DNA from: Rivularia sp. T60_A2020_040
GTDB taxonomy: Bacteria > Cyanobacteriota > Cyanobacteriia > Cyanobacteriales > Nostocaceae
Assembly (NCBI GenBank): GCA_015272215.1
Contig: JACYMD010000059.1
Span: 1-64,000 of the forward strand
DNA length: 64,000 nt
Direction of reading: 5' to 3'
The notes under the pieces are model-generated. The model was not told the DNA's origin and did no database searches. It was given only the letters and a program-made list of their open reading frames with translations. Below are positions 1-64,000 of the stretch, in pieces. The position numbers and the translations under genes are program-made. The first letter of the stretch is position 1; each line of letters starts with the position of its first letter.

Positions 1-231
1 AGTTTATTAACTTGGCATTTTGATATTAATTATTCATAGAGGGAGCGATAGAACCAAAGTTTATCGATTTTAGACACAGCTATTTTCGGCAAAATAAATA
101 GACATCTGAAGGATATAGAAATAATTATTTTAAAAGGTTCTTGGGATAGTTTAAGCTATGAAGAGATTGCTAACAAAGCAGGTTATGCAGCTAATTATTT
201 ACGGCAAGATGTTGGTTTTAAACTATGGAAA

Positions 232-1419
232 TTGCTATCGGAAGTATTAGAGGAAGAGGTCAATAAAACTAATTTTCGTGCAGCAGTCGGACGTTTATTA
301 AATCGTTATCAAGCGCTAGAAAGTTGTAACAATACAAATATTATTTCATTGGGAACAAGTCAATCGGATTTTCTACAAGTAAAAGATTGCAACACGAATA
401 AACCAATACTAGAATATCCAGAAGGCTCTGTACCGATCAACTCCTTATTCTATCTCCAAAGGCAAATCGACATTGTTTGTTATGAGAAAATTCTTCAACC
501 AGGTGCCCTAATTCGGATTAAGGCTCCCCACCAAATGGGTAAAACCTCTTTATGCGATCGCATTCTTGCGTACTCGAAGCAAGAGGGTTACAGTACGGTT
601 CGTGTCAACTTGCTACAAGCAGAAGCAACTGTTTTTAGTAGTTTGGATAGATTTTTGCGTTGGTTTTGTGCTTGTATTAGCCACAAATTAAAATTATCGG
701 CTTTTTCCCATGAATATTGGGATGAATGTCGGGGCAGTATTATTAACTGCACAACATATTTGGAAGAAAATATTTTAACAACTATCGATCGCAGTTTAGT
801 TTTGGCATTAGATGAGGTCGATATAGTTTTTCAATATCCCGAAATTTCTCAAGGTTTTTTCGCAATGCTACGTAGTTGGCATGAGGAAGCAAAAACTATT
901 GATATTTGGGAAAATTTACGGCTAATAGTAGTTAACTCAACTGAAAACTATGGGTCATTAGATATAAATCAATCGCCTTTTAATATCGGTTTGGTAGCCG
1001 AATTAGAAGAATTTACTCCAGAAGAAATAGAGAATTTAGCCCAACGTCATAATTACGATTGTAGTTCAAATCAAATACAACAATTAATCTCTTTAATTGG
1101 AGGTCATCCCTATTTAGTAAGATTGGCACTTTATCACATTGCTTTGGGAGAGAAAACCCTAGATAAACTATTAGAGGATGCTCCCACAAATGCCGGAATT
1201 TACGAAGCTTATTTACGAAGAATTCTGAAAAACCTTTTAGCGAATGAAAAATTAACTGCGGCATTTATGAAAGTAGTTAATGCTGACGAACCTGTTGCGA
1301 TCGCAACAATGCAATCATATCAACTATACAGCATGGGACTGGTTAAACGAGTTGGCGATAAATTAGTTCCACGCTGTCAGCTATATCGAAAATATTTTCG
1401 AGAACACTTAAATAAATAG
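232..1419 (+). CDS. AAA-like (AAA_35) ATPase with N-terminal vMAP-type helical domain; 5' end damaged
   Basis: The Walker A motif (HQMGKTS, about residues 100-106) and Walker B motif (LVLALDEVD, 189-197), followed by the QSPFNIG segment, mark the AAA-like P-loop family common in cyanobacteria. The first usable start is TTG at 232, with no ribosome binding site. The same frame is open from position 52, and its upstream codons read as the rest of a vMAP_N-like domain (ILKGSWDSLSYEEIA, GYAANYLRQDVG). No ATG, GTG or TTG occurs between the stop at 49-51 and 232. The domain therefore looks intact but its start has been lost or sits in another frame. Proteins with this architecture are linked to NTPase-based signalling or conflict systems; the role here is unknown. 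It may be a pseudogene. Confidence 0.7.
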   Translation: MLSEVLEEEVNKTNFRAAVGRLLNRYQALESCNNTNIISLGTSQSDFLQVKDCNTNKPILEYPEGSVPINSLFYLQRQIDIVCYEKILQPGALIRIKAPHQMGKTSLCDRILAYSKQEGYSTVRVNLLQAEATVFSSLDRFLRWFCACISHKLKLSAFSHEYWDECRGSIINCTTYLEENILTTIDRSLVLALDEVDIVFQYPEISQGFFAMLRSWHEEAKTIDIWENLRLIVVNSTENYGSLDINQSPFNIGLVAELEEFTPEEIENLAQRHNYDCSSNQIQQLISLIGGHPYLVRLALYHIALGEKTLDKLLEDAPTNAGIYEAYLRRILKNLLANEKLTAAFMKVVNADEPVAIATMQSYQLYSMGLVKRVGDKLVPRCQLYRKYFREHLNK

Positions 1420-1459
1420 CAACAATAAGATAATTATTACTACTATCTCTTCCACATAT

Positions 1460-1960
1460 CTATCTGATATTAATTAACTGATAATCACCTTCAATTTTAA
1501 TTTTAGAAGTATAGTTAGCAGTTGCACCTTGAGGTAAAGTCAACATCAAAATCACTGGTGTTGCTTGGGCAAACTTGATTTTTTTGACCTGACGACCAGG
1601 TATACCGGGGGTAGCACCAGCAAGAAGTTGGGAAAATTCATTTCCATCTCGATCTTGAACACTAACTGTTGAAACTACTCCATTCCCATTTGTAGAACCA
1701 GCATCAATATTAAGGGTAAGTTTTAATTCCCCAGATTTTGCGATGAAATAGTAGAAATATGTTTTTGCTTCGCTTTTTAAACCAGTTACAAAGATTATAT
1801 TAGTGCTTAAGGTTGTTGGTGCATCTCTATTTGTAGATTGTGCATTTGCTCGTGTGACTTGAGAAGCAACTAAAATTGTGGTAGCGACTAGAATGCTAAG
1901 AAATATTCCAACTGAAGATGAAAATTTGAAGTGAGTTTGATGCTGGTGTAATTTCATCAA
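1460..1960 (-). CDS. Secreted protein of unknown function
   Basis: This 166-residue protein starts with a charged stretch, then a hydrophobic segment (about residues 17-33) and an alanine-rich cleavage region ending near ANAQ, so it is probably exported. The mature part is rich in beta-forming residues, with a KTYFYYFIAKSGELKLTLNID stretch that resembles the pre-peptidase C-terminal or bacterial beta-sandwich style; this is only an impression. No catalytic motif is visible. It runs on the same strand as the two small genes at 2100 and 2704, but a gap of about 140 bp with a hairpin separates it from the next one, so co-transcription is uncertain. Confidence 0.6.
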   Translation of the reverse strand: MMKLHQHQTHFKFSSSVGIFLSILVATTILVASQVTRANAQSTNRDAPTTLSTNIIFVTGLKSEAKTYFYYFIAKSGELKLTLNIDAGSTNGNGVVSTVSVQDRDGNEFSQLLAGATPGIPGRQVKKIKFAQATPVILMLTLPQGATANYTSKIKIEGDYQLINIR

Positions 1961-2060
1961 TTTTATACAAAAGTTTTACCAATTAGCTCGTGCCCATCCA
2001 ATGAGATTAGATAGAGCAAGTCCTCCAGCAGCAACATTATTGTTAAAGTATTAGAAACCT

Positions 2061-2091
2061 AACAAAAGCTTAGTGCTGCTGGGCTTTTGTT
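2061..2091 (-). terminator. Stem-loop downstream of the 2100-2633 gene
   Basis: A perfect 9-bp stem (AACAAAAGC pairing with GCTTTTGTT) encloses a 13-nt loop just after the stop of the minus-strand gene at 2100. The descending arm itself is T-rich but no long T-run follows. It is probably a terminator, perhaps a weak one. Confidence 0.5.
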
Positions 2092-2099
2092 AGACACCA

Positions 2100-2633
2100 T
2101 CATTGGCATTGACTTGCAGGAAAAACATATCCTTCAACTCTGGCAAAAGTGTACCCTGCTTCTTTCGCACTTGCAGCACCTTCACTGGTTGCAGTGGTGA
2201 AATTATCCCCTCTTTGGGCACTCCAATATAGATTTAGAGGAACTGTTCCCGGTTGCTGCTGACGAAAAACATATCCTTCAACTCTGGCAAAAGTGTATCC
2301 TGCTTCTTTAGCACTTCTAACACCTACATTGGTTGCAGTGGTGAAATTATCCCCTCTTTGGGCACTCCAATATAGATTTAGAGGAACTGTTCCTGGCTTT
2401 TGCTTGCGAAAAACACATGCTTCAGTTCGTGCATAACCGTAGCCAGCTTCTTCTGCACTATTTTTACCCTCTAAAGTAGCAGTTACAAAATTGTCTTCTC
2501 TCTGAGAACTCCAGTACAGTTCTAGTGGCACTAAAGGTTGAGTTTCCTGTGCTTTTACGCTTGCAGTCAAGCTAGTAAGTGAAGTAATAATTGCGATCGC
2601 TGCTATACTTGCACGATATAAGTTAAATTTCAT
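2100..2633 (-). CDS. Secreted triple-repeat protein, DUF5648-like
   Basis: A signal peptide (hydrophobic residues about 7-25, cleavage near VKAQ) precedes three tandem copies of a module of about 45 residues. Each copy has the form PLxLYWSxQRxDNFxTAT, about 12 residues, then EAGYxxARxExxVF. The pattern of an aromatic strand, a D(N/H)F-T turn and GY...YVF resembles the DUF5648 repeat, a beta-trefoil-like module of secreted proteins. Copies 2 and 3 are almost identical, also at DNA level, which points to recent duplication. The function is unknown; a surface or binding role is plausible. It ends in a stem-loop at 2061-2091. Confidence 0.65.
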   Translation of the reverse strand: MKFNLYRASIAAIAIITSLTSLTASVKAQETQPLVPLELYWSSQREDNFVTATLEGKNSAEEAGYGYARTEACVFRKQKPGTVPLNLYWSAQRGDNFTTATNVGVRSAKEAGYTFARVEGYVFRQQQPGTVPLNLYWSAQRGDNFTTATSEGAASAKEAGYTFARVEGYVFPASQCQ

Positions 2634-2703
2634 AATTGCTCCGATTTACTGTTTGTCTAAGTTGGGGTTTTTAGTTTTTAAATGCTTTGAGAAGATGTTG
2701 TAA

Positions 2704-3024
2704 TTATTCAATTTCTCCAACAACCATAAAGTTGCACAAAAATTCGAGATCGCTCTCATCCCCAATCTGAATGTTTTGAGCTACAAATGTGACCAAAGAA
2801 AAGCTCTCCACATCCTGATAATCAATATTCCAAAGTGCAAAAATTGTGCCAGAACCTTCCTTGCTGTGAACAGTGGCAGTGACAACAGGTTCGCTGATAA
2901 ATCTCGGTAATCGAATCTGTGCTTGACGAACATGTTTAGCACTTTCGAGAAGAATCATTTTAGTTGTTCCAGATAGAGAAACGGTATTTCCTATCTGCAT
3001 AATATATTGATAGTCGTAGGTCAT
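2704..3024 (-). CDS. Small protein of unknown function
   Basis: This is a 106-residue soluble protein without a signal peptide. The beta-rich pattern with ATVHSKEGSGTIFALWNI is reminiscent of H-type lectin or tail-fibre modules that bind sugars, but the likeness is too weak to name it. A second ATG (codon 9, at position 3000) could be the real start, since no clear ribosome binding site precedes either one. It lies 70 bp upstream of the repeat protein gene on the same strand and might share its transcript. Confidence 0.45.
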   Translation of the reverse strand: MTYDYQYIMQIGNTVSLSGTTKMILLESAKHVRQAQIRLPRFISEPVVTATVHSKEGSGTIFALWNIDYQDVESFSLVTFVAQNIQIGDESDLEFLCNFMVVGEIE

Positions 3025-3457
3025 ATATACTTCTGGTTTTACTTAGGTTGTGTGGGTTTAATTACGTCAAGATATTGTCAGTGCGACATCAAACTCATCG
3101 CTAATTAAGATTATGTGACTTTGCTCTAAAACTGTAAATACATATAAAATCAGTATTATCATTTAGTCAATTTGTCAAAAAAAATAATTATGTCTGAAAA
3201 AATCAGTAAATGTCATAAAAAATCAGGGAAGCCCAAAAATAGAGATTTATTCGACAAAAATCTTTTAAAGTAGAATTATCAAAAATTACTTTTTGCTTAG
3301 GAACTTGCAGAAAATAAAATATCCCAATTATAGACCGATCAATCGTATCATTCGTAAGGGTGGGAAACCCCACCCCTACAATTTGGGACAATTTATTGGT
3401 ATTAATTTTCTAAAATGAATTACTTAATTTTGAAACTCTAAATATATAGAAAACATT
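3025..3457. other. Intergenic region, one dispersed palindrome
   Basis: This 433-bp AT-rich gap lies between divergently transcribed genes and should hold both promoters. The only structure seen is a GC-rich palindrome at 3358-3375 (GGGTGGG/CCCACCC), a type found dispersed in filamentous cyanobacterial genomes. A 62-codon minus-strand frame here is made partly of this repeat and is not called. Confidence 0.6.
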
Positions 3458-6400
3458 ATGACATCTTTCAACTACTACAAATTAGGAGGTAGCCTTGAGT
3501 ATCAGCATCCAACTTATGTGGTGCGGCAGGCTGATAGTCAACTCTATGAAGCGTTGAAAAATGGTGATTTATGTTATGTCTTAAACTCGCGGCAAATGGG
3601 AAAGTCGAGCTTGCGAGTGCATATTATGAAACAAATTAAGGAAGAGGGAATAAAATGCGCTTCCGTCGATTTAACTCGAATTGGTAGTCATGTTACCCCC
3701 AGTGAATGGTATGGAGGATTTGTTTCCGAGTTATTACGGGGTTTTGGTTTATCGAAAAAGGTGAATTTTGGAACTTGGTGGAGAGAACACGAATTTTTAC
3801 CACCAAAGCAACGATTGAGTGAGTTTATCGATGATGTCTTATTAACGGAGTTTTCCGAGAAAATTATTATTTTTATTGATGAAATTGATAGTATTTTAAA
3901 TATCAGTTTTAAAGATGATTTTTTTGCTTTTATCCGAGCTTGTTACAATCAACGTGCTGATAATCCAGAATATCAAGGTCTCACTTTTTGTTTATTAGGT
4001 GTGGCAACTCCTTCCGATTTAATTGCCGACAAAAACCGTACACCCTTCAATATTGGTCGAGCGATCGCATTAACTGGCTTTAAATTAAATGAAGTTGAAG
4101 TTTTAGGTCGAGGTTTGGAAGGGATAGTTGCTCGACCAAAAATAATCCTCGAAGAAGTTTTATACTGGACTGGGGGACAACCATTTTTAACCCAGAAACT
4201 TTGTCAATTGATTTGTATTTCTTCAGATTTATTCCCAGAGGGACGAGAACGGGAATCTGTGGAAAGATTGGTAGAAACGCAAATAATCCAAAATTGGGAA
4301 GCACAGGACGAACCAGAGCATTTACGAACTATCCGCGATCGCTTAACTCGAATTTCCGAGAATCAAGCTGGAAGATTGCTGGGACTATATCAACAAATTT
4401 TACAAGCTGGAGAAATACCCGCTACCGATAGTCCCGAACAAACCCAATTACGTTTAACCGGATTAGTTGTCAAACAAACAGATAAACTGCAAGTATACAA
4501 TCGTATCTATGCAGAAATATTTAACCTGGCTTGGGTCGATCGAGCATTAGCAAATATTCGTCCCTATAATCAAGCTTTCAACGCTTGGGTGAATTCTGAT
4601 TTTACCGATGAGTCGCGTTTATTGCGGGGACAAAGTTTGCAAGATGCGCGAAACTGGTCAGCAGATAAAGGTTTGAGTGATTTGGATCGAAGATTTTTAG
4701 ATGCGAGTCAGGAATTAGAAAAACGGGATATCCAGCGAAAGTTACAAATAGAAGCGGAAGCAACGCAAATATTATCTCAAGCCAACGATGTTTTATCTGT
4801 TGCTAATTATAAAGCTAAACGCAGAATTCAGATTGGAGGTGGGGTGTTAGGATTTGTAGTAATTATAGCGATATTTGTAGGAATTTGGGCAAATAAAATG
4901 CTCCAGGAAATACAACTAGAGAAGACAAAATTCTTGAGTATTTCTGCAAATGCCTTATTAAATTCAGATCGAGAACTTGAAGCCTTACTTGTTGGATTAC
5001 GAGCAGCAAAACAATTAAAATCATTAATTCACTTAGATATCAATACTCAAGAATCAGTTAGATTAACATTACAACGTACTATTTTCAAAATCAAAGAAAA
5101 AAATATTTTAGAAGGACATAATGATGCCGTCAGGAGTGTGGTTTTTAGTCCAGATGGTCAAACGATTGCTACTGCTAGTGAGGATAATACGGTTAGGCTT
5201 TGGAACATTAGTGGCAAAGAAATTAAAAAATTTACACTCAAAAATCAAATCTTCCGTAATGTAATTTTTAGTTCGGATAGTAAGAAAATTGCCGCGATCG
5301 ACTCACAGAATAATGCCACAGTTTGGGATATTAAAGGACAAAAAATTGCTTCATTTGCAGGACAGAATGAAGAACAATTTATGAGTAGTATTTGCTTCAG
5401 TCCTGATGCTAAAGTCATTGCCGCTCCCAGTCAAAAAAATACAGTCACGCTTTGGCATATTGATGGTAGAAAAATTAAAACTATTGATGGTCATAAAAAT
5501 CCAGTTTGGGCTATTAGTTGCAGTCCCGATGGTACAAGAATAGTCACAGCAGACCGAAGTGGAACATTAATTATTTGGAGTGCAGATGGGCAACAAATCA
5601 AAACCTTTCAAGCTAGTGAAAAATCGATTTTTGGTGTTAGTTTTAGTCCAGATAGTAAAACTATTGCCACAGCAGCAGGAGACACTACTGTTAAGCTGTG
5701 GAATTTAGATGGGAAAGAAATTATTGCCAAAGAACCTCGCAAACACGATAATTACGCAATTAGCGTCAGTTTTAGTCCTGATGGAGAAGCGATCGCTTCT
5801 ACCAGCGCTGATAACACGATTAAATTATGGAGTATAGATGGTAGACAATTAAAAACCTTGAAAGGGCATAAATTTTCTGTTTTTAGTGCTAGCTTTAGCC
5901 CTGACAATAAAACTATCGCTTCTGCAAGTGGTGATAATACAGTTAAACTTTGGGATATTCACAATATAGAGCCTAAAACCTTAATTGAACACCGAGATTC
6001 TCTCTGGAGTGTAAGTGCAAGTCCCGATGGTAAAATTATCGCTTCTGCTGGAGACGATAATACAGTAAAACTTTGGAATATTGATGGTCAACTGATTAAA
6101 TCGATCGATACCAATATTAATAACCAATGGAATCGGATTTGGACTTTCAAATTTAGCCTGGATGGGCAAACCATTGCAACAGCAAATACCGACAAAACTA
6201 TTAGAATTTGGAATTTGAATGGTGAAAATATCAAAACTTTTACGGGACATAAAGACCAAGTAGTTGATATTAGTTATAGTCCAGATAATCAAACTTTAGT
6301 TAGTGCTAGTTTTGATGGTACTATCAAACTTTGGAATCAAGACGGTCGAGAACTTAAAACTTTTGCCGGGAATGTAGGTAAAGTTCGTAGTGTTAACTTT

Positions 6401-6985
6401 AGTCCCAATAGTAAAATTATTGCCTCTGGTCATAATAATGGCACAATTCAACTTTGGAATTTACAGGGTCAAAATCTCAAAATTATTGAAGGACATATTA
6501 GCTATATTACAGATGCCAAATTTAGTCCCGATGGTAAAATTATCGCTTCAGCGAGTCAAGATAAAACCATTAAACTTTGGAATTTAGATGGACAATTACT
6601 TAAAACTCTCCCATCTTCCTCAGAAACGACACAAATGAAACGTCGTGCTAAAAATGGTCACGTAGCCCAAGTTACCAAAATCAGCTTTAGTCCTGACGGT
6701 AAAATTATAGCTTCAGCCAGTGCTGATGGCACAATCCGACTTTGGCAAGTAACAGATGGGAAAGAAATTAGAATCATCGAGGGAGAGGGATATCCGATCT
6801 GGAATCTAATTTTTAGTCGAGATGGTCAAAAAATTATTTCCGTTGACGATAGAGGATTTGTGGAGCTTTGGCAAGCCGAAATTCCAGATTTAGAAAGGTT
6901 AAGAATCAGAGGTTGCAGTTGGTTAGCAGACTATCTTCAAAATAGTTCCTATGTACATGAATCCGAACGAAATATTTGCAAATAA
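3458..6985 (+). CDS. AAA-like ATPase with central membrane segment and 14 WD40 repeats
   Basis: The 1175-residue protein has an N-terminal AAA_35-type P-loop domain: Walker A SRQMGKSS at about 44-51, Walker B IIIFIDEID at 136-144, and RTPFNIG as in the gene at 232. A single hydrophobic segment follows at about 463-482, preceded by a charged helical stretch. Fourteen WD40 repeats (about 550-1140, typically SFSPDGxxIASAS...TIKLWN) are enough for two seven-bladed propellers. The C-terminal LRIRGCSWLADYL segment recurs in cyanobacterial proteins of this kind. The likely layout is an ATPase switch on one side of the membrane and a propeller scaffold beyond the helix; partners are unknown. The GH5-type gene starts 27 bp downstream and is probably co-transcribed. 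Confidence 0.9.
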   Translation: MTSFNYYKLGGSLEYQHPTYVVRQADSQLYEALKNGDLCYVLNSRQMGKSSLRVHIMKQIKEEGIKCASVDLTRIGSHVTPSEWYGGFVSELLRGFGLSKKVNFGTWWREHEFLPPKQRLSEFIDDVLLTEFSEKIIIFIDEIDSILNISFKDDFFAFIRACYNQRADNPEYQGLTFCLLGVATPSDLIADKNRTPFNIGRAIALTGFKLNEVEVLGRGLEGIVARPKIILEEVLYWTGGQPFLTQKLCQLICISSDLFPEGRERESVERLVETQIIQNWEAQDEPEHLRTIRDRLTRISENQAGRLLGLYQQILQAGEIPATDSPEQTQLRLTGLVVKQTDKLQVYNRIYAEIFNLAWVDRALANIRPYNQAFNAWVNSDFTDESRLLRGQSLQDARNWSADKGLSDLDRRFLDASQELEKRDIQRKLQIEAEATQILSQANDVLSVANYKAKRRIQIGGGVLGFVVIIAIFVGIWANKMLQEIQLEKTKFLSISANALLNSDRELEALLVGLRAAKQLKSLIHLDINTQESVRLTLQRTIFKIKEKNILEGHNDAVRSVVFSPDGQTIATASEDNTVRLWNISGKEIKKFTLKNQIFRNVIFSSDSKKIAAIDSQNNATVWDIKGQKIASFAGQNEEQFMSSICFSPDAKVIAAPSQKNTVTLWHIDGRKIKTIDGHKNPVWAISCSPDGTRIVTADRSGTLIIWSADGQQIKTFQASEKSIFGVSFSPDSKTIATAAGDTTVKLWNLDGKEIIAKEPRKHDNYAISVSFSPDGEAIASTSADNTIKLWSIDGRQLKTLKGHKFSVFSASFSPDNKTIASASGDNTVKLWDIHNIEPKTLIEHRDSLWSVSASPDGKIIASAGDDNTVKLWNIDGQLIKSIDTNINNQWNRIWTFKFSLDGQTIATANTDKTIRIWNLNGENIKTFTGHKDQVVDISYSPDNQTLVSASFDGTIKLWNQDGRELKTFAGNVGKVRSVNFSPNSKIIASGHNNGTIQLWNLQGQNLKIIEGHISYITDAKFSPDGKIIASASQDKTIKLWNLDGQLLKTLPSSSETTQMKRRAKNGHVAQVTKISFSPDGKIIASASADGTIRLWQVTDGKEIRIIEGEGYPIWNLIFSRDGQKIISVDDRGFVELWQAEIPDLERLRIRGCSWLADYLQNSSYVHESERNICK

Positions 6986-7012
6986 ATACTAAATAAAAAC
7001 CAAGAATAACTT

Positions 7013-8107
7013 ATGGAACGTCGTGAATTTTTAACTTTGGCTGGAGTTGCTTATGCTACAAATTTATTATCCCCCTTTGAGGCTATTGCTAAACCATTCA
7101 ATCCCCAAAAACCGATTCGTCGCAATACTTTTTATACAAAAGGTAAGTTCTTATACGACTCTCTAGGAAACAAAATTATTTTACGAGGAATTAATCTACC
7201 CTTACTAGATGATTGGAATTTTCCTCAAACCGATAAACTCACAGAATTAGCCAAAACGGGAGCTAACGCTGTTAGAATTCAATGGTATAAGAACTATGGT
7301 CAAGCCGATCGCCCTAGTTATTCAATTGCAGATTTAGATAAATTTCTGACTAGATGTAGAGCCAAGCGTATCATTCCAATTGTATTTCTGGGAGATTTGA
7401 CCTGTAAATCAGATGTAAATTTACTAAATAGCGAGTTAACTCCCTGGTGGACATCCGAACCCGTTTTGAGCGTACTCAAGAAACATCAAAAGTACCTCAT
7501 TATTAATCTTGCTAACGAATTGGGTGTTTATCGTTGGTCAAATAATCCCACAACTGCATTAAACTCATTCAAAGATGCTTACAAAAATGCGATCGCCACA
7601 ATCCGTCAAGACTTACAAGTTCCAATTATGATTGACGCACCCGATTGCGGTATGTCAATTGAGGTGTTTACAAAAATCGGCAAAGAATTAATTAATAGCG
7701 ATCGCTCGCATAATCTTCTATTTAGCTGTCATGCTTATTGGGCTGGTTATAATGGGATGCCACAACTCAAAACCGCGATCGATGCTAATCTACCCATTGT
7801 TTTCGGTGAGATTGCCAATAAACAAGATGAGAACATCAATAATTCAACTTCATACTGCTATTACGACCTTGATGGTGCTGGTAAAAACCATGCTCCCCAA
7901 AATAATTTTACCTATCAAAAATTGTTGCCGATTTTAAAACAACAGCAAATCGGTTGGTTTGCTTGGAGTTGGTGGAAAGATAGATGTACAGAGCGACAGA
8001 TGGCAGAAAACGGGGATTTCTCAAACCTGACACCCTACGGAAAAGATATTGTGAATAATTCTGTTTACGGTTTGAAAGTGACAGAAAACAAATCGAAGGC
8101 TTTTTAG
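7013..8107 (+). CDS. Glycoside hydrolase family 5-type protein, Tat-exported
   Basis: The N-terminus begins MERREFLTLAG, a twin-arginine motif, followed by a short hydrophobic stretch ending near AIA, so export of a folded enzyme by Tat is likely. The body fits a GH5 (beta/alpha)8 fold: ILRGINLP at 56-63, a NANE-like acid/base site in INLANELG (E169) and the nucleophile strand PIVFGEIAN (E266), then GWFAWSWW near the end as in endoglucanases and mannanases. The substrate cannot be told from sequence; a beta-1,4-glucan or mannan is the usual target. It follows the AAA-WD40 gene by 27 bp and ends before a palindrome at 8155. Confidence 0.85.
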   Translation: MERREFLTLAGVAYATNLLSPFEAIAKPFNPQKPIRRNTFYTKGKFLYDSLGNKIILRGINLPLLDDWNFPQTDKLTELAKTGANAVRIQWYKNYGQADRPSYSIADLDKFLTRCRAKRIIPIVFLGDLTCKSDVNLLNSELTPWWTSEPVLSVLKKHQKYLIINLANELGVYRWSNNPTTALNSFKDAYKNAIATIRQDLQVPIMIDAPDCGMSIEVFTKIGKELINSDRSHNLLFSCHAYWAGYNGMPQLKTAIDANLPIVFGEIANKQDENINNSTSYCYYDLDGAGKNHAPQNNFTYQKLLPILKQQQIGWFAWSWWKDRCTERQMAENGDFSNLTPYGKDIVNNSVYGLKVTENKSKAF

Positions 8108-8154
8108 TAACGTACTGTTCCATAAATCAATAGACATCTCCGAAAAAGATATAG

Positions 8155-8175
8155 AGACCTAGCATTGCTAGGTCT
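8155..8175. terminator. Palindrome between convergent genes
   Basis: A near-perfect 10-bp stem (AGACCTAGCA/TGCTAGGTCT, one-base centre) lies between the convergent genes ending at 8107 and 8227. No long T-run follows. A close relative occurs at 34866-34886, so this is a dispersed palindrome probably serving as a bidirectional terminator. Confidence 0.5.
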
Positions 8176-8226
8176 TCTAAGAAACTTCTTGTACGATGGG
8201 CTGTTCGAGTATTTATGAACGTCTTA

Positions 8227-9156
8227 TTATAGTAACTGATAATTGTTAATTGCCAATTGTTTTTCTGTATTTTTAACTAATTTATATGCAGATGATTCTG
8301 AATCTGGAATTATACTCGCAACTCCGAAATTAATATTTATAAATTCGCTTTCTATATTTAAAGATTTGATCGACTTTTTAATTGTTTTGACTACTTCTGT
8401 TGCTTCTTCAGCTTGAGTATTTGCTAAAAGCATGGCAAATTCTTGATCCGCGTAGCGAGCAATGAAATCGGTAGAGTGCTTTTTACATTTGTGCATGGTG
8501 TCAGCAATTTGACGTAAATATTCATTTTTAGCTGAATCAGGCTGTGAAAAATCAATTTTACATAGAATTAAAGAAAGAGATAATTGATACTTTTGCAATC
8601 GTTTCCATTCGCGCTGTAGATATTCGTTAAAATAGGAACGACTGGCGACTTTAGTTACCAAATCAGTAGAAGCAAGGCTTTGTAATTCTCGATTTGCTGT
8701 TTCTAAACTTACTGTTAATCGACATTCTCGTTCAATTTGACGACGAGTTTCTAATATTGCCCATTGAGAAGTTAATAAGCGATGAACTCTTCGTGCAAGT
8801 ACATCCCAATCGATGGGTTTGGTAATATAGTCGCTTGCTCCCACTTTCCAAGCTCGTTCGATAGATTCTTGATCATCGAGAACTGTGATCATTAGAATTG
8901 GGGGACAATTGTCGCCCATAAGTGCTTGCAATTTGGTAGAACATTCAAAGCCATCCATGCCAGGCATCATCGCATCGAGTAAAATCATGTCCGGCATAAC
9001 TTTATCACAGATATCTAAACAATGTTGCCCGTTGCAGGCTTCAATTACCCGATATCCCTGTTTCTCCATTGCTTTATGCAGCACTAGTCGTAAAGTTTTT
9101 TGGTCATCCACTACGAGAATTTGGGGTAGATGATTTTGCAATTTAAGGTTATTCAT
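8227..9156 (-). CDS. Response regulator with degenerate GGDEF domain
   Basis: Residues 11-130 form a receiver domain with acidic pair DD at 17-18, phospho-acceptor D61 in [11 protein letters not shown] and K113 in ITKP. Residues about 163-305 have the fold signature of a diguanylate cyclase ([37 protein letters not shown]). The GG(D/E)EF site is replaced by ADQEF (236-240), so both glycines and one acidic residue are gone and cyclic-di-GMP synthesis is unlikely. The domain may bind a partner or nucleotide instead. The start ATG overlaps the end of the upstream kinase gene by 8 bp, with a strong AGGAGG site inside the kinase coding region, so the two are translationally coupled. Confidence 0.9.
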
Positions 9157-12100
9157 GATGCCTCCTGGTAGGATAGTGTTGTTGCAAAGCTGTTTGTACT
9201 CGTTGATACTCTGTATCGAGTTTTTTGACTAGAGTAGAAGCACCACGAGATATAGTTCCAGAACGACCGATTGCTTCTAATTCAGTGCATACACCAGCTA
9301 AGGATACAGCACCAACGGTGACACTCAACGACCTTAACGCATGAGCATAATTACGTAGATTTTCAGCATCATTTTTATTAATGGCTCTGGAAATTTCTTG
9401 TAATTTTGGCGGTGCATCTTCGAGGTAACTATCAATTAATTCTGCGAGCATTTCTGAAGCATCATCACCTGCCATATCTTTTAAGTCTTGTAATATTTCA
9501 GTATCAAGAACTGGTTGTGTCTCGCTCAATTTTGATTTTTCTCGCTTAAAAACAGCAGTAGAATCTGAGTCTTGATTTAATGATTGTTGTAAATTTTTAT
9601 AGTTATTAAAAGCTTGAATTAAAGCATCAGCACGAATGGGTTTACTAATATAATCATTCATTCCCGCATTGAGACATTCTTCCCTATCTCCCTGCATAGC
9701 ATTAGCGGTAATAGCAACAATCCAAGGACGATTGGGGGGAACCCATTCTTTGCAGATATGACGAGTTGCTTGTATTCCATCCATTTGCGGCATTTGCACA
9801 TCCATGAAAACTATATCGTAATTTTGACGGCGCAAACTCGCAAGAGCTTCTAATCCATTACTAGCAACATCAGCACTATAGCCTAATCGCTGTAACATAT
9901 GTAAAGCCACCTTTTGATTTAAAGGCATATCTTCTACCAAAAGAATGTTTAAGGGTAGTTTTTCACTTAGTTGTAAATCAAATTTAGATGGTGAGGATGT
10001 GGAAGATAAAATAGAAATTTGTTTCCCAGATAAGATACGAACACAAGTATCGTAAAGTTGGGATTGTTTGATTGGTTTGCTAAGTAAAGTGACAAATTCC
10101 GATTTGGCTGCGATTTGTTGTTGAGTTAATTGATCGACGGAAATTAAAATTACTATGGGTAATTGTTCATAACCTAATATAGAATGAATTTCGGAAGCCA
10201 AGTTTAAACCATCGATTTCTGGCATTTGTATATCTATAATCGCCATATCAAATGTTTGCTCGGATTCAATCAATTCTAAAGCTTGCAAACTGTCTGTTGC
10301 GGTGAAAACAATTATTCCCCATTTCTGCATTTGTAAAGTGAGAATTTTGCGGTTGGTAGGATTGTCATCTACTACTAACAACCTTTTTGCGGCTATGTGT
10401 GGTTGAATGTTCTCAAGATTGCTGACTCCGCAACTTGGTGCTGACTGGGCTGTAATTGTGAAATAAAATGTAGAACCGACTCCTACTGTACTCTCCACCC
10501 ACATCGTACCATCCATGATTTCGCTTAAACGTTTGCTGATTGCTAAACCCAACCCTGTTCCCCCATATTGACGAGTCATTGAAGCATCAATTTGGGTAAA
10601 TGGTTTAAATAATCGGTTCATTCTATCTTCAGGAATCCCAATTCCCGTATCCTTGACAGCAAATTGTATTTGATAATTATCTATTGATAAATTAGTCGCT
10701 AATTGTTTCGCTGTTACAGAAACAACTACTTCACCAATTTGGGTAAACTTAACTGCATTACTCAGTAAATTAACTAAAATTTGTCGAACTCGCGTCGCAT
10801 CTCCAATAATTGAAATTGGAATTTGAGAATCAATTGTATATGCTAAATTTAAGTTTTTTGCAGCAGCTTGAGAAGTTAATAAATCTAAAGATTCTTCGAC
10901 ACAATCACGCAAATTAAACGGAATTTTCTCTAAATCTAATTTGTCCGATTCTATTTTAGAAAAGTCTAAAATATCATTAATAATCGCTAGCAATGTATCG
11001 CTACTACTGCGGATAGTTTCTACAAAATCTAACTGTCTGGGAGTCAAATCCATATCCAATAAAAGTCCGCTCAAACCAATCACCGCATTCATTGGTGTGC
11101 GAATTTCGTGACTCATCATCGCTAAAAATTCACTCTTGGCACGGTTAGCAGCTTCAGCCTCAAGCTTTGCTTGCTCCAATTGACTATTCTTAATAGTAAG
11201 TTCTTGTTTTTGTTGAGTTTCTTGTTCCAAAAGATGAGCTTGAGCAAGAGCAATTCCTACCTGTGCCGCGACAGATTCTAATAACTCGATTTCATCCCTA
11301 CTCCACTGACGATAATAATTACATTGATGCAATCCGATACTACCATTTGACTCACCTTGATATGAAGTGCGAATCACCAACATAGACTTAATTTGCATTT
11401 GATGGCAAATATCTAATTCAGATTCTAACAATGTTTCTGCAAATACATTCGGTGTTGCGATCGCGCTATCTTGAGATAACATTTTCTCAACGTAGGGATT
11501 ACCAACAATTGGTATTTGATAATGTCGCATGGATGGTATCCCTGGTTCTAAATATTCCACAACGGTAGGAATTTTCTGAATTGAACCGGATATATACTTA
11601 TGAATTAAACAACGATTAACTTTAAAAGTATTAGCAATTTGAATTGCGGTAGTTTCAAAAATTTGCTTTGCATCCAAACTTCGACGAACTTCATGGGTAA
11701 TTTGCTTGAGCAACAGAGCGCGATTAAATTGCTGTTTAAGAGCATTTTCAGCAAGTTCACGTTCAATTTGACTACCAACCCATTGTGCCATTAACTTAAG
11801 TAATTCCCGATATGCATTTTGAAACTTTTTTTGTCGGGGTTTGAAGCTAGAAAATGAAAGAGTACTATGAACTTTACCTGCAACTAATACCCTTGCTCCG
11901 ATGTAAGATTCCATACCAAATCTTAGATAGCCGGGATGATTGCACCAAGAAGAGTTTTTACTATGTGCAATTATCAAAGGTTCATCATTTTCTAGCACTT
12001 CGCAAGACAAAGTTTGCTCTAATTCTACACTATATCCCGGATACAAAAAATCATCTGGAGCCTTTGCCACAGTTACGTTATAGCGGTTATCTTCAATTTG

Positions 12101-12991
12101 CGCCAAAATGCCAAACTCCAAACCAAATGTCTGACATCCCATTGCTAATAAATATTGAATGCGTTGTTCAAAATCAAAATTACGAGCTACTGCTACCTGA
12201 TAAAGCGTCTTTAAAAATGCTTCACTTTCTCTAAGTTCGATTTCTATGCGTTTATTTTCTTCTTGAGTTTGAATATCCTGAATTGCTACCATCAAATAAT
12301 TAGCAACTTCGGTAATTGTATTAATTTCATATTCGCTCCACTTCCGGGGTTGGGAGCAATAAAAACCGAGTATACCAATTAAACCACTTGAATCTCGTAA
12401 CGGTATTTCTAAAATAGCTTGATTATCAACGTTTAAAATATCAGATGCTAATGATGTTAAACGTTTATCTCGAATAACATCCTCAACAATAAATCTTTGA
12501 CCGTTTATTAAACTAAAAAAATAATCGGGAACAGTAGTAGAATCAGTAGTAAATCCTTTTAGTTTTGCCGTGTCTGGTGTTTCTACAGCATGAGTAACAG
12601 TTAAAACACCATTATTATCGATATTTGAAAAACCAACTTTTAAATAAGGGAAATATCTCTTAAGTTGTTTGATAGTATCTTGAATTATCTGATCAACAGA
12701 CATTCCCAAAGGAGCGCCGTTCAGAATTGTGTTGAGTAATTTTAGACGATTTTGACTTAAAAGCAGTACTTCTTCTGTTTGTTTGCGCTGATTAACCTCT
12801 TGCTTTAATTCCTGTTTTAATTCTATTATTTTCTTTCCTAAAAATAAAATTATTATATTTGCTAGCAGCAAAACAACAATCAATCCGGAGTCAAAATATC
12901 GCTCGAAACCAAAAAAAAATAAAAAATATTGTGGTTTCAAACAGTAGTTTTCAATCAAAGAAAAGTCAAGATTATAGAAGAATAAGTACAC
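9149..12991 (-). CDS. Hybrid sensor histidine kinase, GAF-rich, with two receiver domains and HPt
   Basis: The 1280-residue protein starts at GTG and has a hydrophobic segment (about 33-52) followed by a short coiled coil. Three GAF-like domains follow: about 70-240, 260-415 and 425-595. The HisKA box is MMSHEIRTP with His near 627. The ATPase shows NAVKF, DTGIGIP and [11 protein letters not shown]. Two receivers follow ([11 protein letters not shown] and [11 protein letters not shown] phospho-acceptors; KPI lysines), then an HPt domain with YAHALRSLS. All elements of an internal phosphorelay are present and look intact. GAF domains in cyanobacteria can bind bilins or small ligands; I saw no clear bilin cysteine motif. 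The coupled regulator at 8227 is the obvious partner. Confidence 0.93.
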
Positions 12992-13365
12992 CGTTACATA
13001 GTAGATGCGATATAACTTACAACATATAACCTATACGGTGACTTGATGAGTTCAGAAGATATACTGACAAGTGCGAGCGGTTCATATTTATGATTTGTAG
13101 TTTACGTGGAGATACTGAATAATGCTCACTTTTAATGTTGAATTAGTGACTTTAAATATATGCCGTAGTTAATTAAATATTTAATCGTGTTGCAATCGGT
13201 GAATATTTTCACTTGTTAGCACCATGTTGATTGTTATCAAATGAACTGGTTACATATACATACAAGCTTATTGCAGAATACAAGCTTTTTTATGCAATCG
13301 TTATAGGATTTACATCGAAGACATAAAATATCCTTTTTTGGGATAATCATTGATAATATGTTCCC
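12992..13365. other. Divergent intergenic region with candidate operator
   Basis: This 374-bp AT-rich gap lies between the kinase and restriction-enzyme genes and should contain both promoters. A small inverted repeat at 13329-13345 (TATCC/GGATA around a T-tract), 20 bp upstream of the restriction gene, could be an operator for its own XRE domain. Nothing else is recognisable. Confidence 0.4.
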
Positions 13366-14538
13366 ATGATTAGGATGAGTACAATCCATGACCCAAGATA
13401 TACCCAATTAATCAAAGAACTAATTAACGCTCGATCACAACGTGACATCACGCAAATTGTCCTTGCACAAAGGCTGGGACAACATCAATCATATGTCGCT
13501 AAAATTGAAGGTCTTGAGCGTAGGCTTGATATTATAGAATTGTTTGACTGGCTTCAAGGACTTGATTATGAACCTCAAAAATTCTTTCAGGATATAGGTT
13601 GGTTTCCGGGAGATAGTAGAGTCACCCCTCTTCCTTTAAAAGAAAAAGGTAGTATTAGAAATCATAATAATGGAATCTTCCAGCAACTTGTTTGGGAAGG
13701 ACAGATAAAGGAAGTATTTTTGGAAGGAATTACGAAAACACAGTATTCGAAAGTTGAAGAGTATGTATCGAATCTTTTTGCAGAATTGAATATATCCCAT
13801 CCCAAACTTAAAAATCGTGAAGCAATTACTCAAGCTTTAGAATTTGCAGTAAATGAACTTCCCGATCTTAATCCAAGTGATATTTATCAACATATTATTT
13901 ACAGAATATATCTTAGAGAATACAAAAAATCAAAACCAGAACAAAGTTGGGTTCGAGCGGGTGGAGAAGCTTTAGAGTTGTTTATAGAACGTCGTTATTC
14001 TCCAGTTTTAGAGTCATATGGAATTAGCATCAAAGCACTTCTTTCTTCAAAAGCTAAAGCCGAAGTTTTGAAAGAAATGGGATTAGCGGGGAAAGTTGGA
14101 GATTCAAAACTTGATTTAGCTCTTTATGCTAGTTATCAAGGAAAAAAGGTAGTATTCGGAGGTGTACATAGCAAAGCTTCTTTAGCTGAGCGAGTTTCCG
14201 ATGATGTCCCTTGTAGCGAAGCTATGATGAGACAGGGATTTACTAGCTTTCTTTATACGTTCGATTCAAAATCCTTTCCACCTCCTCGTGGAGATCTTAT
14301 TAATCGAGGTGAGATGGGAAGTAACGAACACCCTTCAGACAAACGTAGATATATCGAAGAACATGGCTCATTTGATGCTTGTTTCTCTTACAATTTGAGA
14401 ACAATTCCTAGCTTGGAATCTACACTGAGCGGAAAACGTATATTCGTTTGCTCGCTAAAACCAACAGAAGATGTTTTCCCATCAAAAATTGTTGCTGCAT
14501 GGCAGAAGTATAGAAACGGTTTACAAATCAAGACATAA
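13366..14538 (+). CDS. BsaWI-like type II restriction endonuclease fused to XRE helix-turn-helix
   Basis: Residues about 12-65 form an XRE/Cro-type helix-turn-helix (LIKELINARSQRDITQ, LAQRLGQHQSYVAKIE). The C-terminal part (about 190-370) resembles the BsaWI restriction enzyme family: WVRAGGEALELFIERRY, KLDLALY with a candidate catalytic Asp near 250, and VHSKASLAERVSDD with S-x-K-like residues near 267-269 and a later SEAMM Glu. This matches the modified PD-(D/E)XK sites of CCGG-cutting enzymes. The gene faces a DNA methyltransferase and overlaps it by 18 bp at the 3' ends, giving a complete type II system. The XRE fusion could autoregulate expression as free C proteins do elsewhere (inference). 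Start ATG at 13366 or 13375. Confidence 0.78.
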   Translation: MIRMSTIHDPRYTQLIKELINARSQRDITQIVLAQRLGQHQSYVAKIEGLERRLDIIELFDWLQGLDYEPQKFFQDIGWFPGDSRVTPLPLKEKGSIRNHNNGIFQQLVWEGQIKEVFLEGITKTQYSKVEEYVSNLFAELNISHPKLKNREAITQALEFAVNELPDLNPSDIYQHIIYRIYLREYKKSKPEQSWVRAGGEALELFIERRYSPVLESYGISIKALLSSKAKAEVLKEMGLAGKVGDSKLDLALYASYQGKKVVFGGVHSKASLAERVSDDVPCSEAMMRQGFTSFLYTFDSKSFPPPRGDLINRGEMGSNEHPSDKRRYIEEHGSFDACFSYNLRTIPSLESTLSGKRIFVCSLKPTEDVFPSKIVAAWQKYRNGLQIKT

Positions 14539-15381
14539 TTGATAAGTAAATTCTTTTATTCTGCTTTGAGATTTCATACAGTTTTTCTGATTCAATTCAA
14601 ACCCGATGTAATCAAACCCTTTAATAATCGCAGCTATTGCGGTTGTACCACTTCCCATAAATGGATCTAATACTATTCCTTTCTCAATACCACTAAATTC
14701 AATACAAGTAAGAGGTAAACTTAAAGGGAAAGTGCTAGTATGTTCTTTATTTTCTGCTGAGTCAGGTTTTAAGTCCCATACTGAGGGACATGGTGGCTTA
14801 GTACGGAAATTATGTCTTTCATTTTTAGCAATAATATAAATTGATTCATGCTTACGATGTGGTCTTCGACATCTACCTTCTGGCATAGCTTTTCTTTTTG
14901 TCCAAATAATTTCACCTCGGTAATACATACCGCGATCGCATAAATTAAGGATAATTCGCCAAGGTAAAGAAAGAAGATTACCATACTGAAGCCAACCTAC
15001 TTCTTTTTCGACAAAAGCACGTCGCATCCCTCTATTTTTTGTGTAAGCAGAGTTAGTTGATGCTAATCCATTACCATTTGCACCTAAAGTTGAATACTTA
15101 AGGTCATCCAACTTCCAGTTAATAGGGGTATTATAAGCATCTCCCATATTCAGCCACAAAATTCCACTAGGTTTTATAACGCGCATTACTTCAAGTAGTA
15201 TTTGGGTTAAATTATTAATATATTGCCTTGGATCTTCCTCCAATCCAATTCCTTCATCACCTCTTTGTCCCCAATAAGGAGGACTAGTGATAGCAATATC
15301 AATACAATTGTTCGGTATCTGCTTTAGACCATCTAAGCAGTCCATATGATATATCTGATTGCGTTCAAATTCTCCAATCAT
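14521..15381 (-). CDS. DNA methyltransferase, beta class, probably N4-cytosine
   Basis: The catalytic motif IV TSPPYW lies at 32-37 and the AdoMet-binding motif I DPFMGSGTT near 240, an order that defines the beta class. TSPPYW is most typical of N4-cytosine enzymes, though some N6-adenine enzymes have it. At 286 residues it is a compact stand-alone type II methyltransferase. It is convergent with the BsaWI-like nuclease and their last 18 bp overlap, so each stop codon lies inside the other gene. It should protect the host sequence cut by that nuclease. A MITE-like element and its target duplication end 34 bp upstream of the start and may supply or disturb the promoter. Confidence 0.88.
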   Translation of the reverse strand: MIGEFERNQIYHMDCLDGLKQIPNNCIDIAITSPPYWGQRGDEGIGLEEDPRQYINNLTQILLEVMRVIKPSGILWLNMGDAYNTPINWKLDDLKYSTLGANGNGLASTNSAYTKNRGMRRAFVEKEVGWLQYGNLLSLPWRIILNLCDRGMYYRGEIIWTKRKAMPEGRCRRPHRKHESIYIIAKNERHNFRTKPPCPSVWDLKPDSAENKEHTSTFPLSLPLTCIEFSGIEKGIVLDPFMGSGTTAIAAIIKGFDYIGFELNQKNCMKSQSRIKEFTYQLCLDL

Positions 15382-15414
15382 ATTTTTCTTGTTAAGTCGC
15401 TTGTTATAAATACA

Positions 15415-15606
15415 GACTATAAATCAATACAGTTCAGTTAAGGTTGTCTGTCAATCAATTTATTGAGAACCAAGACTTGGGGGATTCTCCCCCAAACCCC
15501 CGATTGAGGGACGGTTGCGTCCCCCAAACCCCCTCCAAAAAAGTCGATCTGTTTTGTTTGCGGTAATTAATTTATATCCTTAACTGAATTGTATTGGACT
15601 ATAAAT
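15415..15606. mobile_element. MITE-like element with 19-bp inverted ends and 10-bp target duplication
   Basis: The element spans 15425-15596 (172 bp). The left end CAATACAGTTCAGTTAAGG (15425-15443) matches the reverse complement of the right end (15578-15596) at 18 of 19 bases. The direct repeat GACTATAAAT immediately flanks it on both sides (15415-15424 and 15597-15606). The interior has no coding capacity and contains GC-rich palindromic runs such as TTGGGGGA/TCCCCCAA. This is the classic form of a non-autonomous transposable element that must be moved by a transposase elsewhere. It sits 34 bp upstream of the methyltransferase start. Confidence 0.8.
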
Positions 15607-15722
15607 TACAGCTTTTATAACATACCGTATTTATTGTATATACTCACAGAAAAATAGTATAGCTCCCGGTTTTTTATGAATTTTGGATTGCTTTGAAGCA
15701 TTTATTTTTATCATATATATAT

Positions 15723-17066
15723 CTACAAAGCTATCCCATTATAATTAAAGGCATTATCCCAAACATAATCGATAACTTTCTTGGCATCATTTAAAGGAAG
15801 AACATGACAAAATCCTTCCTTGTCGTAATTTAATAATGGTAATAATGGCGTATCATCCTCAGCTAAACCATGATTGATAATTTTACCGCGAATATTTGCT
15901 AAATTATCTAAAGGACCATGAATATCAAAGTTGATTTGAGTACCCAGCTTTTTTTGCATCCAAGTTTCGATACGAGTATCTAACTCTTCTGGAGTCATGG
16001 GATTATTGCTAATCAACAGATGGTAATATACAAGAATAATTTCTTTACATTCCTCTTCCTCTGCCAAGTCGATAAAAGATTGAAAAACGCTGTCGTTATT
16101 ACCTAAATTTTTAAAGAAAAGTGTTTCGGTAACATCTTTTTGAAACTTAATTCTCTTACTTTTGTAATTACTATATTGTTTAAAAGCAAATCCGCCCAAA
16201 GCCATTCCTAACGATAAAGTAGCGACTAAAACTGGCATTACATCTCTAACTTGATACTGTTCAACTTTCAATTCTTTCAGCAAAGGTTCTGCATTTAATA
16301 CTAGTAAGATTGCCCCAATTAGTAATAATATATTTGGTAATGCTCTTAAAATCAATGGAATTGCAGCACCAATAGCGGGAATCCCAAATAACAATCTATC
16401 TTTCCAAGTCATACTGGTAGTAACATTGGGAAAAAGTAAATCAATATCTAACTTAGGAATATTTTTATAAAAATAAACATACATTTTCCCAGGAATAAAT
16501 TTAAGTTCTTTTTTTTTATCTTTTTTAGCGCGAAAATAAGCCGCTTCTTTGAACTTAATCAACAAAACAATTCTTTCAAAAATATCAATTTTATTTTCCT
16601 GCTTCCAGAAAAATAACTTTTTCAAATAAATTGTTTTATCAGAATCACCCCGGTAATAACAGATAACTCTGTCAAAATCATTAAAATCAACTTCGGTTCT
16701 TAAATCTATCAAAGATTTTTTCCCCAATGCTTGTTTAACAACATCTTCAGATAATCTAATGTAATTTGCTCTTTCTAAAATATGCTCAAATCCATCAATT
16801 ACGCTGTTCTCCATCTGATCATATTGCTCAAAACTTGGTGGAACTAAAGCTTCAACATCTGCATTCGGATTAAAAGGTACATAATTATCTTTGATTATTT
16901 CCAAGGTTTTGTGAAAGCGAAAATGGTAATATGATGATAGAATTTCGCAAAAATCTTTAAACTTTTGAGTATCAACAGCATTGAACTGACCATCATGCGA
17001 ACAAAGCTTGATAATATCGCTGCGACGGTAGGGAATAAATGCTTCTCGATTTTGATTAACTGTCAT
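15723..17066 (-). CDS. DUF3754 family membrane protein
   Basis: The 447-residue protein begins with a soluble domain of about 220 residues (AFIPYRRSDII, KKLFFWKQENKIDIFERIVLLIKFKEAAYF, KMYVYFYKNIPKLDIDLLFP), characteristic of the DUF3754/TMEM143-like family of cyanobacteria and chloroplasts. Two hydrophobic segments lie at about 235-262 and 275-295, followed by a C-terminal cytosolic or lumenal domain with EECKEIILVYYHLL. The family has no firmly established biochemical function. It stands alone between the MITE-containing gap and a repeat-rich gap. Confidence 0.8.
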   Translation of the reverse strand: MTVNQNREAFIPYRRSDIIKLCSHDGQFNAVDTQKFKDFCEILSSYYHFRFHKTLEIIKDNYVPFNPNADVEALVPPSFEQYDQMENSVIDGFEHILERANYIRLSEDVVKQALGKKSLIDLRTEVDFNDFDRVICYYRGDSDKTIYLKKLFFWKQENKIDIFERIVLLIKFKEAAYFRAKKDKKKELKFIPGKMYVYFYKNIPKLDIDLLFPNVTTSMTWKDRLLFGIPAIGAAIPLILRALPNILLLIGAILLVLNAEPLLKELKVEQYQVRDVMPVLVATLSLGMALGGFAFKQYSNYKSKRIKFQKDVTETLFFKNLGNNDSVFQSFIDLAEEEECKEIILVYYHLLISNNPMTPEELDTRIETWMQKKLGTQINFDIHGPLDNLANIRGKIINHGLAEDDTPLLPLLNYDKEGFCHVLPLNDAKKVIDYVWDNAFNYNGIAL

Positions 17067-17398
17067 AAATTGAAGTGAATTTGAATCTAATCTAAATGGA
17101 TTTACTTGATTAAAAATAATATTTAAACAGCATCCTCTAATTTTGATAGAAATTACTAGTACCTAAAGTAGGAACTTATTTATTTTTCACAGGATAATTT
17201 TCCAAAAAAAGATTTCTTCTTTTCGTAGTCAAGGCTAAAGCACTTTCAAAAAAGCGTTAAAGTGTAACTACGAATATTATTTTTTACCTTATGGCTAAGG
17301 ACATTTTACGAGTTGGTGCTGGAAAGGCTTTATCCAATTGATTGTGAGTTAAGGAATCAGTAGATGATAATTTTAATTTTAATTTTAATCTTTAATCT
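17067..17398. other. Intergenic region with A/T-rich short repeats
   Basis: This 332-bp gap between two minus-strand genes holds no gene. Its low-coordinate end (about 17361-17420) consists of repeated AATTTTAATTTTTAATCTTT-type units that run into the stop of the WD40 gene and encode its last residues. No clear terminator is seen. Confidence 0.5.
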
Positions 17399-18541
17399 TT
17401 AATTTTTAATTTTTAATTCTGCATTAACTGTTGGTGGTAGACTTTCCCAAAGTCGCACTGTTTTATCAAAACCACCACTAGCAAGAGTCTTCCCGTCAGG
17501 GCTAAAAGCAAGGGAACTTACCCAGTCAGAATGTCCGTAAAGTGAATTCAATAAATTTCCTGTTGTTAAATCCCACAGTTTAATACCGTCTTTTCCACCA
17601 CTAGCAAGAGTTTTTCCATCTGGATTAATTGCGATGGCAATTACTGAATTATTGTGTGCGGTGAAAGTTTGCAGCACTTCTCCGGAATTGAAGTTCCACA
17701 TTTTTACGGTGCGATCGTTACTTGCGGTAATAATACTATTTCCATTGGGAGTAAAGATAACAGCGTTGATTTCCCGTGAATGAACTTTGAATCCGCGAAT
17801 TAATCTTCCGGTTTGCAAATCCCAGAGTTTGACAACTCCTTTATTATCCCCACTTACCAATGTTCTACCGTCAGGGCTAATAGCTACGGCGTGAATTAAA
17901 TTATCAAAACGTGCTAATGTCGCTAACGGACGTTGTTGTAATAAATCCCATACCCGGATTCCATCTAATGCACCACTAACGAGGACTTTACTGTCTGGAG
18001 TTACTGCTATAGATAGTACATTACTGCTATGTGCTTTAAAGGAACGAATAAATTTATAGTTTTGCAAGCTCCAAATATTAACACTATTATCAGTACTAGA
18101 ACTAACCAAATATTTACCATCTGGTGAAATTAACAAAGATTGTATCGATTGTTGATGGGCTTTGCGAATCTCACCCAGACGTTTCTTCTTTTGGATATTC
18201 CATAAACGAATAATACCATCGCTATCGGAACCACCACTGGCAAGCATTCTCCCGTCAGGGCTAAAGGTTAAAGATTTAACGGCTCCCATATGTCCTTTAA
18301 AAGTATGCTTTAACTGAGGATTAGCAAAATTATTCGCCGCAATAGAATCGATTGCGTTTATTGTTACTTGTGCGGTAGCTAGATTCCCTGATGGTAACTG
18401 AGCAATACCAAAAATACCGATTGTGCCGAGCAAAACTGTACTTAGCTTTTTCGCTATGAATACTTGGAATTTAAATTTAGATTTAAAAGTCGCCAGTACT
18501 CCAAATTTAAACTTGATAAAATTATGACCAAAACTTTTCAT
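17399..18541 (-). CDS. Exported WD40 protein, one seven-bladed propeller
   Basis: Seven WD40 repeats (FSPDGRMLASGG..IIRLWN to FSPDGKTLASGGFDKTVRLWE) make one full propeller. I place the start at the ATG at 18541 (MKSFGHNF) or 18550. The longer frame to 18649 would run through a dispersed palindrome at 18582-18600 and lacks family-like sequence. From 18541 the N-terminus is basic, then has a hydrophobic stretch (KKLSTVLLGTIGIFGIAQL) and an ATAQ cleavage-like site, so the propeller is probably in the periplasm or anchored. The C-terminal residues are encoded by the A/T-rich repeat tract. It is likely a scaffold; the partner is unknown. Confidence 0.85.
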   Translation of the reverse strand: MKSFGHNFIKFKFGVLATFKSKFKFQVFIAKKLSTVLLGTIGIFGIAQLPSGNLATAQVTINAIDSIAANNFANPQLKHTFKGHMGAVKSLTFSPDGRMLASGGSDSDGIIRLWNIQKKKRLGEIRKAHQQSIQSLLISPDGKYLVSSSTDNSVNIWSLQNYKFIRSFKAHSSNVLSIAVTPDSKVLVSGALDGIRVWDLLQQRPLATLARFDNLIHAVAISPDGRTLVSGDNKGVVKLWDLQTGRLIRGFKVHSREINAVIFTPNGNSIITASNDRTVKMWNFNSGEVLQTFTAHNNSVIAIAINPDGKTLASGGKDGIKLWDLTTGNLLNSLYGHSDWVSSLAFSPDGKTLASGGFDKTVRLWESLPPTVNAELKIKN

Positions 18542-18692
18542 AAATAACATATTTAGTGGGTAAATACCCTTAAAAAGCACAAAGGAGGGAAACCCTCCTT
18601 CAAATCTATTTTGCCTTTTCCCTCCAAGGATTGACAATAAAATATCCAACGTTAATTTTTACCTTCATAAATTAAAAAGTAGGACTTAATTG

Positions 18693-18998
18693 TTACTGTG
18701 GTGGTTTTTTCTTAGATATACTCAGCATTGGTAAAGCCGATTTTGAAGAACGCTCTGGTAAATATAATTGTTTTACGGGTTCTTGATTATTCTCTTGTAA
18801 AGCAACACTTTGCTCAATTTTCCACCATCTGATTACCAAAGCTATTCCCGCAGTTCCTAAGCCAAAAACAAACAATGCCCAACTATCATCGAGTCCACCA
18901 ATTAGCGCATCCACTATTCCCATAGTTATTAATATAGTGATTAGCGGTTCTTTACGGTAGGCTGATTTGATCATCCGAGGAAATACAGCATTCATCAC
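18693..18998 (-). CDS. Small membrane protein of unknown function
   Basis: The 101-residue protein has a basic N-terminus (FPRMIKSAYRKEPLITI), two hydrophobic segments at about 18-35 and 40-58, then WWKIEQ and a polar, basic tail. It looks like a small integral membrane protein conserved in cyanobacteria, but I do not recognise a named family. It lies 151 bp upstream of the WD40 gene on the same strand. Confidence 0.6.
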   Translation of the reverse strand: MMNAVFPRMIKSAYRKEPLITILITMGIVDALIGGLDDSWALFVFGLGTAGIALVIRWWKIEQSVALQENNQEPVKQLYLPERSSKSALPMLSISKKKPPQ

Positions 18999-19482
18999 AG
19001 CGTGTTTCAGTTCCCTGCTAGTATAAGTTTACTAATATAGCTTCTGCGTAATAAACGCTTTATATCAAAGCATTAATACTATTATAGATTTATTCAATAG
19101 GCAAGAACCTAATTCCGTTATTAGCCCTTAGTTTACTAAAAATTTAAGTTTCCTAAGTCTATTTATTATCAGGGTTATAGGAATTCAATTGCAAGTTTAA
19201 AACAATACTCATTAATAAAATTTTTTCAAAAATAAATGTTGTCTATAAAGATATTTGTTGACACAAGGATAAAAATTAGCTCAAAACTAGCTCAAAAATA
19301 GTTTGTGAAAAATATAAAATATTTCAAGTCGGGAGACTAAAAGTTATTTCATCTTGGTTTTGCATGAAACACAGTTTAGCCCCGACTTTCGCTAAACCTT
19401 TAATATTGAAAAGTTTCCCCCAATAACGACCAGATTTATTCAAAAATTGACAATTGTTAATTGACAATTATCAATTATTTAA
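18999..19482. other. Intergenic region with a long structured stem-loop
   Basis: This 484-bp gap follows the small hli gene. It holds the stem-loop described at 19326-19388 and a cluster of TTGACAATTGTTAATTGACAATTATC repeats near 19447-19476. The rest is AT-rich with no open frame worth calling. Confidence 0.6.
19326..19388 (-). terminator. Long imperfect stem-loop 3' of the hli gene
   Basis: Three collinear helices form one hairpin. AAGTCGGG (19326-19333) pairs with CCCGACTT (19381-19388), CTAAA (19337-19341) with TTTAG (19375-19379), and TTTCAT (19347-19352) with ATGAAA (19364-19369), around an 11-nt loop. On the minus strand it is followed by a U-rich stretch, so it may end the hli transcript. 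Its length and internal loops would also fit a small regulatory RNA. Confidence 0.45.
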
Positions 19483-19659
19483 CTACCTGAGTCCCAACCA
19501 GGATAATACCCCTTGATCGGTTAGATATTCAATAGCCACCATAATTACAAAACCAATCATTGCAGCTCTACCATTTAAGCGTTCCGCATATTCGTTAAAT
19601 CCTAACTTGGGTTCTTCTAGCTTTGGTGTAACGGTTGGTTGCGGCTGTTGTACTGTCAT
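19483..19659 (-). CDS. hli: High-light-inducible protein (HLIP/Scp), single-helix Chl-binding family
   Basis: A 58-residue frame starts at ATG 19659 with an excellent AAGGAGGT site eight bases upstream and stops at TAG 19483-19485. It contains the HLIP signature FNEYAERLNGRAAMIGF at about 21-37, with the E and N/R residues that bind chlorophyll and form the helix pair, then one membrane helix (VIMVAIEYL) and a short tail. These one-helix relatives of plant antenna proteins sit in thylakoids, bind pigment and protect photosystems under high light. A proline-rich N-terminal tail precedes the motif. The gene is monocistronic and followed by a strong stem-loop. Confidence 0.92.
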   Translation of the reverse strand: MTVQQPQPTVTPKLEEPKLGFNEYAERLNGRAAMIGFVIMVAIEYLTDQGVLSWLGLR

Positions 19660-19924
19660 GTAAAATACCTCCTTAAAAGAAATTGAATTTGCTCACCTAG
19701 ATTTTGATCTTAGGCATTTAAATACTTTTCACAAAATTTTACTATTTTTTATATAACGTAACAAGGTCGTAACGATGGCTAAAAAAGCTCATGTAATCGG
19801 GATTTGGACAGCAAGGGGGTATTTAACATGAAAATTGTAATATTTAATTCAGCGTGGCTGCTATTTAATTGACAGACTACAGTTAAAGCAATATTAAAGC
19901 AGTAAATTAATTTAGGGGCAGTAC

Positions 19925-21013
19925 ATGGAAATCGGTGTTCCGAAAGAAACAAAAGATCGAGAGTTTCGAGTTGGGTTGAGTCCTTCGAGCGTTAGAGTTT
20001 TAAAGGAAGCGGGTCATAATATATTTGTCGAGACTCAAGCCGGTGCTGGTGCTGGATTTACAGATGATGATTACACAAGTGCAGGTGCAGAAATTGTTAC
20101 TACACCCGAAGCTGCTTGGAATCGTGAATTAATCGTTAAAGTCAAAGAACCTCTCCAGTCTGAATATAAATTTTTGCAAAAAGGACAGATCATATTTACT
20201 TATTTACATTTAGCCGCAGATCGAAAATTAACCGAACATTTAATCGATTGTGGTGTAACAGCCATCGCCTACGAAACTGTAGAACTTCCAGGGGCAAATA
20301 AATTACCTTTACTTACTCCTATGAGTATCATAGCTGGTCGTCTAGCGGTGCAGTTTGGTGCTAGATACCTTGAAAGTCAACAAGGTGGTAGGGGGGTACT
20401 GTTAGGCGGAGTTCCGGGGGTTAAACCGGGGAAAGTAGTAATTTTAGGTGGTGGTGTTGTCGGAACAGAAGCCGCGAAAATTGCCGTCGGTATGGGTGCT
20501 ACAGTGCAAATTTTAGATGTTAATGTCGATCGCTTATCTTATTTAGAAACTTTATTTGGTTCTAGAGTTGAACTACTTTATAGTAATTCCGCCCATATTG
20601 AACAAGCAGTTCCTCAAGCGGACTTACTTATTGGTGCAGTTTTAGTTTTAGGAAGACGAGCGCCTATTTTAGTATCTCGCGAATTGGTCAAAAAAATGCA
20701 TCCTGGTACGGTAATTGTAGATGTTGCAGTTGACCAAGGTGGCTGTATTGAAACTTTACATCCCACATCTCATACAAATCCAGTATATGAAGAAGAAGGA
20801 GTATTACATTATGGTGTACCGAATATGCCGGGTGCTGTACCTTGGACAGCAACTCAAGCATTAAATAATAGTACTTTACCTTATGTGCGGCAGTTAGCGA
20901 ATGAAGGAGTCAAAGCCCTAGTTAATAATCCAGCATTAGCTAAAGGATTGAACGTAGACCATCATAAAATTGTGCATCCGGCTGTACAATCCGTATTTCC
21001 GGATTTAGTTTAG
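19925..21013 (+). CDS. ald: Alanine dehydrogenase
   Basis: The 362-residue protein matches NAD-dependent L-alanine dehydrogenase over its full length. It has MEIGVPKETKDREFRVGLSP at the start, LIVKVKEP with the substrate-site lysine, TYLHLAADR with the catalytic His, and the Rossmann glycine motif VVILGGGVVGTEAA near 170-183. The segment VDQGGC(I)ET and the C-terminal PNMPGAVPWTAT are also typical. It interconverts alanine with pyruvate and ammonia in the cytosol. In filamentous cyanobacteria it matters for alanine catabolism in diazotrophic filaments. It starts at ATG and stands alone; the preceding 265-bp gap is shared with the divergent hli gene. Confidence 0.95.
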   Translation: MEIGVPKETKDREFRVGLSPSSVRVLKEAGHNIFVETQAGAGAGFTDDDYTSAGAEIVTTPEAAWNRELIVKVKEPLQSEYKFLQKGQIIFTYLHLAADRKLTEHLIDCGVTAIAYETVELPGANKLPLLTPMSIIAGRLAVQFGARYLESQQGGRGVLLGGVPGVKPGKVVILGGGVVGTEAAKIAVGMGATVQILDVNVDRLSYLETLFGSRVELLYSNSAHIEQAVPQADLLIGAVLVLGRRAPILVSRELVKKMHPGTVIVDVAVDQGGCIETLHPTSHTNPVYEEEGVLHYGVPNMPGAVPWTATQALNNSTLPYVRQLANEGVKALVNNPALAKGLNVDHHKIVHPAVQSVFPDLV

Positions 21014-21298
21014 TTTATTTCCCCGGAGGGGGATAATTATTTTTGTTGGGATATACCCCTTTGCTCACCCTCCGGATATGGCGATGAACAATAATACGGT
21101 TACATCGATATCCACCTGGGATTCAAATCCCAGGCTACTCCCCCAAACCGCTCTAAGATTACTTATCTCTTTTTACCTCTTTCCTCTGCGCTAAGAGCGT
21201 CTCTGCGGTTTTTTATTTCTCCCTGGGGGAGACGCTGCGCGAACGGTAATCTTCTGCCGGCAAGGGAGTAATAGCTAAAGTCATCTCAAGATGATTCA
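21014..21298. repeat. Intergenic repeats including CCTGGGATT palindrome
   Basis: This 285-bp gap between convergent genes contains a palindrome CCTGGGATT-CA-AATCCCAGG near 21115-21134. It also has a GC-rich stretch (about 21170-21245) built from CTCTGCGCTAAGAGCG and GAGACGCTGCGCGAAC units. Similar stretches occur near 23130, 30850 and 37140, so these are dispersed repeats. The palindrome mimics a tRNA T-arm but no tRNA is present. Confidence 0.55.
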
Positions 21299-22348
21299 TT
21301 AAAATTTACTAGCGGGAAATTCATATTGTTGAGTGGGAATTATTTCAACTTGAAAATTCAAAGGTCTATTTAATTCTGCTTGTAAAAATTGATGAACTTC
21401 TTTAATCTGTTCGTCTGTAATCAAATTAAAAGGTGCAGCTACTTCCATGACCACAAAAAGTTGTTTTCCTTGTCGTCTTACTTTAATACTTCTAATATTT
21501 GTATCAGCAAAAGTCTGAGTTTTATTATAAAGTAAATAGGAAATTTGGCGGCGAGTTTGTTCTTGAATCAACAATGTTTGTAACGAAAAACTCAAGGGTA
21601 AACCTAGAAGAAGTATTCCTGTAATCGAGACTATCAAACCCTGACGTGCTTTCGCTAAAGAACCGTAACCGTGTGAAAGAAAGACTATTGCACCACTAAA
21701 GATGATTCCGGTTAAGTTAGCTAAAAACAGTAGACTAGAACCGATAGTAACCGACTGTGAATTTATTGCCAATCCGATACCAACCACACTCAAAGGTGGA
21801 ACCAATGCCACTGCGATAGCAACTCCGGGTAATGCATCAGCAATACTGCGTCGGGATTTAGCATAAGCACCGGCAGCACCAGCAGCTAAAGCTACTCCCA
21901 TATCGAGTAGAGTGGGACTGATTCTTCCCGCAATCTCCGAACCTAAAGTTTTAATCCCGACTCCTTTGGCAATCAAAAATGAGATCCCAACAGTTAATAG
22001 AACACCTTTAACTAAGGTAAAACTAGAGCGCTTTAAAAGACGTTGGTTTGCTGCTACCATACTATAGGCGATCGCAATTATCGGTCCCATCAAAGGTGCA
22101 ACTATCATCGCGCCGATAATGGTTGCTGCACTATTTGCTAAAAGTCCGAGAGTTGCAATTATCCCAGATAATGAAAGTAAAACATAAAAGCTAATTGAAG
22201 GAACTGCACCCCTCCACAAACTGCGATTAAGCCCCGCAATTTGCATCGGTTTCTCAGCCAACCAAGGCCAATCTCCGCTATTGCTTTCCCATAACCATGA
22301 AAATTGTTGCTTGCTCCAACCACCAAATTTTTTAATTAGCAGAAGCAT
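21299..22348 (-). CDS. DUF389 / TIGR00341 family membrane protein
   Basis: The 349-residue protein carries the DUF389 core: SGIIATLGLLANSAATIIGAMIVAPLMGPIIAIAYS at about 60-95, AAGAAGAYAKSRRSIADALPGVAIAVALVPPLSVVGIGL around 155-193, and about seven hydrophobic segments in total, followed by a soluble C-terminal domain of about 90 residues. Members are integral membrane proteins of unknown transport or sensing role. It is flanked by repeat-bearing gaps and appears monocistronic. Confidence 0.9.
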   Translation of the reverse strand: MLLLIKKFGGWSKQQFSWLWESNSGDWPWLAEKPMQIAGLNRSLWRGAVPSISFYVLLSLSGIIATLGLLANSAATIIGAMIVAPLMGPIIAIAYSMVAANQRLLKRSSFTLVKGVLLTVGISFLIAKGVGIKTLGSEIAGRISPTLLDMGVALAAGAAGAYAKSRRSIADALPGVAIAVALVPPLSVVGIGLAINSQSVTIGSSLLFLANLTGIIFSGAIVFLSHGYGSLAKARQGLIVSITGILLLGLPLSFSLQTLLIQEQTRRQISYLLYNKTQTFADTNIRSIKVRRQGKQLFVVMEVAAPFNLITDEQIKEVHQFLQAELNRPLNFQVEIIPTQQYEFPASKF

Positions 22349-22591
22349 TAAGAATTACCTTTATTTGATTAAATATGGGGATGAAAAAGTGAACTAGATT
22401 ACAAATGCAGTTCGTATAAATTTAATCAGATTTTATTCACAAGTGCTATCTCACCGAAGATGGAGTTAAAGATTAATCTCAAGTAATTGTTCTCAGTCGG
22501 AAGATAGGCTTTTCAAAAAAAATCGACATCGCTAACTCAAAAGTCAACAACGCCGAAATTAAATATATCTTAAATATGTATAGGAAAAAAT

Positions 22592-22981
22592 TTAGAATTT
22601 AATTCCCAATTGTCCATTAATACCGCGACGTGTATTATAACCAGCACCAACAAACAAGTTTTTGCTAGGGCTAACTTGTACACCACCGGAAAACGCTACT
22701 CCTTTACCTTCGGTGTAGTATCCTAACCCAACATAAGGAGAAATCTTTGGTAAAGGAAGAAATTGCAGGATGTCTACACCAACAGCACCATCTTCTCCTA
22801 CTCCCAATTCCGCACCGTAATTTAAAGCCTTGGCACCTACAGCATAAGTGACATCACCATCTTTAGCACCGACAGATACCCAAGGTTGGGGTATTATCTG
22901 AGCATCAGCACGCTGGGGTGCAAATAAAGCGAGTATACCCACAGATGCAATTAATGTTTTACCGATAAATGCTATTTTCAC
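22592..22981 (-). CDS. Small secreted beta-rich protein, possible outer-membrane barrel
   Basis: A clear signal peptide (KIAFIGKTLIASVGILALFAPQ, cleavage near ADAQ) is followed by about 100 residues of short alternating strands with many glycines and aromatics: PWVSVGAKDG, YVGLGYYTEGKG, LFVGAGYNTRRGINGQLGIKF. The pattern ends in phenylalanine, as outer-membrane barrel proteins do, but only five or six strands are visible, fewer than a normal eight-stranded barrel. No named family is recognised. Confidence 0.65.
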   Translation of the reverse strand: MKIAFIGKTLIASVGILALFAPQRADAQIIPQPWVSVGAKDGDVTYAVGAKALNYGAELGVGEDGAVGVDILQFLPLPKISPYVGLGYYTEGKGVAFSGGVQVSPSKNLFVGAGYNTRRGINGQLGIKF

Positions 22982-23131
22982 TTACAACTCCTACAATACC
23001 TATAAAATAATGGTTTGTTAGTAATTAAGTAACAGTGACGGATTTTACCTTGTTTGGGTGCCAGATGATGTTAAATATTTTAAAGTTTTTGGAGAAAATT
23101 ACTCTTTTGCTGGTAAATTAACGATTTTAAA

Positions 23132-23190
23132 AAACCGCTGAGACGCAAAGAGCGCTGAGAAAAGAGATAAAGAGAGATACACAGATAGGT
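23132..23190. repeat. Dispersed GC-rich repeat
   Basis: The stretch with CCGCTGAGACGCAAAGAGCG belongs to the same dispersed family as the stretches near 21180, 30850 and 37140. It sits just after the stop of the UbiD-family gene and encodes nothing recognisable. Confidence 0.4.
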
Positions 23191-23202
23191 AATTGTAAAA
23201 AG

Positions 23203-24711
23203 CTACTTCATATCGTAACCAAATAAGTTAACGTTAACTTCTCCCAATTCCAATTTATCCAAACCATATTCAGCCCATCTTCTCTCAACCATCGCGGCTA
23301 CTTCTGCATCCGATTCCAAGGCATCTCCCCATTCGTGTTCGGTTTCTGGAGGAATTTTGGTTGTTGCATCAATTCCCATTCTTCCCCCTAAACCCAACTT
23401 TTCGCTGGCAAAATCTAAGGTGTCAAAGGGTGTATTTGGTAAAATGAATACATCTCGTGTCGGATCTACTTTGGAGCTTATTGCCCATACAACTTGACGC
23501 GGGTCGCGAATGTTTATATCTTTGTCTACTACAATGACAAATTTGGTGTAGGTAAACTGTGGTAAGGCACTCCAAAACGCTAAGGCTGCTCTTCGCGCTT
23601 GTCCGGGATATGCTTTATCTATGGATATAATCGCCGCTTTGTAGCTCAAAGCTTCCATTGGTAGGAAGAAATCGACGATTTCCGAAACCTGCTGTCGTAA
23701 AATCGGGGTGTAAATCCGGTTGAGTGCGATCGCCATCATGGCTTCTTCTTTGGGTGGACGACCGCTAAATGTCGTTAAATACACCGGGTTTTTACGGTGA
23801 GTCATGCATTGAAAGCGCACTAAGGGTGAATCTTCCACGCCACCATAATATCCCATATGGTCGCCAAAGGGTCCATCAGGAAGCATTTCCCCTGGGGTAA
23901 TTGTTCCTTCTAAAACAAATTCGGAATCTGCGGGAACTTCTAAATCAACGGTTTTACATTTGGCTAAATTTACTCCGGAGCCTCCGTATAAACCCGCAAA
24001 TAACCACTCGGATAAATCCACAGGAATCGGTGTTGCTGCCGCCATGATAATTAAGGGGTCTACACCTAAAGCAATTGCTACTTCTAATTTTTTGCCGTTC
24101 TCAGCAGCTTTACGTAAATGTCTGGCTCCACCGCGCACTGAGAGCCAATGTACGGTCATGGTATTTTTAGATTGTAGTTGTAAACGATACACACCGACGT
24201 TTGGTGTTCCGGTTTCACAATCTTTAGTAATTACCAATCCTAAAGTAATAATTTTACCTGCATCACCGGGATAAGGACGTATCAAGGGTAATTTATTTAA
24301 ATCTAGATTATCACCTTGCAGCACAACTTGCTGACAAGCGGGGAAAAAGTCTCTTCCGGGTTTAGCTTTAAGAACATCAAATAAAACTTTACCAAAATCG
24401 ATGGCTTGAGAAATCTTTTTTGGTGGTTTTGGTTGTTGTAAGAGCGCTAATTTTTTCCCCAATTCTTCTAATTGTTGGGGATGTGACATATTCATTGCCC
24501 AACATATCCTTTCCACAGTTCCCATGAGGTTTACCGCAACGGGAAAATCAGCACCTTTAACATTCTCGAAAATCAAACCGGGGCCACCTTTTTGGAGCAT
24601 CCGGTTAGAAATTTCCGCAATTTCCAAATCTGAGTCAACCAAAGCCGAAATTCGCTGTAATTGTCCCTTTTCTTCCAGAATTTTGATAAATCCCCGTAAA
24701 TCTCTCGCCAT
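23203..24711 (-). CDS. UbiD family decarboxylase
   Basis: The 502-residue protein aligns along its whole length with the UbiD family, prenylated-FMN-dependent aromatic or acrylic acid (de)carboxylases. Visible landmarks are MARDLRGFIKILEEKGQL, GGPGLIFENVKG, NVGVYRLQ, DGPFGDHMGYYGG with conserved acidic residues, FSGRPPKEEAMM and GIDATTK near the end. In cyanobacteria such a protein is a candidate for the 4-hydroxybenzoate-derived decarboxylation step of plastoquinone synthesis, but substrate cannot be read from sequence. No UbiX partner is next to it. The start ATG fits the family start. Confidence 0.9.
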   Translation of the reverse strand: MARDLRGFIKILEEKGQLQRISALVDSDLEIAEISNRMLQKGGPGLIFENVKGADFPVAVNLMGTVERICWAMNMSHPQQLEELGKKLALLQQPKPPKKISQAIDFGKVLFDVLKAKPGRDFFPACQQVVLQGDNLDLNKLPLIRPYPGDAGKIITLGLVITKDCETGTPNVGVYRLQLQSKNTMTVHWLSVRGGARHLRKAAENGKKLEVAIALGVDPLIIMAAATPIPVDLSEWLFAGLYGGSGVNLAKCKTVDLEVPADSEFVLEGTITPGEMLPDGPFGDHMGYYGGVEDSPLVRFQCMTHRKNPVYLTTFSGRPPKEEAMMAIALNRIYTPILRQQVSEIVDFFLPMEALSYKAAIISIDKAYPGQARRAALAFWSALPQFTYTKFVIVVDKDINIRDPRQVVWAISSKVDPTRDVFILPNTPFDTLDFASEKLGLGGRMGIDATTKIPPETEHEWGDALESDAEVAAMVERRWAEYGLDKLELGEVNVNLFGYDMK

Positions 24712-24772
24712 TGTATATATAAATCGTAAAGATATTTGAAGCGTTATTTATATTATCAGCTAAAAGTGAGGA

Positions 24773-24810
24773 ATTGGTAATGGGTAATTGGTAATGGGTA
24801 ATTGGTAATT
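24773..24810. repeat. Short tandem repeat, 14-bp unit
   Basis: The 14-bp unit ATTGGTAATGGGTA occurs twice in full (24773-24786, 24787-24800) and once in part. Related words recur near 25266-25290. Such short tandemly repeated sequences are a hallmark of heterocystous cyanobacteria. Confidence 0.7.
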
Positions 24811-24889
24811 ATTTCTTATAATAATGTAATTTTTAATTTAGTTTTGGGAATTATATATATAAATCTGATTTTAATTGTAATAAAATAGT

Positions 24890-25255
24890 GTGACAAGACC
24901 TGATTTTGAAGATTTACGAGTTTATCAGTTAGCTGAAAAATTAGCTAATGAAATTTGGGATATTGTTCAAAATTGGAAGTCATTTGAGAAAGACACAGTT
25001 GGTAAACAAATAGTTCGTTATGCTGATAGTATTTGTGCAAATATTGCAGAAGGAAGAGGACGCTTTAATTACCAAGACAATCGCCGCTTTATCAGAATCG
25101 CTAGAGGTTCTTTATATGAAACTATCTGTTTATTAAGATTGGCTTATGTTAGAAAGCTTTTAACTAAAGAACAAGCATCTAAACTTAAGCCAATAATTGA
25201 CGAACTATCCCCCAAACTCAATGCTTACCTGAATTCAATAGGCAATAAAAAATAG
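24890..25255 (+). CDS. Four-helix-bundle protein (23S rRNA intervening-sequence type)
   Basis: The 121-residue protein starts at GTG and shows the family's features: FEDLRVYQLAEKLANEIW, GKQIVRYADSICANIAEGRGR near 43-63, RRFIRIARGSLYETICLLRLA and a final helix. Members form pentameric or four-helix bundles and were first found inside 23S rRNA genes; stand-alone copies such as this are common in cyanobacteria, sometimes associated with diversity-generating elements. I see no reverse transcriptase here. Short repeats flank it on both sides, hinting at a mobile history. Confidence 0.85.
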   Translation: MTRPDFEDLRVYQLAEKLANEIWDIVQNWKSFEKDTVGKQIVRYADSICANIAEGRGRFNYQDNRRFIRIARGSLYETICLLRLAYVRKLLTKEQASKLKPIIDELSPKLNAYLNSIGNKK

Positions 25256-25289
25256 TTGAATTTCTCATCCCCCATTACCAATTACCAAT

Positions 25290-27305
25290 TTACGGCGTTA
25301 GCTCTTTAATTCTCGATAAAGCATCATTATAATTACTATCTTCACCTGTATTAATAAAAATATCTGCTGCTGCTTGAAAATCTTCAATTGCTTCGGACAC
25401 TTTTGCTAAATCTGTACGAAGTAAACCGCGATTATAATAAGCTTGAGCGTATTCAGGATTGAGTTCAATTGCTTTAGAATAATCTGCCATTGCTTGTTCC
25501 CATTTCCCTAATTCTAAATGAGCATTACCACGATTATTGTATGCTGTTGGTTGAGTAGAATCTAGTTTAATTGCTTGATTATAGTTTTCAATTGCTCCTT
25601 CTATATCTTTGATTTTAAAGCGATATAAACCGCGATGAATGTAAGCATTGGCATTATCGGGATTCATTTCTATGGCTTTTTCGTAGTCTTCATAAGCTTG
25701 TTTGGGATATCCTAAATCATTGTAAACATCAGCACGGGCAATATAAGCTTCAATGTATTTAGAATCTAATTCAATTACTTTAGTAAAATCTTTTTTTGCG
25801 GTTGTTTTTTCGTTGAGTTCATACCTTGTTTTACCGCGTTCGTAATAAGCTTCTATATATTTAGAATTAATTGTAATTGCTTGATCAAAATCCTTGATTG
25901 CTTCGAGTTTTTCTCCGATTTTACGGCGAATTATTCCCCGATACAAGTAAGCTGGAGCAAATTTAGGATTGATTTGAATTGCTTGATTTAAATCGGCGAT
26001 GGCTTGACGATTTTCTTTGATTTGAAAACGAGCAAGTCCTCTACCATAATAAGCGTTTGTGTATTGGGGATTGAGTTTAATTGCTTGATTGTAATCTATG
26101 ATTGCTCCGTTATATTCTCCCACAGAATAAAGACTAAATCCTCTATCATAATAAGCGTTAGCATCATTAGAATTATTACGAATTGCGGCGCTAGAATCTT
26201 GTTGAGATTTTTCGTAATTTCCTAAACGATAATAAGCATCTCCTCGTAAATTATAAGCGTTTGCATATTCGGGATTGATTTTAATTGCTTGAGAAAATAA
26301 TTGAATTGCTTGTTGATATTTCGCTTTTTCGTAGTATGTAATTCCTTGTTTATATAGTTCTTTAGCATAATTTAAATCTCTTGGTGCAAAGAAATACCAT
26401 CCGATTCCACCAAGTAATATAAAACCAGCTATTCCAATAGTTAATTGCGGTTTTTTTGAGATTTTATTTTTGATTTTTTGATATAGAGAACTTGACTGTT
26501 GTTGATTAATTGCTTTTAAATCAGTTAATACTTCTTTAGCCGATTGATAGCGGTTTTGATAATTTAAATGCACCATTTTATTAATAACTGTGGCAAGCTT
26601 TGGGTTTACTTTATAGCGACGAGGATACCAAATTATTCTTTCTGTGGAAGTATTTTTCTGATTTTTTTGTGCAGTTATTTGACTAGCTGTTAAACCTGTT
26701 AGCGCTTCAATAGCAATTATGCCTAAAGTATAAATATCGCTGTTAAATTGAGGATTACTATGTACTTGTTCTATAGGCATATATTCTGAAGAACTAACGA
26801 TGTTAGATACTGCTTCTTGAGGCGCACCAAAGTCGGTTAAAATTAGTTTATTATCAGATTCTCTACGAATGATATTTGCTGGTTTGAGATTACGATGGAT
26901 TATCCCACGACTATGTATTAATACTAAAATTTCTAATACTTCTAATAAGAGATTAAGTACTTTTTCTGATTTTAAGGTTTGTCCGGAAAATATTTCTTTA
27001 TTTAAAGGATTACCGATAATATATTTTCTAACTAGATAAAAATTTTGATTTTCTTCAAAGAAATTTATTAAGTTCTGAATCCTATCATCTTGTTCTGATA
27101 GGTTATCTAAGGGTTTTGCTTCGGTTTCTAATACGTTATGAGATATTTTTAATAGTCTGGGGTCTTTACTTGGTGGCATAAATTGCTTGACTACATATCG
27201 CTCACAATTAGATTCACAGGTATCTTCACCTAGGTAAGTTCTTCCTCCCAAATTACCATTAAGCAATTCAATTATTCGGTAGCGTTCAAGCATAATATTA
27301 TTCAT
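25290..27305 (-). CDS. Serine/threonine kinase-like protein with ten TPRs; catalytic Asp replaced
   Basis: I choose the ATG at 27305 (MNNIMLERYRI); the frame extends to 27341. The kinase-like domain (about 1-270) keeps the VVKQF lysine and the TDFG motif. The catalytic loop reads HRNLKPAN where active kinases have HRDLKPxN, and the glycine loop (NGNLGGRTYL) is loosened. It is therefore probably a pseudokinase. A single membrane helix (IGIAGFILLGGIGWYFF) separates it from ten consecutive TPR units that fill the C-terminal half (AYxxRGxxxxxxGxxxxAIxDYxxAIxLNP). A membrane-tethered docking scaffold is the simplest reading. Confidence 0.88.
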   Translation of the reverse strand: MNNIMLERYRIIELLNGNLGGRTYLGEDTCESNCERYVVKQFMPPSKDPRLLKISHNVLETEAKPLDNLSEQDDRIQNLINFFEENQNFYLVRKYIIGNPLNKEIFSGQTLKSEKVLNLLLEVLEILVLIHSRGIIHRNLKPANIIRRESDNKLILTDFGAPQEAVSNIVSSSEYMPIEQVHSNPQFNSDIYTLGIIAIEALTGLTASQITAQKNQKNTSTERIIWYPRRYKVNPKLATVINKMVHLNYQNRYQSAKEVLTDLKAINQQQSSSLYQKIKNKISKKPQLTIGIAGFILLGGIGWYFFAPRDLNYAKELYKQGITYYEKAKYQQAIQLFSQAIKINPEYANAYNLRGDAYYRLGNYEKSQQDSSAAIRNNSNDANAYYDRGFSLYSVGEYNGAIIDYNQAIKLNPQYTNAYYGRGLARFQIKENRQAIADLNQAIQINPKFAPAYLYRGIIRRKIGEKLEAIKDFDQAITINSKYIEAYYERGKTRYELNEKTTAKKDFTKVIELDSKYIEAYIARADVYNDLGYPKQAYEDYEKAIEMNPDNANAYIHRGLYRFKIKDIEGAIENYNQAIKLDSTQPTAYNNRGNAHLELGKWEQAMADYSKAIELNPEYAQAYYNRGLLRTDLAKVSEAIEDFQAAADIFINTGEDSNYNDALSRIKELTP

Positions 27306-27341
27306 GATAGATGACCAAAATGGTATATACAACTTTGTCAT

Positions 27342-27730
27342 ATTAAATTAAGCTACTCAATTAAATAAAGTAAACTGCATTTCATTTATAAACATAAAAA
27401 TCTCAAAATATTGTGAGTAATAGATAATTATATATTGTGGTTTTTCGAGTATTTAAATTAATGAATATAAGCTTTTTTAGCTTAACTTAATCAAAAAAAA
27501 TGAGTAATTAATTCTGAATAAACTTAAATAAAAGGGTTGTTTAACTAACTGAATCTAAAAGTAGTAATACATATTTGAAAAATTGGATAAACTTAAAAAA
27601 AATAAAACAAGCATATTTTTGTATCTTGATTGCAGAATCTTTAATTTTTTCTCTGATATGTGGTGGTAGCAGAATTAAAAAGCCAAAATAGAATATAGGG
27701 GCTATAAGCCTGATATTTTATGTATGGAGC
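27342..27730. other. Divergent promoter region, AT-rich
   Basis: This 389-bp very AT-rich gap lies between the divergent kinase-like and putA genes. I see no hairpin, repeat or small frame in it, only several TATAAT-like words that cannot be told from background. Confidence 0.4.
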
Positions 27731-30700
27731 GTGCTATCGGTGGTATTACAAGTTGAAAAGGACATCTACGAAGCGAAAACTCAGGAAATTGCTAAACAAT
27801 TGTTAAGCACAACTGGGGAAAATCGTTCTTTATTCTCGGCTTTGCGTGACCAGATGCGTCCTGATGATAAACTATTAGCATGGGCAATGAGCAATCCTGG
27901 TTTACGGGTACAGTTGTTTCGATTTATCGATACTCTCCCCGCTTTGAGAAGTAATTCGGAAATTGCCGCCCATTTACAGGAATACCTCGGTGATGATTCG
28001 GTAGAATTACCTTCCGCACTCAAGGGAATGTTAAATTTTGCAAATCCCGATTCTATGCCGGGACAAGTTGCTGCTACAACTGTTTCTAAAGGTGTGGAAA
28101 CTTTAGCTCATCGATATATTGCTGGTGAAAATATCAAGCAAGCTTTAAAGAGTATTGAAAGACTCCGTAAAGAAAAGATGGCTTTCACTGTGGATTTATT
28201 AGGTGAAGCGGTAATCACGGAAGTGGAAGCGGAGTCTTATTTACAACGATATATGGAATTGATGTCACAGTTAGCGGCAGCTGCTAAAAGTTGGAAGACT
28301 GTGGCTTTAATTGATGAAGCTGATGGGGAAGCTTTACCCAAGGTTCAAGTTTCGGTGAAGTTAACAGCATTTTATTCCCAGTTTGACCCTTTAGATGATA
28401 AAGGTAGTGAGGAGAAGGTAACTAACCATATTCGCACTTTATTACGTCGTGCTTCTGATTTGGGTGTTGCTATCCATTTTGATATGGAGCAGTATATCTA
28501 CAAGGATCTTACCTTTAATATTTTGAAAAAGCTGTTGATGGAAGAGGAGTTTAAACAGCGTACAGATATCGGCATGACAATTCAAGCTTATCTACGAGAT
28601 AGTGAAGCAGATGCCAAAGGTTTGATTGAATGGGCTAAACAGCGCGGTAATCCCATTACAATTCGGTTAGTAAAAGGTGCTTATTGGGACCAAGAAACTA
28701 TTACAGCAGAACAAAAACACTGGCAGCAACCAGTATACAACGATAAAGCCGCCACAGATATTAATTTTGAAAAAATAACCCAATTATTGTTAGAAAATCA
28801 TCAATATATATATGCTGCCATCGGAAGTCATAATATCAGATCGCAAGCAAGAGCGATCGCCATTGCTCAAAGTTTGAATGTACCCCAGCGCCATTTTGAA
28901 ATGCAAGTCCTTTATGGCATGGGGGATAAAATTGCTAAAGCTTTGGTTGAACAAGGTTACAGAGTGCGCGTTTATTGTCCCTACGGTGAGTTGTTACCCG
29001 GTATGGCTTATTTAATTCGTCGTTTATTGGAAAATACTGCTAATTCTTCGTTTATTCGCCAGAATATGGAAAATCGTCCCGTAGAAGAATTAATTTCAAC
29101 CCCTGTAATCAAAGATAAAATCGAAACTTCCTCCCCCTCCCTCCATCCCCCCATCCCCCCATCCTCTTCTCCCCCATCTTCCTTCTCCCCTGCTGCTGAC
29201 ACCGATTATGCTGAGGAAGAAATGAGAAGAAAATCTCAAGCTGCTTTACAAGATGTGAAAAAACAACTTGGGAAAACTTATTTACCTTTAATTGATGGCG
29301 AATACGTAGAAACTACGGAAAAAGTTGATTCGGTTAACCCTTCTAATTATGCTCAAGTTGTCGGAAAAGTTGGTTTAATTAATATTGAACAAGCCCAAAC
29401 CGCAATGCAATCAGCGAAAGAAGCATTTAAAACTTGGCGTAAAACCACAGCAAAACAACGCGCTGACATCATCCGCAAAGCCGGAGATATAATAGAACAG
29501 CGTCGCGCTGAACTATCCGCTTGGATTGTGTTAGAAGTTGGTAAACCTGTGCGTGAAGCTGATGCTGAGGTGAGTGAAGCCATAGATTTTTGTCGCTATT
29601 ATGCAGCAGAAATGGAACGGTTAGAGACAGGTTACAATTACGACGTAGCCGGAGAAAATAATCGTTATATTTACCAACCAAGAGGAATTGCGGTGGTGAT
29701 TTCACCTTGGAATTTCCCCTTTGCCATCGCAACTGGGATGACTGTCGCGGCTTTAGTCACGGGAAATTGTACTTTACTCAAACCAGCCGAAACTGCTGCG
29801 GTAATTGCGGCGAAAATCACGGAAGTTTTGGTGGAAGCAGGAATACCCCAGGGTGTGTTTCAATATGTCCCCGGTAAAGGTTCGGTTGTCGGCTCTTATT
29901 TGGTAAATCATATTGATACTCATGTCATTGCTTTTACAGGTTCCCAGGAAGTAGGCTGTAAGATTTACGCAGATGCCGCCGTATTGAAACCCGGTCAAAA
30001 GCATATGAAGCGGGTAATTGCCGAGATGGGAGGCAAAAATGGAATTATCATTGATGAAAGTGCAGATTTAGACCAAGCAGTTGTCGGTGTAGTACAATCA
30101 GCATTTGGTTATAGTGGACAAAAATGTTCGGCTTGTTCGCGAGTAATTGTTGTAGAAAGCGTTTATGATAGCTTTATTAATCGTTTCGTAGAAGCCACAA
30201 AATCCCTGAATATTGGAGAAACAGAATTACCACGGACTCAAGTAGGACCTGTAATTGATGCTAAATCTCAATCCAGAATCAAAGAGTATATCGAAAAAGG
30301 TAAAGCAGAAGCAGAAGTTGCATTAGAAATGTCTGCTCCTGTTAACGGATATTTTATCGGTCCGGTAATCTTTACTAATGTCCCCGCAGATGGGATAATT
30401 GCTCAACAGGAAATATTTGGTCCAGTAGTAGCAGTAATTAAAGCCAAAAATTTTCAACAAGCCTTAGAAATTGCTAACGGAACCAATTACGCTTTAACCG
30501 GGGGACTTTATTCGCGAACACCTTCCCATATTCAACAAGCGCAAGCAGAATTTGAAGTTGGTAACTTGTATATCAATCGTACCATCACCGGAGCAATTGT
30601 TTCTCGACAACCCTTCGGCGGTTTCAAACTTTCCGGAGTCGGTTCAAAAGCAGGAGGTCCCGATTATCTCCTACAATTTCTAGAACCCCGTACTATAACT

Positions 30701-30748
30701 GAAAATATTCAGCGTCAGGGTTTTGCTCCCATTGAAGGAGCAGAATAA
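27731..30748 (+). CDS. putA: Bifunctional proline dehydrogenase / L-glutamate-gamma-semialdehyde dehydrogenase
   Basis: The 1005-residue enzyme oxidises proline to glutamate in two steps. The N-terminal half is the FAD-linked proline dehydrogenase barrel (VSVKLTAFYSQFDP, AIHFDMEQY, TIRLVKGAYWD, YCPYGELLPGMAYLIRRLLEN). The C-terminal half is the NAD-dependent aldehyde dehydrogenase (SPWNFPFAIATGM, FTGSQEVG, IAEMGGKNG with the general base Glu, and GQKCSACSR with the active Cys). The domains are joined by a Pro/Ser-rich linker at about 470-490, encoded by a pyrimidine-only tract (about 29131-29195). No N-terminal DNA-binding domain is present. The start is GTG at 27731, or GTG at 27740. Confidence 0.95.
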   Translation: MLSVVLQVEKDIYEAKTQEIAKQLLSTTGENRSLFSALRDQMRPDDKLLAWAMSNPGLRVQLFRFIDTLPALRSNSEIAAHLQEYLGDDSVELPSALKGMLNFANPDSMPGQVAATTVSKGVETLAHRYIAGENIKQALKSIERLRKEKMAFTVDLLGEAVITEVEAESYLQRYMELMSQLAAAAKSWKTVALIDEADGEALPKVQVSVKLTAFYSQFDPLDDKGSEEKVTNHIRTLLRRASDLGVAIHFDMEQYIYKDLTFNILKKLLMEEEFKQRTDIGMTIQAYLRDSEADAKGLIEWAKQRGNPITIRLVKGAYWDQETITAEQKHWQQPVYNDKAATDINFEKITQLLLENHQYIYAAIGSHNIRSQARAIAIAQSLNVPQRHFEMQVLYGMGDKIAKALVEQGYRVRVYCPYGELLPGMAYLIRRLLENTANSSFIRQNMENRPVEELISTPVIKDKIETSSPSLHPPIPPSSSPPSSFSPAADTDYAEEEMRRKSQAALQDVKKQLGKTYLPLIDGEYVETTEKVDSVNPSNYAQVVGKVGLINIEQAQTAMQSAKEAFKTWRKTTAKQRADIIRKAGDIIEQRRAELSAWIVLEVGKPVREADAEVSEAIDFCRYYAAEMERLETGYNYDVAGENNRYIYQPRGIAVVISPWNFPFAIATGMTVAALVTGNCTLLKPAETAAVIAAKITEVLVEAGIPQGVFQYVPGKGSVVGSYLVNHIDTHVIAFTGSQEVGCKIYADAAVLKPGQKHMKRVIAEMGGKNGIIIDESADLDQAVVGVVQSAFGYSGQKCSACSRVIVVESVYDSFINRFVEATKSLNIGETELPRTQVGPVIDAKSQSRIKEYIEKGKAEAEVALEMSAPVNGYFIGPVIFTNVPADGIIAQQEIFGPVVAVIKAKNFQQALEIANGTNYALTGGLYSRTPSHIQQAQAEFEVGNLYINRTITGAIVSRQPFGGFKLSGVGSKAGGPDYLLQFLEPRTITENIQRQGFAPIEGAE

Positions 30749-30996
30749 AAAGTTAGGAGTTAAGAATTAGTAATTGGGAATGAGACATGAAGCATTGACA
30801 GCAAAATACTCCCACTAAAGTTTTTCTTCTTGTCTCTCCCTCTCTGATTAATTCTTTTCTCAGCGCCCTCAGCGCCTCTGCGGTTGATCAAATCCGTAAC
30901 TATGAGAAATAAAAGCTAAAAGAATAAGAATTTTAATATTATATAGCACCACTAGCGAACATAATATAAAGAACAAACGAGATTTAAGATTATCCG

Positions 30997-31458
30997 ATGA
31001 CTGAAATAACTGTAAAAGTAGTTGATTGGGAAGATTATCCGGTAATTGAGATAATTAGAAGAAGGGTTTTTCAAGATGAACAAAAAGTAAATGTAGAATC
31101 AGACTTTGATGGTAAAGATAGAGCTTGTCCCCAGTTGATTGCTTATTTAGATAATGTTGTCGTCGGTACTGCCAGAATTCGATATTTAGATAGAAAAACG
31201 GCTAAAATTGAAAGATTAGCAGTTTTATCTTATGCCAGAGGCAAAGGTATTGGCAAGAGAATCATGCAAAAAGCGTTAGAAGTGATAGCTAGTGAAAATA
31301 TACCCGAAGTTACAATCAATGCTCAAGAATATATTAAAAAGTTACATCAGCAATTAGGTTTTGAACAAGTTGGTGAAGTTTTTCAAGAAGCAGGAATTGC
31401 TCATGTAAAAATGGTAAAAAGGTTAAATGTTAAAGGTCAAAGCTGTAATAATTATTAA
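30997..31458 (+). CDS. GNAT family N-acetyltransferase
   Basis: The 153-residue protein has the GNAT fold landmarks: IRRRVFQDEQKVNVESDFDGKD near the N-terminus, as in ElaA-like acetyltransferases, then AKIERLAVLSYARGKGIGKRIMQKAL with the acetyl-CoA pyrophosphate loop (R-G-K-G-I-G), and INAQEYIKKLHQQLGFEQVG with the conserved tyrosine region. The acceptor substrate is unknown. The gene follows putA by about 250 bp and ends just before a heptamer tandem repeat. Confidence 0.85.
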   Translation: MTEITVKVVDWEDYPVIEIIRRRVFQDEQKVNVESDFDGKDRACPQLIAYLDNVVVGTARIRYLDRKTAKIERLAVLSYARGKGIGKRIMQKALEVIASENIPEVTINAQEYIKKLHQQLGFEQVGEVFQEAGIAHVKMVKRLNVKGQSCNNY

Positions 31459-31460
31459 TA

Positions 31461-31523
31461 ACTGTCAACTGTCAACTGTCAACTGTCAACTGTCAACTGT
31501 CCACTGTCCACTGTCAACTGTCA
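31461..31523. repeat. Heptanucleotide tandem repeat, nine units
   Basis: Nine consecutive 7-bp units of ACTGTCA (seven exact, two ACTGTCC) fill the space between two convergent genes, starting 3 bp after one stop and ending 1 bp before the other gene's stop codon. This is a short tandemly repeated repetitive sequence of the type first described in Calothrix and Anabaena. Confidence 0.9.
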
Positions 31524-31524
31524 A

Positions 31525-31905
31525 TCAAGTTGATAAAATATAATAACTCAAAATCTGATAAACCTCATCTACCGCATTATCTCTTTTAAATTGAAATTCT
31601 CTTGGTAAATCATCACCATGAATCCAAACTTTTATTTCAGCATCCAAATCTAAAGTACCAGCAGTTTCCTTACTAAAATATTTAATTGACTTATAGGGAA
31701 TTGATAAAAACTCAGTTTTTCTACCCGTCATTCCTTGTTTATCAATCAAAATAATTCTTTTATTGGTAAAAACTATCAAATCTCGGATTAATTTAAATGC
31801 CTTATGTATATTTTCTCCTTCAATCATTAAAGGACTAAGTTCGTTTTGTAATTTCTCCACATTCACTTTGGATGCATTACCCATCATTCCGCTGAAAATG
31901 TCCAT
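31525..31905 (-). CDS. Bacterial PH-domain protein
   Basis: The 126-residue protein fits the bacterial pleckstrin-homology family (bPH_1): LSPLMIEGENIHKAFKLIRDLIVFTNKRIILIDKQGMTGRKTEFLSIPYKSIKYFS shows the strand pattern, with a FTNKRIILID core, and AEIKVWIHG and a C-terminal helix close the domain. No membrane segment is seen. Members form oligomeric rings; the ligand and role are unknown. It is convergent with the acetyltransferase gene. Confidence 0.85.
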   Translation of the reverse strand: MDIFSGMMGNASKVNVEKLQNELSPLMIEGENIHKAFKLIRDLIVFTNKRIILIDKQGMTGRKTEFLSIPYKSIKYFSKETAGTLDLDAEIKVWIHGDDLPREFQFKRDNAVDEVYQILSYYILST

Positions 31906-31929
31906 ATTATTACCTCTATAAAGAATATC

Positions 31930-31990
31930 TGGCGACTAGAAGTCGCGTCTACACAAACAAAACCTGCCGGGAGCAGGTTTCAGCAGGTTT
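31930..31990. repeat. Dispersed hairpin repeat
   Basis: Two adjacent hairpins, GCGACT-AGA-AGTCGC near 31932-31946 and AAACCTGC-GCAGGTTT at 31960-31980, form a compact unit upstream of the PH-domain gene. This word order resembles a dispersed repeat I recall from Nostocales genomes. Confidence 0.5.
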
Positions 31991-32019
31991 TAGAATAATT
32001 ATACAACCCATATCAAAAT

Positions 32020-32997
32020 TCACTTTGTCTGAAAAATATTTTGCACCATCTTTTTATCTGTACCCGCTGCTGCTTTATCCAATTCTGCAATTTCTCCAGC
32101 ATCTAAATTCCAACCCAAAGCACCAATATTCTCCCGTGCTTGTTGAGGATTTTTTGCTCCAGGAATGGGAATTGTACCTTTACAAATACACCAATTAATA
32201 GCTACCTGAGACATAGTTTTATTTCTAGATTCTGCAATTTCTCGTAAACATTGTAATAACGATTTTGCACCAGGAATTAATTGTTTAAATAAAATATTTC
32301 TAATACCTTTAGGATATTGGTTTTTATCGGTATATTTTCCCGTTAAAATTCCTAAACATAAAGGGCTATAAGCAATTAACTTAATTCCCAACTCGTCACA
32401 AACTTCTTTAACACCTAACTCCGTCACCGGATAAGTTGATAATAAAGAATACTGTACCTGTAAACTTGTAATTGGTACCCCTCTTTCCGCAAACTTTTGA
32501 TGTACCTTCCTCAATCTTTTTGAACCATAATTTGATAAACCCACCCCCTTCACTAAACCTTGTTCATATAAATCTCCCAAGCCATCTAATAAAGCCCATT
32601 CTTGTAAAGGAAAATAATTCGCAGTTGACCAATGCATTTGTACTAAATCGATATTTCTACCCAAACGTTTTGCAGAAGCTTTACCAGCAGAAACCATTGC
32701 ACCTCTAGTTAATCTCCAAGGATAAGCAGCAAGTTTAGTCGCAATGCAGATATCATTTTTATTTACACCGTCATATTCTTTGCTAAAACGTCCTAATAAC
32801 TTCTCACTTTGTCCGTTTAATTTTCCCGTACCGTAAGAATCCCCAGTATCAAATAATGTTACACCATTTTCAACACAAAGATTAAAACAAGATTGTAAAT
32901 CATCATCCATGCTTTGATTGTAGCCCCAAAGCACCTGATTACCCCATGCCCAAGTTCCGCAACCCATCTGAGGAAGAAACAATGTTTGATTATACAT
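32020..32997 (-). CDS. Aldo/keto reductase
   Basis: The 325-residue protein shows the NADPH-dependent aldo/keto reductase barrel. It has GCGTWAWG, LFDTGDSYGTG with catalytic Asp and Tyr, CIATKLAAYPW with the Lys, LVQMHW with the His, GVGLSNYG, SLQVQYSLL, LIAYSPLCLGILTGKY and the cofactor segment GTIPIPGAKNPQQARENIGALGW. All four catalytic residues are present. Such cyanobacterial and chloroplast-related enzymes probably reduce reactive carbonyls; the natural substrate is unknown. It starts at ATG and seems to be transcribed alone. Confidence 0.92.
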   Translation of the reverse strand: MYNQTLFLPQMGCGTWAWGNQVLWGYNQSMDDDLQSCFNLCVENGVTLFDTGDSYGTGKLNGQSEKLLGRFSKEYDGVNKNDICIATKLAAYPWRLTRGAMVSAGKASAKRLGRNIDLVQMHWSTANYFPLQEWALLDGLGDLYEQGLVKGVGLSNYGSKRLRKVHQKFAERGVPITSLQVQYSLLSTYPVTELGVKEVCDELGIKLIAYSPLCLGILTGKYTDKNQYPKGIRNILFKQLIPGAKSLLQCLREIAESRNKTMSQVAINWCICKGTIPIPGAKNPQQARENIGALGWNLDAGEIAELDKAAAGTDKKMVQNIFQTK

Positions 32998-32999
32998 AT

Positions 33000-33503
33000 C
33001 ACCGAAAGTGTTTTATATTATTTTAAGATATAACAAGTGTACTTAAGTATATTTTTGATTTTTATACAACTGACGCAACTGGTACATTTTTTATCAAAAG
33101 TAAATATCTTCTGGAATCAACTACAAGGAATTCGTAGCATCAAGGTTTTTCAGAAAAATTCCAAATATCGTTTTTTGATTATCCTTAACTACTTGAATAT
33201 AATTCATTTTTATAAATAAAATTTGTATGAATATTCCATATTTTTGTTTAAACTGCTTTTCTCAATACTTTTATGATCATTGTGCTAAAGCTAAATAGAA
33301 TTAAGCCAATTCATGAAATAAATTCACAAGAATAAAATTTTCCTTGTTGATACATAAACACGTATACTAAACACGGCACTATCAACGATAAAATACGTCA
33401 ATTGAAAAAGCTACGATAATTGTGCTTCATTCTAAACCAATGCAGCACAATTAACGCTGAAAAAATCAACTTTTGTACAGTAAGCAGACATACCTGTAGA
33501 CTA
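33000..33503. other. AT-rich intergenic region
   Basis: This gap of about 500 bp lies between divergent genes. It contains only low-complexity AT-rich sequence; a 60-codon frame at 33037-33219 has biased composition and no ribosome binding site and is not called. In-frame codons upstream of 33504 down to a TTG at 33420 are open but do not look like protein sequence of the next gene. Confidence 0.4.
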
Positions 33504-34844
33504 ATGACCAATCAGTTTAAAGCTCAAAGTTTACAAGTCCACGCAAGACTAGTTAACTTATTTAGAAAGCTAAATTTGCCAAAGTTCGCAACTTATCAAC
33601 TACTCAAGCGTTGTCTTCCAGTTGTATTTATAATATCATTTTCTACGGTGTTGCTGCTTGATAATCTGAATAATTTAGAATTGGCAGCAGCACAATTTCC
33701 TCCGCCAGCGACAATAATCCAACCGGAAATCATTCAACCGGAAATCATTCAACCAGAAGTATTACAACCACGACAGCTACCTCGTCAACAAATTCGCGGT
33801 GTATGGATGAGTACCAATGATTTTAATGTTCTGAGAAATCAATCTGCTGTCAAAGATGCTGTTACTCAACTACGACGTTTGAATTTCAATACGATTTATC
33901 CTGTTGTCTGGAATTCTGGTTATACCAAGTTTCCTAGTGCTACAGCAAGACGAGCTGGTATTCCCTTTTTCTTTAAAGGTTCAAATGGACAGGATATGTT
34001 AGCAGACTTGATTAATCAAGCCCATCGTCAAGGTTTGTTAGCAATTCCCTGGTTTGAGTTTGGTTTTATGGTTCCCGAAAGCTCCGAATTAGCTTTAAAT
34101 CATCCCCAATGGTTAACCCAAAAACGTGACGGGAGCTTAACTTCTAATAGTGCTGCGGGTGAAGTTGCATGGTTAAATCCTTTTCATCCCCAGGTACAAC
34201 AATTTATTCAAAATTTGGTTTTAGAAGTTGTCAGTCAATATGATGTTGATGGCATTCAGTTCGATGACCACATGAGTTTACCACGGGAATTCGGTTATGA
34301 CCCCTACACCGTTGCTTTGTATACTCAGGAAACCCAAAATCCACCTCCCAGCAACTTTGCAGATGAAGCATGGGTAAAATGGCGTGCGGATAAAATTACT
34401 GCGTTTATGGTACAACTTAACCAAGCGGTAAAAGCTAGAAAGCCCTATGCAATTTTTTCGGTATCTCCCAATTATTACAACCATGCTTATAAATTACAGT
34501 TACAAGATTGGCTGAATTGGGTGCGTTTGAGCATTGTAGATGAATTGATTATGCAAGTTTATCGTAACGATTTAGCAAGTTTTGTTGACAAAATTAACCT
34601 TCCAGAAATGCTTGAAACCAAGCAATATATACCTACTGGTGTAGGAATTATGACTGGTTTACGAAATCGTCCGGTTTCAATGCAACAAATTAAATCTCAG
34701 GTACGAGCAGCACAACAAAATAATTTGGGTGTAACTTTCTTCTATTATGAAACTCTATGGAATCATGCTCAAGAAAATGTCGAATTGCGACAAGCTGGAT
34801 TCCGAAGTTTATTTCCCCGTTTTACTCATCGTTCCAGAATTTAA
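33504..34844 (+). CDS. GH10-like glycosyl hydrolase (DUF187/GHL10 family)
   Basis: I start at ATG 33504, giving 446 residues; a TTG at 33420 would add 28 unconvincing residues. A basic stretch and one hydrophobic segment (LLKRCLPVVFIISFSTVLLL) make a signal or anchor. A short linker follows with three IIQPE/VLQP repeats. The catalytic-type barrel starts at QQIRGVWMSTNDFNVL and contains NTIYPVVWNSGYTKFPS, WFEFGFMVPESS, WLNPFHPQVQQFI and VDGIQFDDH with paired aspartates. This family is thought to act on glycans of the cell envelope. A rho-independent terminator follows at 34866. Confidence 0.88.
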   Translation: MTNQFKAQSLQVHARLVNLFRKLNLPKFATYQLLKRCLPVVFIISFSTVLLLDNLNNLELAAAQFPPPATIIQPEIIQPEIIQPEVLQPRQLPRQQIRGVWMSTNDFNVLRNQSAVKDAVTQLRRLNFNTIYPVVWNSGYTKFPSATARRAGIPFFFKGSNGQDMLADLINQAHRQGLLAIPWFEFGFMVPESSELALNHPQWLTQKRDGSLTSNSAAGEVAWLNPFHPQVQQFIQNLVLEVVSQYDVDGIQFDDHMSLPREFGYDPYTVALYTQETQNPPPSNFADEAWVKWRADKITAFMVQLNQAVKARKPYAIFSVSPNYYNHAYKLQLQDWLNWVRLSIVDELIMQVYRNDLASFVDKINLPEMLETKQYIPTGVGIMTGLRNRPVSMQQIKSQVRAAQQNNLGVTFFYYETLWNHAQENVELRQAGFRSLFPRFTHRSRI

Positions 34845-34865
34845 TTAATCATAATAATAATGTAG

Positions 34866-34891
34866 AGACGTAGCACTGCTACGTCTTTTTA
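34866..34891 (+). terminator. Rho-independent terminator
   Basis: A 10-bp perfect stem (AGACGTAGCA/TGCTACGTCT, one-base centre) is followed by TTTTTAT. It ends the GH10-like gene. The palindrome belongs to the same dispersed family as that at 8155-8175. Confidence 0.75.
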
Positions 34892-34892
34892 T

Positions 34893-35198
34893 TTATTGAT
34901 TTATTGACTTATTTATTGATTTATTTTCTTCACCAAAAAGTTCTACTAAACCAATTGTGCCAACAAAAAAAGTATAAACACCATATTTAGAACCGGCTTT
35001 CAAAGATGCGATTATCGCTTCAATTAAATGTACCCCAACAGCAACACGTTCAATCACCAAAATTGGTCTAATAATATCAGGTATTTGCAGATGATTTTTT
35101 AAAGCATAAATATGACCTAATTCTAGTCCCATAGCTCCTACCATTAGAACTGTAGATATAATTTTAATCGCATTAATTACAAATAAGTTTTTCTTCAT
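34893..35198 (-). CDS. Small membrane protein of unknown function
   Basis: The 101-residue protein has hydrophobic segments at about 7-30, 42-65 and 70-88 separated by short polar turns (ALKNHLQIPDI, LKAGSKYG). The last residues (NKSINKSINQ) are encoded by TTTATTGA-type short repeats next to the terminator, so the C-terminus has probably been extended by a repeat. No family is recognised. Confidence 0.6.
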   Translation of the reverse strand: MKKNLFVINAIKIISTVLMVGAMGLELGHIYALKNHLQIPDIIRPILVIERVAVGVHLIEAIIASLKAGSKYGVYTFFVGTIGLVELFGEENKSINKSINQ

Positions 35199-35302
35199 CA
35201 GCTTTGATCAATTGAGTGCATAACTATTTATTATTACTCCTTTTTCGTGAGAAAATTACCGATTTAAGAGCGGAATATTAAATATTCTAAAATTCTAATC
35301 AC

Positions 35303-35366
35303 AGAAGTCGGGTTTTTACGATAAATATCGATAATCTCAGAAAACAGTCATAAAAACCTGACTTCT
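35303..35366. repeat. Inverted-repeat pair, 16-bp arms
   Basis: AGAAGTCGGGTTTTTA (35303-35318) matches the reverse complement of 35351-35366 at 15 of 16 bases. A small CGATA-AA-TATCG hairpin lies between them. There is no flanking duplication, so it is listed as a dispersed repeat rather than a MITE. Confidence 0.65.
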
Positions 35367-35422
35367 TACCCCACGAAAAATTTAGGTTTTGCAGTTTTTT
35401 TTGTTAGGAAACAGTAATACTA

Positions 35423-37030
35423 CTACAAAGTTTCGATTTTCCGCACAATCCGCTTGTCAACTTGTTGATTGATAGGAGAGCGAGAAGTAATATAATCTAT
35501 GACGACATCAGCTAAAAGAAAACCTGTATCAATTTGATTTTTTCCACTTTTAAAAACCTCATAACCATCACCACCATTGAGGAGAAAGTTGTTAGTAATT
35601 ACACGATATGTAGAGTTAGCTGCAAGTGGTTGATAGTTTCCATCAGAGTTTTGTACTTGAATAGATAAAATACGTTTTCCTATGGGTGCTTTGGCATTCC
35701 ATTCAAAGCGTAATCCTGCAACCTGGGGAAAACTTCCTCCTGCATTTTCAATTTTGCTTACACCATTCTCCAAGGCTTCCTTGAGTTGTGAGCCGGTTAA
35801 ATCAAGTCGAGTAATTGTGTTACCAAATGGTAATACTTCCAGTACTTTTCCAACAGTTATGTCACCAATAGGAATACTACTACGAATGCCGCCACTATTC
35901 ATAATTGCTACTTGAGGGTTATCACGACGGGTTTTATCGAGTATGGCATCAGCAATCAAGTTACCCAAGTTAGTTTCTTGAGTACGTATATTAGCTCGGT
36001 CTCCATCCAGTGTTACAGTTGTTTTACCGATTACTTTTCGACGTAGCGCTTCAATTGGGGCTGCAAACTGCGCTAATTTTTTTTGAAAGGTTGAGTCTGG
36101 TGCAATATCTTGAGTCACAGGTGTCGGGGAAGGTTGCCAAGAAATAACTTCACCGTTACCATCAAAAGTCAGGCTAATATTTCCTAAGTATTTTCCCCAC
36201 TCCCAATCAGTCACAATCAGAACTTCATTACCATCAGGTGATTTTTCAATTATTGGATAAGCAACTGTTGCACCAGGCATATTACCAAGTGGTGTATGGG
36301 AATGCCCGCCGACAATTATATCTATACCATTAACTTGACGAGCTAATTCGCGGTCAGTGTTAATACCAATATGAGTGAGAGCGATAATTTTGTTGACATT
36401 TTGAGCAGTTAAAGCTGCAACTGCTTTTTGTGCTGCTTCTATCGGGTTTGTGAAAGTTACGCCATTACCAGGATTTGAAAGAATAGCTGTCTCTTGGGTA
36501 GTCAGTCCAAAAACACCGACTTTTTCCCGATTGATTTGTAAAACAGTCCAAGGTTTGATCTTGTTAGCAAGTGGTGAGGTTTTATCTACCTGGATATTCG
36601 CTGAAATTAAAGGAAATTTAGCTTTGCTAATAAAATCAGCTAATACTTGTTGTCCACGGTCAAATTCATGATTACCAAGAGTGCCAATATTATAACCCAA
36701 CTCATTATAGAAGTACAAATCCGCTTGACCTAAATACCGATTAAAATAAAGAGTTCCTTGAAAAATATCACCAGCATCTAACAGCAAAAGCGGTTCTTTT
36801 GTGGCTGCATTTTGAGAACGAATTTTGTCAATCAGTGTTTTACGTCTGAGAATACCACCTAGTTCATCTTTGTTAAATTCAATCGCTTCTAAATGGGCAT
36901 GGTGGTCGTTTGTGTGTAGGATATGTAAGGTAAAATTTGGTTGTTGGGTAATGATAGAAGTAAAAATGTAAGAGAGTAAAGTCAGGATAATTAGAATTAA
37001 ACCCAGAAACCATAACCGAAAATTACGCAT
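35423..37030 (-). CDS. Bifunctional metallophosphatase / 5'-nucleotidase (UshA-like)
   Basis: I start at ATG 37030 (MRNFRLWFLG), which has an AAGGT site upstream; the open frame reaches 37081. A hydrophobic segment (about 5-26) anchors or exports the protein. The metallophosphatase domain shows the metal-binding motifs TNDHHAHLEA, DAGDIFQGT, GNHEFDRG, ALTHIG and GGHSHTPLG. The C-terminal substrate domain has NSGGIRSSIPIGDIT and NFLLNGGDGYEVF. It should hydrolyse nucleotides or similar phosphate esters in the periplasm, serving phosphate and nucleoside scavenging. It is monocistronic. Confidence 0.93.
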   Translation of the reverse strand: MRNFRLWFLGLILIILTLLSYIFTSIITQQPNFTLHILHTNDHHAHLEAIEFNKDELGGILRRKTLIDKIRSQNAATKEPLLLLDAGDIFQGTLYFNRYLGQADLYFYNELGYNIGTLGNHEFDRGQQVLADFISKAKFPLISANIQVDKTSPLANKIKPWTVLQINREKVGVFGLTTQETAILSNPGNGVTFTNPIEAAQKAVAALTAQNVNKIIALTHIGINTDRELARQVNGIDIIVGGHSHTPLGNMPGATVAYPIIEKSPDGNEVLIVTDWEWGKYLGNISLTFDGNGEVISWQPSPTPVTQDIAPDSTFQKKLAQFAAPIEALRRKVIGKTTVTLDGDRANIRTQETNLGNLIADAILDKTRRDNPQVAIMNSGGIRSSIPIGDITVGKVLEVLPFGNTITRLDLTGSQLKEALENGVSKIENAGGSFPQVAGLRFEWNAKAPIGKRILSIQVQNSDGNYQPLAANSTYRVITNNFLLNGGDGYEVFKSGKNQIDTGFLLADVVIDYITSRSPINQQVDKRIVRKIETL

Positions 37031-37385
37031 TATATTACTACCTTGAGAATTGAAATAATACTTTTGGCTGCTTGAATGCAAACCATAGAACTTAAGTATT
37101 ATACAAATTTAGAATGTGGTTTCAAGTAGTTTTTTTAACGCAAAGGGGCGCGGAGGTTACGCGGAGGTTCGCGGAGAAATTTTGTATTGAATTAGTTAAG
37201 TAGGTAGCTTTTCCTATAAGTATAGAAGTATGTCTGTAAAACAAGACAACTGTTATAAAAACTGGACTTATTTGTGTGTCGCCGAATTCATGTTTGTTTA
37301 GCGTCTCCGAAAATGAGGTATTTGCAATTTGCGAATCTTGCTTACCAAGGATTTCTGACAACGCATAATCAATTTATGCAAATGT

Positions 37386-37673
37386 CTATTTATATTCGGA
37401 TTTAAGTTCTAAGGCAGCACAAAAGCTATTAAGACTATTTAATAAAGCATTGTAGTAAGAATAAGCATCATCGCGTTCGTTGCGAAGATAATCATACAAA
37501 GTCAGTTCTGGCTCTGATGCTAGAGCTTGATTTGGGATATCCAAACCAGCTTCCCTCAAACGTACAGATGCGATTGCAATTAATAATGAGCCAATGGTAT
37601 TATTTTTGCCGTGGAGAAGATCGTCGAGTCCAGATAGGATTAAATCCGCTCCTGGTAGTTCGTTTAGCTCCAT
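37386..37673 (-). CDS. Partner protein of DUF6036 nucleotidyltransferase
   Basis: The 95-residue protein is soluble, acidic and helix-rich (LILSGLDDLLHGKNNTIGSLLIAIASVRLREAGLDIP...). Its ATG overlaps the TAA of the upstream gene by one base (TAATG), so translation is coupled. Such tight two-gene modules with a small nucleotidyltransferase recall toxin-antitoxin pairs (MNT-HEPN or AbiE-like), but I see no HEPN R-x4-6-H motif, so that label is not justified. Function unknown. Confidence 0.7.
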   Translation of the reverse strand: MELNELPGADLILSGLDDLLHGKNNTIGSLLIAIASVRLREAGLDIPNQALASEPELTLYDYLRNERDDAYSYYNALLNSLNSFCAALELKSEYK

Positions 37674-38221
37674 TATTGATCGCTCCCTGTTGTATTTTCA
37701 CAATACTTCATAAATTCTTCGATCCTGTTTTTCAAAATATCAGGATTAAGGGAAGGAAATCGGATTAATTCAGCTTCGATGGCTTGGAAACAATCACGTA
37801 ATTCCTCTAAAGAAAATAATTTTTGTTCGTACATAGCTCGAACATCATCAATATCACGGTTATATCCCCTAGATAGCTTAGAAATGGCTTGGGATGTGAA
37901 ATCGTAATGATAAAATGAAATCGCCCCTTCCCGTCCAATAAAAACACTTCTGTTGCGCCATTCGGGAAGCGGTGGTAAAAAGTCCTGTGGGGAAGCTAAT
38001 TCAATATTGATGTCCAATCTTTGTTTGAGTTTGGCGATCACTTGGAAAATACCTGGAGGCTCGGGGTCTAGACGAATATCGATATCCACAGTCGAACTAC
38101 GCCATCCGATCAGCAAAGCACTCGCACCGCCTGTAAAGTAGATACAACCGGAACCACTGGCTTCTCTACCTAAAGCTTTCATCAATTGTTCAATCTTCTG
38201 AGGATCGACATTTGAGCGCAT
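37673..38221 (-). CDS. DUF6036 family nucleotidyltransferase
   Basis: The 182-residue protein has the minimal nucleotidyltransferase signature: FTGGASALLIGWRSSTVDIDIRLD at about 29-52, where GG-x-S and D-x-D are the nucleotide- and metal-binding residues. Then come INIELASPQDFLPPLPEW, ISFYHYDFTSQAISKLSRGYNRDIDDVRAM and an Arg/Lys-rich helical C-terminus. DUF6036 and the related AbiEii-type enzymes often act as transferase toxins or tRNA-modifying components. It is followed without a gap by its 95-residue partner. Confidence 0.85.
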   Translation of the reverse strand: MRSNVDPQKIEQLMKALGREASGSGCIYFTGGASALLIGWRSSTVDIDIRLDPEPPGIFQVIAKLKQRLDINIELASPQDFLPPLPEWRNRSVFIGREGAISFYHYDFTSQAISKLSRGYNRDIDDVRAMYEQKLFSLEELRDCFQAIEAELIRFPSLNPDILKNRIEEFMKYCENTTGSDQ

Positions 38222-38593
38222 AATTTTACGTTAGCGCAAGTTAGCCTCTTTAGTTTAGCAGATAGTGTTTGCATCAGTAAATATAGAAAATTTGGGGGAG
38301 TATTGCATCAATAGGGGATGTCAATTAGTGTTCATATAAACCTCAATTCCACGAGTTGTATCAATATGGTCTCTAAGGAGAGTATGTAGGCTTTTAGTAG
38401 CATTTATGATCACAGAAGCTTCTGCTTCCTGTTTTCTTCAAGACATGAAGGTATTCGTAGAGCTTCTAGCTCGCCCTTTGGCTACCAGTGAGCTAGACGC
38501 TGCCGTTACGAATTTTTACTCGTTAAATTTGAGATGAAAGTTTACTAATAGTCTGTCACATGAATTAATACCCCAACTGATAACTGTTAACTA
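38222..38593. other. Intergenic region with gene remnant and palindrome
   Basis: This 372-bp gap contains the remnant described at 38321-38437 and a palindrome CTAGCTC/GAGCTAG at 38466-38496, embedded in GC-richer sequence typical of a dispersed repeat. Nothing else is recognised. Confidence 0.5.
38321..38437 (-). pseudogene. Possible 3' remnant of an unidentified gene
   Basis: A 38-codon minus-strand frame without a start codon reads as ordinary protein (AEASVIINATKSLHTLLRDH, then DTTRGIEVYMN) and ends at TGA 38321. An in-frame stop (38438-38440) lies immediately upstream. The composition is unlike the neighbouring noncoding sequence, so it is probably the tail of a decayed gene. I do not recognise the family. 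Confidence 0.3.
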
Positions 38594-39820
38594 TTAAAAA
38601 GCATCCCAACCAGGTTCAAAGTTTGATAAAAAACTACCTTCAGCAATAGTCCCATTCATCGTCCAAATTGCATTTTCTCCAGTTGTATTATTGCGCCAGA
38701 AAATATCAGTTTTACCATCACCATTATAATCTCCAATCATCGGTTCCCAAGTTAAATCATTGGAAGGTAAAAAGGCTTTGGTTGATACTTCTCCTCCATT
38801 CATTAACCAAGCTGTATTTTCACCAGTTTGATTATTATGCCAGAAAATATCAGTTCTACCATCACCGTTGAAATCACCAATATTTGCTTTCCAAGCAGAA
38901 CTTAATTGCGGTAAAGTTGATTCACTAAAGATGATATCGTTAAACAGAGTACCAGTCATTACCCAAACAGAATTCTCACCGCTATCTTGATTGCTCCAAA
39001 GAATATCGGTGCGAGAATCTCCATCGAAATCACCAAAAGTAGGAATCCAAGAAGTTTCTAATCCTTTTACAGCATAACCATTAGCATTAGTACCATCCAT
39101 CAACCAAGCGGCGTTTTCACCTGTGATGCGATTTCGCCAAAATAAATCATTTTTACCATCATTATTGAAATCAGTAACGCTGTAGTCCCAATTTAAATCT
39201 GTTGTGGGTAAAAAAGCAGCACTAGTGACATTTTTACCATCCATTATCCAAGTTGCATTTTCAGCAGTTGAAGTATTCCGCCAAAATATATCACTTTTAC
39301 CATCACCGTTGAAATCAGCAATACTAAAATCCCAATTAGCATCGATTCTTTGTACTGATTCTTCGGAAGATATATTAGTACCATCCATTTGCCAAATCAC
39401 ATTTTCTCCGGTATTTTTATTTCGCCAGAAAATATCAGTTCTGCTATCGTTATTAAAGTCGGCGAAAGCAAAATCCCAAGATGCATCAACATTTTTGAGA
39501 AAAGCTGGATTTTGATTAACACCATCCATTAACCAAACTGCGGTTTCACCAGTTTCAACGTTACGCCAAAATTTATCGGTTTTACCGTCACCATTGAAAT
39601 CAACAACAACTGCTGCATCGCTAAATATCGGATTAGGATTGGGATTTCTGGCAGCGGTTATACTGTCGGCATCCTCAAGGGGCAATGATTGCGAAGAATG
39701 TCCAAAATTCAAATTGTAAGCGGAAGAAATACCGTCTTCAAAAGTATTATTTGAAAGTTGAGTATATTCTGTTGCAATAGCGTTTGCGGATACACTGTCT
39801 AGATTTTTATTTGAAAACAT
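38594..39820 (-). CDS. FG-GAP/VCBS-type seven-repeat protein, copy 1
   Basis: The 408-residue protein lacks a classical signal peptide; its first 60 residues are polar and Ser/Asn-rich. Seven repeats of about 47 residues follow, each with DFNGDGKTDIFWRN, then TGENAxWxMDG. The D-x-D/N-x-D-G loop is the calcium-binding turn of FG-GAP blades, and seven copies would close one propeller. It is probably an extracellular or sheath protein, perhaps exported by a type I system that needs no N-terminal signal (inference). A paralogue of the same design lies 269 bp upstream at 40090, a tandem duplication. Confidence 0.85.
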   Translation of the reverse strand: MFSNKNLDSVSANAIATEYTQLSNNTFEDGISSAYNLNFGHSSQSLPLEDADSITAARNPNPNPIFSDAAVVVDFNGDGKTDKFWRNVETGETAVWLMDGVNQNPAFLKNVDASWDFAFADFNNDSRTDIFWRNKNTGENVIWQMDGTNISSEESVQRIDANWDFSIADFNGDGKSDIFWRNTSTAENATWIMDGKNVTSAAFLPTTDLNWDYSVTDFNNDGKNDLFWRNRITGENAAWLMDGTNANGYAVKGLETSWIPTFGDFDGDSRTDILWSNQDSGENSVWVMTGTLFNDIIFSESTLPQLSSAWKANIGDFNGDGRTDIFWHNNQTGENTAWLMNGGEVSTKAFLPSNDLTWEPMIGDYNGDGKTDIFWRNNTTGENAIWTMNGTIAEGSFLSNFEPGWDAF

Positions 39821-40039
39821 CGTGTTTTTTTATCACTAATATTTATCTGTTGTAACTGAGATTTATAGTTTTTTTTGTTAAGCACTAACATATAGTTTTT
39901 TGTGAATTGTTGCTTATAATGAACATTTTTAATATTTTTTATAAATGGTTATTTAATATCAAGTTAATTGTCTATAAATCTATATTTGTTTCCTATTTAT
40001 TTAGATAAAGGTAAAAATAAATCCAACTATTCAATATTC

Positions 40040-40065
40040 AAAAAAAAGGGAGCCTAACGACTCCC
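40040..40065 (-). terminator. Rho-independent terminator
   Basis: On the minus strand GGGAG-TCGTTAGG-CTCCC is followed by eight T residues, directly after the FG-GAP gene at 40090. It is a textbook terminator and separates the two FG-GAP genes into different transcripts. Confidence 0.88.
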
Positions 40066-40089
40066 AATACAAACCTAAAATTTCAACTC

Positions 40090-41277
40090 TTAGCTAACAA
40101 CCCATTCTCCAGGTAATGAAGGTAGAGTTTCTTGAGTGACATCTGTACCATCTACTCGTAAAATAATGTTTTCACCAGTTTGGGTATTGCGTCCAAAAAC
40201 GTCTGTATCGCCATCACCGTCGAAATCACCGATACTCAAATCCCATTCAGTACCAAGTGATGGTAATTCAATACCATTCGCATCAGCACCATTCATAATC
40301 CAAGCGGCATTTTGTCCGGTTGACTGATTCCGCCACAGGATGTCCATTCTCCCATCAGCATTAAAATCGCCGATATTCGATTCCCAACCAGAACCCAAAG
40401 TTGGTAAATCTGACTCTACCGCATTGGAGCCATTCATTAACCAAACCTTGGTTTCACCAGTACTCTTGTTTTGCCAGAGAATGTCGGTAGTAAAGTTACC
40501 ATCAAAATCTGCTTGGGTATACTCCCAACCTGCACCAAAAGTCGGTAATGCAGCTTGTTCGGCACTTAAACCATTCATAAACCAAACGGCATTTTCACCA
40601 GTTTGTTCATTATGCCAGAATACATCGGTATTAAAATTAGGAGTGAAATTTCCAACCGTATAAGTCCATGATGAATCTAACTGCGGTAGAAAATCTGCAC
40701 TAGTAACGCTAGCACCATCCATCAACCAACCGGCATTTTCACCCGTATTCTGATTCCGCCATAACAAATCGGTTCTACCATCACCATTGAAATCTGCAAT
40801 ACTATAATCCCATTCGGTGCCGAGGGTATCTAAAGAAGTTTCAGATACAATCTGACTACCATCCATCAACCAGAGTAGGTTTTCTCCGGAATTTTGATTG
40901 CGCCACATTAAATCGGTTTTACCATCGCCGTTGAAATCACCAATACTGTAATCCCATTCTGTACCCAAAGAATTGACACCAGCACCAGTAGGATTAGAAC
41001 CATCCATCAACCAAATAGCATTTTCACCAGTTTGAGTGTTACGCCAAAATTTATCTTGTTTACCATCCCCATTAAAATCCGCAAATACTGCCGGACTGCT
41101 AATATAAGGGCTAGGGTTAGGATTCTGTTGAGAATCTATTGATGAAGTCAATAATGATTGTGAAGAACCCGTTAAATTTAAGGTATTTAAATCAGTCTCT
41201 GGAGCAAAACTATTATTTTGGATTGTCGCAGATTGTAATGTACTTTTATCTTGTAAGGGATTTTGAGATTCGAGCAT
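40090..41277 (-). CDS. FG-GAP/VCBS-type seven-repeat protein, copy 2
   Basis: The 395-residue paralogue of the gene at 38594 has the same layout: a polar N-terminus without signal peptide, the linker NPNPSPYISSPAVFADFNGDGKQ and seven blades with DFNGDGxTDxxWRNxxTGENxxWxMxG. The seventh blade departs from the W-x-MDG ending (IILRVDG). Repeats are less similar to each other than to the matching positions in copy 1, which suggests duplication of a finished seven-bladed gene. It ends in a strong terminator. The ligand is unknown; calcium-stabilised surface binding is likely from the family. Confidence 0.85.
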   Translation of the reverse strand: MLESQNPLQDKSTLQSATIQNNSFAPETDLNTLNLTGSSQSLLTSSIDSQQNPNPSPYISSPAVFADFNGDGKQDKFWRNTQTGENAIWLMDGSNPTGAGVNSLGTEWDYSIGDFNGDGKTDLMWRNQNSGENLLWLMDGSQIVSETSLDTLGTEWDYSIADFNGDGRTDLLWRNQNTGENAGWLMDGASVTSADFLPQLDSSWTYTVGNFTPNFNTDVFWHNEQTGENAVWFMNGLSAEQAALPTFGAGWEYTQADFDGNFTTDILWQNKSTGETKVWLMNGSNAVESDLPTLGSGWESNIGDFNADGRMDILWRNQSTGQNAAWIMNGADANGIELPSLGTEWDLSIGDFDGDGDTDVFGRNTQTGENIILRVDGTDVTQETLPSLPGEWVVS

Positions 41278-41588
41278 TGTGTTTATTTATTACCAGCTTT
41301 CATCTATCTTTTATCTCTATTTTTGCAAAGATTCTGTTAATTTAGAACATCTAGGATTTTTTTTTAATGTTGAAAACTTATATTTTTTTGATAATCTCAA
41401 TTTCTAATTATTTTTTATAAAATTACAAGTGTTATTAGTTATATTTTAAAATGTTTATTATAAACAAAAAGCATAGAATTGCCGATTTGTCGTCAAATTA
41501 CAGCCGGGGAATAGAATTCTCCGTCTAATAACATAACTCCTCTAAAAGAGGACTGGAAAAGAATTTGTTGAAATCGCGATATTTAAAT
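41278..41588. other. Intergenic region
   Basis: This 311-bp AT-rich gap separates the minus-strand acyltransferase gene from the upstream end of the FG-GAP gene. A small hairpin CCTCT-AAA-AGAGG near 41541-41554 may end the acyltransferase transcript. Nothing else is seen. Confidence 0.45.
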
Positions 41589-42887
41589 TTAGTCGTCTTC
41601 AGAGGACTTTCGCTTTGAGACAGGCAATTTTATTCCCTGGTTATTCCTATTCCTACTTTGATAAATCTTCCATTTTGAAAAAGGTAATTCAATTAAGTAG
41701 TAAGTAACTGTTGCTAATAAAGTTGATAAAATCAAGGTTGCTGTTAGTCTGATATAAAACGCTTCTATGGGTATTTCTGAGGTGAAAATATCGTAAGTTC
41801 TAGTAATAATTGGCATATGCCAAATATAAATACCGTATGATAAGTTACCAATGACTTCTAATATTCTCAGAGGATTGTTTAAAATAGCGCTGAATGATAA
41901 TTTTTCATGTTTAGTAAAATCTTGATAAATATCTTTTTCAAAGGCGAATATAAAAAATGAGGTGATAATTGCTGTTAATGGTTGGAGGATCAAAATTGTT
42001 GTTGATGTTCTCCATCCACCGTTACGATTTGGTAAATTCCACAATTCTTGATGATATAAATGATATGCGCTGAATAAATACAATAAAATTATCAGTATGA
42101 CAGCAAAATATTTGATAATTAATGATTTTAATTGATGCAAATAATCTGGTTTATCATATTTGAAAAATTCATTTAGTAAAAATCCACATAAAAATAAATC
42201 GAGATTGAGAATCAAGGGAGTATACCAATATTTAAATGCATATCCCATTTCTTGAGTTATTTGTGTTTTAAAAGTTATCCATAATAAGCTTCTAAAAATC
42301 AAAGTTGTCAAAAATATTCCTAAAGTTGCTATAAATATTTGATGTTGTTTATTTGATTGATTTGTTTTGTTTTCTTGATTTAAAATCTTGGTGATTAAAC
42401 TAGAAATAAAAGGAACCAATAAATAAAACTGTACTTCCGTTGATAAAGACCAAAAAACATCATTAAATTTTACGGTTTCTATTCCTATATATGGATGATA
42501 ACTAAATGTACATATTCTGAATAAATAACCCCAATGAGAAAACTTGAGAACTTCTGGATAAACGAATATAGATAAAATTAGTACAGCAAAATAATAAAGA
42601 GGGAAAATTCTTAATATACGATTACGCCAAAATCTCATAACTCCTACTATATCAGCGGTGTAGCGTTGAATATAAAAAGCTTTACCCATCAAATAACCCG
42701 ATAAAACAAAGAAAATCCAAACTGCTACTGCTCCATGACTAAACATTAACCAACTGAAATCAAATTCTTTGTAAATAATTGATTTTCTTGGAGGAGCGCA
42801 ATGAATAATTACTACCATTAAACAGGCAAAACCCCGTAGAGCCAGCAGTGCATCTAAACGATTATGATTTTTGATATATGTAGACAT
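41589..42887 (-). CDS. Acyltransferase family 3 membrane protein (OafA/YrhL-like)
   Basis: The 432-residue protein opens with RLDALLALRGFACLMVVIIHC, the family signature with the catalytic-type Arg and His in the first membrane helix. It continues with about ten hydrophobic segments, including WIFFVLSGYLMGKAFY, RNRILRIFPLYYFAVL and FWSLSTEVQFYLLVPF with conserved Trp-Ser-Leu-x-x-Glu. These enzymes O-acetylate surface polysaccharides, lipopolysaccharide or secondary products at the cytoplasmic membrane. No sugar-biosynthesis genes are adjacent, so the acceptor is unknown. Confidence 0.92.
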   Translation of the reverse strand: MSTYIKNHNRLDALLALRGFACLMVVIIHCAPPRKSIIYKEFDFSWLMFSHGAVAVWIFFVLSGYLMGKAFYIQRYTADIVGVMRFWRNRILRIFPLYYFAVLILSIFVYPEVLKFSHWGYLFRICTFSYHPYIGIETVKFNDVFWSLSTEVQFYLLVPFISSLITKILNQENKTNQSNKQHQIFIATLGIFLTTLIFRSLLWITFKTQITQEMGYAFKYWYTPLILNLDLFLCGFLLNEFFKYDKPDYLHQLKSLIIKYFAVILIILLYLFSAYHLYHQELWNLPNRNGGWRTSTTILILQPLTAIITSFFIFAFEKDIYQDFTKHEKLSFSAILNNPLRILEVIGNLSYGIYIWHMPIITRTYDIFTSEIPIEAFYIRLTATLILSTLLATVTYYLIELPFSKWKIYQSRNRNNQGIKLPVSKRKSSEDD

Positions 42888-43115
42888 TAATTTAGTACTT
42901 ATATTTCTTCATATAAGATGAAGAATCTAGATGAAATACTCAATATTTAAATTGATTTTTTCCGAAAATGGTTGCCATATTGGCAAGATTTGGGGATTTT
43001 TATGTGATTTATGCTTGATTTTTATGCATTGCGATCGCGTAGTGCAAGGGAAACTATCCCCATCTCTGTGCGAATATATTACCTTAGAAACATCACAACA
43101 CCATAGCGGAGAACT

Positions 43116-44423
43116 ATGCAAGCAGAATATCGGCAGCGTCGGGAAGCATTAATGTCAAAGATTGGTAACGGTACAGCAATTTTTCGCAGTGCGCCTATGG
43201 CTGTGATGCACAATGATGTAGAATATGCTTACCGTCAAGATAGTGATTTTTTATATTTAACTGGACTCAACGAAGCCGAAGCTGTAGCGGTATTAGCTCC
43301 TCATCATCAAGAACATAAATTTATATTGTTTGTACAACCCAAAGATATCACTAAGGAAGTTTGGAGCGGTTATGTGACTGGGGTAGATGCAGCAAAATCA
43401 ATTTACGGGGCTGATGAAGCTTATCCCATTAACGAATTAGATGAAAAATTACCCCAATATTTATCAAACGCAGATCGAATTTATTACCGCTTCGGACGAG
43501 ATAAATCTTTTAATCAAACTGTCCTTAATCATTACCAAAGGTTATTGCGAGTTTATCCCAAACGTGGTATAGGTCCGACGGCAATTCAAGATACTTGCAC
43601 TATTTTACACGGTATGCGGATGGTGAAAAGCGAATCGGAATTGGCATTAATCCGAAAAGCTGCCGATATTGCTGTGGAAGCTCATAATTTAGCTTTTGAA
43701 ATCGCTAAACCGGGTGTTTACGAATACGAAATTCAAGCAGAGATGGAGCGCATTTTTAGAAAAAACGGTGCTTTGGGACCTGCATATCCTTCAATTGTGG
43801 CATCGGGTGCTAATTCCTGCATACTACATTACATTGAAAATAACCGTCAAATGCAAGATGGAGATTTACTTTTAATTGATGCGGGTTGTTCTTATGATTA
43901 TTACAACTCCGATATTACTCGCACGTTTCCGGTGGGTAGTAAATTTACTGAAGAACAAAAAATATTGTATGAATTAGTTTTATCAGCACAGAAACAGGCA
44001 ATTGCTCAAGTTAAACCTGGTAATGCTTACAATTTAATTCACGATACCGCTTTACGGGTACTTGTAGAAGGAATGGTGGAATTGGGTATTCTCAAAGGTG
44101 AAGTTGATAAGTTGATTGAAGAAGAGAAATATAAGCCTTATTATATGCACCGTACTGGACATTGGTTGGGTTTGGATGTCCATGATGTCGGAGTTTACCA
44201 ACATGGAGATAACCCGTTGATTTTGCAACCTGGACAAGTTTTGACAGTAGAACCCGGTATTTATATTGTACCCGGAGCCAAACCCGCTGAAGAACAACCG
44301 CAAGTTGATCAAAAATGGATGGGAATTGGAATTCGTATTGAAGATGATGTTTTAGTCACAGAAGAGGGATGTGAAGTGTTAACGAAGGGAGTTGATAAGG
44401 AAGTTCAGGATATGGAAAGATAA
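43116..44423 (+). CDS. pepP: Xaa-Pro aminopeptidase (aminopeptidase P family)
   Basis: The 435-residue M24B peptidase removes N-terminal residues preceding proline. The N-terminal domain shows FRSAPMAVMHNDVEYAYRQDSDFLYLTG. The catalytic pita-bread domain keeps all metal ligands: Asp in LIDAGC, Asp in NSDITRTFPV, His in HRTGHWLGLDVHDVG, Glu in TVEPGIYI and Glu in GIRIEDDVLV. The ATG at 43116 has a GGAG site upstream. A cytosolic dinuclear manganese enzyme is expected. It appears monocistronic. Confidence 0.95.
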   Translation: MQAEYRQRREALMSKIGNGTAIFRSAPMAVMHNDVEYAYRQDSDFLYLTGLNEAEAVAVLAPHHQEHKFILFVQPKDITKEVWSGYVTGVDAAKSIYGADEAYPINELDEKLPQYLSNADRIYYRFGRDKSFNQTVLNHYQRLLRVYPKRGIGPTAIQDTCTILHGMRMVKSESELALIRKAADIAVEAHNLAFEIAKPGVYEYEIQAEMERIFRKNGALGPAYPSIVASGANSCILHYIENNRQMQDGDLLLIDAGCSYDYYNSDITRTFPVGSKFTEEQKILYELVLSAQKQAIAQVKPGNAYNLIHDTALRVLVEGMVELGILKGEVDKLIEEEKYKPYYMHRTGHWLGLDVHDVGVYQHGDNPLILQPGQVLTVEPGIYIVPGAKPAEEQPQVDQKWMGIGIRIEDDVLVTEEGCEVLTKGVDKEVQDMER

Positions 44424-44464
44424 TTGAGACAGTTGACAGTGGACAATTTTACCCATTCTTCAAC

Positions 44465-44625
44465 AACTAACAAAGGCTAGTCATGACTTAGCCTAGATGC
44501 AGTTGGTTCAGAACCATATTGCTGACAGGCTGCAAGTCTACCTTTAATTTCCAAGTTCTTCATATGGGACAAGAAGAGTCATACTGGTAGCTTTTTATGT
44601 AAAAATAAATATCAGGTATTATCGC
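44465..44625 (+). promoter_or_regulatory. Candidate structured leader upstream of the 134-residue protein gene
   Basis: The gap before 44640 is less AT-rich than other gaps and holds several helices, such as AGGCTA/TAGCCT near 44473-44494 and GCAG/CTGC around GGTT/AACC near 44500-44536. It lacks open frames and known repeats. It may be a 5' leader or small RNA; no known riboswitch class is recognised. Confidence 0.2.
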
Positions 44626-44639
44626 AGAATGCAACCACG

Positions 44640-45044
44640 ATGGAACAATTAAAACGTTTGTTGTTAATGACTCTTGATGAACTTACAGAATACAGCACGG
44701 ATGCCCGTAAAATTGAAAAACTACGGCGGAAGATTTGTTTATCTGTACCAATGGCAGAACAGCGAGAGGTAAAAGAAGCATTATTAACTCAAATGCCCTT
44801 AAAGGGTGAACTAAATAAAATTATTGAAGAACAGCGGCAAACAGTAGCTTTACCGTTTTGGGGAGTCGCTGGCTTGGGCTTATTACTAGGAATTTCACTA
44901 AATCAACCCATCGGTTTGTTGGCTGCTATCGGTGGTACTTTTGCTGCGATTAAAATTCAGAAATTAGGTTGGGAAATGCAAGCCAAGCGTCTCTTACTGC
45001 AAACACTTGAAGATATCGAAGTTCGTGCCAACCAACCAAAGTAA
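44640..45044 (+). CDS. Membrane-associated protein of unknown function
   Basis: The 134-residue protein has a charged helical N-terminal half with KIEKLRRKICLSVPMAEQREVKEALL, a hydrophobic hairpin (LPFWGVAGLGLLLGISL and IGLLAAIGGTFAAI) at about 78-112, and a helical C-terminus. It looks like a small two-helix membrane protein with coiled-coil arms. No family is recognised. It is preceded by the possibly structured leader and followed by an insertion-sequence remnant. Confidence 0.65.
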   Translation: MEQLKRLLLMTLDELTEYSTDARKIEKLRRKICLSVPMAEQREVKEALLTQMPLKGELNKIIEEQRQTVALPFWGVAGLGLLLGISLNQPIGLLAAIGGTFAAIKIQKLGWEMQAKRLLLQTLEDIEVRANQPK

Positions 45045-45067
45045 AACCAATATTACCATAACCATCC

Positions 45068-45204
45068 AGGGCTTACGCAACTGACAGATTGCGATTAAGC
45101 AGATTCCTAACTACAAGTATTAAATCTTTTTGCCATAAATGTAAACAAACATAGACAGTAGAAAGTTGATGTTGAGAAATGCTTTTTAAGTTCCAAGGCG
45201 CTTG
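45068..45204 (-). pseudogene. Transposase-like C-terminal remnant with IS-like end
   Basis: On the minus strand a start-less frame of 43 codons ends at TAA 45073-45075. It reads QAPWNLKSISQHQLSTVYVC followed by LHLWQKDLILVVRNLLNR, which looks like the helical tail of a transposase. The stop codon lies inside AGGGCTTACGCAACTGAC (45068-45085), a word that I recall as a recurrent insertion-sequence end in cyanobacteria. The upstream frame is closed at 45205. It is best seen as the end of a decayed IS. The family was not determined. Confidence 0.45.
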
Positions 45205-45221
45205 TCACCCCCTCAGATAGA

Positions 45222-48068
45222 TTATAACCAATTACCAATCATAATAAAAGGAGACCAATAATAGGGTTTCTTGTATTTTTCTTGTATTTCTGATATTTGA
45301 TTCGGATTATGAATTAACGCAAGTTGAGCTTGTTGCAAAGCTTGTGCTTTACTTTTTCCTGCTTGTAAATTTGCATAGAAATTTTTAATTAGAATTGATG
45401 TGGATTGGTCATCTACTGACCATAAAGAAGCTAAAGCACTGTTCACTCCTGCTTCTAAGGCAATTCCAGCTAAACCCAGAGTAGCACGTTCATCTCCTGC
45501 TGCGGTTTGACAAGCACTTAATGTTAATAAATCAATTCCATTGATATCATCGTCAAATTTTCTCAAAGTTTTTTCTAAGTCACTAATAGTTAGCTTTTGA
45601 TTCTTTCCTATTACTAAAAATGTATCTTCTGGAATAATTCCAAATTGTGCATGAGTTGCGATATGAATGATTGGATAACCAGTTTTTTTGGGTTTCTGGT
45701 TTGAGTCAGATGAAGTCAAATCTTGATCAGTAAGTTGCCTTGTATTAGAAAAAACTTTTTGCAGTGCTTCTATTTCCTTACTAATAAAAGCCAAAGGTTG
45801 AAATACTTTCCTGTCTATTTCAGATGCTTGATCAAAATAGAATATCATCGCCCGATTAGCTTTTCTCTTATCTGTTTTTGGTGCTGTTAAGCGTAAACTT
45901 GGTGTTGTGGCGATCGCATATTTTTCAATCAGGTATTTACCTTGATTTTTGTCCATTAAAGCGGACATAGGAATACTACGAAATAACCCATCTTGAACAA
46001 AAACCAGAGTTTCGATTTTGTCTTGGTTTAAGTAACCTTTTTCTTCAAAAGGTCTAATTATCCAATCATACAATTTTTTAGATTGATTATATACTATTTG
46101 AGCTTCGGGTGAATCTTCGATGTGAAATTTTTGTTGTCCTTTTAACTCTTCAAAAAAGCTTCTGATTTCTAATTCTAATTGTTCTTTTTGGGTAATTTTT
46201 TGATTATTTGTTTGCTCAATCTCAATCCACTGAATATGTTGAGATTTATCTGGTAGACTAAGTAGAATTGCGGCTTTGTCTTCGAGAAAAACCGAGCTAA
46301 ATACAGCAGTTTTACCTTGTTCCCCTCCGAGTAATTCGTCAACTTTTTGTGGTGTAATTAATGCTGCAATACAATCATTACCAAAATAGTTTTGTAATTC
46401 AGCTAATCTCAGAGAATCAATGATTTCACGAGCGGTATCAAGTTCTTGATTGTTTTGATTTTGTTGCTTAACTTCTTTATTTAATTTTTGACTTAAGTTA
46501 GTTTCCGCAGTCGCTTTTTCCAACTTTAAGGAAGCTAATTTACGGTATAGAGGTTGAATTACATCCCGAAAATCTAACTGTAAGTCTCTATCTGCGGTGA
46601 TGATATCACTGCGGATTTTTTCTAATGTTTGAAAAGCTCGTTCGTAAGCAGCAGAAATTGTCTCTGACTGGTTTCCTGTTTTTTCTAAAAGTCTTGCTTG
46701 TTGCCATTCCCACAAATATAAACTATCTTGCGCTTGTAGTTTGTAATCAGCAACTAGCAGTGCTTCTCTGGTTAATTCTAGAGCTTTTTTATAATCCTTT
46801 TGACATTCATAAAAATGTCCTGCGGCTCCTAAAGCAAAAGACTCGGAACGAGAATCTTTAATATTATTACCAGTTTTAATCGCTTTATTTAGTAATGTAA
46901 TAACTTCTCCATTTGATAATTGTTCTTTTGTCGGACATCTTAATGGTGAAGTAATATTTTCATCAGCAGATAGATTTGCTAAATCAATTGTGGCAAATAC
47001 TTTTTGTGGTGAATCTGGTAATTCATCCAGAAGTGCTATAGCTGGTGTTTTATAATCTATTTGGTTTCTAAGTTGTAACTTGTTATTAGGAAATAAGTTT
47101 AATTTCTGACTGCGAAAATCAACTTTAATTAAATTTATCAGCACTCCCATTTGAGCGGGTTTATTATTTTGTTTTACTGCAATTTGGTAACTATTTTGAA
47201 AATTATTCCGAGCATCTTGATAAAATTCTTGAGCTTCTAATGCAATATCATCAAACTTAGGTAATTCGCTTTTTTTAGCAGAATCTGCATAAAAACTCCA
47301 AAGTTGTGCTTTACCTAAATAAACGTTACCTAAACTATTTGATATTTTTGATTGTAAAGAAAAATCATCGACATCAATTTTCTGTTGAGCATAACCTAAA
47401 TATTGAGTTGCCAACTTATATTTACCTAACAAACGATAAGCTTCCCCAAGACTTCCTAACGCTGCAACTTCTCCCTTAATATCTTTTTGATTGCGAGATA
47501 TTTCTAAAGCACTTTTCTCTAAACAATTTGATTGACGTGTAATTTTTTGGATATTTATTTGATTATCATCTATTTCTGCTTCTTCTATTTCTGTTTCTTC
47601 TTCACCACATAAAATTGCGATCGCCTTTTTATATTTTCCTGAATTACTATATGCTTGTGCTAATTGTGTGAGCGCTCTTCCAGTTTCGCGAGGATTTTCA
47701 ACTATTTGATATAAATTTACTGCTGCATCCCAATGTTTAATACTTTCCTCTAAATCACCAAGTTTTTCAAATGCATTAGCCAAATTTCCTCGAACAATTG
47801 CTTGTTCTGGAAGTTGTTGGTTTTTTTGGTATATATTTAAAGCTGTTTCCCATTCTTGAACTGCTTCTCTAAATTTCCCATTGTTATAATATTCAATTCC
47901 TTTCTCTACCAGTTGATTAGTATCTTTATTTTGTACTTTAGCAACCGTAGCAAATGCTATTTGGTTAGTGGCAATAAAAACATGATTGAGTAAAAATGTA
48001 AGTATAAAACTCACGATAAAAAAAGCTGTTAAGATGCGACGCTTTTTTGTTGGGTATTGCTTTGACAT
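45222..48068 (-). CDS. CHAT-domain protease-like protein with TPRs and N-terminal anchor
   Basis: The 948-residue protein has a signal-like hydrophobic segment (TAFFIVSFILTFLLNHVFIA, about 14-33), a TPR-rich region to about residue 480 (GIEYYNNGKFREAVQEWETAL and similar), a helical linker, and a C-terminal CHAT domain. The caspase-like dyad is visible as His in IIHIATHAQFG and Cys in LLTLSACQTAAGD, with GLAGIALEAGVNSALASLWSVDD following. Active CHAT proteins cleave specific partners after recognition by the repeats. The gene is divergent from tpsA1 across 226 bp and might act on the secreted proteins (inference). GGAG lies before the ATG. Confidence 0.92.
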   Translation of the reverse strand: MSKQYPTKKRRILTAFFIVSFILTFLLNHVFIATNQIAFATVAKVQNKDTNQLVEKGIEYYNNGKFREAVQEWETALNIYQKNQQLPEQAIVRGNLANAFEKLGDLEESIKHWDAAVNLYQIVENPRETGRALTQLAQAYSNSGKYKKAIAILCGEEETEIEEAEIDDNQINIQKITRQSNCLEKSALEISRNQKDIKGEVAALGSLGEAYRLLGKYKLATQYLGYAQQKIDVDDFSLQSKISNSLGNVYLGKAQLWSFYADSAKKSELPKFDDIALEAQEFYQDARNNFQNSYQIAVKQNNKPAQMGVLINLIKVDFRSQKLNLFPNNKLQLRNQIDYKTPAIALLDELPDSPQKVFATIDLANLSADENITSPLRCPTKEQLSNGEVITLLNKAIKTGNNIKDSRSESFALGAAGHFYECQKDYKKALELTREALLVADYKLQAQDSLYLWEWQQARLLEKTGNQSETISAAYERAFQTLEKIRSDIITADRDLQLDFRDVIQPLYRKLASLKLEKATAETNLSQKLNKEVKQQNQNNQELDTAREIIDSLRLAELQNYFGNDCIAALITPQKVDELLGGEQGKTAVFSSVFLEDKAAILLSLPDKSQHIQWIEIEQTNNQKITQKEQLELEIRSFFEELKGQQKFHIEDSPEAQIVYNQSKKLYDWIIRPFEEKGYLNQDKIETLVFVQDGLFRSIPMSALMDKNQGKYLIEKYAIATTPSLRLTAPKTDKRKANRAMIFYFDQASEIDRKVFQPLAFISKEIEALQKVFSNTRQLTDQDLTSSDSNQKPKKTGYPIIHIATHAQFGIIPEDTFLVIGKNQKLTISDLEKTLRKFDDDINGIDLLTLSACQTAAGDERATLGLAGIALEAGVNSALASLWSVDDQSTSILIKNFYANLQAGKSKAQALQQAQLALIHNPNQISEIQEKYKKPYYWSPFIMIGNWL

Positions 48069-48294
48069 GATTAACTCCAGTTGGTTTGATAGCGAGATTA
48101 CAAGTATTTTTTGTCACCAATAGCTCAATAATCATCAATTTTTCGATATGCAGAAGATTAGAAAAAAATAATTATGTTAATTAGATTAGTACGAAAATGT
48201 ATAATATTACTTGTTTGATTGAAAAAACTTCCGAAAAATGTAGTTCTCTATACTTTTCAATGAGTTTTAGCTGTTTGAAGCATAAGAGGTTGAA
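48069..48294. promoter_or_regulatory. Shared divergent promoter region of CHAT and TpsA1 genes
   Basis: The 226-bp gap separates two divergent starts and must carry both promoters. It is AT-rich with no repeat or hairpin that stands out. The closeness of the promoters is compatible with shared control of the two genes. Confidence 0.5.
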
Positions 48295-51200
48295 ATGAAG
48301 GATGCTAACTGTAATAGCTTATGGACATTTTCTCTAAAAGTATTACTAGGATTTTTGAGTGTCAGCGTCACATCAATAGAACCGGGTTTTGCTCAAAGCA
48401 ATATTGTACCGGATAACACTTTAGGTATTGAATCATCACAAATTAATAATAATAATGTAAATAGAAATGGTATCCCCAGCACCTTGATAGAAGGTGGAGC
48501 AGAGCGGGGTCAAAATTTATTTCATAGTTTGCAAGAATTCAACGTCGGGGAAGGAAGAGGAGCTTATTTTGTTGTTCCTAATGATAATATTCAAAACGTT
48601 TTAACCAGAGTAACGGGAAATAATCCTTCAGAAATATTAGGAATTTTGGGTACGATATCGAATAGAAATTTTGACCCTAGTAATGCAAATTTATTCTTAA
48701 TTAATCCCAACGGAATTGTTTTTGGTGAAAATGCCAGTTTAGATATCAATGGTTCCTTTGTGGGGACTACTGCCAATGGAATTCAGTTTGGTGAACAAGG
48801 ATTTTTTAGTGCAAATAATCCCGAAACCACACCTTTATTAACCGTTAATCCTTCGGCTTTTTTATTCAGTCAAATTAAGCAAACAGCATCGATTCAAAGT
48901 GCAAGTGTTGTACCCGCAGGTGAAAATCTATCAGGAAATAGTTTGAGAGGTTTACGGGTAGGGGATAGAAAAAGTTTGTTGTTGTTAGGGGGGAACCTCA
49001 GTATTGATGGTGGTGGAGAAGAAGGAGGAGTATCTGCTATTGGTGGGAGGGTTGAGTTAGGAGGGTTAGCAAGTTTGGGAACAGTTGGGTTGAATACAGA
49101 CGGAAATAATCTCAGCCTAAGTTTTCCCGATGGTGTAGCTAGAAGTGATGTGGCCTTAAGTAATAGCGCAAAGGTAGTTGTACCTGCTGACGATGGTGGA
49201 AGTATTGCAATTAGCTCCCGCAATTTTGAGTTGATAGAAGGAAGCAGCTTACTTGCTGGGATAGCTCCTGGTTTGGGTTTCGCTGAGAGTCAAGCGGGAA
49301 ATATTCAAATTAATGCCACTGGAATAGTAGTCATTGATGGAATCTCGAACGGTTTTCTCAGTGGTGCATTCAACCAAGTGGAAGCTGGTTCTACAGGTAA
49401 CTCCGGTCAAATTGAGATTAGCGCCGATAGCGTTGAAGTAAAAAATGGCGGTCAACTTAATGCCGGTACTTTAGGCAAAGGAAATTCTGGTAGAATCCAA
49501 ATCAATGCTACAGATAGAGTCGTCTTTAATGGCGCTCCCTTTGGATTCCGAAGTTCTGCATTTAGCCAAGTGGCACAGAACGCTGTGGGTAATTCGGGAG
49601 GAATTGAAATCAACGCAGGTAATAATGTTGACGTGAGTAATGGCGCTTTTTTGGATGCCAGTACACTAGGAAGAGGGGATGCGGGCAAAATCCAAATTAC
49701 TACTGATGGTAACGTGGTGTTTGATGGAGAATCTGCTTTGGGATTCCAAAGTTCTGCAATTAGCCAAGTGGCACAGAACGCTGTGGGTAATTCGGGAGGA
49801 ATTGAAATCAACGCAGGTAATAATGTTGACGTGAGTAATGGCGCTTTTTTGGATGCCAGTACACTAGGAAGAGGGGATGCGGGCAAAATCCAAATTACTA
49901 CTGATGGTAACGTGGTGTTTGATGGAGAATCTGCTTTGGGATTCCAAAGTTCTGCAATTAGCCAAGTGGCACAGAACGCTGTGGGTAATTCGGGAGGAAT
50001 TGAAATCAACGCAGGTAATAATGTTGACGTGAGTAATGGCGCTTTTTTGGATGCCAGTACACTAGGAAGAGGGGATGCGGGCAAAATCCAAATTACTACT
50101 GATGGTAAGGTAATGTTTGATGGAGAATCTCGCGGAGGCTTTTTAAGCTCTGCATTCAGCCAAGTTAAACCCGGAACTGTGGGCAATTCGGGCGGAATCG
50201 CCATTGAAGCGGGTAGCGTTGAGGTGAGTAATGGTGCTTTTCTGGATGCCAGTACCCTAGGAGAGGGAAATTCTGGAGCAATTCAGATTATTAGTCGCGA
50301 GGGTGTGGTTTTTAATGGGGAATCCAAGCAAGGAAACCGCAGTTCTGCAATTAGCCAAGTGGGGGAGAACGCTGTAGGCAATTCGGGAGGAATTGAAATC
50401 AACGCAGGTAATAATGTTGACGTGAGTAATGGCGCTTTTTTGGATGCCAGTACACTAGGAAGAGGGGATGCGGGCAAAATCCAAATTACTACTGATGGTA
50501 AGGTAATGTTTGATGGAGAATCTCGCGGAGGCTTTTTAAGCTCTGCATTCAGCCAAGTTAAACCCGGAACTGTGGGCAATTCGGGCGGAATCGCCATTGA
50601 AGCGGGTAGCGTTGAGGTGAGTAATGGTGCTTTTCTGGATGCCAGTACCCTAGGAGAGGGAAATTCTGGAGCAATTCAGATTATTAGTCGCGAGGGTGTG
50701 GTTTTTAATGGGGAATCCAAGCAAGGAAACCCCAGTTTTGTAATTAGTCAGTTAACAGCGGAGGCTATAGGTAATTCAGGCGGAATCGTCATTGAAGGGG
50801 GTAACGTTGAGATCAGCAATGGTGCTTTTCTAGATTCGAGTACCTTAGGAAAGGGAAATTCTGGAGCAATTCAAATTACTGGTCGTGAACGTGTAGTTTT
50901 TGATGGAGAATCCAAGTCAGGAAACCCCAGTTCTGCAATTAATCAGGTCACACAGAACGCTGTGGGTAGTTCGGGAGGAATTATGATTAATACCAGTATT
51001 TTTGAACTCACCAAAGGAGCTCAACTGACTAGTTCTACTCTTGGACTAGGAAATCCGGGCAGGATTCAAGTAAATGCCAGGAATCAGGTGGTCTTTGATG
51101 GCAAATCTAGAGACGGCTCCCGTAGTTCTGCTGCAACTAGCGAAGCGGGATCTTTTGCAGTTGGCGATTCGGAAGGGATAATACAAATCAACACTTCGAC

Positions 51201-52062
51201 TTTTAAGTTAACCGATACTGCTTTTATCAGCGCTAATACTTTAGGAGTGGTTAGTGCAGGTAATATTACAGTGAACTCATTAATCAACTTCGAGCTAACC
51301 GATGGTAGCAAAATATCTGCTCAAAGTACGGGAATCGGCGAAGCAGGTAATATCGAAATCAACTCACCGAAAATCACCCTAGATAACCAAGGTAGATTAA
51401 ATGCTGAATCTACATCTGGTAACGGTGGTAACATCAACCTGAACGTGGGTGAATTACTCCTGCTCCGTCGCGGTAGTCAAATCACCACCAATGCAGGTAC
51501 TGCTCAACAAGGTGGCAATGGTGGCAACATCACAATCAACGCCCCTAATGGCTTTATAGTTGGCTTTCCCAAAGAAAACAGCGATATTACCGCCAATGCT
51601 TTCACGGGTAATGGTGGTAATGTTGAAATTAATTCACGCGGTATCTTTGGTATCGAACGCCGCACAGAGCAAACTGCTCAAAGCGATATTACAGCCAGTT
51701 CGCAATTAGGGGTTGCGGGAAATGTTAATCTCAATGCTCCAGATAATAGCGATATCCAGAATAGCCTTACAGAATTACTAAAAAACCCAATTGATAGTGA
51801 AGCTTTAATTGCTAGTAGTTGCGTAGTCAGAAGTCGCGAAAGAAACGGCACTTTCTTTATTACTGGTAGTCAAGGTTTCCCCTATCGTCCCGGTGATGCA
51901 GTACCTTCTGTCTACTCTACCATTGGAGTGCAATCTGTACCAAATAGTATATCTGAAAAACCGCGTCGTCGCTGGAAAATCGGAGACCCCATTGTTGAAC
52001 CATCAGGAGTTTATCGTTTGGAAAATGGGCAACGTATACTTAGTCGGGAGTGTATGAAATGA
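48295..52062 (+). CDS. TpsA1: filamentous-haemagglutinin-type two-partner-secretion protein
   Basis: The 1255-residue protein has a signal peptide (about 10-31, FAQS) and a complete TPS domain: GGAERGQNLFHSLQEFNV, NPSEILGILG and NANLFLINPNGIVFGENASLD, whose NPNG motif is needed for TpsB recognition. The rest is beta-helical, made of short NSGGIEINA..VDVSNGAFLDAST units. Units of 66 residues repeat at 49571, 49769 and 49967 with identical DNA for long stretches, and a 131-residue two-unit block is duplicated after 49978. The last 90 residues, with SSCVVRSRE and ISEKPRRRW, recur in the TpsA2 gene. It should be a secreted fibre for adhesion or matrix. TpsB follows at 52276. Confidence 0.93.
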   Translation: MKDANCNSLWTFSLKVLLGFLSVSVTSIEPGFAQSNIVPDNTLGIESSQINNNNVNRNGIPSTLIEGGAERGQNLFHSLQEFNVGEGRGAYFVVPNDNIQNVLTRVTGNNPSEILGILGTISNRNFDPSNANLFLINPNGIVFGENASLDINGSFVGTTANGIQFGEQGFFSANNPETTPLLTVNPSAFLFSQIKQTASIQSASVVPAGENLSGNSLRGLRVGDRKSLLLLGGNLSIDGGGEEGGVSAIGGRVELGGLASLGTVGLNTDGNNLSLSFPDGVARSDVALSNSAKVVVPADDGGSIAISSRNFELIEGSSLLAGIAPGLGFAESQAGNIQINATGIVVIDGISNGFLSGAFNQVEAGSTGNSGQIEISADSVEVKNGGQLNAGTLGKGNSGRIQINATDRVVFNGAPFGFRSSAFSQVAQNAVGNSGGIEINAGNNVDVSNGAFLDASTLGRGDAGKIQITTDGNVVFDGESALGFQSSAISQVAQNAVGNSGGIEINAGNNVDVSNGAFLDASTLGRGDAGKIQITTDGNVVFDGESALGFQSSAISQVAQNAVGNSGGIEINAGNNVDVSNGAFLDASTLGRGDAGKIQITTDGKVMFDGESRGGFLSSAFSQVKPGTVGNSGGIAIEAGSVEVSNGAFLDASTLGEGNSGAIQIISREGVVFNGESKQGNRSSAISQVGENAVGNSGGIEINAGNNVDVSNGAFLDASTLGRGDAGKIQITTDGKVMFDGESRGGFLSSAFSQVKPGTVGNSGGIAIEAGSVEVSNGAFLDASTLGEGNSGAIQIISREGVVFNGESKQGNPSFVISQLTAEAIGNSGGIVIEGGNVEISNGAFLDSSTLGKGNSGAIQITGRERVVFDGESKSGNPSSAINQVTQNAVGSSGGIMINTSIFELTKGAQLTSSTLGLGNPGRIQVNARNQVVFDGKSRDGSRSSAATSEAGSFAVGDSEGIIQINTSTFKLTDTAFISANTLGVVSAGNITVNSLINFELTDGSKISAQSTGIGEAGNIEINSPKITLDNQGRLNAESTSGNGGNINLNVGELLLLRRGSQITTNAGTAQQGGNGGNITINAPNGFIVGFPKENSDITANAFTGNGGNVEINSRGIFGIERRTEQTAQSDITASSQLGVAGNVNLNAPDNSDIQNSLTELLKNPIDSEALIASSCVVRSRERNGTFFITGSQGFPYRPGDAVPSVYSTIGVQSVPNSISEKPRRRWKIGDPIVEPSGVYRLENGQRILSRECMK
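49571..50763 (+). repeat. Nested long tandem repeats inside tpsA1
   Basis: A 198-bp unit recurs with exact period (49571, 49769, 49967). From 49978 a 393-bp block of two non-identical units is followed by an almost identical copy starting at 50371. Identity includes third codon positions, so the copies are recent or homogenised. Expected effect is length variation of the protein's beta-helix by slippage or recombination. Confidence 0.9.
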
Positions 52063-52122
52063 TTAGATACAGCGGTTTTCACTTGAGTGGAATACAAATT
52101 TTACCAGAACCGCCGTACTGCT

Positions 52123-52148
52123 CCCCTCTCCAAGACATCGGAGAGGGG
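52123..52148. repeat. Dispersed hairpin CCCCTCTCC/GGAGAGGGG
   Basis: A perfect 9-bp GC-rich stem with an 8-nt loop lies 60 bp after the tpsA1 stop, followed by GATGGGGGTGAGGTT. This is a familiar dispersed repeat in filamentous cyanobacteria. It could weaken transcription from tpsA1 into tpsB, though no T-run follows. Confidence 0.65.
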
Positions 52149-52275
52149 ATGGGGGTGAGGTTGTATTGGAATCAACTGAAATCTGCTATAAATAGTCAAA
52201 CCTTCGTTATTTATCTAATTACCACTCGGTTATAAAACTATTCCCTATTCCCCATTCCCCATTCCCCCAAAAAAT

Positions 52276-54006
52276 ATGAAAATAATAAGATTATTGTTTT
52301 TCAGCATAATCATCGCCAGTTTCACACCATTCAAACAACTAGCTCGCGCTCAATCAACTCCTCCCGATGGAATCACAATTCCTCCAAATACACCCGAACG
52401 AATTGAACAAACTATCCCCAAACCGACGGAAACACCTCTACCCTCTAAACCAGAACCTTCTTTACCTCCTGCTTTACAAATACCTGCCACCGATACACCG
52501 ACAGCACCGACTACTCCCATTAACGAACGAATTAATGTTAAGAAACTTGAAGTTTTAGGTAATACTGTTCTCTTTGATGATATTAACGAACTGATTAAAA
52601 AATATGAAAAATGTTCTCAACAAACTTGCTCTGTCCCTTTTGAAGATTTAGTTCAACTACGCTCTACTATTACCCAACTTTATATTGATAACGGTTATAT
52701 TACATCCGGTGCATTTATTTTAAATAACCAACCCTTAGAAAGTGGGATTATAGAAATCCAAATAGTAGAAGGTGAATTAGAACGAATTGAAATCAACGGA
52801 CTTAATCAACTACAAACAAATTATGTCCGCAGTCGTCTTAGAATAGCAACCAAACGCCCCTTAAACCGTAAACGCTTAGAATCGGCATTGCAACTATTAC
52901 AACTTGATCCTTTATTACAACAAGTTAACGCCGAATTAATCGCAGGTAGTAGCCCCGGTAAAAACATTTTACAACTGCAATTAAAAGAAGCCCCTGCTTT
53001 TAACGCAGGTATTGTCATTGATAATAACCAATCTCCTACTATCGGTTCCCTGCAAGGTATAGTATTTGCTAGTTATAATAATCTATTAGGTTTTGGCGAC
53101 CAATTATCCGCTGAATACGGTTTGACAGACGGTCTAGATATATATGGTTTAGGTTATAGAATACCAATAAATGCCCGAGACGGTACATTTAATATCCGTT
53201 ACAGTAACAACAGTAGCCAGATAATTGAAGAGCAATTTGCTGACTTGGGTATTCGTAGCAATTCACAATCTTTATCATTTGGTTTCCGACAACCTTTAGT
53301 CAAAAAACCAGATACAGAATTTGCTCTTGGTTTATCTTTAGATCTACGTCGCTCTCAAACATTTTTGCTTGATGATGAACCCTTCTCCTTTTCAGAAGGA
53401 CCAGAAGATGGTAAATCTAAAGTTACAGCAATTCGCTTTTCTCAAGAGTGGCTACAACGAAATGCCAAACAAGTACTCGCAGCGCGATCGCAATTTAGTT
53501 TCGGTATTGATGCATTTGACGCTACCATCAACGAAAGTGGTATTGACGGACGATTTTTTATCTGGGTGGGACAATTTCAATGGGTACAGCAAATGTCACC
53601 CAAAAGCTTAATAGTAGCCAAAATCAACACTCAACTCACACCCGATGGTTTACTACCTTTAGAAAAAATTAGTTTAGGTGGAGTCGATACCGTGCGAGGA
53701 TATCGCCAAAACGAACTTGTGGCGGATAATGCCATTATTGGTTCAGTAGAATTACGTCTTCCCCTCACATCAGATAACTCGTTACAAATCAGACCTTTTT
53801 TTGATATCGGTACAGTTTGGAATAATAAAGCAGAAAATCTCTACCCACAGACAGTTGCGGGCTTAGGATTAGGTTTAACCTGGCAACCACGAACAGACTT
53901 ATTTTTACAATTAGATTACGGTATTCCCTTAATAGCAGTTAGAGAGCAAGGCGACTCATTACAAGAAAATGGTGTTTATTTTACGCTGCGTTATCAACCG
54001 TTTTGA
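52276..54006 (+). CDS. TpsB: ShlB/FhaC-type outer-membrane transporter
   Basis: The 576-residue protein has a signal peptide (about 1-26), a proline-rich linker (27-75), two POTRA domains (INVKKLEVLGNTVLFDDIN to about 240) and a C-terminal 16-stranded barrel of the haemolysin secretion/activation type. The barrel shows LGGVDTVRGYRQNELVADN, with the conserved VRGY segment of the loop 6 plug, and ends ENGVYFTLRYQPF with terminal Phe. It exports TpsA proteins across the outer membrane. It follows tpsA1 after 213 bp containing a dispersed hairpin. A C-rich TTCCCCATT repeat precedes its start. Confidence 0.95.
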   Translation: MKIIRLLFFSIIIASFTPFKQLARAQSTPPDGITIPPNTPERIEQTIPKPTETPLPSKPEPSLPPALQIPATDTPTAPTTPINERINVKKLEVLGNTVLFDDINELIKKYEKCSQQTCSVPFEDLVQLRSTITQLYIDNGYITSGAFILNNQPLESGIIEIQIVEGELERIEINGLNQLQTNYVRSRLRIATKRPLNRKRLESALQLLQLDPLLQQVNAELIAGSSPGKNILQLQLKEAPAFNAGIVIDNNQSPTIGSLQGIVFASYNNLLGFGDQLSAEYGLTDGLDIYGLGYRIPINARDGTFNIRYSNNSSQIIEEQFADLGIRSNSQSLSFGFRQPLVKKPDTEFALGLSLDLRRSQTFLLDDEPFSFSEGPEDGKSKVTAIRFSQEWLQRNAKQVLAARSQFSFGIDAFDATINESGIDGRFFIWVGQFQWVQQMSPKSLIVAKINTQLTPDGLLPLEKISLGGVDTVRGYRQNELVADNAIIGSVELRLPLTSDNSLQIRPFFDIGTVWNNKAENLYPQTVAGLGLGLTWQPRTDLFLQLDYGIPLIAVREQGDSLQENGVYFTLRYQPF

Positions 54007-54561
54007 TCATATAGGTAGGTCGGTACAGAAAATTATCATTGAGACAAGGCAGAGGTAAGAGGATATATTCATATCTTGCACCATCAAAACTCCTAACTCA
54101 AAATAATTACTGATTGTTTGACTTCATTCTTACCCGCCTGGGACTGCAAGTCCCAGTCTGATAGCAGAAGTCCATTAAAATGGACTAAAATATTATATTT
54201 TTATTTTAGTAATATTTTTATTTATATTTTTGATTATCTAGTTAATTATGCGTAGGGTGCAAGATGTGAGGTTACCCGCTCGCAAAGTCGAAGGGTAAGA
54301 GAGTTTCAGATTGATTTACATTTCTTTATATAGCGTTATTTTTTTTTGTGCCAGCTTACTTAACTGTTAACTGTTAACTGATTTTAGGCATTATAAAGCT
54401 TTCATAAAGATAGGGTAAAGCTACAGTATAAACACTGTTTTTGTGATTAACTCAAAGAGTTAAATAGCGAAAAGTTTTATTATTCAAAGTTGCCCAATCG
54501 GATTGGGCTTTAAAGAGTTTAGCTCAAAAATAAATTAAAAAGTAATCAAACAGGGAATTCT
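54007..54561. other. Long intergenic region with hairpin repeats and promoter of the PEP-CTERM gene
   Basis: The 555-bp gap has two palindromes, CTGGGACT-GCA-AGTCCCAG near 54137-54155 and AAGTCCATT-AAAATGGACT near 54168-54186, which together resemble a dispersed repeat of Nostocales. A short repeat AACTGTTAACTGTTAACTG lies near 54363. The last 150 bp before 54562 carry AT-rich promoter-like sequence. No gene is seen. Confidence 0.5.
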
Positions 54562-55410
54562 ATGAGTTTAAATTTAAAAAAAGTGGCAGTAGCAGCTGTG
54601 GTTTTGGTGAGTACATTAGGGTTCTCCGTAGAGTCTGCCAAGGCTCAGGTGGACTTGGGTTTATTAAATGAGTTTTTTGTGGTAGAGCATTCTGGTAATT
54701 CCGACTTTAAGGATGAGGATGAGGAACAACAGTTGCGGGCTTCATTTAATATTGTGACAGATAAATCTTTTGACGACGCTATTGAAGATTTTTCCTTAAC
54801 AAACTCAAGTAATGGTACGACGCTTTTCACATCTGCGATTGGGAGGATAGAACAACGAGAATTATTTAATGAAGAGAGTGAACTGCAAGGATTTTTGCAT
54901 AAGTTGGGTTTGAATGAGTTTAGAATTACCAGAGATGACGTATTTGCTAAAATTCCAAATGGAGAAGAACCTATTGTTGCTTATGTAGTGGATCTCACAA
55001 ACCATTTAAACCCGAACGAACAGGCAAAATTAGCGTTATTTTATGATGAGAACAATGCATCGCCGATGCAACCAGGTGGTTTGGAAGGTTTAGTTAGTTC
55101 TCCGCAAGGGGTTGTAAGATATGCGGGAACAGAAACAGTACCCGGAGTTTTAATTCGTGACTCTAGAGATGGTTTAGACAATCCCGATCAAGTTATAAAT
55201 GGACGTACAGTAGATTTATTTGGTGTAGGTGTTGAAGCAACAGCTAGCGTGCCTTTTTCAGTAAAGGTTAGAGAACTTAATCGAGGTGCAGTAACAGTAC
55301 CAGAACCTACTGGATATAATGGTTTGTTAATTGCAGGTGCTTTTGGTGGATTATTCATACTTCAGCGAAATCGACGTGTGAAAAAATTTCAAGGTAGCAT
55401 CGACAATTAA
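54562..55410 (+). CDS. PEP-CTERM sorting-domain protein
   Basis: The 282-residue protein has an N-terminal signal peptide (KKVAVAAVVLVSTLGFSVESAKAQ) and a C-terminal PEP-CTERM tripartite signal: VPEPTG, a hydrophobic helix (LLIAGAFGGLFIL) and a basic tail (QRNRRVKK). Such proteins are processed by exosortase and end up outside the cell, usually in biofilm matrix or sheath. The body is acidic and beta-rich without a known catalytic motif. Its position between tpsB and tpsA2 suggests a common cell-surface theme. Confidence 0.88.
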   Translation: MSLNLKKVAVAAVVLVSTLGFSVESAKAQVDLGLLNEFFVVEHSGNSDFKDEDEEQQLRASFNIVTDKSFDDAIEDFSLTNSSNGTTLFTSAIGRIEQRELFNEESELQGFLHKLGLNEFRITRDDVFAKIPNGEEPIVAYVVDLTNHLNPNEQAKLALFYDENNASPMQPGGLEGLVSSPQGVVRYAGTETVPGVLIRDSRDGLDNPDQVINGRTVDLFGVGVEATASVPFSVKVRELNRGAVTVPEPTGYNGLLIAGAFGGLFILQRNRRVKKFQGSIDN

Positions 55411-55497
55411 AAAATCGGATTTCGTTTTGTTGCAAGAGATTGGAAAATTTAGCGGAAAAGTTCTTTCCTCACTGGTTTAAGTTTCATTAATTTTGTT

Positions 55498-55554
55498 GGT
55501 TTGTAGTCAGGACTTTAGTTCTCAATATAAGAGTTAAAACTCTTACTACAAACC
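55498..55554. repeat. Dispersed palindromic element
   Basis: GGTTTGTAGT (55498-55507) pairs exactly with ACTACAAACC (55545-55554), and inner arms TTTAGTTCTC and GAGTTAAA continue the helix imperfectly. This 57-bp unit resembles a very common dispersed repeat of filamentous cyanobacteria. The rest of the 326-bp gap (55411-55736) holds only AT-rich sequence and the tpsA2 promoter region. Confidence 0.65.
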
Positions 55555-55736
55555 TTTAATAACTTTAATAACTAACATGGTGAGTACTAGACTTAACAAA
55601 GTTTAATAAACATCCAGCTTAATAACGATATATTCTGCTCTTATATCAAACTTGGATAAACAATAAAGATTCATAACTAATTCAGCGAATATGTTTATCG
55701 ATAATTTGTAATATAGAAAAAGTCTGAGGAGGTTCG

Positions 55737-58451
55737 ATGAAAACTTCTACTTTCCAGTTTGGGTTTGTTCGCGGGAGTATTGTATTATCCTTGATGCTTG
55801 CTTCAATTCCAGTTGGGGCAGAAATTATTCCCGATAATACTTTGCCAACCAATTCTGTTGTTACACCCCAAGGAAACCTTAGACTAATTCAAGAAGGTAC
55901 CCGGCATGGTGGGAACCTGTTCCACAGTTTTGAAGAGTTTTCGATTGAATCCGGTAATACTGCCCGTTTTGAACATGATTCAGTCATTGAGAACATTATT
56001 ACCCGGGTAAGGGGATCAGCTTCTAATATTGACGGTATTATTCAAACACTTATCAATGGAACTACAGATGATAAAGGTAATGCTAATCTTTTTATTATCA
56101 ATCCCAATGGTATCATCTTCGGACAAAATGCCAGTTTAGATATCGGTGGCTCATTTATTGGCAGTACGGCAGATAGCATTAAATTTGCTGATAGAACCGA
56201 ATTTAGCGTTACTAATGCTCAAAACTCAGCTTTGTTGACTGTCAGTGTTCCTCTAGGGCTTCAATTTGGTTCAAATCCGGGAGAAATTAAGAATAGCTCT
56301 CAGGTAAGTCCTAATGGTAAATCCAATCTTGCTGGTTCACCTTTTGGACTTCAAGTTCGAGCTACTAAAACTCTTGGATTGGTAGGAGGTAATGTTTCTC
56401 TAGAAGGAGGTAATTTAACAGCTACAGAAGGAAGAATTGAGTTAGGTAGTGTTGCGGGTAATAGCTTCGTCAGTCTCAATAAAATAGAAACTGGTTATAA
56501 ACTCGGATATACAGGTGTAAAAGACTTTGGAGATATTACCCTTCTTGACAAGGCTAGTCTTGGTGACAGTGGTGAAGGTGGTAATGCGATACAAGTACAG
56601 GGTAAGAATATAAATCTCACGGATTCATTCATTTTTTCTAATGCAAAAAACTCAACTTCAAGGAATAATGTAGAAATTAATGGCTCTGAATCGGTAAAAT
56701 TAAGTGAAAAATCGCAAATTCTATCCATTGTCGGAGGTGAAGCTAAAGCAGGAAATGTGATTGTGAAAACTCCATCTTTGGAATTAAATGGGGGCGCAAT
56801 AGTCGCAATATTGGCTCAAGGTAAAGGTGAAGCGGGAGATGTGAAAGTAGAAACTTCGTCTTTGGAATTAAGTGGAGGTGCAAAAATCCAAGCTTTGGCT
56901 GGAGGTGAAGCTAAAGCAGGAAATGTGGAAGTGACTTCAGATTCGATAAAACTCGATGGTAATGGTAACACTTCTCCTCTCACTGGTTTGATTACTCGGA
57001 CTAATAATAGTACAGGTAATGGTGGTAATATAAACATTGAAACTAGACAATTAAGTATTAAAGGTGGAGCCGTTATTGATGCCTCAACAAGTGGTACAGG
57101 TAATGCAGGTAATGTCTCAGTGGATGCGGATACTATAGAACTTGAGGGTACGGGTATAGATGCAAAGAGGAATTTGTTACCCAGTGGAATTGTTGCTCAA
57201 GTGGCAAGTGGAGCCGGGAATAGAGGTAATGCGGGAACTCTAAAAATTGAAACTAGACAACTTACTCTGCAATCAGGAGCGCAGATATCTAGTGCAGGGC
57301 GTAAAAATGGTAATGGAGGAAATGTAAATATCACAGCCTCAGATTTGATTACAATTACCGGGAGTTCACCCACCGCAACATTAGAAAGTGGTAGCAGTGG
57401 CATTTTTGCTACCGCTGAAGGTGAAGAAGCCACTGGCAACCCCGGACAATTAGATATTACTACCGGACTGCTAACGGTAGAAAATGGCGGTAAAATATCA
57501 GCAAATAATAGAAGTACTGGACAAAAACCAGGAAACTTAAGCTTGAATGTTGACAAGTTGGTCATCCGTAATGGAGGCTTAGTTCAAGCTGCCACTTTTA
57601 ATACAGGTCCTGGTGGTAATTTAACGGTTAATGCCAAGGATTCTGTAGAAGTTTGGGGTACTGGTATTCTTGGTGAGGATATTCCTGTTGTAAGCAACAT
57701 TACAGTGAGCAGCGAGGGTACTGGTACAGCAGGTAACTTAGAAATCACAGCCGATAGAATTGAATTAGAGAATCAAGGCAAACTCACAGGTGAAACCAAA
57801 GCCGATGCTGATGGCGGTAATATTACCTTGAATCTCAATGAATCATTGTTATTGCGTCGTCAAAGTCAAATTTCTACTTCTGCGGGTACAGAATCCACTC
57901 CCGGCAATGGTGGTAATATTGAAATTAATGCCCCTAATGGTTTTATCGTTGCCATACCCAAAGAAAACAGCGACATCACCGCTAATGCTTTTACAGGTAG
58001 GGGTGGTAATATTGAAATTAACTCACTCGGTATCTTTGGTATCGAACCCCGCACCCAGCAAACTGATCAAAGCGATATTACAGCCAGTTCCGAATTGGGT
58101 GTTCAAGGTTTAACGACTATTAATGCACCTGATAATAGCACTATTGAAAATAGCCTTATAGAACTACCAGAAAACCTCATCGATAGCGAAGCTTTAATTG
58201 CAAGTAGTTGCGTAGTCAGAAGTCGCGAAACAAACGGTACTTTCTTTATTACTGGTAGTCAAGGTTTCCCTTATAGTCCCGGTGATGCAGTACCTTCTAG
58301 CTATTCTACCATTGGAGTGCAATCTGTACCAAATAGTATATCTGAAAAACCGCGTCGTCGCTGGAAAATGGGAGACCCCATTGTTGAACCATCGGGGGTT
58401 TATCGTTTGACGAATGGGCGACGTATACTTAGTCGGGAGTGTGGGAAGTGA
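55737..58451 (+). CDS. TpsA2: second filamentous-haemagglutinin-type secreted protein
   Basis: The 904-residue paralogue has a signal peptide (about 12-29), a TPS domain (EGTRHGGNLFHSFEEFSI, NANLFIINPNGIIFGQNASLDIGGSF) and a beta-helix of GNAGNVxVxxxxIELxGTG-type units. It lacks the long identical tandem units of TpsA1. From about residue 700 it closely follows TpsA1, including PKENSDITANAFTGRGGN and the last 90 residues with SSCVVRSRE and KPRRRW. AGGAGG lies five bases before the ATG, and a strong terminator follows the gene. No own TpsB is adjacent, so it probably shares the TpsB at 52276. Confidence 0.93.
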   Translation: MKTSTFQFGFVRGSIVLSLMLASIPVGAEIIPDNTLPTNSVVTPQGNLRLIQEGTRHGGNLFHSFEEFSIESGNTARFEHDSVIENIITRVRGSASNIDGIIQTLINGTTDDKGNANLFIINPNGIIFGQNASLDIGGSFIGSTADSIKFADRTEFSVTNAQNSALLTVSVPLGLQFGSNPGEIKNSSQVSPNGKSNLAGSPFGLQVRATKTLGLVGGNVSLEGGNLTATEGRIELGSVAGNSFVSLNKIETGYKLGYTGVKDFGDITLLDKASLGDSGEGGNAIQVQGKNINLTDSFIFSNAKNSTSRNNVEINGSESVKLSEKSQILSIVGGEAKAGNVIVKTPSLELNGGAIVAILAQGKGEAGDVKVETSSLELSGGAKIQALAGGEAKAGNVEVTSDSIKLDGNGNTSPLTGLITRTNNSTGNGGNINIETRQLSIKGGAVIDASTSGTGNAGNVSVDADTIELEGTGIDAKRNLLPSGIVAQVASGAGNRGNAGTLKIETRQLTLQSGAQISSAGRKNGNGGNVNITASDLITITGSSPTATLESGSSGIFATAEGEEATGNPGQLDITTGLLTVENGGKISANNRSTGQKPGNLSLNVDKLVIRNGGLVQAATFNTGPGGNLTVNAKDSVEVWGTGILGEDIPVVSNITVSSEGTGTAGNLEITADRIELENQGKLTGETKADADGGNITLNLNESLLLRRQSQISTSAGTESTPGNGGNIEINAPNGFIVAIPKENSDITANAFTGRGGNIEINSLGIFGIEPRTQQTDQSDITASSELGVQGLTTINAPDNSTIENSLIELPENLIDSEALIASSCVVRSRETNGTFFITGSQGFPYSPGDAVPSSYSTIGVQSVPNSISEKPRRRWKMGDPIVEPSGVYRLTNGRRILSRECGK

Positions 58452-58882
58452 ATTGATCTTAAATTTGGAATTAGTAAAACGGTTTTGAATTGAGTGAAGT
58501 ACACAAATTTTATCTGTATTGAAATCAACCGAAAACCCCGATAATAACCGCACTTTTTAGCTGCGGTTATTTTTTAGCATTACCATACAGTTTTCTGTAA
58601 TCCGAACAGCAGAATTGTGTTTTTCCCGCTTCAATAAGATGTATTGAAGACACCATAAATTGTAGTTTATTCTGTTGAGTAAATATCTTATTCTTTTATT
58701 AAAGGGCAGGGGAAATGAAGAAAGACTTTTTTTCAAACCTCAGTCAAAGGTTAAAGGTTAAAGGTCGAAGGTTAAAGGTCATATTGATATTTTAAGGTTT
58801 TTTCTCAAGGAAAAATAACCAGTTAGTTTAATTTTAAATTCAATTTGTTTGCTTAAGGAACTAGTTTACTTTTAGAGGTAAA
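58452..58882. other. Intergenic region with terminator and heptamer-like repeats
   Basis: This 431-bp gap contains the tpsA2 terminator (58543-58575) and short AAAGGTT-type tandem repeats (AAAGGTTAAAGGTTAAAGG and related) at about 58745-58780. The remainder is AT-rich and includes the promoter region of the next gene. Confidence 0.6.
58543..58575 (+). terminator. Rho-independent terminator after tpsA2
   Basis: AATAACCGCA (58543-58552) pairs with TGCGGTTATT (58562-58571) around a 9-nt loop and is followed by TTTT. It is a strong intrinsic terminator separating the secretion locus from the redox cluster. Confidence 0.9.
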
Positions 58883-60523
58883 ATGCTGAGTAAAGTATCT
58901 GAAAAAACAATGCATACCATCAGATGGGTGCTAGTAATTGGATGGTTGCTGTTAATATTCTCTCTATTTTACGACCCCATCACCCATCATTTAACTAATC
59001 CCACTAACTTCTTATCTCCCTTCCGCGACTCACTTCCACAAGTTCTTGTACAAGGAAAGCCCTTAAAAGAAGAACCTTATCCCATTGGTGCAAGAGTATT
59101 TTGGGGAATGGTTGTACCCAGCGCCATCATGATTGTACTAGTTTGTGGACACGAAACTTGGCGGCGGATTTGTCCTTTATACTTTCTTTCTCAAATTCCT
59201 CGCGCTTTAGGACTAAAACCCAGATTGAATATCAATAAAAATACTTGGTTGACGCGCAACCATTTTTACCTTCAATTTACTTTATTATTTATCGGCTTAA
59301 ACTTCCGCATCCTGTTCATCAACTCAACACGTCTGGCTTTGGGATTGTTTTTATTGACTGCGATCGCAAGTGCAATTACGGTAGTATTTTTATACGGAGG
59401 TCGTAGTTGGTGTCATTATGTTTGTCCATTTAGCATTGTTCAAACTGTTTTTACTGGTCCGCGTAGTTTATTAGGAAGTAATGCGATATCTGCATCTCCC
59501 CAAAGTATAACTCAATCAATGTGTCGTACTGTAGATACAACTACAAACCAGGAAAAAAGCGCTTGTATCGGCTGTAAATCTGCTTGTATGGACATTGACG
59601 CAGAAAAATCTTACTGGAATGACTTACAAAAACCAGGACGCAGATTTGTACAGTACGGTTATTTAGGACTGGTAATCGGTTATTTCGTCTACTACAGATT
59701 ATACGCCGGCAACTTTGATTATTACTTCTCCGGTGCTTGGACACACGAAGAAAATCAATTATCAACACTTTGGAAACCAGGTTTTTACTTATTTAACGAG
59801 CCAATTAATATACCTAAAATCATTGCAGTTCCATTAACATTAGCTTTGACAGTTGCGATAAGTTACTGGAGTTTAAGTAAAATCGAAAAAGCTTACCGTG
59901 CTTATCTCAAAAAACACAATTCCCGGATAAATTCGCAACAAGTTTTACACAGGATGCTGACGATTTGCACCTTTATAGCTTTCAACAGTTTCTTTATTTA
60001 CGGTGGAAGACCAGAAATTTTAAGATTACCGATTCCAGTACAACTATTATTTAACACCTTGGTCGTAATAGTTAGTACCATGTGGTTAGTTCGGACTTGG
60101 GGACGTAGTTTTGAGCAGTATCAAAGAGATAGTAATCTTGATAGTTTCCGTCGTCAATTGTCTAAGTTATCGATTAATAATTCTCAATTCTTAAAAGGAC
60201 GTTCTCTCGATGAATTATCATCAAATGAATTGTTTATCCTAGCTTCGGTTTTACCAGAATATCGACAAACAGACCGATTAGAAATTTATAAATCAATTCT
60301 CTTAGAAGGATTAATACAAAAAAACTTCACTTCTTCCGACAGTTTAGAAATTTTACAGGAAATACGTCAGAAATTAGCCTTGAGTGAAAACGAACATTTC
60401 TCCATACTATCAGAAATCAGCAGCGAACAACCATTTCTAATTTATCCAAATCAGATGAATAATCCTGCTAATTTTAACTTTGAACCTGCACAAACCACAT
60501 TCTTAAAAACTCATCGTCGTTAA
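58883..60523 (+). CDS. Membrane 4Fe-4S protein, NapH/CcoG-like
   Basis: The 546-residue protein has membrane segments near 14-33, 70-90, 130-150 and 155-175, then more near 255-275, 315-335 and two around 355-400. Conserved cysteines lie in CPLYFLSQIPRALG, WCHYVCPFS and CIGCKSACMD, the paired-cysteine pattern of polyferredoxin-like membrane proteins such as NapH, NosR and CcoG. These pass electrons between quinol or soluble donors and partner enzymes. The C-terminal 130 residues are soluble and of unknown fold. The FHA-reductase gene starts 24 bp downstream, so the two are very likely one operon. Confidence 0.85.
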   Translation: MLSKVSEKTMHTIRWVLVIGWLLLIFSLFYDPITHHLTNPTNFLSPFRDSLPQVLVQGKPLKEEPYPIGARVFWGMVVPSAIMIVLVCGHETWRRICPLYFLSQIPRALGLKPRLNINKNTWLTRNHFYLQFTLLFIGLNFRILFINSTRLALGLFLLTAIASAITVVFLYGGRSWCHYVCPFSIVQTVFTGPRSLLGSNAISASPQSITQSMCRTVDTTTNQEKSACIGCKSACMDIDAEKSYWNDLQKPGRRFVQYGYLGLVIGYFVYYRLYAGNFDYYFSGAWTHEENQLSTLWKPGFYLFNEPINIPKIIAVPLTLALTVAISYWSLSKIEKAYRAYLKKHNSRINSQQVLHRMLTICTFIAFNSFFIYGGRPEILRLPIPVQLLFNTLVVIVSTMWLVRTWGRSFEQYQRDSNLDSFRRQLSKLSINNSQFLKGRSLDELSSNELFILASVLPEYRQTDRLEIYKSILLEGLIQKNFTSSDSLEILQEIRQKLALSENEHFSILSEISSEQPFLIYPNQMNNPANFNFEPAQTTFLKTHRR

Positions 60524-60547
60524 CTATTCACAAGGATTTAATTAATC

Positions 60548-62032
60548 ATGAAAATCACAGCATTTAATCCCAAAATCGGTTTCTTAGAAGAAAAAAAGCT
60601 TGTTGCTTCTACAGACAAACCTTCATTGTTTTTAATTGGTAGACATCCCAACAGCGATTTAGTTTTAAATACACCAGGAGTGAGTCGAGTACATGGTTTA
60701 ATTACTTCCTTTCAGCAAAATTATTACTTTGTCGAGCTTGCTAGTACTAGTGGTTCGCGGCTGAATAATCAAGAAGTGTTGGTTAATCAAAACTGCATTT
60801 TACAGCCTGGTGATAATCTCAGAATTGGTGATTTTTTCTTATTGTTTCTATCTGAAGAAGAACAAATAAAAAAACCAGAGCCTTATTGGTTTTTAAAACC
60901 TCAAACTACTGATAATTATCACCAGATAAATTCGGGTAAACAGGATGAATTAATAGTTAATTGTTCCCAAATAGTTCAAGAAACACATGATGTTAAAACC
61001 TTTTGTTTTATTACTTCTCCACCGACAATGTTTAATTATCAACCAGGTCAATTCGTAACATTAGAACTAGAAATTGATGGTAAATTAATCAAACGTCCTT
61101 ACTCAATTTCTTCTACTCCTTCACGTCCCCATAATTTAGAAATTACCGTTAAACGAGTTCCTGCTCCAAATGATATACCCGATGCTCCTCCTGGATTAGT
61201 TTCTAACTGGTTGCACGATAATTTTACTGTTGGTAATCAAATTAAAATTAGTCCTCCAACTGGTAATTTTACGATTCAAAATAACCCCAATCGTAAATTT
61301 ATATTTATCTCTGCGGGTAGCGGTATCACACCAATGATGTCAATGTCTCGATGGTTATGTGATACAACTCCAAATGCCGATATTGTCTTTATCCACAGCG
61401 CTAAAACTGTTAACGATATCGCTTTTTGTCACGAGTTAGAATTCATGGCTAACCGACATCCCAATTTTCAACTAGCTATTAATTTAACTGGTATGCAATA
61501 TAACCCAAATTGGTTGGGATATACTGGCAGATTGAACGAGACGATGATCAAGACGATTAGCCATGATTTTCAAGAACGTATTGTATATGTTTGTGGTCCC
61601 GATGGCTTTCGAGAAAACGTTAAAGCAATATTGAGGGAGTTAGAATTTCCCATGGAAAATTACTATGAAGAAAGTTTTGGTTCTTCTAAAAAGCAAAATA
61701 AACAGCAAAAACAACCTCAATTAGTAGTAGCTGATGATACTCCAACACATTTTTACTCTAAGTCTTATGCCCCAATTCCCCAAAAAAGCAATGTTGTAGC
61801 TTTTACTAAATCTCAAAAAGAAGTAGTTTGCGATGCTAAAGAAACTATTTTACAAGCTGCTCAAAAAGAAGGGATAACATTACCCTACGGTTGTCAAATG
61901 GGAGCTTGTGGTCAATGCAAGTTACGCAAACTTTCTGGAGATGTCTATTACGAAGAAGACTTTAATTGTGAAGAGGATTATGTTCTTACTTGTGTAGCTA
62001 AAGCTGATGGAAATGTAGTTATCGAAGGCTAA
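60548..62032 (+). CDS. FHA domain - flavin reductase - 2Fe-2S ferredoxin fusion
   Basis: Three modules in 494 residues. An FHA domain (about 20-105) has GRHPNSDLVLN, SRVHG and STSGSRLN, the phosphothreonine-binding loop positions. A ferredoxin-NAD(P)+-reductase-type module (about 130-380) has the FAD motif RPYSISSTPS, nucleotide motif SAGSGITPMM and YVCGPDGF. A plant-type 2Fe-2S domain (about 405-494) has YGCQMGACGQC and LTCVA, with all four cysteines. The flavin and iron-sulphur parts match Hcr- or oxygenase-reductase-like electron carriers. The N-terminal FHA domain is unusual and would let a Ser/Thr kinase signal or a phosphoprotein partner control location or activity. It follows the 4Fe-4S gene by 24 bp. 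Confidence 0.9.
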   Translation: MKITAFNPKIGFLEEKKLVASTDKPSLFLIGRHPNSDLVLNTPGVSRVHGLITSFQQNYYFVELASTSGSRLNNQEVLVNQNCILQPGDNLRIGDFFLLFLSEEEQIKKPEPYWFLKPQTTDNYHQINSGKQDELIVNCSQIVQETHDVKTFCFITSPPTMFNYQPGQFVTLELEIDGKLIKRPYSISSTPSRPHNLEITVKRVPAPNDIPDAPPGLVSNWLHDNFTVGNQIKISPPTGNFTIQNNPNRKFIFISAGSGITPMMSMSRWLCDTTPNADIVFIHSAKTVNDIAFCHELEFMANRHPNFQLAINLTGMQYNPNWLGYTGRLNETMIKTISHDFQERIVYVCGPDGFRENVKAILRELEFPMENYYEESFGSSKKQNKQQKQPQLVVADDTPTHFYSKSYAPIPQKSNVVAFTKSQKEVVCDAKETILQAAQKEGITLPYGCQMGACGQCKLRKLSGDVYYEEDFNCEEDYVLTCVAKADGNVVIEG

Positions 62033-62116
62033 TATATCATACTTGGACGCACCAAAAAAGCAACGCAAGATGACAATTTGACACTTGAATTTCCGATAAT
62101 TAATTAACTCAAAATC

Positions 62117-62152
62117 AACTCAATAATTAACTCAATAATTAACTCAATAATT
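62117..62152. repeat. Tandem 12-bp repeat upstream of haloperoxidase gene
   Basis: AACTCAATAATT occurs three times without gaps (62117-62152), flanked by partial copies (AACTCAAAATC at 62106, AACTCAAAA at 62153). It ends 11 bp before the next start codon and replaces the usual ribosome binding site region. Confidence 0.8.
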
Positions 62153-62163
62153 AACTCAAAAAA

Positions 62164-64000
62164 ATGCAAAACTCCAACTTATACAATCATACCAACTGCA
62201 CTCACGAATACAATGTGGAAAAACAACTTCCTAATCAAGTTGAACTTCAAATTGACCCAAATACTCAATTAGTAACCGTTGACAACGAAACTCCAACAGT
62301 TTCCGTAATGTGGGACAAAGCTGTTCAACAAGCTGTAATTAATACATCACCAGGTCCGACAGTTGCATCTCGTGCTTATGCAATGTTGCATACTGCTACA
62401 TACAACGCTTGGTCAGCATACGATCCCACAGCGATGTCAACTCAACTTGGTGATTATTTGCAGCGTCCCGATGCGGAAATTACTGACGCGAATAAATCGG
62501 AAGCAATGAGTTATGCTGCTTATCGAGTTTTAAACGACCTATTCCCCACCCAAACAGAGATTTTTGAGCAATTGATGGGTGAATTGGGCTTAGATACGAG
62601 CAATGATACTACCGATATTACCACGGCTGCTGGTATTGGTAATATAATGGCAGAGGAATTATTGGCATTTCGTCATCAAGATGGTTCTAACCAGTTAGCT
62701 GACAGCCCAAATGGAACTGATGGGGTTGCTTATTCAGATACCACTAATTATCAAGCCGTTAATGCTCCTGGTGATATTGTCGATATCGAACGTTGGACAC
62801 CAGAAACAGTACCAATTGATGCACAACCGGGGACAGAAGCATCTACTCAACAGTTTCTGACACCTCAATGGGGTAGTGTTACACCTTTTGCTTTAGAATC
62901 TGGTGAGCAATTCCGTCCAGAAGCACCAAAACCATTTTTGCTGGTAGATGGAGATGTAAATTTAAAAGAGAAAACAATTACCCTTGAAGATGGCTCTGTA
63001 TTAGATATCAATAAAAATCTGATTGGAGATGTAATTAACCCCGAATTTATCGCTCAAGTACAAGAAGTTATTGATATCAGCGCTAACCTTACCGACGAGC
63101 AAAAATTAGTTGCAGAGTTTTGGGAAATGGGTGGTGGAACTTCCTTTCCTCCCGGTACTTGGATGACTTTTGGACAATTCGCCTCGGCACGAGATCATAA
63201 TACCCTGGATCAAGATGCTCAATTATTCTTTGGTTTGGGTAACGCAGTGTTTGATGCAGGTATCGCTACTTGGGAAGCCAAAACCCACTATGATTATACT
63301 CGTCCAGTCAGAGCAATTCGGGAATTGGGGGAACTGGGATTAATCGGGGAATTCAATCAAGAACTCGGTGGGTTTGCAATTGACGCATGGAAACCAGGAG
63401 AAGGAACTCAGACAATATTAGCAACTGATTTCCTTACCTTTCAAACTCCTGGAGGAAATCCTTCACCACCTTTTGCTGAATATACCTCCGGACACAGTGG
63501 CTTTAGCGCTGCGGGTGCAGAGATATTACAATTGTTCACAGGTAGCGATGAATTTGGTGCTTCTGTAAGCTTTAACACGGGTGCATCTCGTTTTGAACCA
63601 GGTCAAACTCCTTCGCAACCAGTTACTTTAGAGTGGGATACCTTCAGTGAAGCTGCGGAAGAAGCTGGTATTTCTCGTCTCTACGGTGGAATTCATTTTA
63701 CTGATGGTGATGTTAACGGAGGAATATTGGGAAAACAGGTAGGACAAGCAGTATGGGATAAAACTCAATACTTTATCAACGGTGGATACGAAAGTATAAT
63801 TGACACCAATGAAGATTATATTCTGAATGGCGGAATATGGGATGATACTCTAAACATTGTAAATACAGAGTTTGATGAGAGTATTATTCCACTAAGTGGC
63901 TCTTCAAACGATTATTACCTTGGTGTTTCTCCACAAGAAACAAGTATATTTTTTAATGATGATGTCATCCCCGAATCCAGTACGATGGTTGTAGATATAC
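62164..64000 (+). CDS. Vanadium-dependent haloperoxidase family protein (3' end outside window)
   Basis: An open frame starts at ATG 62164 and is still open at 64000 (612 codons), so the gene is cut by the window edge. It has the conserved VHPO/PAP2 vanadate-binding pattern: K-x6-RP in KTHYDYTRP, SGH in YTSGHSGFS and R..GGIH in SRLYGGIHFTDGD. The N-terminal helical part (VASRAYAMLHTATYNAWSAYDP) is typical of bacterial family members. No signal peptide is visible; the final residues in view look like a start of a C-terminal beta-rich extension. Such enzymes oxidise halides with peroxide or act as phosphatases. It follows the reductase gene by 131 bp. Confidence 0.88.
   Translation, partial: MQNSNLYNHTNCTHEYNVEKQLPNQVELQIDPNTQLVTVDNETPTVSVMWDKAVQQAVINTSPGPTVASRAYAMLHTATYNAWSAYDPTAMSTQLGDYLQRPDAEITDANKSEAMSYAAYRVLNDLFPTQTEIFEQLMGELGLDTSNDTTDITTAAGIGNIMAEELLAFRHQDGSNQLADSPNGTDGVAYSDTTNYQAVNAPGDIVDIERWTPETVPIDAQPGTEASTQQFLTPQWGSVTPFALESGEQFRPEAPKPFLLVDGDVNLKEKTITLEDGSVLDINKNLIGDVINPEFIAQVQEVIDISANLTDEQKLVAEFWEMGGGTSFPPGTWMTFGQFASARDHNTLDQDAQLFFGLGNAVFDAGIATWEAKTHYDYTRPVRAIRELGELGLIGEFNQELGGFAIDAWKPGEGTQTILATDFLTFQTPGGNPSPPFAEYTSGHSGFSAAGAEILQLFTGSDEFGASVSFNTGASRFEPGQTPSQPVTLEWDTFSEAAEEAGISRLYGGIHFTDGDVNGGILGKQVGQAVWDKTQYFINGGYESIIDTNEDYILNGGIWDDTLNIVNTEFDESIIPLSGSSNDYYLGVSPQETSIFFNDDVIPESSTMVVDI

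Follow-up and report, generated by a model that had tools for sequence, protein, structure and literature searches.

The window, a stretch of 64,000 nucleotides, carries near its end three consecutive genes coding for a membrane Fe-S protein (gene A), a reductase fused to an FHA domain, a predicted phosphothreonine reader (gene B), and a haloperoxidase-family protein (gene C). This arrangement raises the question of whether the three genes belong to one redox system and, if so, whether its electrons would supply an oxidant to the haloperoxidase or remove one. The most likely answer is that genes A and B encode a phospho-regulated electron path from NAD(P)H to the membrane that serves extracytoplasmic peroxide chemistry.

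Organization of the locus

The three-gene set was confirmed as placed by the preliminary description, with all ORFs called on the + strand and gaps of 24 bp between A and B and of 131 bp between B and C (Table 1). A scan for terminator-like sites found none on the + strand in either gap, the A-B gap was spanned by one weak promoter-like match (9/12), and both kinds of sites occurred at chance level. The tandem repeat located 5′ of gene C was present in lower copy number in two close relatives.

Table 1. Features of the three-gene locus and the evidence or motifs that define them.
Feature	Position	Strand	Details
Membrane Fe-S protein (gene A)	58883..60523	+	546 aa; ORF, Fer4_5, family conservation, AlphaFold2
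Conserved-cysteine stretch of gene A	59171..59587	+	ICP, WCxYxCP, SMCR, CxxCxxxC
FHA-FNR-2Fe-2S fusion reductase (gene B)	60548..62032	+	494 aa; ORF, Pfam, NCBIfam
FHA domain of gene B	60632..60829	+	aa 29-94; GR31-32, S46-R47-x-H49, N73; Pfam
FAD and NAD(P)H binding domains of gene B	60974..61621	+	aa 143-358; RPYS, GSGITP motifs
2Fe-2S domain of gene B	61811..62005	+	aa 422-486; Cys 449, 454, 457, 482
12-bp tandem repeat (TAATTAACTCAA), 5 copies	62101..62159	+	ends 4 bp upstream of haloperoxidase start
Vanadium-haloperoxidase-family gene (gene C)	62164..64000 in window, 64038 true end	+	624 aa; last 38 bases outside

The membrane Fe-S protein and its family

Gene A had been described as NapH/CcoG-like, a likeness that proved distant: the protein passed the Pfam cut-off for Fer4_5 (25.1 bits versus 22) but scored far under the curated cut-offs for CcoG (17.6 bits, E 0.0015, versus 316.7) and NapH (12.9 bits versus 213.05). 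It is polytopic, with about eight predicted membrane helices, and its AlphaFold2 model (pLDDT 84.1, pTM 0.82) returned no match among solved folds in a structure search; the family as a whole had neither a close curated model in Pfam or NCBIfam nor a solved-structure match. The alignment of 97 family members revealed that C97, C177, C181, C214, C231, C235, H90 and H356 were invariant and that C228 was kept in 99%, these cysteines forming the motifs ICP (C97), WCxYxCP (C177, C181), SMCR (C214) and CxxCxxxC (C228, C231, C235). The conserved cysteines are predicted to lie on the cytoplasmic side.

This Fe-S family was found in 157 of the 388 genomes searched of the window's order, and some sister proteins of gene A bear FHA and cNMP-binding tails at their C-terminus. 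The family is broader than the A-B pair (49/373 genomes), and FHA plus FNR was found in 13/386 genomes according to our own reading of the search results. Given this breadth, the basic function of the family cannot be tied to haloperoxidases.

The FHA-FNR-2Fe-2S fusion reductase

The unusual architecture attributed to gene B was borne out by its Pfam domains, FHA, FAD_binding_6 (143-242), NAD_binding_1 (253-358) and Fer2, all of them above the curated cut-offs. The FHA domain scored 48.7 bits against a cut-off of 20.7, and the residues expected from the GR / SxxH / N rule for such domains were kept in 40 to 47 of the 47 fusion proteins compared (G31 in 47, R32 in 44, S46 in 45, R47 in 41, H49 in 46 and N73 in 40). 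Each of the four cysteines of the 2Fe-2S domain was retained in 45/47. The canonical order of FAD_binding_6, NAD_binding_1 and Fer2 with four cysteines identifies gene B as an FNR-type NAD(P)H reductase. Its match to the GbcB equivalog (336.8 bits, E 1.3e-100) fell below the NCBIfam cut-off of 500, and NAD_binding_6 was matched marginally (23.5 versus 22.2). No ferric-reductase-type haem membrane domain was detected in gene A or B by Pfam up to E 0.1.

Recurrence of the pair and its signalling context

The Fe-S gene as a partner of the fusion was upheld by the comparison of neighbourhoods, given that an FNR gene was present in 47 of 99 Fe-S loci, in 41 of them as a single-frame FHA-FNR-Fer2 fusion. 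The latter was on the strand of the Fe-S gene in 41/41 loci and no more than 400 bp downstream in 36/41, with a spacing of –68 to 2091 bp (median 105). Eighty of the Fe-S neighbourhoods were taken from the matches listed, top-scoring first and then spread, which biases the sample towards the window's clade; several contigs stop close to the Fe-S gene, and the domain models used for scoring were built from few sequences. Conversely, among 47 single-frame FHA-FNR loci the Fe-S gene adjoined the fusion in 41 and did not in 6. The preliminary description had held that a fusion found widely without these neighbours would speak against the set, and here the two neighbours differed: the Fe-S gene accompanies most fusions, whereas many A-B pairs have no haloperoxidase, such as those whose Fe-S proteins carry FHA and cNMP tails. 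Rhizobial plasmids encode a version composed of the Fe-S protein and FNR-Fer2, with a divergent CCP_MauG-type peroxidase adjoining in 2/3 loci. The A-B pair is accordingly taken as the core, with the haloperoxidase as a partner specific to one clade.

Linkage to Ser/Thr kinases was seen across genomes and not beside the window's own set. Such kinases were located near 15/47 A-B pairs, where 7.4% of loci would be expected to have one (P 9e-7 without correction); this background is slightly low, since the kinase counts of five genomes are lower bounds of at least 72 scored candidates. For example, a Pkinase-WD40 gene ends 2 bp upstream of the Fe-S gene in locus L083, and receptor-type Pkinase genes with Peripla_BP_6 lie 31 bp (L088) and 26 bp (L091) downstream of the fusion gene. 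In the window, no Ser/Thr kinase gene adjoins the three genes, and the closest signalling genes downstream encode a response regulator and a protein that combines CHASE2 with an ATPase domain of histidine-kinase type.

Haloperoxidases as clade-specific partners

The haloperoxidase-family identity of gene C was established by DUF6851 and VCPO_2nd matches over the Pfam cut-offs (64.4 bits versus 27 for VCPO_2nd), by a PDB sequence match to solved vanadium haloperoxidases (E 2.5e-53) and by the preservation of K-x6-R, SGH and R-x5-H, the motifs that define the vanadate site. The part within the window had no NCBIfam match. This family also includes enzymes with other chemistry, and halide oxidation by gene C is predicted from its sequence. 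No export signal was recognised in gene C of the window; signs of export in partner haloperoxidases comprise RTX repeats and, in the partner of genus g54, what we take to be a Sec-like N-terminus and a PEP-CTERM-like tail. The use of H2O2 is established for the partner haloperoxidase families, and is described for the vanadium enzymes in PMC8407465.

In the tree of 97 of the 99 Fe-S genes (partial L037 and L138 excluded), the window's gene fell in a clade of 39 rows with an SH-aLRT of 100. A haloperoxidase gene was nearby in 22/39 clade loci versus 1/55 cyanobacterial loci outside the clade (Fisher P 6e-10, shared descent ignored), and a hand estimate from genome-wide counts placed the chance expectation at about 0.2 linked loci. 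The 22 enzymes comprised 11 of DUF6851 type, five red-algal-type bromoperoxidases, three other vanadium enzymes and three animal-type haem peroxidases, the last being unrelated to the vanadium enzymes. Such a recurrence of unrelated kinds shows that the haloperoxidase neighbour is not a local accident. Nineteen were on the same strand and three on the opposite one; 13 directly adjoined A or B on the same strand with no intervening ORF of at least 70 aa, L085 being a 14th near-adjacent case with one intervening 99-aa ORF, and five sat 3–5 kb from the Fe-S gene. The presence of a haloperoxidase required 11 state changes on the tree, with rhizobial rows included and L140 scored absent. The other 17 clade loci had no haloperoxidase in the fetched stretch and no remnant by tblastn. 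The 20 haloperoxidase regions fetched from other places in these genomes lacked an Fe-S or FNR partner, which indicates that the enzymes can work alone. Linkage by itself is compatible with oxidant supply as well as with oxidant removal and does not tell between them.

Proposed mechanism and alternative explanations

Within the electron path considered most likely, A and B may constitute a relay making H2O2 for an exported haloperoxidase, similar to NOX/DUOX-peroxidase pairs and assembled from unrelated parts, a reading to which we assign somewhat less than an even chance. A kinase would phosphorylate a threonine, which may belong to a partner or to the gene A protein, and the FHA domain, through its predicted binding, would dock the gene B protein on the phosphothreonine. 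Electrons would then flow from NAD(P)H via FAD and the 2Fe-2S centre to one or more 4Fe-4S centres in A at the inner membrane face, and A would hand them to an acceptor located at the membrane or on its far side. The output, which is the weakest step, would be the conversion of O2 to superoxide or H2O2, and the latter could feed an exported and exchangeable haloperoxidase that would form hypohalous acid or halogenated compounds extracellularly. Against this reading speak the clade loci without a haloperoxidase, the haloperoxidases that occur without the pair, the breadth of the Fe-S family, the predicted cytoplasmic position of the conserved cysteines, the lack of a fold match for the gene A model and of an export signal in the window's haloperoxidase, and the partners that are distant or on the opposite strand. 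It is more tentatively suggested that this might represent an oxidase-peroxidase weapon or defence module without NOX, gated by receptor Ser/Thr kinases via FHA docking, in which a new family of membrane Fe-S proteins would make H2O2 at the cell surface for vanadium enzymes of several subfamilies or an animal-type haem peroxidase, giving hypohalous acid on demand.

The main rival to H2O2 supply is reductive self-protection, in the manner of MsrPQ or of a peroxide-reducing chain, which appears rather unlikely. The relay would in this case export reducing power, repairing or quenching damage that the cell inflicts on its envelope through its own hypohalous acid or peroxide. A producer-protecting relay predicts the same haloperoxidase linkage, and the gene adjoining two of the three rhizobial versions is of the di-haem cytochrome c peroxidase type, a consumer of electrons and peroxide; however, no repair enzyme was recognised in the recurrent neighbour clusters as far as annotated, and the cyanobacterial partner enzymes use peroxide without external electrons. 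The occurrence of both the Fe-S family and the fusion without haloperoxidases, together with the cNMP- and FHA-tailed versions that point to general signalling, would also fit a general membrane reductase, either a quinone reductase or a redox valve, regulated by phosphorylation and cyclic nucleotides and recruited near haloperoxidases through a response to the same stress, with no direct chemical coupling. This is unlikely, as haloperoxidases of unrelated folds, nearly confined to one clade and in 13 loci directly adjacent on the same strand, suggest a tighter tie.

A role in metal or cofactor maturation, in which a CcoG-like A reduced by B would deliver metal to the partner enzyme, draws on the CX3CP motif of A and its weak likeness to CcoG, a cupric reductase. 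It is improbable, given that vanadate, haem b and c-type haem are the cofactors of the different partners, which leaves no common metal step, and that gene A scored so far under the CcoG cut-off. Finally, that the three genes are unrelated chance neighbours is hardly credible, being contradicted by the recurrence of the set in several genera.

Comparison with known systems

NapH, NosR and RdhC are polytopic proteins with two CX3CP motifs and Fe-S cysteines that are thought to be membrane electron carriers (PMC5928378). Gene A shares with them the polytopic form, CX3CP and Fe-S cysteines, but has one full CX3CP (C177-C181) and a lone C97-P98 at the other site, where the place of the first cysteine is occupied by W in 97/97 aligned members; it also differs in having no FMN domain match and in having relatives with C-terminal FHA and cNMP tails. 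Gene A and CcoG (RdxA/FixG) are both of the membrane 4Fe-4S type, with the weak sequence likeness given above. Gene B follows the FAD-NAD-2Fe-2S order of GbcB, Hcr and PaaE with a strong profile match, but bears an N-terminal FHA domain and is associated with a membrane Fe-S partner instead of an oxygenase or Hcp. The partner enzymes share motifs and domains with vanadium haloperoxidases of the Streptomyces NapH1/NapH3 type, of the Corallina type and of Curvularia, but differ in their association with a reductase pair, which none of the literature searches returned. The searches gave no description of the module, in agreement with the initial impression that no described system has this set. 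No dedicated and regulated source of peroxide is known for bacterial haloperoxidases.

A further parallel is found in NOX/DUOX enzymes and their haem peroxidases (Nox2-MPO, DUOX-TPO/LPO; PMC6411640), which have in common with the module an NAD(P)H/FAD entry, a membrane carrier and an H2O2-using haloperoxidase; one partner class at the cyanobacterial loci is itself an animal-type haem peroxidase. Unlike them, the module relies on an A-B pair with Fe-S centres, an FHA input, vanadium partners and operon-like linkage, has no ferric-reductase haem domain match and has a presumed output. The recurrence of the relay beside unrelated haloperoxidases in one branch suggests that the oxidase-peroxidase pairs of animal immunity have a counterpart in bacteria. 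If true, haloperoxidases would have a regulated and testable source of H2O2, bacterial FHA domains would gain a role on electron carriers, and the animal oxidase-peroxidase partnership would have a convergent counterpart. The module further draws attention to its family of membrane Fe-S proteins, some of which are fused to FHA and cyclic-nucleotide-binding tails.

The gene set and its surroundings

The window covers the first 64,000 bases of a 67,204-base cyanobacterial contig. The preliminary description had placed three genes on one strand of it, spaced by 24 bp (A-B) and 131 bp (B-C), and had read the second as an FHA-FNR-2Fe-2S fusion; open reading frames and domains were found at these places, and gene B carries all of the domains in that order. 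A terminator-like scan revealed no site on the + strand in either gap. Genes for a response regulator and for a CHASE2 protein whose ATPase domain is of histidine-kinase type follow the set, and no Ser/Thr kinase gene adjoins it in the window. By fusion protein identity, the closest named relatives at the locus are Richelia sp. SL_2_1 (94%) and Plectonema cf. radiosum LEGE 06105 (92%).

Coordinates of the gene set and neighbouring features in the window
Feature	Position	Strand	Description
Gene A	58883-60523	+	546-residue membrane protein; single Fer4_5 match above cut-off
Gene B	60548-62032	+	FHA, FAD-binding, NAD-binding, 2Fe-2S
Gene C	62164-64038 (end past window)	+	vanadium-haloperoxidase-family protein
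12-bp tandem repeat	62101-62159		5 copies; ends 4 bp upstream of gene C start
7-bp tandem repeat	58746-58779		4.9 copies of AAAGGTT; precedes gene A
Exoproteins and transporter	48295-58451		two filamentous-haemagglutinin-like proteins with internal repeats and a ShlB/FhaC-type transporter, just upstream; named from sequence

By alignment, the 12-bp repeat is 12 bases shorter in Plectonema (L008) and 24 bases shorter in Richelia SL_2_1 (L007), and it could tune translation or expression. Genes similar to those for the exoproteins and the transporter also precede the module in L008. A truncated second copy of the gene B start (L005, G000:C106:1-549; 89% DNA identity) encodes an FHA-only ORF of 137 aa in which the SRVH motif is altered to SLVH, and 70 bases at the end of another contig (L006, G000:C87) match the A-B junction; together these fragments look like a decayed duplicate.

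Gene A as a membrane Fe-S family

The proposed likeness of gene A to NapH and CcoG is a distant one: gene A scores far under both the NapH and the CcoG cut-offs and has one CX3CP motif, against two in NapH, NosR and RdhC (PMC5928378). Gene A represents a separate family: among 97 members, no variation is seen at C97, C177, C181, C214, C231, C235, H90 or H356, and C228 is present in 99%. Its AlphaFold2 model, good overall (pLDDT 84.1), is weak at about residues 200-240, the site of four conserved cysteines, and had no match among solved structures.

C-terminal tails occur in some relatives: L041 has FHA and cNMP-binding domains above cut-off plus a HEAT match below it, and L044 a cNMP-binding domain alone. 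Helix positions and loop charges suggest that the conserved cysteines and these tails are all cytoplasmic. Other cNMP-tailed Fe-S proteins (L081, L082 and, e.g., L131, L137, L143, L144), found also on cyanobacterial plasmids, are not accompanied by an FNR gene in the neighbourhood fetched and possibly form a cAMP-regulated branch of the family. Proteins of the DUF928 family are repeatedly encoded near the A-B pair (L041, L045, L126, L009), in the first three immediately before the gene for the FHA+cNMP-tailed Fe-S protein.

Conservation of the A-B pair

Gene B was matched at E 1e-30 in 16 of 386 genomes spread over the phylum, with FHA and FNR in 13 of them (two without Fer2) and the reductase part only in the other three. 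Members of the gene A family were matched in 157 of the 388 genomes searched within the order and in 49 of the 373 searched across the phylum. With neighbourhood ORFs and domains called by our own models, an FNR gene was present in 47 of 99 gene A loci. In 41 of these it is a single-frame FHA-FNR-Fer2 fusion, in three the parts are split into separate frames (L095, L108, L112), and in three, L037 and the rhizobial loci L078 and L079, no FHA was detected. The genome search for the fusion and its neighbours suggested earlier returned gene A beside 41 single-frame fusions; from six further loci with an FHA-FNR gene (L035, L036, L038, L040, L046, L047) gene A was absent within the stretch fetched. 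All 41 fusions share the strand of gene A, at spacings of -68 to 2091 bp (median 105; 400 bp or less in 36). When all neighbours were clustered with none singled out beforehand, only gene A was more widespread than the clusters of the fusion, of protein kinases (mixed with CHASE2 proteins) and of haloperoxidases together with RTX-repeat proteins.

Linkage to haloperoxidases

In a maximum likelihood tree (quick mode, 97 proteins), the window falls in a 39-member gene A clade with SH-aLRT 100. A haloperoxidase was found in the fetched neighbourhood of 22 of the 39 loci: the DUF6851 type of gene C in 11 (L004, L007, L008, L034, L085, L089, L096, L097, L099, L101, L105); other vanadium types in three (L110, together with L009 and L100, assigned by our own models and conserved motifs, Pfam giving VCPO_2nd under cut-off in L009 and CARDB only, with no haloperoxidase domain, in L100); the red-algal type in five (L010, confirmed against solved bromoperoxidases at E 5e-116, and L088, L090, L091 and L095, assigned by clustering with L010, with no Pfam match in the two scanned); and an animal-type haem peroxidase with RTX repeats in three (L084, L113, L115). 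L004, L007 and L008 are close kin, as are L034, L096, L097 and L099, and the L034 gene is split over two frames.

The haloperoxidase shares the strand of gene A in 19 of the 22 loci (opposite in L088, L091 and L095) and lies mostly upstream of gene A; genus g54 and the close kin of the window have it downstream of gene B instead. It directly adjoins A or B in 13, with no intervening ORF of 70 aa or more; one 99-aa ORF intervenes in L085, and the distance to gene A is about 3-5 kb in L009, L034, L096, L097 and L099.

The haloperoxidase neighbour of the preliminary description recurs within the clade; outside it only one of 55 cyanobacterial loci has one (L140, a weak match on the opposite strand; Fisher's test, P 6e-10, related rows not being independent). 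Pairs with an FHA+cNMP-tailed gene A had none, the weak L140 excepted. By hand estimate from genome-wide counts, about 0.2 chance neighbours would be expected in 39 loci, with two to three haloperoxidase genes per ~7 Mb genome among the places listed (VHPO, 39 genes in 41 genomes). Scoring the rhizobial rows as present and L140 as absent, the tree implies 11 changes of the haloperoxidase state. Two results count against a tight link. In 17 of 39 clade loci, of which some are on short contigs, no haloperoxidase was seen and a tblastn search for remnants was negative. Genes A and B are also absent from all 20 of the regions retrieved around further haloperoxidases of these genomes.

Three rhizobial rows form a separate branch of the tree, two of them with a divergent CCP_MauG-type peroxidase. 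L078 and L079 are on Rhizobium etli and Agrobacterium fabrum plasmids typed as conjugative. They have an Fe-S protein (with an FHA domain in L079) and an FNR-Fer2 gene whose annotation reads 'hybrid-cluster NAD(P)-dependent oxidoreductase'; divergent from these is a cytochrome c peroxidase gene, with genes for an ATP-binding protein and for a response regulator after it. In L120 and L123, outside the clade, a CCP gene lies 4 kb off on the opposite strand; both were excluded from the counts.

Linkage to Ser/Thr kinases

A Ser/Thr kinase was present in the fetched stretch of 15 of 47 pair loci. The background was at least 6.8 per Mb in 22 genomes (a lower bound in five), giving an expected chance of at least 7.4% per locus and P 9e-7 with descent ignored (L106, L107 and L108 are close kin). 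For example, a kinase-WD40 gene ends 2 bp upstream of gene A in L083, a receptor-type kinase (Pkinase and Peripla_BP_6) begins 31 bp (L088) and 26 bp (L091) downstream of gene B, and CHASE2-kinases lie 3.8 kb and 6 kb off in L041 and L045. Fusions to Peripla_BP_6, of periplasmic ligand-binding type, also occur near the pair in L094 and L111, and beside gene A alone in L116; they are putative ligand-binding receptor kinases.

Proposed mechanism

Domain order, conserved motifs and gene linkage are read from the sequences. Electrons would pass from NAD(P)H to FAD, the 2Fe-2S centre and the membrane Fe-S protein, with docking controlled by phosphothreonine via FHA, both steps being proposed with fair confidence; with less confidence, O2 would be the acceptor and would yield H2O2 for use by the haloperoxidase. 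Repair or metal delivery might be envisaged instead, and H2O2 supply is preferred because the partner enzymes, although unrelated, all need H2O2. Several haloperoxidase partners look exported, given their RTX repeats and what we take to be a Sec-like start and a PEP-CTERM-like end, which fits peroxide production at the membrane. Gene C of the window has no clear export signal; its end, DNLNSDSFQF, resembles that of L101 (HSTDNFTFL) and, speculatively, might serve as a tail for type I secretion.

Comparison with known systems

Such a module would work much as NOX/DUOX enzymes do with haem peroxidases (PMC6411640), but it is not a member of that family, because Pfam found no ferric-reductase membrane domain in genes A or B. 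The searched literature gave no description of this module, in agreement with the initial statement that no system with this set was known. It appears to be new as a system, although its parts are of known kinds, and its coupling is proposed from comparative genomics alone.
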